Shown: positions 1-20,322 of the stretch, one piece after another
How positions within the stretch are numbered: the stretch's first letter is position 1
Layout of the letters: the number at the start of each line of letters is the position of its first letter
Virus record (IMG/VR): IMGVR_UViG_3300021959_004014
Span: 1-20,322 of that record
DNA length: 20,322 bases
Strand: one strand, 5' to 3'
Origin: a virus
Program-made: the position numbers and the translations under genes
Notes under the pieces: generated by a model
Databases searched by the model: none
Told to the model about the DNA's origin: nothing
What the model saw: the letters and a program-made list of their open reading frames with translations, nothing else

Positions 1-1
1 A

Positions 2-1045
2 ACAAACATTGTTACTCCGTTTATTAAAGGTGACACAGTTACAGGTCAAACTTCAGGCGCTACTGGAGAAATTGCAGATTTTGATGTTGATAGAGGTTTA
101 TTAAGAATTAAATCTGTATCAGGAACATTCGTTTTAAATGAAACTATTACTTCAAGTAGTAGTGGAACATGTGTACTTAAAAAATTAGATATCTCAACAG
201 CTTCAGTAAATGTTGTTGCCGTGTCAGATACAGACGGTGCATTTATTAGTGAGAGAGGTAAACTTTCTGAAACAACAATGAGAGTACAAGATAGTTTATA
301 CTATCAAGATTATTCTTATGTAATTAAAGTAGGCCAATCTATCGCTAGATGGCGTGACGCATTTAAAAAGACAATGCATACATCAGGTTTTTACTTCACA
401 GGTCAAGTTGATATTGAATCAAAAATAGTCGTAACGGCAAAAGGTCCTGTTCAAGGTGTTACATCTGGTACATTAGAAGCACCATTATTATCACTAGTAA
501 ATACTTTATTCACTACAGTTTTTGGTAGAAGATTGGGAACAAAAACAGACGGTACATCATTAAGAGTTAAACCACAATCCGGTGGTAATTCAGATGTAAG
601 TAATGACTTTAGGGACCCTTTTGACGCAAACACTAGAGATTTGACGGCAACTAGAGAAAACATAACACTTGATTATTTAAGTAGACCTAGAAATCTATTT
701 GTAGATGGTAATGGTGTAACGCATGATATTAGAAGTGGATATGCTTACGGAGGACCAAGATATAGTTCATTAAATAAATATGCAAATACTGTATTTGGTT
801 TAAGCAATCCTGATTCACACGCAAACTCATTTGTAAACTTAAACAATTTAAGAATTGAGGGCACTAAAACAGCTCTTGACGGACAACAAGTTCCTATATT
901 CTTATTTACTTCAAGTGATATAGGTGGTAAAATTAAGATGAAATATGCGTTTCCTTGTGAAATCGGAACAAACGCCGACCTATTCAGTAATACATTAACT
1001 AAATTTGATAGTGATAGTTTAACATTTGATGATACGACACCGTAG
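2..1045 (+). CDS. Large virion structural protein of T4-like marine phage, C-terminal part (5' end outside window)
   Basis: The frame is open from base 2 to the TAG ending at 1045, so this is the last 347 codons of a longer gene. The in-frame ATG at 284 or GTG at 221 need not be the start, because coding sequence with the same character continues upstream of both. The first ~50 residues form a beta-rich module of the type GDTVTGQTSGATG, found also in gp8 and the giant protein downstream. A conserved-looking block follows (DSLYYQDYSYVIKVG, then WRDAFKKTMHTSGFYFTGQV, then NTLFTTVFGRRLGT), which I recognise from structural proteins of T4-like cyanophages. Lying upstream of gp8 and fibre genes, it is probably a baseplate or tail component; T4 gene 7 occupies a comparable place, but I cannot show homology to it. 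No signal peptide or membrane segment is seen. Family call is moderately sure, exact role unknown. Confidence 0.75.
   Translation, partial: TNIVTPFIKGDTVTGQTSGATGEIADFDVDRGLLRIKSVSGTFVLNETITSSSSGTCVLKKLDISTASVNVVAVSDTDGAFISERGKLSETTMRVQDSLYYQDYSYVIKVGQSIARWRDAFKKTMHTSGFYFTGQVDIESKIVVTAKGPVQGVTSGTLEAPLLSLVNTLFTTVFGRRLGTKTDGTSLRVKPQSGGNSDVSNDFRDPFDANTRDLTATRENITLDYLSRPRNLFVDGNGVTHDIRSGYAYGGPRYSSLNKYANTVFGLSNPDSHANSFVNLNNLRIEGTKTALDGQQVPIFLFTSSDIGGKIKMKYAFPCEIGTNADLFSNTLTKFDSDSLTFDDTTP
41..59 (+). repeat. 19-base direct repeat, copy 1 (start of shared TGQTSG module)
   Basis: The 19 bases here are identical to 5143-5161 and in both places are read as TGQTSG in a beta-rich module of a structural protein. 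Since codon choice also matches, this may be recent exchange between the two genes, though strong local codon bias could produce it too. Confidence 0.6.
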
Positions 1046-1051
1046 AAACCT

Positions 1052-1059
1052 TATAAATA
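1052..1059 (+). promoter_or_regulatory. T4-type late promoter box TATAAATA
   Basis: An exact TATAAATA lies in the 37-base gap between the structural gene ending at 1045 and the fibre-like gene starting at 1083, with 23 bases between box and ATG. In T4 this octamer is the -10 element recognised by the gp55 late sigma factor. A match by chance is quite possible in DNA this AT-rich, but its placement in a rare gap, repeated before 3373 and 15155, supports it. Confidence 0.7.
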
Positions 1060-1082
1060 GTATAAAGAGATAACAGGCAAAC

Positions 1083-2627
1083 ATGGCAAAACTTACAATA
1101 AATCGAGGTACTAACGCAAACGACGGAACAGGTGATAATCTCCGTGCAGGTGCTAATAAAGTCAATTTAAATTTTGATGAAATTTACACAGCGATTGGTA
1201 ACGGTACTACCATTGACGGTACAATTAAAATCGCAGACGATTCATCTACAGTTGCGACAATTTCTGCTAATGGCGAAACATTAAAAATTTTAGGTGGTAA
1301 TGCTATTAATAGTGTATTATCAGGTAATACATTAACTATTTCTGCTGACGCTGCCTCACTATTGACTGCCTCTGGTTCTGCTACGATTACAAATAAAACT
1401 ATTGACTTAACAGACAATACTTTATCAGGTACATTTGCTGAAGTTAACACAATGGTTTCAGACGCAACACTTGTTGATACAGCAAGTTCACAATCGTTAA
1501 CAAATAAAAATTTAACAGGTGCTGGTAATACTTTTCCTACATTATCAATTAAAGATGACGCTTCTACTATAGACACAGTAAGTTTAGGTCAAACTTTAAC
1601 TTTTGAAGGTGGTTCTGGTATTACAACAACTGTAACAGACAATAAAGTTTCTTTTGCTACAGACGGTTCAATTGTAACCGAAACATCTACAGACACATTA
1701 ACTAATAAAACAATTAGTGGTGCAAGTAACACAATTACAAATATTTCAGCTGCTAATGTTACAGGTGCATTTGATAATACATCATCAGGTTCAAAAATTA
1801 GATTTAACTTTGCTAATGTGGGAAGTTTTCCTAGTGAAACAACTTATGAGGGTATGTTTGCATATGACACAGGTGGTAATCAAGCTTATGTTGCAGACTC
1901 AGGTGGTTGGACAAAACTTATAAATGAAAACGCTTCAGTTGGCGATTTATCAAATGTTAACATTACAGGTGTTACAAACGGACAAGCATTAATATGGAGT
2001 TCAGCGCAAGGTAGATTTAATCCAGGTGATGTATCTGTTTCAACTTCTACATATGAAGATACAGCAGTTAGATTTGATGTATCAGCAAATGGTTCATCAG
2101 CTTATAGATTTGGACATTATGGTTCTACGGATAATCCAACAATCTATGCTAAACAAGGTCAAACAATTGCATTTGATTTAACAAGTTTAAGTAATGCACA
2201 TCCTTTTGTATTACAAACTTCTAGTGGTTCAACATATGTATCAGGTAACAGAATTACAACCGGTTTAACACATGTCGCTACAGATGGTACTGTAACAACA
2301 GGTGTGAATGCTCAAGGTAAAACAAGTGGCGTTTTATATTTTGAAGTACCAAGTGACCAAATAACAATTTATTATATTTGTTCATCACACGGTGCAATGA
2401 ATGGTACTTTGTATATTAGACAAAAAATACCTTCAGTTCAAAAATATACAGGAAACGGTTCAACAACAGCATATACTGTTACAGCAGGTAAAGTTGTTGA
2501 TGACATGTTAGTATTCGTAAATGGTATTTGTTTAGTTCCTACTGATGATTATACAATTTCTGGGACAACATTAACCATGGCAACGGCGCCGGCAAATACG
2601 GCAGAAATTACAATTAGGTATCTATAA
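1083..2627 (+). CDS. Fibre-like virion protein with TNKT repeats and a cupredoxin-like domain
   Basis: 514 residues. The N-terminus (MAKLTINRGTNANDGTGDN, then VNLNFDEIYTAIG) is of a type seen in T4-like cyanophage structural proteins and probably anchors it to the particle. Three copies of a fibre repeat follow, centred on TNKT at residues 103-106, TNKN at 140-143 and TNKT at 207-210, in low-complexity Ser/Thr/Asn-rich sequence. Residues ~335-446 resemble a cupredoxin: His373 in the string NAHPFVL, then Cys433, His436 and Met439 in YYICSSHGAMNG. The C-x2-H-x2-M spacing is that of amicyanin, so a type 1 copper site is possible though unproven. Residues ~450-514 (FVNGICLVPTDDYTI) look like a common fibre end module. 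A late promoter box stands 23 bases upstream; the ribosome site is weak. The stop overlaps the next start in TAATG. Probably tail or baseplate fibre; attachment site unknown. Confidence 0.75.
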   Translation: MAKLTINRGTNANDGTGDNLRAGANKVNLNFDEIYTAIGNGTTIDGTIKIADDSSTVATISANGETLKILGGNAINSVLSGNTLTISADAASLLTASGSATITNKTIDLTDNTLSGTFAEVNTMVSDATLVDTASSQSLTNKNLTGAGNTFPTLSIKDDASTIDTVSLGQTLTFEGGSGITTTVTDNKVSFATDGSIVTETSTDTLTNKTISGASNTITNISAANVTGAFDNTSSGSKIRFNFANVGSFPSETTYEGMFAYDTGGNQAYVADSGGWTKLINENASVGDLSNVNITGVTNGQALIWSSAQGRFNPGDVSVSTSTYEDTAVRFDVSANGSSAYRFGHYGSTDNPTIYAKQGQTIAFDLTSLSNAHPFVLQTSSGSTYVSGNRITTGLTHVATDGTVTTGVNAQGKTSGVLYFEVPSDQITIYYICSSHGAMNGTLYIRQKIPSVQKYTGNGSTTAYTVTAGKVVDDMLVFVNGICLVPTDDYTISGTTLTMATAPANTAEITIRYL

Positions 2628-3040
2628 TGGGAACAATAACAAGAACATTAGCAAATAATTTACATCATTTTGGTAGTAATACCGTTGAAACAGGAACATG
2701 GACCCCTACAACAAATATAGGATTTGCTTCTGTAGCAGAGGCAAAATATATTAAAATTGGTAAATTTGTACAAGCGGATGTAAGTGCTACTTATAACGCA
2801 GGACCAGGAGACGCTTCTCAAGCTTCTTCTTTTGGTGGATTACCTTTTTCTGGAGACAATGATTGTGAATCAATTTCTTTTAATGTATTAGTTGAAGGAC
2901 ACAATGAACCAGTTTATTCAGAGGTATCTGGAACAGGCGGAAGTATGAAGTCAAGAACGGACAATGTGCCATTAGTAAGAAGTCAAATAGGTAATAGAAC
3001 ATTAAAAGCTACATTTACTTACACAACGGATATAGATTAG
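2627..3040 (+). CDS. Small fibre-type structural protein
   Basis: 137 residues beginning MGTITRTLANNLHHFGS. Its first base overlaps the stop of the preceding fibre gene (TAATG at 2625-2629), suggesting coupled translation. Residues ~20-50 (GTWTPTTNIGFAS, then AKYIKIGKFVQADV) match a pattern common in C-terminal beta domains of phage fibres, where a GTWTPT turn is followed by a YxKIGxxV strand. It may therefore be a separately encoded fibre tip or accessory domain working with the protein before it. Glycine- and serine-rich loops fill the middle. No catalytic motif, signal peptide or membrane segment is seen. The structural role is inferred from composition, the motif and context; the specific function is unknown. 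Confidence 0.65.
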   Translation: MGTITRTLANNLHHFGSNTVETGTWTPTTNIGFASVAEAKYIKIGKFVQADVSATYNAGPGDASQASSFGGLPFSGDNDCESISFNVLVEGHNEPVYSEVSGTGGSMKSRTDNVPLVRSQIGNRTLKATFTYTTDID

Positions 3041-3048
3041 GATAGATT

Positions 3049-3330
3049 ATGGCAACAACAACAGCAATAGATAAATGGCAATTAGATAGTAGGGGTATTC
3101 TAAATTATAGAACAACCACAACAGTAACAGATGATGACGATAATGTAACTAGTCAAACTCATCATAGGTCTACTTTAGGACCAGGTACCATAGACGATAG
3201 CGAAGTTTGGACTGATAGTGATATATCAAGTTTTTCAACAGAAATACAGAATGCTTGTAATGCTGCTTGGACAACGGAAGTCAAAAATGCTTATAAAACA
3301 ATTTTAATAAACAAGAAACTATATAGCTAA
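3049..3330 (+). CDS. Small phage protein of unknown function, in structural cluster
   Basis: 93 residues, starting 8 bases after the previous stop, with AGGA overlapping that stop as a likely ribosome site. It is acidic in the middle (TVTDDDDNVTSQ) and ends with a probable helix (IQNACNAAWTTEVKNAYKTILINKK). I do not recognise a domain. Sitting between a fibre-type protein and gp8, it is likely a minor virion or assembly protein, but nothing in the sequence shows which. The gap after it holds a late promoter box, so it probably ends the transcription group that begins at 1083. Confidence 0.6.
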   Translation: MATTTAIDKWQLDSRGILNYRTTTTVTDDDDNVTSQTHHRSTLGPGTIDDSEVWTDSDISSFSTEIQNACNAAWTTEVKNAYKTILINKKLYS

Positions 3331-3340
3331 TGAAAACTTG

Positions 3341-3348
3341 TATAAATA
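3341..3348 (+). promoter_or_regulatory. T4-type late promoter box TATAAATA
   Basis: An exact TATAAATA lies in the 42-base gap between 3330 and 3373, with 24 bases between box and the gp8 start codon, almost the same spacing as at 1052. It is the largest gap in the window and the box sits near its upstream end, as expected for a gp55-dependent late promoter driving gp8 and the giant protein gene. Confidence 0.72.
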
Positions 3349-3353
3349 TAGTT

Positions 3354-3360
3354 AAGGAAG
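3354..3360 (+). promoter_or_regulatory. Ribosome binding site of gp8 (AAGGAAG)
   Basis: AAGGAAG lies 12 bases before the ATG at 3373, a rather long spacing. An in-frame TAG at 3370-3372 directly precedes the ATG, so no start further upstream in this frame near the site is possible. Confidence 0.55.
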
Positions 3361-3372
3361 AAATAAAATAGT

Positions 3373-4833
3373 ATGCCAGCAATTATAACAGACAGATTTA
3401 GAATTCACAATAGTGAACAATTTTCAGAGGCGTTTTCTGAAGCTTCAGGTAATACATTTTACCTAGGTATCGGAAGACCTCAACCTTTTGCTACATCTAC
3501 AAGAGCAGATAGTAGAACAAATAACGAGGGAACAGACGCAGCTCCAATTACACCAGCAGATAATACAACTGCTCAGACATATCCTTATGATGATTTAATT
3601 GCGGCTAAAAAAATTACTTCAACAGATGTTACTTTCTGTATACCAAGAAGAAACTGGACAACAGGCACAATTTACGATATTTACAGACATGATTATGGAG
3701 ATTATGCAACAGGTAATACATCAACTATTACAGCAAATAGTGGTGCTTCGACATTACATGACGCAAGTTTTTATGTATTAACATCAGCTAGAAATGTTTA
3801 CAAGTGTTTAGATAACAATGGTAATGCAGCTTCAACTGTAGAACCATCTACAACACTACCAGATATTATTTCAACTGCTGACGGATATAAGTGGAAATAT
3901 ATGTACACTCTATCTGCTTCGCAACAATCAAATTTCTTGTCAACTGACTTTATGGCAGTAACGACAAACTCAACAGTATCATCAGCAGCTGTTGATGGTG
4001 CAATTAACATTGTAAAAATTAAAACTGCTGGTTCAGGTGGTGCAGACGGCACACATACAAATATTGATATCAAAGGTGACGGTACGGGTGGTAAAGTTTC
4101 AGTTACGGTAACTTCAGGTACAGTAACAGCAGTTACAGTTACAACTCCTGGAACAGGTTATACTTTTGCTACAGTTTCAAATGCACAAATCGTAGCCGCT
4201 GGTGCTTCAAACCTTGTTGGTGCAGAATTAGATTGTATAATCGAACCAAAAGGCGGACACGGATTTAATGCAGTAGAAGAATTAGGTGGATTTTATGTGA
4301 TGATGAATACATCACTAGAGGGTACTGAAAGTGCAAACACAAGTGACTTCACAGTTGCAAACGACTTTAGAAAAATTACTTTGATTAGGGATCCAAAATC
4401 AGGTGGTTCAGCTGCCACATCAACTACAATGAGAGGTACAAAAGCAGTTAACCTTTCAGGTGTTTCAGGAACATTTACAATTGACGAAGAAATTAACCAA
4501 GCCTCTACAGGTGCAGTAGGTAAGGTTGTAGAATGGGATTCAGTTAATAGTATATTGTACTATATACAAACAAGACATGTTGATGAAGGTATCGACCAAT
4601 ATGGAAATTTAACAGCATTTAGTGGCCAAAATGTTATTACAGGCCAAACATCAAGTGCTAATGGTACACCTACAACATCAACAAGCACTATTAACAGCCA
4701 GGCATTTACAAGTGGATATTCAAGTGCAGAAATAGACGCTGACTCTGGTGATATTCTTTACATTGAAAACAGAGCGCCGATTACAAGAGCTGCTGACCAA
4801 ACAGAGAATATTAAACTGGTTATAGAATTTTAG
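3373..4833 (+). CDS. gp8: Baseplate wedge protein, T4 gp8 type
   Basis: 486 residues. In T4, gp8 is a dimeric component of the baseplate wedge that joins gp7 and gp10. Recognisable landmarks in T4 order: ITDRFRIHNSEQF at the start, FYLGIGRPQPF (~30-40; T4 has ITFGRSEPW), IPRRNW at 90-95 (T4 IPRRDW), a CLD stretch near 140, then ADGYKWKYMYTL at 169-180 (T4 GDGYVWEYLFEI), and the C-terminus GDILYIENRAPITRAADQTE from 459 (T4 GEMIYMENRPPIIMAMDQTE). It is about 150 residues longer than T4 gp8 (334). The extra length is a Gly/Thr-rich beta stretch at ~218-275 and a module at ~362-440 (SGTFTIDEEINQASTGAVGK) like those in neighbouring proteins. A late promoter box precedes it. One of the surest calls in the window. 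Confidence 0.92.
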   Translation: MPAIITDRFRIHNSEQFSEAFSEASGNTFYLGIGRPQPFATSTRADSRTNNEGTDAAPITPADNTTAQTYPYDDLIAAKKITSTDVTFCIPRRNWTTGTIYDIYRHDYGDYATGNTSTITANSGASTLHDASFYVLTSARNVYKCLDNNGNAASTVEPSTTLPDIISTADGYKWKYMYTLSASQQSNFLSTDFMAVTTNSTVSSAAVDGAINIVKIKTAGSGGADGTHTNIDIKGDGTGGKVSVTVTSGTVTAVTVTTPGTGYTFATVSNAQIVAAGASNLVGAELDCIIEPKGGHGFNAVEELGGFYVMMNTSLEGTESANTSDFTVANDFRKITLIRDPKSGGSAATSTTMRGTKAVNLSGVSGTFTIDEEINQASTGAVGKVVEWDSVNSILYYIQTRHVDEGIDQYGNLTAFSGQNVITGQTSSANGTPTTSTSTINSQAFTSGYSSAEIDADSGDILYIENRAPITRAADQTENIKLVIEF

Positions 4834-4837
4834 GAGA
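4832..4837 (+). promoter_or_regulatory. Ribosome binding site of the giant structural gene (AGGAGA)
   Basis: AGGAGA overlaps the gp8 stop codon (TAG at 4831-4833) and lies 5 bases before the ATG at 4843. It is one of the strongest Shine-Dalgarno sequences here and fixes the start of the 2044-residue protein. Confidence 0.7.
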
Positions 4838-4842
4838 GTTAA

Positions 4843-7800
4843 ATGCCAAGTCCAACTGACTTTAACCTCTCACCTTACTATGATGACTTTAACGAGTCAA
4901 AGAATTTTCACAGAATTCTTTTTAGACCGTCATTTGCAGTTCAGGCTCGAGAGTTAACACAATCACAATCAATTCTACAAAATCAAGTAGAAAGAGTATC
5001 AGACCATCTTTTTGAAAAAGGTGCAATGGTTATTCCTGGTGAAATCGGTTATAATATTAATTATTATGCTGTTAAGTTAACTTCATTCACAGATTCAGCC
5101 GCAGTTGGTGTTACACTTGCAGATTTTAATAACTTACAATTAACAGGTCAAACTTCAGGCGTTGTTGCAAAAGTAATTAACATATCTGCTACAGACGGTA
5201 CTGACCCTAACACATTATTTGTACAATACGAAACTTCAGGTACTAATAATTCTTCTACAAAATTTACAGACGGAGAAACAATCTCTGTTTCTACAACTTT
5301 ACAAGGAGTTGTAACAACAGTTTCAGCAGTAGTAAATACATGTGCTACAGGTTCAGCTGCCTATATTGCAGAGGGTGTTTATTATATCAACGGCTTTCAT
5401 GTCGAAGTTGCTGAACAAACTTTAATTTTAGAAAAATATAGTAACACACCATCTTACAGAGTAGGTCTATTAGTTGCTGAAACATTTGAAACTCCAAATG
5501 ATGACCAAAGTTTAAATGATAATGCACAAGGAACATCTAACTTAAATGCTCCTGGTGCTCACAGATTTAAAATTACATTAACACTTACAAAGAAAACTTT
5601 AGCTGCTACAGATGACGCAAACTTTGTAGAGTTGTTAAGATTAAAAGCAGGTATCTTACAAAATCAAGTAAGAACAACAGACTATGCAGTATTAGAAGAT
5701 ACACTTGCTCGTAGAACATTTGATGAAAGTGGTGACTACGCAGTAAGAGATTTCGATTTAGATATTAGAGAACATTTAAAAAGTGGTAATAACAGAGGTA
5801 TTTACACTTCAGCTAACGGTGGTTTAGAAACTAAACTAGCATTAGGTTTAGGTGCTGGTAAAGCATATGTTAAAGGTTATGAAATTGAAACAATCGGTAC
5901 TACATTTATTAATTTAAATAAGGCCAGAGATTTTGATACACAAAATAATTTTACTACTAAATTTGATGTAGGTAACTATGTTAATGTTACAAATATATTT
6001 GGTTCACCAGATGTAGGTTTTGTATCAGGTTCTACAGAAGCATTTAAAAGAATTAATTTCTACGATACTTTAACAAGTGCTAGAGGTACAGAAAACGCAG
6101 GTTCAGGTGGTTCTATAACATCAATTGGTCGTGCTAAGTCAAAAGGTTTTCAATATGTAACTGGAGCTGCTTCAGCATACACATTTGCTAGTTCAAGTTT
6201 AACAAGTGCAATTTATAGACATTACATGTTTGACATTAACATGTTCACTCATTTAAATGTTACTACAAACACAGCATTCACAACGGGAGAAACTATAACA
6301 GGTAGCACTTCAAATGCTACAGGTACGGTAGAAAGTATAACAACTGCTACTAGCGCTACAATTTCAGGTGCAACAGCAGCTAATCCTGTAGTTATTACAG
6401 CAACAGCACATTCACTTAAAGAAGGACAACAAGTTACAATTTCAAGTGTTGCAGGTATGACAGAATTAAATGGTAATGTTTATACTGTTAGAAATCCAGC
6501 AGCAAACACTTTTCAATTGTATGCCACAGACGGTATAAGTTCAATTGACGGTACTGGATTTACATCATATACTTCAGGCGGTACTGCTACACACGGAGTA
6601 TTAGTCTTATCAAGTACAAACGGTTCATTTGTTACAGGTGAAACAATTACTGGTGGCACATCAAGTAATACAGCAATTATTCAAGCAGACGCAGTTGGCC
6701 TAAAAGGTGTTAGACAATATGATTTTTCTGCTACTAAACAAATTGGTATGGCGGGCACACCAGCATACACGGCTGATGTATCAAGAAGTTCATCATATGG
6801 AGAAAGTTTACAGATTACAGGTAACATTACAGTTGCAAATAGTGGTACTGCTGTTACTGGTTTTGGTACTTTATTTAATACAGAATTAAAAATCGGAGAT
6901 GAAATTACAATCTCTACAGACGCAGGTGGAACAGTAACTAGAATTGTAGAAGCTATCATATCAAATACTTCTTTGACATTATCAGCTGCTGTTGGTGGTT
7001 CAGATGTTTCAACTAAATCTGTTGCAACTAGAAACAGAGCTAAATTACAAGATTCAAATAAAAATGTATCTATATTTAAATTGCCAAATGAAGCAGTTAA
7101 GACTTTAAAAACTACTTCTAATTCAGGTATTACAGATACAAACTTTAAAGTAAGAAGACAGTTTATAAAACAGTTATCATCCGGTTCAGGTCAAATTTCA
7201 GCAGGTACAAACGAAACATTTGCTAGTTTATCTGAAGGAGATTATACTGTATCTATTAAAGCAATTGGTTCAGCTTCATCTGGTGCTAACGGAAACATCC
7301 TAAGTTTAACAGGTAATAATGCTGATGGCAACCCTATATTCACACTATCAGGTTCTCCAACAGGAAAAACACTTGACTTGGATTTTGGTACTGCTTATGC
7401 AGACGCAGAATTAAAAATTATTGCGACAGTAAATCGTTCAGTTGCAGGTTCTAAAACTAAAACATTAAATACAGGTTCTACTGTAGCAGTATCTACACAA
7501 GCTACTATCGAAAGTGGTGTTATAGGTTTAGCAAAGGCTGATGTTTATAAAATTAATAATGTTTATATGTCTCCTGATTTTAGCACAGCTGCTACAACAT
7601 CACATACAGATATTACAAGTAGATTTGAATTAGATACAGGTCAAAGAGATAACTTCTATGATATTGGTAGAATTAAATTAAAAACTGGCGAGTTAACACC
7701 AACAGGTAGATTACTTGTTAACTTTGATTACTTCTCACACGGTTCAGGAGATTATTTTGATGTTGACTCTTATTCAGGTGTTGTTAACTATGCAGATATT

Positions 7801-10800
7801 CCAGAATACAAATCAGATACAACAGGACAATCATTTCAATTAAGAGATTGTTTAGACTTTAGACCAAGAGTTGATGACGCAAGTACAATTAATTCAGGTG
7901 GTCAAGATAGAAGTTTTGATGGCACAGGTGCTTCAACAGTAGATGTTGTTAAATTTGGTGATGATGTAACTACAGATTTTGAATACTATCTATCAAGAAT
8001 TGATAAAGTATTTTTAGATAAAGACGGTTCATTTAAAGTTGTTGAAGGTGCGTCTTCATTAGACCCACAAGTTCCTAAAAATTTAGATGGTGCAATGCAT
8101 TTATACACATTGTCACTAGCACCATATACTCTATCCGAAGAAGAAATTGAAATAGAACAAATTGATAATCGAAGATATACAATGAGAGATATTGGTAGAT
8201 TAGAAAAAAGAATAGAAAATATTGAATACTATACTCAATTATCTTTATTAGAAACACAGACACAACAATTACAAATACAAGACGCAGATGGTTTTGATAG
8301 ATTTAAAAATGGATTTATCGTAGATAACTTTACTGGTCATGGTATTGGTGATGTTGGTAATTTAGATTACAGAATTGCAATGGATATGGCTTCAGGTGAA
8401 GCAAGACCAATTTGTAAAACAGATTCAGTTCAGTTGATTGAAGCTGATAATGATGGTACAGCAATTCTTTCTACAGATAGAACAGATAATAATTATCAGA
8501 AAACTGGTGATTTAATTACATTACCTTATACTGAACAAACTTTAATTGACCAACCTTTTGCAAGTAAATTTTTAAATGTTAATCCATTCAATGTATTCAC
8601 ATGGGTTGGTACTGTTGAGTTAGACCCACCAGGAGATGAGTGGAAAGAAACAGAAAGAGTGCCAGAATTAGTTGTTAACCAACAAGGTATGTTTGATACT
8701 ATGGCTGCTAATTTAGGAAATCCTAACTTAACAGAAATACAATTAGGTACTGTTTGGAATGAATGGCAAGACAATTGGGTTGGTAGACCTGTAGAATCAG
8801 GTACTAGAAATATTGGTGGTGCTAGAAGAGAACAAACATTTGCTCACGGTATTCCAAGAAGAGTATTACAAACACAAGAAATTACATCCGTTCAACAAGT
8901 TAATCAAACGAGAACAGGTGTTAGAAGTGTATTTGTACCACAAGTTGTTAGACGGTCAATGGGCGATAGAGTTCTTAATGTTGCATTTATTCCATTCATT
9001 AGAAGTAGAACAGTAAACTTTACAGGTACAAGATTTAAACCAAACACAAGAGTATATCCATTCTTTGAAAATATTGATATATCATCATATGTAACGCCTA
9101 CAGGTGGTTCATTAGGTGGTAACTTGGTGTCAGACGCCAACGGTGCATTATCAGGTTCTTTTGCAATACCTGACCCTACTGTGGATTCAAATCCTAGATG
9201 GCGAACAGGTACTAGAGTATTCAGATTAACAAGTTCATCTACTAACGATTTAAATTCAGAGGTAGAAACTGCTGGTGAAGGAGATTATTCAGCAAGTGGT
9301 TCATTAGAAACAGTTAGAGAAACAATTGTTTCAACAAGAGAGCCTAGAATTGTTAGAGAAAATACTACAGAGAATAGAACAATTGCAAGAACATCAACTA
9401 GAAGAACAGACAGACAAGTTGGTTGGTGGGATCCTCTTGCTCAAACATTCTTGATAGATGATAAAGGTGGTGTATTTGTTACTTCACTTGATATATATTT
9501 CCAATCTAAACCGGGAGCTACAGACTCACAAGTTCCTGTAACTCTTCAAGTTAGAGAAGTTAAGAATGGTTATCCATCTACGAACATTTTACCTTTTTCA
9601 GAGGTGTCATTAAATCCATCTGCTGTGTCAACAAGTACAGACGCTAGCGTGGCTACAACATTTACATTCCCTAGTCCTCTGTTTATACAAGAAAATACAG
9701 AGTATGCTTTTGTATTGTTAGCAAACTCACAAGAGTATAATGTATATGTGTCAAGAGTTGGTCAAACTAATTTAGGTTCAGATAGAACAATCTCTCAACA
9801 ACCTTATGCTGGTGTATTATTTAAATCTCAAAACGGTTCTACATGGACTGCTGAACAAAATGAAGATGTTAAATTTAAAATGAAGAGAGCTGAATTCTCA
9901 AATGTTACTGGTAATGTTACATTAGTTAATGATACTTTACCAAGTAAAACATTAAAATCAAACCCATTAAGAACAACAAGTGGTTCAGATGTAGTTAGAG
10001 TATTCCATAAAAATCATGGTATGCATGGCACATCAAACAATGTAACCATTTCAGGATTAGGTGCTAGCACAGACTACAATGGTATTACAGGTTCATCTAT
10101 CAATGGAACATACACATCAATTTCAAATGTAACTTTAGATAGTTATGATATTCAAATTGCAGATAGTTCGACTGCTACATCAACAGGAGATGTAGGTGGT
10201 AGTTCAGTAGTTGCAACACAAAATAGATTATATGATGTGGCTATGTTAAACTTACAAACTATGACTGTACCTGATACTAATATTGGTTACACAATCAGAC
10301 CAACAAGTGGTAAATCAGTTCATGGTGCAGAAACAGAGTTTTCATTAACATCAAGTGCAAATGCAGTTAATGTGGTTGCAAATGATAACATTTACTTTGA
10401 AGCGCCAAATATGGTTGCAAGTGAAATAAATGAAACAAACGAAATGGCTGGAAGTAAATCAGTATTTGTAAATTGTTCATTGACAACATCAAATACAAAA
10501 GTTTCACCTGTAATTGATACTCAAAGAATTAGTATGATTACAATTCAAAACAGATTAAATAGTCCTACATCAATCAATACACCAAACTTTAAAAATGATG
10601 AACAATCAAGTGGTTCTTCATCAGCTGCTATTTACTGTACAAGACCAATTGTATTAGATAATCCATCTACAGCTTTAGAAGTTAGACTTACTTCAAATGT
10701 AAGAGCTTCTGCTGAAGTTGAGGTTTATTTCAGAGGCACATCATCTGAAGAAGTAAGAGATATTAAAGAGTTAAGTTGGACACCTTTTAATGGCAATGGT

Positions 10801-10977
10801 AGTGAAGACACTACAGTTGCACCAGCAGAATCTAATAATCAATTTAAAGAATACAAATATAGTGCAAGTGCAATACCTGATTTCACAGCATTTCAAATTA
10901 AGATTGTTATGAAAGGTACTAATTCAGCACATGCACCTAGAGTAAAAGATTTAAGAGGAATAGCTTTGGCGGTATAA
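4843..10977 (+). CDS. Giant virion structural protein, DUF4815 type
   Basis: 2044 residues, the largest gene here. The N-terminus (YYDDFNESKNFHRILFRPSF, then QARELTQSQSILQNQVERV) is the hallmark of DUF4815 proteins of T4-like cyanophages and other tailed phages; RRTFDESGDYAVRDF (~289-303) and GKAYVKGYEIETIGTTF (~338-354) belong to the same region. A mosaic of beta modules follows: TGQTSG at 101, GETITGST near 481, an HSLKEGQQVTISSVAGM unit from His523 resembling the FCCH-like domain seen in phage tail proteins, GETITGGT near 599, and a GTAVTGFGTLF unit near 665. A charged helical stretch (IGRLEKRIENIEYYTQLSLL) lies around 1115. The later core has WNEWQDNWVG (~1306), GDRVLNVAFIPFIRSR (~1375), WWDPLAQTFLIDD (from 1528) and a second NHGMHG...VTISG unit (~1722). 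Probably a baseplate-peripheral or fibre-connector protein; the exact role is unknown. Confidence 0.85.
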   Translation: MPSPTDFNLSPYYDDFNESKNFHRILFRPSFAVQARELTQSQSILQNQVERVSDHLFEKGAMVIPGEIGYNINYYAVKLTSFTDSAAVGVTLADFNNLQLTGQTSGVVAKVINISATDGTDPNTLFVQYETSGTNNSSTKFTDGETISVSTTLQGVVTTVSAVVNTCATGSAAYIAEGVYYINGFHVEVAEQTLILEKYSNTPSYRVGLLVAETFETPNDDQSLNDNAQGTSNLNAPGAHRFKITLTLTKKTLAATDDANFVELLRLKAGILQNQVRTTDYAVLEDTLARRTFDESGDYAVRDFDLDIREHLKSGNNRGIYTSANGGLETKLALGLGAGKAYVKGYEIETIGTTFINLNKARDFDTQNNFTTKFDVGNYVNVTNIFGSPDVGFVSGSTEAFKRINFYDTLTSARGTENAGSGGSITSIGRAKSKGFQYVTGAASAYTFASSSLTSAIYRHYMFDINMFTHLNVTTNTAFTTGETITGSTSNATGTVESITTATSATISGATAANPVVITATAHSLKEGQQVTISSVAGMTELNGNVYTVRNPAANTFQLYATDGISSIDGTGFTSYTSGGTATHGVLVLSSTNGSFVTGETITGGTSSNTAIIQADAVGLKGVRQYDFSATKQIGMAGTPAYTADVSRSSSYGESLQITGNITVANSGTAVTGFGTLFNTELKIGDEITISTDAGGTVTRIVEAIISNTSLTLSAAVGGSDVSTKSVATRNRAKLQDSNKNVSIFKLPNEAVKTLKTTSNSGITDTNFKVRRQFIKQLSSGSGQISAGTNETFASLSEGDYTVSIKAIGSASSGANGNILSLTGNNADGNPIFTLSGSPTGKTLDLDFGTAYADAELKIIATVNRSVAGSKTKTLNTGSTVAVSTQATIESGVIGLAKADVYKINNVYMSPDFSTAATTSHTDITSRFELDTGQRDNFYDIGRIKLKTGELTPTGRLLVNFDYFSHGSGDYFDVDSYSGVVNYADIPEYKSDTTGQSFQLRDCLDFRPRVDDASTINSGGQDRSFDGTGASTVDVVKFGDDVTTDFEYYLSRIDKVFLDKDGSFKVVEGASSLDPQVPKNLDGAMHLYTLSLAPYTLSEEEIEIEQIDNRRYTMRDIGRLEKRIENIEYYTQLSLLETQTQQLQIQDADGFDRFKNGFIVDNFTGHGIGDVGNLDYRIAMDMASGEARPICKTDSVQLIEADNDGTAILSTDRTDNNYQKTGDLITLPYTEQTLIDQPFASKFLNVNPFNVFTWVGTVELDPPGDEWKETERVPELVVNQQGMFDTMAANLGNPNLTEIQLGTVWNEWQDNWVGRPVESGTRNIGGARREQTFAHGIPRRVLQTQEITSVQQVNQTRTGVRSVFVPQVVRRSMGDRVLNVAFIPFIRSRTVNFTGTRFKPNTRVYPFFENIDISSYVTPTGGSLGGNLVSDANGALSGSFAIPDPTVDSNPRWRTGTRVFRLTSSSTNDLNSEVETAGEGDYSASGSLETVRETIVSTREPRIVRENTTENRTIARTSTRRTDRQVGWWDPLAQTFLIDDKGGVFVTSLDIYFQSKPGATDSQVPVTLQVREVKNGYPSTNILPFSEVSLNPSAVSTSTDASVATTFTFPSPLFIQENTEYAFVLLANSQEYNVYVSRVGQTNLGSDRTISQQPYAGVLFKSQNGSTWTAEQNEDVKFKMKRAEFSNVTGNVTLVNDTLPSKTLKSNPLRTTSGSDVVRVFHKNHGMHGTSNNVTISGLGASTDYNGITGSSINGTYTSISNVTLDSYDIQIADSSTATSTGDVGGSSVVATQNRLYDVAMLNLQTMTVPDTNIGYTIRPTSGKSVHGAETEFSLTSSANAVNVVANDNIYFEAPNMVASEINETNEMAGSKSVFVNCSLTTSNTKVSPVIDTQRISMITIQNRLNSPTSINTPNFKNDEQSSGSSSAAIYCTRPIVLDNPSTALEVRLTSNVRASAEVEVYFRGTSSEEVRDIKELSWTPFNGNGSEDTTVAPAESNNQFKEYKYSASAIPDFTAFQIKIVMKGTNSAHAPRVKDLRGIALAV
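5143..5161 (+). repeat. 19-base direct repeat, copy 2 (start of shared TGQTSG module)
   Basis: Identical to 41-59 and read in the same phase, at residues 101-106 of the giant structural protein. A diverged relative (read as TGQTSSANG) lies near 4636 in gp8. Confidence 0.6.
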
Positions 10978-10978
10978 T

Positions 10979-11206
10979 ATGAGTGCTAGATTAAAAGTAG
11001 AAGGACATACACATTTAGTTAGAGAAGTTACTTCTAGTGGTATTGTTAATACTAACACAACTGAATATGATATTTATATGCAAAGAGTGAGGTCAAGAGA
11101 ACAACATGGCGACCAAATTAGAACAGCGGTAAAAGACATAAATAATCTAAAGAATGAATTAAGAGAAATTAAAGGTTTAATAAAAGAGTTAATCAATGGC
11201 AATTAG
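10979..11206 (+). CDS. Small conserved phage protein with C-terminal coiled coil
   Basis: 75 residues. It starts one base after the giant gene's stop and overlaps the next gene by 11 bases. The N-terminal half (MSARLKVEGHTHLVREVTS, then GIVNTNTTEYDIYMQRVRSR) resembles small proteins found at this place in T4-like cyanophage genomes. The last ~30 residues (AVKDINNLKNELREIKGLIK) have hydrophobic residues in heptad spacing and should form a coiled coil, perhaps for oligomerisation with a fibre or baseplate partner. No ribosome site stronger than AT-rich sequence is visible, so translation may be coupled to the giant gene. Function unknown. Confidence 0.7.
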   Translation: MSARLKVEGHTHLVREVTSSGIVNTNTTEYDIYMQRVRSREQHGDQIRTAVKDINNLKNELREIKGLIKELINGN

Positions 11207-12128
11207 ACAAATATTAGCAACAGATACACTAGAAACTTTTAGAACGCAGTTTAACAATCTAAACTCACAAGATTTTGGTGATATTGCAAACTTAACAGGT
11301 TCAATTACGGCAACTAATCTAGTTGACGCAATGAATGAAACTATTAGTATTGCTACATCTACGGCTGGTTTTAAAATTGAAGACGCCTCATCAACACAAC
11401 AGTTAATTGGTGGTGGTGATGTTTTAAGAATATTTGGTACTTCAAATGAAATTGAAGCTGTTGTTAGTGCAGTTGACACATTAACAATTGGATTACCTAG
11501 TGCAGTTTCTATCACAACCTCTGTTACAGCACCAACTGTATCAACTGGTAATATGTCTTTAACAAATGGCTCTATTACAGACTCAAGTGGTTCAATATCT
11601 TTTGGTGATGAAAACTTAACTACAACTGGTACAATCACAGGTAATAGTATTACAGGTACGGGTGGTACACATACATTAGGTACTATACAGTTTTCAGGTA
11701 ACACAATCAATTCTACTGATTCAACTACTTTATTAATTGATGACTCTGTAGCTCTATCGGCAGGAAAAACATTAACATTAGATAAAATTTCATCAGCAAA
11801 CACATTTATTGATTTTGGTGCAATTAATTTATCGACAGACGGCCATTATTATACGGCAACAACCGGAACAGGTGGTTTTATATTTGAGGGTTCTACACCT
11901 GATAGTTCAGAAACTTCATTATATGCAATCGACCCAACAGCTGATAGAACAATTGCTCTACCAGACGAATCAGGAACAATTATTACAACAGGTTCAACAG
12001 ACGCTATTACAGAGTCAATGATGGCACCAGATTCCATTGGTCAAAATGAGTTTAAAACTCTAGTAACATTACAAATATTAAATTCATCTGGTACTGTATT
12101 AAAGACATTGTATGGCGCTGGTGCTTAA
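11196..12128 (+). CDS. Fibre-like virion structural protein
   Basis: 310 residues. The N-terminus (MAIRQILATDTLETFRTQFN, then FGDIANLTGSITATNLVDAM) is of a type I recognise from T4-like cyanophage structural proteins and has a short helix likely to serve in attachment or trimerisation. The rest is Ser/Thr/Gly-rich short-period sequence typical of fibre shafts, with alternations such as GTITGNSITGTGGTHTLGTI at ~142-161. A stretch at ~249-268 (DRTIALPDESGTIITTGSTD) resembles a frequent phage fibre phrase in which predicted values are followed by ALPD-x-SGT. It overlaps the preceding gene by 11 bases. No enzymatic motif is visible, and no chaperone or receptor-binding tip is evident. Confidence 0.72.
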   Translation: MAIRQILATDTLETFRTQFNNLNSQDFGDIANLTGSITATNLVDAMNETISIATSTAGFKIEDASSTQQLIGGGDVLRIFGTSNEIEAVVSAVDTLTIGLPSAVSITTSVTAPTVSTGNMSLTNGSITDSSGSISFGDENLTTTGTITGNSITGTGGTHTLGTIQFSGNTINSTDSTTLLIDDSVALSAGKTLTLDKISSANTFIDFGAINLSTDGHYYTATTGTGGFIFEGSTPDSSETSLYAIDPTADRTIALPDESGTIITTGSTDAITESMMAPDSIGQNEFKTLVTLQILNSSGTVLKTLYGAGA

Positions 12129-12143
12129 AAATGGGATTAAATC

Positions 12144-13079
12144 ATGTCAGTAAGGGCTCCGTTATACAACAATGCAGGCAACATTCAAGAAATGTCAACA
12201 GCTATGGTGGGCGAAATTGTCGACCAAATTGTATATCAATATTCATTAAATCCTAGTGTAGCTTTATCTGTTGTTGGTTCAGGTGGTTCTTTAGACGCCA
12301 TTACTGATACTAGAAAACAGGCAGGCGCAGCTTCATCAAGTGCAACGGCATTCCCTAGTGAGGCGACAACAGCCGAGCCAAGCACAGTAACCGTAACATA
12401 CGATAAGTTAACTTCAACAAGTTCTTCGGTATCACCTACTGCTGACACAGGTACAACTTGGCCTCTATATTATAATTCAAGTGGTCAAATTCAAGCAATG
12501 AATTTACAAGATGTAAAAGATACCTTTTTACACCCAGCAATAGATTTGTTGTCTGCTGGCACAACTACATCACAACAAGCAGGCACACATTGGATATCAG
12601 CAAATACGAGTGAAACAGGTTCGACAAGAGTCTCTGCTACACCTATATTTTCAGATACAAGAGCCGATACAGCAGCTTATACAGCAGGTGGTATTGGAGA
12701 AACATTAGACCAACCTACAACAATAACAAACTATTATCTATATACAGTTGACGGTTCAGATACATCATATACTGCTCCGTTTTTTATGAACGCTGGAAAC
12801 AATTTACAAATTTTCCCAGAAGCAACTTTTGAATCTTTAATACAAGAATGGATAAGATATACAGCGGCCTCTTCAACTGACGGTTATAGTATAAGTTATA
12901 ACATAGGTACTTCAGGTACAGGTAACACAAGAGGTTCTGGTATGGCAGATACAATTTTAAATGGTTCAGGTAATTACCAAACAAGATTTGTAAACGCAGA
13001 CGATTATAGAGCGCAAGAGTTTCCAAACGGTTCAGTCGTAACAGCAAACACATATTATTTGAGAATTAATAAATCGTAA
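12144..13079 (+). CDS. Virion structural protein made of three ~100-residue repeats
   Basis: 311 residues. A header motif recurs three times: APLYNNAGNIQEM at residues 5-17, WPLYYNSSGQIQAM at 106-119 and APFFMNAGNNLQIF at 211-224, a period of 101 and 105 residues. Each header is followed by a helix-like stretch (VGEIVDQIVYQYSL; LQDVKDTFLHPAIDLL; ATFESLIQEWIRYTA) and then a Ser/Thr-rich beta segment ending in an aromatic strand (TVTVTYDKL; TNYYLYTVDG; NTYYLRINKS). The whole chain is thus a triplicated domain. The N-terminal sequence (IVYQYSLNPSVALSVVGSGG) resembles structural proteins of T4-like cyanophages. It lies 15 bases after a fibre gene and is the last clear virion gene before the metabolic block. 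Its role in the particle is unknown. Confidence 0.75.
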   Translation: MSVRAPLYNNAGNIQEMSTAMVGEIVDQIVYQYSLNPSVALSVVGSGGSLDAITDTRKQAGAASSSATAFPSEATTAEPSTVTVTYDKLTSTSSSVSPTADTGTTWPLYYNSSGQIQAMNLQDVKDTFLHPAIDLLSAGTTTSQQAGTHWISANTSETGSTRVSATPIFSDTRADTAAYTAGGIGETLDQPTTITNYYLYTVDGSDTSYTAPFFMNAGNNLQIFPEATFESLIQEWIRYTAASSTDGYSISYNIGTSGTGNTRGSGMADTILNGSGNYQTRFVNADDYRAQEFPNGSVVTANTYYLRINKS

Positions 13080-13085
13080 TGAAAA

Positions 13086-13817
13086 ATGAATATATTATTA
13101 ACAGGACATAAAGGCTTTATTGGCAATAGGTTATTACAATACCTACAAGAAAAAGACCATACAATTATCACATTAGATAAGTTAACAGGACATGATATTA
13201 TGTCTTGTGATTTTCCTCACAATATAGAAACAGTAATACATTTAGCAGGTTTATCTGGCGTGAGAGATAGTTTAGATAAACCAACAGAATATTGGAAAAC
13301 AAATGTAATAGGAAGTCAGAGAATATTTGATTTCTATAAAACTAAAAGAGTTATCTATGCAAGTTCATCAACTGCTTATGAACCTTGGCAAAATCCATAT
13401 GCTATGAGTAAGTATGCTATGGAACAACTAGAACATCCTAATAGTCTAGGTATGAGATTTACAACTGTCTATGGACCTGGTGCCAGAGAAACAATGTTAA
13501 TACCTAAAATATTAAGGAATGACATACAATATTTAAATGTAAATCATATAAGAGATTTTATACATGTTGATGATGTCGTATCAGCAATAGATACCGTTTT
13601 ACATAATGATGTAAGAGGTGTTATAGATGTCGGTACATGCATATCTAATAAACTTGTTGATATTGCAGATTATTTTAAAATTGATTACGAAAGCAGGATT
13701 GCTGATGAAACTGAAAGATTGGACAATACGGCCAATACAGAAATACTAAATAGTCTTGGCTGGTATGCAAAAACAAATTTATATAATTATATAGAGGAGA
13801 ATAAAAATGTTCAATAA
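13086..13817 (+). CDS. NAD-dependent sugar epimerase/dehydratase (extended SDR), shortened
   Basis: 243 residues, cytoplasmic. Nucleotide-binding Rossmann start MNILLTGHKGFIG with G7-x2-G10-x2-G13; HLAGLSGVRDS near 55-65 is the usual second glycine/Asp region; ASSSTAY at 92-98 supplies the catalytic Ser/Thr; Tyr105 and Lys109 form the YxxxK pair (YAMSK); RFTTVYGPGA and RDFIHVDDVV are typical of GalE/dehydratase relatives acting on nucleotide sugars. Members usually have 300-350 residues. Here only about ten residues separate the Ser/Thr strand from the catalytic Tyr, against about 25 in GalE, and the C-terminal substrate domain is also short. Substrate unknown; a nucleotide-diphosphate sugar is the natural guess. 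It follows the structural genes after six bases without an obvious Shine-Dalgarno and overlaps the next gene by 11 bases. Confidence 0.85.
   Translation: MNILLTGHKGFIGNRLLQYLQEKDHTIITLDKLTGHDIMSCDFPHNIETVIHLAGLSGVRDSLDKPTEYWKTNVIGSQRIFDFYKTKRVIYASSSTAYEPWQNPYAMSKYAMEQLEHPNSLGMRFTTVYGPGARETMLIPKILRNDIQYLNVNHIRDFIHVDDVVSAIDTVLHNDVRGVIDVGTCISNKLVDIADYFKIDYESRIADETERLDNTANTEILNSLGWYAKTNLYNYIEENKNVQ
13794..13799 (+). promoter_or_regulatory. Ribosome binding site GAGGAG for the gene at 13807
   Basis: GAGGAG lies inside the 3' end of the epimerase gene, 7 bases before the ATG at 13807. It supports that overlapping start. Confidence 0.65.
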
Positions 13818-14292
13818 AGATAACTTCATAGAAGCTTCATTTATAGACAATGATAGAAAGAATATTGAAGTATTAACAAAGAGTGATGACGGTAAAAATT
13901 TAATACCTACAATTATACCGTATGACGAAAACAACCATATGTTCAAAGAGCTTATGGAGTTAATTACGATAGACAAATTACACGAAGACACACATAATAA
14001 GAAAAAAGAAGAAGGTAGATTATTTGAAGAGCAGGTGATGAGAATTGCCAAAGATAGTGGTATGCTATCTTCTATTGCTAAAGAAGAAGGCAATGATGAA
14101 TACTTTAAAAATATTCTTGACGCTATAGTAAAACAACAAGATAATGAAGACCATTTGTTTGCCTTGAAAATAGCTGCATTTGAAAACATAAAAAAAGTTA
14201 GTGAATCTGATAATGTAGAAGGTAAAAAGAAAATTCGACAAGCAAAAAATAAAATTGAATTTTTTAGAGCCGTCTTTGACATGATTGAGTAA
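13807..14292 (+). CDS. Conserved T4-like phage protein of unknown function
   Basis: 161 residues, highly charged and mostly helical. It begins MFNKDNFIEASFIDNDRKNI and continues with IPYDENNHMFKELMELITID, a Lys/Glu-rich segment (KKKEEGRLFEEQVMRIA) and a C-terminal RQAKNKIEFFRAVFDMIE. The overall pattern resembles a protein found near structural genes in marine T4-like phages, to which I cannot assign a function. It has a good ribosome site and overlaps the epimerase by 11 bases. It shows no sugar-enzyme motif, so it looks like a resident phage gene interleaved with the metabolic block rather than part of the pathway. No membrane segment or signal peptide. Confidence 0.65.
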   Translation: MFNKDNFIEASFIDNDRKNIEVLTKSDDGKNLIPTIIPYDENNHMFKELMELITIDKLHEDTHNKKKEEGRLFEEQVMRIAKDSGMLSSIAKEEGNDEYFKNILDAIVKQQDNEDHLFALKIAAFENIKKVSESDNVEGKKKIRQAKNKIEFFRAVFDMIE

Positions 14293-14297
14293 CATGA

Positions 14298-15158
14298 ATG
14301 AATATAGTATGTACAGGTAAACCTGGTGACGGATTATTAAGATATAGTTATGAGCATTGTTGTTATTTAAATAATCAAGGTGTAAAAAGTCGTGTTATTA
14401 TTATACCTCATCCTGATTTTACAAAAGATGATTACACAAAATCTCTTAAAGACCAATATAAGACATATGAAAATGTGGTGTTTGATGATTATACACCAGC
14501 CTCTAGTGAAATAACATTTGTTTTAGGTAGAAGTATGATTACTTTGCCATACCTAGACAGACACAAATACACAAAAGACCAACTGTTAACTCTACGATTA
14601 TTATTTAAGAATAACATTGTAGCAGTCTATTCAGAAAACCATCCTAAAGATTACCAATTAGCGTTAGAGTATTTTAAACCTAAAAAGGTTTATGACTTAT
14701 GCGACCATGATGTTTATCCAAACGGTGTCGGTATTCAGTATGAAAAAATAATTAACTTTGATGAATATAAACCTATTGTAAAAGATATACAATATAAACA
14801 TTTGTTTTTAGGTACAAATGAGATATATTACAAAGAGATTGAAAAACATATTGACAAATATCCAGACCATGGTATTGTTACATACAACAAAAAGTGGATT
14901 AATCCTAAATTAAATAATCTATTTGCACCTATTGAAAATATATTAGGTAAATTTGAAACATATGTTTATACAAAACCTAACTTTGACCCAGCGCCTAGAC
15001 TATTTGTAGAGTTTAAATGGTTAGGTAAAAATGTAGAGTATGTAAGAGATATGAATATAAAAGATGGTGGTCCTGTTTACTGGAATAGGCCTACGCCCAC
15101 GGAACAGATATATAAAAACAATATAAATATACTTGTAAGTTTAATAAAGAGTATATGA
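14298..15158 (+). CDS. Possible glycosyltransferase (GT-B-like), tentative
   Basis: 286 residues, starting 5 bases after the previous stop. A nearby ATG at 14294 is in another frame and closes after eight codons. The N-terminus MNIVCTGKPGDGLLRY has the glycine-rich first-strand look of GT-B enzymes. The C-terminal part, ETYVYTKPNFDPAPRLFVEF then KWLGKNVEYVRD, resembles the donor-binding region of that fold, where a Pro-rich stretch and an acidic residue contact the nucleotide sugar (the PAPRLFVEFKWLG stretch centres on ~235). No catalytic residue can be named. Its stop overlaps the next start (ATGA at 15155-15158). If a glycosyltransferase, it would attach the sugar made by the neighbouring enzymes. 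An unrelated function is quite possible. Confidence 0.4.
   Translation: MNIVCTGKPGDGLLRYSYEHCCYLNNQGVKSRVIIIPHPDFTKDDYTKSLKDQYKTYENVVFDDYTPASSEITFVLGRSMITLPYLDRHKYTKDQLLTLRLLFKNNIVAVYSENHPKDYQLALEYFKPKKVYDLCDHDVYPNGVGIQYEKIINFDEYKPIVKDIQYKHLFLGTNEIYYKEIEKHIDKYPDHGIVTYNKKWINPKLNNLFAPIENILGKFETYVYTKPNFDPAPRLFVEFKWLGKNVEYVRDMNIKDGGPVYWNRPTPTEQIYKNNINILVSLIKSI
15122..15129 (+). promoter_or_regulatory. T4-type late promoter box TATAAATA inside preceding gene
   Basis: An exact TATAAATA lies within the last codons of the 14298 gene, 25 bases before the ATG at 15155. The spacing matches the boxes at 1052 (23) and 3341 (24). As it is inside AT-rich coding sequence it could be chance; the conserved distance is the main argument for it. 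Confidence 0.5.
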
Positions 15159-15964
15159 TGAAGAAAAAATTAATAGTGAGTGGTTGTAGTTTTACTGATA
15201 AGAATTTTCAATCGTTGTCAGCACCAGATGTTGATTGTTCCTTTCCTAAATGGCCAGAGTTATTAGCCGAAAAATTAAATATGGATTGTATTAATTTAGG
15301 CGCTAATGGTGCCGGAAATAATTACATCTATAGCACATTACTAGAAGAAATTACAAGAACACCAAAAGATGAAATTGGTTTGGTATTAGCAGCTTGGTCA
15401 CAAGTACATAGAGAAGACTATGAAACTTTTGTTAAATTAACACCAGCTAAAATTAGTCATTCGGATAAATTTCATAAAAATATGATGTGGAGAAACAAAA
15501 GACTGGGTAGAAATGGTGATATATTTTATTGGATAAAAGACACACTTCGTCATTATATCTCACTTGAAAATTTGTGTAAAAGGTATAATTTATCATATAA
15601 ACAATTTCAAATGATATCACCTTTTCAAGGATATCTTAAAGGTTTATCTAAAACTGATTATGAAATTGTACAAAATTTAGATACTCCTAATTTTGAAAAA
15701 AATTATAAGTACGATAATGTTACAGATAAAGATTATATGAATTGTATTAATTTATTTTTAGAATATGAGAAACTTATAGACACTAAAAATTTTATAGGTT
15801 ATCCACCATCAAAAGGTTTCGGAGGACACACTATAGAAGATAAAACTCTTTTTTACAAAAACGGAGATAATAGAAACGATTTAATAATATCAAAATATGA
15901 TTTTCATCCAAATGGAAAAGGACATGAAAAAATAGCGGAGTTTATATATGACAGGTTGGGATAA
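15155..15964 (+). CDS. SGNH/GDSL-like hydrolase or acyltransferase
   Basis: 269 residues. The start overlaps the previous stop in ATGA; a second ATG follows directly at 15158, so the protein may be one residue shorter. Block I is SGCSFT with Ser12 as candidate nucleophile. INLGANGAGNNYIYS at 47-60 supplies conserved Gly/Asn residues of the later blocks. The C-terminal YDFHPNGKGH at 248-257 offers Asp249 and His251 in the catalytic Asp/His position, though as D-x-H rather than the usual D-x-x-H. The family includes esterases that remove, and acyltransferases that add, O-acyl groups on sugars, which suits the surrounding genes. The region after ~90 is rich in Lys, Asn and Phe and is not conserved to my eye. 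No signal peptide, so cytoplasmic. It overlaps the aminotransferase gene by 17 bases. Confidence 0.7.
   Translation: MMKKKLIVSGCSFTDKNFQSLSAPDVDCSFPKWPELLAEKLNMDCINLGANGAGNNYIYSTLLEEITRTPKDEIGLVLAAWSQVHREDYETFVKLTPAKISHSDKFHKNMMWRNKRLGRNGDIFYWIKDTLRHYISLENLCKRYNLSYKQFQMISPFQGYLKGLSKTDYEIVQNLDTPNFEKNYKYDNVTDKDYMNCINLFLEYEKLIDTKNFIGYPPSKGFGGHTIEDKTLFYKNGDNRNDLIISKYDFHPNGKGHEKIAEFIYDRLG
15937..15940 (+). promoter_or_regulatory. Ribosome binding site GGAG deciding the 15948 start
   Basis: GGAG within the SGNH gene ends 7 bases before the ATG at 15948. It supports the start that overlaps the SGNH gene by 17 bases rather than a later one. Confidence 0.6.
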
Positions 15965-17018
15965 AGATTACTTAGCAAACAAAGAAGAATACTTAGCTCT
16001 CTTTGATAGAGTTATGCAAAAGAAACAAGAAACCAATATCGAGTTTCTTGAAAAAAAATTATCAAAACGATTAGGTAGAAATGTTGTTGCCTGTGCTAAT
16101 GGTACAGACGCATTATATTTTGCCTTATTAAGTAGAGGTATAGGTCCAGGTGATGAGGTACTTGTATCCAATTTTTCATGGATATCAACAGCAAGTGTCA
16201 TAGCTATGACAGGTGCAACGCCTGTGTTTACAAGTATTGAGGCAATTTCTATGCATATGAATATATCTAGCATTAGAAAACTGTACGGTCCTAAAACGCC
16301 AAAAGAAGGATTTAAAAGTAAAGTAAAAGCATTAATATATCCTCACTTATTCGGCAACATGTCAGATACTACCAGAATCAAAAAATTCTGTCAAGCAAAA
16401 GATATTCTTTTTATAGAGGATGCTTGCCAAGCCCTAGGTTCTAGTTATAATGGTGTTGCTGCCGGTACGATAGGTGATATTAGTACATTAAGTTTTAACG
16501 ATAATAAAGTTATTGCCGGCATAGCTGGCGGTGGTGCAATTGTAACAGATGGTGATACAGAAATATTTAAGAAGTTAAGACAACATGGTAAACATGAAAT
16601 GTTAGGTTATAATTCTAAAATGTTATTGTTCAATGCTGAAGTTATTAATTACAGACTTGACAAATTAGATTGGTACATTGAGAAAAGACAAGCCGTTGCC
16701 AAACTATATGATGACGCATTAAAAGATGTGGTAACTGTACAAGATAATCCACCAGAATTAAATCATAACTATCACAAATATGTGGTAAGATTTAAAGATA
16801 AAGAAACAAGAGATAAAGTAAAAGAAAAGCTAGGTGCTACGGTACATTATGAAAGACCATTATCAGAATACCCTATGTGGAATAATATACCTCATAGAAA
16901 AGAAGATAAATGGATTAGTCAAGAAGTTTGTGATACTATTCTATCATTACCTATACACCCTTACATGACGAAGGAAGAAATTAACAAAGTTGTTAATACT
17001 ATATTAATATTGGTATGA
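15948..17018 (+). CDS. DegT/DnrJ/EryC1-family PLP-dependent sugar aminotransferase
   Basis: 356 residues, close to the usual ~370. This family transfers an amino group, normally from glutamate, to a keto-sugar nucleotide. Visible landmarks: ACANGTDAL with N51-G52-T53 for the PLP phosphate; GDEVLVSNFSWISTASVI (~73-90); FIEDACQALGSSYNG with Asp158, which pairs with the PLP nitrogen, and Gln161; GDISTLSFNDNK with Lys187 as the PLP-linked lysine, then a glycine run (IAGGGAIVTDG); GYNSKM near 223 and a KLDWYIEKRQAVAKLYDDAL helix. All expected catalytic residues are present, so it is probably active. The usual D/E-x-x-Q segment after GYNSRM is replaced by LLFNAEVINYR, so substrate contacts may differ. 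Cytoplasmic, soluble. Its stop overlaps the next start in ATGA at 17015-17018. The amino-sugar product is unknown. Confidence 0.9.
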   Translation: MTGWDKDYLANKEEYLALFDRVMQKKQETNIEFLEKKLSKRLGRNVVACANGTDALYFALLSRGIGPGDEVLVSNFSWISTASVIAMTGATPVFTSIEAISMHMNISSIRKLYGPKTPKEGFKSKVKALIYPHLFGNMSDTTRIKKFCQAKDILFIEDACQALGSSYNGVAAGTIGDISTLSFNDNKVIAGIAGGGAIVTDGDTEIFKKLRQHGKHEMLGYNSKMLLFNAEVINYRLDKLDWYIEKRQAVAKLYDDALKDVVTVQDNPPELNHNYHKYVVRFKDKETRDKVKEKLGATVHYERPLSEYPMWNNIPHRKEDKWISQEVCDTILSLPIHPYMTKEEINKVVNTILILV

Positions 17019-17302
17019 TAGAACATAATAAATCTTATTCAAAATTTTGGAAGGTAGATGACAACGGCAATATGGTTGATATTACTGATAGGTGTCCTAT
17101 TGTATTATGTCAAAACATGAAAGATTTGGTTGGCGATTATGAGATTGACCATAACTTAATAACAAAAGAAACGGAAGATATTTACGATTACATTATAGAA
17201 AAGTTATATACTATGCCAAATTACCTTGAAGAAACATCTTTCAAATCACCAGATAAATTGAAGATTGCTTTTACTAAACTATTTTTTAAACTGATACAAT
17301 GA
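17015..17302 (+). CDS. Small protein of unknown function within the metabolic operon
   Basis: 95 residues, joined to both neighbours by ATGA overlaps (17015-17018 and 17299-17302), which strongly supports it as a real gene. It begins MIEHNKSYSKFWKVDDNGNM and ends in a helical LKIAFTKLFFKLIQ. One stretch, DRCPIVLCQN, has two cysteines five residues apart, but I see no metal motif around them. I do not recognise the family. By position it might assist the aminotransferase before it or the radical SAM enzyme after it; nothing in the sequence proves this. Confidence 0.6.
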   Translation: MIEHNKSYSKFWKVDDNGNMVDITDRCPIVLCQNMKDLVGDYEIDHNLITKETEDIYDYIIEKLYTMPNYLEETSFKSPDKLKIAFTKLFFKLIQ

Positions 17303-18120
17303 AAACATTACAAGAAATACAACAAAATTATTTAGCGATAGATTTCTTTCTATCTATGTCGTGTAATAAGAATTGTCATTACTGTACAAGTTATACTTTA
17401 GAAATGAGAAACTTAACAGTTGATATGGATTTCTTGAAACAAACATTACACTATTTAAGAAACTACAAAATAAGAGTATGTTTACTAGGTGGTGAACCAG
17501 GCCTTATTAAAAATTTAAGAGAAGTTATTGATGAAGTTAAAAAGAATCCAAACCATGTCTGTTCCGTTTTGTCAAACTCATTTGTTCGTAAGAGATATCC
17601 AGAGATATTAGAAGACAAAGATATTCTATATGTTGAACATAACATATTAGATTGGTATGAAAACGAAGTTACAAAACTAGGTAACTTTGATTATATACCA
17701 GAGAATGATTTTAATAATTATAATGTTGTTGTACGAACACCAAACTTCTACAAATACAAAGACAAATATCCAGAAGTGATGAACAAGTTAGACCACAAGA
17801 ATACAATGTGGAAAGCATTTAACGGCAGGTCACCAGAGTTTACAGATGTTATTCAGGCTGCTGAAATTGACCGTAAAATGTGTGCTTCTTTTCCGATGGT
17901 GCCTGTTATTGACTTTGAAAAAAGACATATTGTACATTGCAGTAAGAAGTTTGCTAATAATAAAGAATTGTCAAAAACCTTTGACCTAACGCAGGAGAAC
18001 ATAGATAAGATGATGAACTTCAGATTGTTCAAGTATGAGAATTATTGCAAAACCTGTACTGAATGGGTGCAACCAAAGGGTCATTTTCCAATGAGCAAGT
18101 ATGGGAATCTATTAGAATGA
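17299..18120 (+). CDS. Radical SAM enzyme with probable auxiliary iron-sulfur site
   Basis: 273 residues. Cys22-x3-Cys26-x2-Cys29 (CNKNCHYC) is the canonical radical SAM cluster motif, and LLGGEPGL at 62-69 is the usual GGEP SAM-binding motif. Four further cysteines in the C-terminal part (Cys195, Cys214 and the Cys250-x2-Cys253 pair in YCKTCTEW) could hold an auxiliary Fe-S cluster of twitch/SPASM type. These enzymes use a 5'-deoxyadenosyl radical for otherwise difficult steps such as epimerisation, dehydration or C-C and C-S bond formation. The chain is shorter than typical SPASM proteins. It begins in an ATGA overlap without a clear Shine-Dalgarno and ends in one. The substrate is unknown; operon context suggests a sugar, but peptide or base modification cannot be excluded. 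Confidence 0.85.
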   Translation: MKTLQEIQQNYLAIDFFLSMSCNKNCHYCTSYTLEMRNLTVDMDFLKQTLHYLRNYKIRVCLLGGEPGLIKNLREVIDEVKKNPNHVCSVLSNSFVRKRYPEILEDKDILYVEHNILDWYENEVTKLGNFDYIPENDFNNYNVVVRTPNFYKYKDKYPEVMNKLDHKNTMWKAFNGRSPEFTDVIQAAEIDRKMCASFPMVPVIDFEKRHIVHCSKKFANNKELSKTFDLTQENIDKMMNFRLFKYENYCKTCTEWVQPKGHFPMSKYGNLLE

Positions 18121-19601
18121 GAAAGATATTCGCTGTTGCCTTAAATCTACACGACCATAATACATATGATGGTGTATGGCACAATCAACGAGAAAGAGAA
18201 ACTAGATTTAAACATAATCTACCTTATCATGCTGAAGCATATGCTCATCAATCAGACATATTAAACCCAGCTGATTATCGTTTAAATGATGATTTTGTAA
18301 AAGAGTATTTTAAAAAGGCAGATGATATTCTAGCATTCACTTACACTTATGGTGGTATTAGAATGTGTAGAGATTTATTGCCAAAAGATGTATTTGATTA
18401 TGAACCAAAAAGTCTATGGGATTTTTATTTAAAAGATAACATCTACTATATCGACCATCATCAATCTCATGCTACATACGCCTTTCTAAATTCTGGTTTT
18501 GATAAGTCAGATATTCTGGCCATTGATGGTATAGGTTCAAAATATAGATGTGTGTTTTTTGATAAAGAACAAAAGATGATAGACTTATCAGACAAGTTAC
18601 CGATAGGTTGGTTATGGAATCATATGTCAAATCTCACAGGTTTTGGAACATTAGGTGCAAGTAAACTTATGGGTAAGGTAGGTTATGGTCAACATAGTGA
18701 TTACTATTATAACTTGTTTGAAATAATATTAGACGGACCTATTACAGAAAAGAAACAAGAAAAGTTTAAACATATCAGACTAGATAATATTAATGATTTA
18801 GCTTATACACTACAAGAATTTACTATTGATAAAATAAAAGAGTTTGTTTATCCTTTAAAGTCTTGTGATAATTTATGTATTGCTGGTGGTGTTGCATATA
18901 ACGGATATATGAATGAAGAGTTTACTAAACATTATCAAAATGTATTTTTACCACCTGCTGTTGGTGATGAAGGACAAGCCATTGGTGCCTATCAGCATGC
19001 TGATTATACTCTAAACAACAATATACATGTATCAGAAACATTTGCTGGTAAAGAATATGATTACACAGGAGATAAAAGAGTAAACTATAAAGAAGTAGCA
19101 CAAGCAATTGCTGATGGCAAGATTGTTGGTTGGTTTCAAGGTAAATCAGAAAGTGGCAATCGTGCATTAGGTAATAGAAGTATATTAGCAGACCCTAGAA
19201 ATCCTAATATAAAAGATATTATTAATCACACTATAAAAATGAGAGAAGACTTTAGGCCATTTGCACCAGTTGTATTAGAAGAACATTATAAAGAATACTT
19301 TGATACAAATAGTCCTAGTCCTTATATGAGTAGAATATGTAAAGTTAAATCTGATAAAGTGCCAGGTATAACTCATGTTGATAATACAGCAAGAATACAA
19401 ACTGTTAATAAAAATTTTAATGGTAAGTTGTATAATTTAATTAATGAGTTTTATAAAATTACAGGCATACCTATGTTATTAAATACAAGTTTTAATTGTC
19501 AAGAACCTATTGTAGAAACACCACAACAGGCATTAAGAACATTTAAAAAAACATCATTAGATATGTTAGTTATTAACGATTGGATAATTGTAAAGGAATA
19601 A
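18117..19601 (+). CDS. NodU/CmcH-type O-carbamoyltransferase
   Basis: 494 residues from the ATG at 18117. An in-frame ATG at 18063 would add 18 residues lying within the radical SAM gene; I prefer 18117 because it makes the ATGA overlap used throughout this operon and because MRKIFAVALNLHDHNTYDG aligns with the family N-terminus. The family transfers the carbamoyl group of carbamoyl phosphate, via carbamoyl-AMP, to hydroxyls of sugars or antibiotics. Landmarks: HHQSH with His114, His115 and His118 for the metal/nucleotide site, LAIDGIG (~137-143), a glycine-rich AGGVAYN near 257, FQGKSESGNRALGNRSIL with R349-A350-L351-G352-N353-R354, FRPFAPVVLEEH (~379-390), and LNTSFNCQEPIV from N456. It is somewhat shorter than common members (~550-600) but appears intact. 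Cytoplasmic. Acceptor unknown. Confidence 0.9.
   Translation: MRKIFAVALNLHDHNTYDGVWHNQRERETRFKHNLPYHAEAYAHQSDILNPADYRLNDDFVKEYFKKADDILAFTYTYGGIRMCRDLLPKDVFDYEPKSLWDFYLKDNIYYIDHHQSHATYAFLNSGFDKSDILAIDGIGSKYRCVFFDKEQKMIDLSDKLPIGWLWNHMSNLTGFGTLGASKLMGKVGYGQHSDYYYNLFEIILDGPITEKKQEKFKHIRLDNINDLAYTLQEFTIDKIKEFVYPLKSCDNLCIAGGVAYNGYMNEEFTKHYQNVFLPPAVGDEGQAIGAYQHADYTLNNNIHVSETFAGKEYDYTGDKRVNYKEVAQAIADGKIVGWFQGKSESGNRALGNRSILADPRNPNIKDIINHTIKMREDFRPFAPVVLEEHYKEYFDTNSPSPYMSRICKVKSDKVPGITHVDNTARIQTVNKNFNGKLYNLINEFYKITGIPMLLNTSFNCQEPIVETPQQALRTFKKTSLDMLVINDWIIVKE
19592..19598 (+). promoter_or_regulatory. Ribosome binding site AAAGGAA for the gene at 19603
   Basis: AAAGGAA at the end of the carbamoyltransferase gene ends 4 bases before the ATG at 19603, supporting this start one base after the preceding stop. 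Confidence 0.55.
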
Positions 19602-19602
19602 T

Positions 19603-20280
19603 ATGAACACACTAGATTTATTGTGTAAAAGAAAACATGTTGTCAAATATAAAGATAAACAAATAGCAAATGAAGTTTTAGATATTCTATTAGAAAAATC
19701 ATGGAAAGCAACATCATCAAAAAATAACTTCATGGCTTATAAAATTAATGTATTAGATAATACTAAAACTGTTGAAAAAGAATTAGTATGGCAAAAACTT
19801 GTTGCTAAACAATCTGAAAGTGAAAATAAAGCAAAAGAAGATGGTCAAGGAGTTGGATTTTCTGGAAAACCTAATCAGTATTATAATCATATAAAAAACA
19901 ATTCTCATTTATTAGTTATTACATCAAGAGTATGTGAACCAAATGATTTTGTAAAACAGGCAATAACGGAAGGCCATGTAGCACATGAGATGTATCCTGA
20001 ATTTGTTGAAGACATAGTTGACAATACAGCTATTGAAGTAGGAATGTTTATAAGCCATTTAACTCTATTTTGCATGGAAGAAAATATAGATGTTTCTTAT
20101 ACAGCTTGTTTTCCTAGAGATATCAATATGTGGAAGAATCTTCCTTTTGTTGACCAGAGACCTATCTTATTAATGTCTTTAGGTTACGGTGATTATTACA
20201 GATATCAAAACCTTGAGAAAAATGGAATGACTAAAAAAGATTATAAACCAAAATTAGAAACAATTGTAAATTGGGAATAA
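19603..20280 (+). CDS. Nitroreductase-like flavoprotein
   Basis: 225 residues, a usual length for the family, which forms FMN-binding homodimers reducing or oxidising varied substrates with NAD(P)H. Landmarks: LLCKRKHVVKYKDKQI at 6-21 corresponds to the RRSxRxF FMN-phosphate site; ATSSKNNFMAYKINVL at 36-51 matches the PSxxNxQPWxF region; TAIEVGMFISHLTLFCMEEN (~145-164) is the central helix preceding a small GL-like turn (IDVSYTACF); RPILLMSLGYGDYY (~186-199) is the terminal strand with the LGYG motif. Several usual residues are altered (K-H instead of R-S, no QPW), so cofactor and substrate may differ. It lies one base after the carbamoyltransferase stop with a good ribosome site, and three bases before a probable paralog. 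Substrate unknown. Confidence 0.78.
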   Translation: MNTLDLLCKRKHVVKYKDKQIANEVLDILLEKSWKATSSKNNFMAYKINVLDNTKTVEKELVWQKLVAKQSESENKAKEDGQGVGFSGKPNQYYNHIKNNSHLLVITSRVCEPNDFVKQAITEGHVAHEMYPEFVEDIVDNTAIEVGMFISHLTLFCMEENIDVSYTACFPRDINMWKNLPFVDQRPILLMSLGYGDYYRYQNLEKNGMTKKDYKPKLETIVNWE

Positions 20281-20283
20281 AAA

Positions 20284-20322
20284 ATGAAACACTTTGACTT
20301 ATTAGAAACAAAAAGAAAACAT
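20284..20322 (+). CDS. Start of a second nitroreductase-like gene (3' end outside window)
   Basis: Only 13 codons are visible: MKHFDLLETKRKH, beginning three bases after the previous stop. They resemble the first residues of the gene before it, where LDLLCKRKH becomes FDLLETKRKH with one extra residue. This suggests a tandem paralog, so the operon would carry two related flavoproteins and continue beyond the window. Certainty is limited by the short length. Confidence 0.5.
   Translation, partial: MKHFDLLETKRKH

Follow-up and report, generated by a model that had tools for sequence, protein, structure and literature searches.

SAR11 bacteria are the most abundant bacteria of the ocean, and their phages shape them. 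Among enzymes of sugar and cyclitol tailoring, BtrN and SpeY oxidise a hydroxyl to a ketone, BtrS aminates and TobZ carbamoylates. In pelagimyophages, a host recognition cluster was described in 2020 (Zaragoza-Solas 2020, PMC7029224), and the article notes glycosyltransferases, including GT8, and radical SAM cassettes; the glycosyltransferases were read as modifying the O-chain and the island was called hypervariable. The T4-like cyanophages P-SSM2 and S-SSM7 possess clusters of LPS-type genes, which also encode carbamoyltransferases (PMC3037559), while a phage carbamoyltransferase forming 5-carbamoyloxymethylcytosine has been proven (PMC8670742). The locus analysed here comes from the same phage group and occupies the same place, between VrlC and the neck genes, as the published cluster (PMC7029224).

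An enzyme block beside the fibre genes

The window, i.e., the whole stretch of 20,322 nts that was analysed (IMG/VR record IMGVR_UViG_3300021959_004014), derives from a T4-like pelagimyophage infecting SAR11. Downstream of T4-type baseplate and fibre genes, positions 14298-20322 form a tightly coupled operon (Table 1), in which all genes are co-directional and starts and stops overlap, as in the ATGA shared by the end of the radical SAM gene and the beginning of the carbamoyltransferase gene. A longer contig (L002), 100% identical to the window, extends the block with a second nitroreductase, a methyltransferase, a GT8 glycosyltransferase, also present in relatives, and two DxD-type proteins. 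An Rfam search of the locus gave no match and the T4-late-type promoter TATAAATA was matched 4 times for 4.3 expected, hence no signal.

Table 1. Genes of the fibre side and of the enzyme block, with positions in the window
Feature	Positions	Strand	Evidence
Short SDR nucleotide-sugar epimerase/dehydratase, 243 aa	13086..13817	+	PF01370 E=1.5e-30; motifs; orientation test
161-aa protein, no assigned function, always beside SDR/fibre	13807..14292	+	No Pfam match; among phage records only Mosig
g3, predicted GT-B-fold glycosyltransferase, first block gene in window orientation	14298..15158	+	AlphaFold2 model and fold matches
SGNH/GDSL-type hydrolase or acyltransferase	15155..15964	+	Invariant residues; PF13472 family matches
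DegT/DnrJ/EryC1/StrS PLP sugar aminotransferase	15948..17018	+	PF01041 E=6e-72; sugar/cyclitol aminotransferases in PDB
95-aa C-terminal piece of DegT aminotransferase, separate gene	17015..17302	+	Clusters with DegT tails
Radical SAM with predicted four-cysteine twitch-type auxiliary cluster site	17299..18120	+	PF04055 E=5e-8; invariant cysteines; fold
NodU/TobZ-type O-carbamoyltransferase	18117..19601	+	C-terminus PF16861 E=6e-67, N-terminus PF02543 E=3e-18; TobZ, GdmN and novobiocin enzyme in PDB
Nitroreductase-like flavoprotein (by family membership)	19603..20280	+	Profile match 3gfa E=1.8e-6; PF00881 in 16/29 members
Second nitroreductase-like gene, start only (contig ends)	20284..20322	+	Complete in L002 12986-13672, PF00881 E=7e-7

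The enzyme genes listed in a first-pass annotation of this DNA are all present and co-directional according to the open reading frames and Pfam, although the list had omitted the 161-aa and 95-aa genes; its "one or two" nitroreductase-like proteins are two, since the second is complete in L002. Inclusion of the SDR in the unit is not supported. In relatives where the block is inverted, the SDR stays with the fibre genes, and both the SDR and the 161-aa gene belong to the fibre side, outside the block. The SDR retains the TGxxGxxG and YxxxK motifs (G7, G10, G13, Y105 and K109 at at least 95% in 25 aligned members). It is nonetheless short, with 238 to 250 aa in relatives versus about 310 to 350 residues for full-length enzymes, and reaches no curated NCBIfam cut-off. 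Because the window contains no normal-length 4,6-dehydratase, a keto-sugar would need the host or the radical SAM step as its source.

The window shares VrlC and fibre families with its relatives, and the block adjoins the fibre genes in those relatives that extend that far. The sole isolate carrying the gene set is Pelagibacter phage Mosig EXVC030M (MT647606), in which the neck genes (37983-39614), the block (61-71 kb) and VrlC (74619-80756) follow each other. The block thus sits in the pelagimyophage host recognition cluster, between VrlC and the neck genes as published, a location in line with the surface-sugar reading first proposed.

The gene set is a conserved unit. Wherever a locus leaves room, the radical SAM gene adjoins DegT (65/65) and is accompanied by a carbamoyltransferase (58/58), while in reverse scans the radical SAM gene was recovered from 34 of 35 carbamoyltransferase loci and from all 40 SGNH loci. 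These forward and reverse neighbour counts reject the alternative of genes scattered among relatives. The SGNH gene and a separate radical SAM family, rS2, are the only ones also seen apart from the block (L192-L199, L233-L235). The block sequences are mosaic, with radical SAM distances correlating with those of the carbamoyltransferase at r=0.13 (p=0.056) and with those of DegT at 0.53.

The gene set is also phage-specific, and none of 297 Pelagibacteraceae genomes encodes it in a SAR11 host. Among these genomes and 398 genomes of the phylum, the only full-length radical SAM match, from a pattern-based scan that can miss distant relatives, was on one phage-like contig in the Pelagibacteraceae set. 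That the radical SAM gene came from bacteria was considered and discarded: the three matches among genome contigs, which include the phage-like contig just mentioned, all display phage gene order, two of them with fibre genes, and represent phage contigs in MAGs.

Catalytic residues and predicted folds

The radical SAM core is intact, with C22, C26 and C29 (CxxxCxxC) and the GGEP motif (G64-P67) invariant in 103 unique sequences. In the same sequences, C195, C214, C250 and C253 are invariant while the remaining two cysteines vary, a ligand pattern that fits one putative C-terminal twitch auxiliary cluster. It is worth noting that the auxiliary cluster has four cysteine ligands in BtrN and three in MoaA (PMC9012708). 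With a pLDDT of 64.5, confidence in the structural model is modest, and its fold matches include SuiB, BtrN, SpeY, DesII, anSME, viperin and BlsE (Z 8 to 9.6). The match to BtrN (Z 9.1 over 187 residues, rmsd 4.2) is level with those to SuiB, viperin-like proteins and BlsE, and the likeness is one of fold alone, as sequence similarity to BtrN is not detectable. Since the model is modest and the matches include the peptide-modifying SuiB and anSME as well as the nucleotide-acting viperin, several activities are possible and sugar dehydrogenation would be one option among them. A DesII-like deamination was considered because DesII is among the matches, but the four-cysteine auxiliary site ranks it below an oxidation of the BtrN kind. 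Many relatives also carry a radical SAM enzyme whose core and SPASM parts are encoded as separate polypeptides.

The catalytic residues of the other enzymes, the loss of which on alignment would have spoken against the first-pass annotation, are likewise intact. In the carbamoyltransferase, H114, H118, D137, D284 and R349 are invariant (n=21), their role in metal and ATP binding being taken from TobZ by alignment, and W339, G352 and R354, corresponding to the TobZ-type W, G and R, are invariant in 21/21. In DegT, the PLP lysine K187 as well as D158 and Q161 are conserved at at least 98% in 71 sequences; the 95-aa gene clusters with the tail of DegT proteins of 400 to 424 aa and is fused to DegT in most relatives. 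The SGNH family (29 sequences) possesses the block I serine and block V aspartate and histidine, with S12, D249 and P252 invariant and H251 nearly so. At the expected position of the block III asparagine, no asparagine is invariant and W81 and R86 are invariant instead. The GDSL match of the window member is weak (E=0.005), while 12/29 members match PF13472.

Similarly, the window nitroreductase alone yields a weak Pfam match below the cut-off (E=0.0015), whereas its family assignment is firm, PF00881 being matched at E<=0.01 by the members counted in Table 1, and family membership predicts a flavoprotein. For g3, neither Pfam nor a PDB sequence search gave a match. Its AlphaFold2 model (pLDDT 92.6) is predicted to adopt a GT-B fold with GT4-type glycosyltransferase matches by Foldseek and VIA, among them BshA (3mbo, Z 15.7 over 248 residues) and PimA (2gej, Z 15.4), which upholds the "possible glycosyltransferase" annotated earlier.

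Proposed pathway and competing explanations

The block is best read as an operon for sugar tailoring and glycan assembly with a BtrN/BtrS/TobZ-like logic, the most likely target being glycan on the surface of the SAR11 cell during infection, a reading given a probability of about one half. The radical SAM enzyme would oxidise a sugar or cyclitol hydroxyl to a ketone by means of its four-cysteine auxiliary cluster, as BtrN and SpeY do. DegT would then aminate the ketone, as BtrS, and the carbamoyltransferase would add a carbamoyl ester, as TobZ, while the SGNH enzyme and the nitroreductase may add or adjust further groups. The GT-B, GT8 and DxD-type enzymes would transfer the sugar to its acceptor, most likely the surface glycan, and this could change what competing phages can bind. 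Of the sugar proposal in the first-pass annotation, a surface-sugar chemistry that combines amination, carbamoylation, a radical step and a flavin step is supported and membership of the SDR in the unit is not; for the sugar substrate and the acceptor, we infer the identities. Counting against the tailoring reading are the modest radical SAM model with its mixed fold matches, the mosaic block sequences and the lack of a normal-length 4,6-dehydratase in the window, and virion fibres could serve as acceptor instead.

The principal competitor is glycosylation of the tail fibres or virion of the phage itself, for protection or tuning of receptor binding. Fibre genes neighbour the block in relatives that extend far enough and carbamoyltransferase distances track those of the fibres (r=0.66 with FIB2), but such adjacency is general for the island, no glycosylation-site mark was found in the fibres, and the published account reads the local glycosyltransferases as changing the host O-chain (PMC7029224); hence this explanation is considered unlikely. 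A RiPP-like role, in which the radical SAM enzyme and nitroreductase would modify a protein or peptide and the sugar genes would be passengers, draws on SuiB and anSME being among the best structural matches and on the many SPASM/twitch relatives acting on peptides (PMC9012708). It appears improbable, given that a conserved short gene for a precursor was not observed, the sole small ORF beside the radical SAM gene in the window being the DegT tail, and that DegT and the carbamoyltransferase accompany the radical SAM gene in every locus with room.

The first-pass annotation had also offered nucleobase modification, here taken as a hypermodified base with carbamoyl and glycosyl groups in the phage DNA, which the proven phage DNA carbamoyltransferase (PMC8670742) and the presence of T4 DNA alpha-glucosyltransferase among the GT-B matches of g3 could favour. 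At the positions singled out in that study (W408, G421 and R423 in TobZ numbering), the DNA enzyme aligns I, C and T while TobZ and the window family keep W, G and R, and the carbamoyltransferases adjacent to glycosyltransferases came from unmodified contigs (PMC8670742). Furthermore, PF00303 was not found in any of three relatives with contigs of 129-171 kb, which are possibly incomplete (the control was positive in 9/14 genomes), and Mosig, in the regions examined, annotates only a flavin-dependent thymidylate synthase. With these carbamoyltransferase residues and a missing partner of the thymidylate-synthase/dCMP-hydroxymethylase family in the relatives examined, DNA modification was rejected as very unlikely. 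Least credible of all is ordinary LPS-gene cargo serving as variable filler without specific function. "Stuffer DNA" was raised for the cyanophage clusters by Sullivan 2010 (PMC3037559) and the pelagimyophage account calls the island hypervariable (PMC7029224), but the gene content is fixed, all catalytic residues are kept and purifying selection contradicts filler, with dN/dS lowest for the radical SAM gene (0.10), 0.14 for GTc and 0.15 for the carbamoyltransferase, compared to 0.33 and 0.46 for fibre genes.

A fixed, strongly selected and phage-only pathway within a "hypervariable" island suggests a specific job in infection, and the isolate Mosig, growing on HTCC1062, makes the function testable. 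In its strongest form, the reading as host-glycan tailoring remains tentative and is rather doubtful: a lytic SAR11 phage would carry an antibiotic-style tailoring line (twitch radical SAM, PLP transamination, TobZ-type O-carbamoylation and flavin redox), with a radical step lacking in the host, and would place a novel amino sugar with a carbamoyl group on the cell it infects, joined in many relatives by the core/SPASM-split radical SAM. If the pathway is borne out, viruses would remodel the cell surface with the kind of radical and carbamoyl steps familiar from aminoglycoside antibiotics.

Comparison with described systems

Genes 82-94 of Mosig form the homologous block (radical SAM 90%, carbamoyltransferase 83% and DegT 70% identical), which, unlike in the window, is inverted relative to the fibre genes. 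In addition, Mosig has a fused DegT, an extra split radical SAM/SPASM pair and one nitroreductase upstream, and its annotation lists the radical SAM genes under molybdenum cofactor enzymes. In pelagimyophages, sugar islands with radical SAM cassettes have been known since 2020. However, the fixed g3-SGNH-DegT-radical SAM-carbamoyltransferase core, its residues and the phage-only radical SAM are absent from the accessible part of that account (PMC7029224), and no description of the exact core gene set was found among openly accessible papers, so that, as far as found, it is apparently undescribed.

The cyanophage carbamoyltransferases are about 28-36% identical, and these phages are without a radical SAM enzyme of the window type. 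The 5-hydroxymethylcytosine carbamoyltransferase identified by MetaGPA (PMC8670742) is also phage-encoded and belongs to the same superfamily, but its dCMP hydroxymethylase partner was not found for the window block. No cyclitol synthase was found for the block either and, in contrast to butirosin- and tobramycin-type tailoring (BtrN and BtrS; TobZ), it is encoded by a phage; with these pathways it shares the combination of a predicted twitch radical SAM enzyme, a DegT aminotransferase and a TobZ-type carbamoyltransferase.

Gene content and setting of the block

The window is a complete virus record of 20,322 bases, the nearest isolate being Pelagibacter phage Mosig EXVC030M (Kyanoviridae; host HTCC1062). 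The region upstream of the block encodes fibres and a VrlC-like protein in addition to T4-type baseplate components: gp8 (E=1e-20), a gp9/10-like protein and a baseplate wedge protein. Between adjacent genes of the block there is either an overlap of 4 to 17 bases or a gap of 1 to 5, which indicates the layout of a single translationally coupled operon. A longer contig (L002), identical to the window across the shared stretch, continues with further genes. They encode a second nitroreductase and a member of another nitroreductase family (NTR2), a methyltransferase-like protein, a GT8 relative and two additional putative DxD glycosyltransferases, judged by eye.

All genes listed by the first-pass annotation were detected in the window. 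Its possible glycosyltransferase, g3, had no match in sequence searches; a confident structure model (pLDDT 92.6) bore the proposal out, with a GT-B fold (BshA, Z 15.7; PimA, Z 15.4). The g3 homologue in Mosig is labelled a molybdenum cofactor enzyme, a label for which the fold gives no support.

Some relatives carry additional genes (table). The SPASM ORF of a second radical SAM enzyme adjoins 53 of 56 cores, in both orders (36 and 17) and never in the same frame, while fused forms of 321-350 aa occur in three loci (L032, L033, L036). In phage HTVC008M, a gene annotated as NAD synthetase adjoins the carbamoyltransferase.

Features of the window and of related loci (L-numbers)
Feature	Location	Observation
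Aminotransferase	window 15948-17302	two genes (356 + 95 aa), as in some other relatives; single 400-424 aa protein in most
Second radical SAM enzyme, outside the window	L003:5171-6165; L082:22426-23392; 50 further loci	split into core ORF (~210 aa) and separate SPASM ORF (~110-150 aa)
PP-loop ATPase (ThiI/QueC/NAD synthase-like)	L016:3604-4437; L056:8916-9758	inside the block
Similar radical SAM and SGNH genes	L235:2112-4312; L199:3750-7834	each single, amid structural genes of other marine myoviruses

Conservation, orientation and mosaicism

Conservation of the gene set as a unit was recovered across viral contigs. Among the best 80 of 156 relatives found with the radical SAM protein, DegT accompanies it in 65/65 and a carbamoyltransferase in 58/58 distinct arrangements with room in the fetched stretch. 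Reverse scans, used to escape circularity, recovered both radical SAM and DegT in 34 of 35 loci when seeded with the carbamoyltransferase, and in 40 of 40 with the SGNH gene. Because the scans share contigs and are each limited to the best 80, these counts are valid for this branch rather than for phages generally. In other myoviruses, SGNH relatives occur without the rest of the block. Among 50,697 phage records, radical SAM, g3, SGNH and nitroreductase were matched only in Mosig at the thresholds used.

The block is a cassette able to take either orientation, being co-directional with the fibre, SDR and 161-aa genes in 14 arrangements (window type included) and convergent in 73. Hence the SDR (just 243 aa), initially counted in the unit, belongs with the 161-aa gene on the fibre side. 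Gene content is fixed, yet the sequences are mosaic: distance matrices correlate with that of radical SAM for DegT (r=0.53) and g3 (0.51), and barely for the carbamoyltransferase (0.13, p=0.056). With dN/dS of 0.10 and 0.15, as opposed to 0.33 and 0.46 for two fibre genes, radical SAM and carbamoyltransferase belong to the genes under the strongest constraint, although these values are rough, synonymous sites being nearly saturated.

Host contribution and the DNA-modification alternative

Full-length radical SAM was absent from 297 Pelagibacteraceae genomes except for one phage-like contig, while distant carbamoyltransferases were present in 112 of 196 other genomes (at most 242 bits, versus 1034 for the phage branch). 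Carbamoylation is thus a host theme, whereas the radical step comes from the phage. Three bacterial MAG contigs from a species-genome collection (L084, L085, L086; Pelagibacter, Rhodobiaceae, Gammaproteobacteria) share the phage block gene order, with fibre genes on two, and hence are very likely phage contamination.

A role in DNA modification has a proven precedent in the 5hmC carbamoyltransferase (PMC8670742). In alignment to the antibiotic-tailoring enzyme TobZ, that enzyme has I, C and T at W408, G421 and R423, whereas the block family is TobZ-like (W339, G352 and R354 in 21/21 aligned members). Furthermore, three large relatives contained no thymidylate-synthase-family gene, and in the sections of the Mosig annotation examined the flavin-dependent thymidylate synthase is the sole type.

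Comparison with known systems

In a 2020 study (PMC7029224), the island is named the host recognition cluster, its GT8 enzymes are interpreted as modifying the O-chain against co-infection, and radical SAM cassettes are mentioned. To that account the present analysis adds a core of fixed composition, evidence from individual residues, including a comparison that speaks against DNA modification, and a radical SAM confined to phages.

Catalytic residues are retained: in 103 unique sequences (60-100% identity to the window protein), exactly seven of the nine cysteines of the window radical SAM are invariant (C22/C26/C29 and C195/C214/C250/C253). Structural comparison places SuiB, BtrN, BlsE, viperins, SpeY and DesII among the matches, with Z of 8 to 9.6, too near each other for ranking. 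BtrN, which oxidizes an aminocyclitol alcohol, has one auxiliary cluster with four cysteines, and MoaA has three (PMC9012708). The four invariant C-terminal-side cysteines would fit a four-cysteine cluster as in BtrN, unlike MoaA. By analogy, the window enzymes may perform a BtrN-like oxidation followed by TobZ-type carbamoylation, the latter rounding off the likeness.
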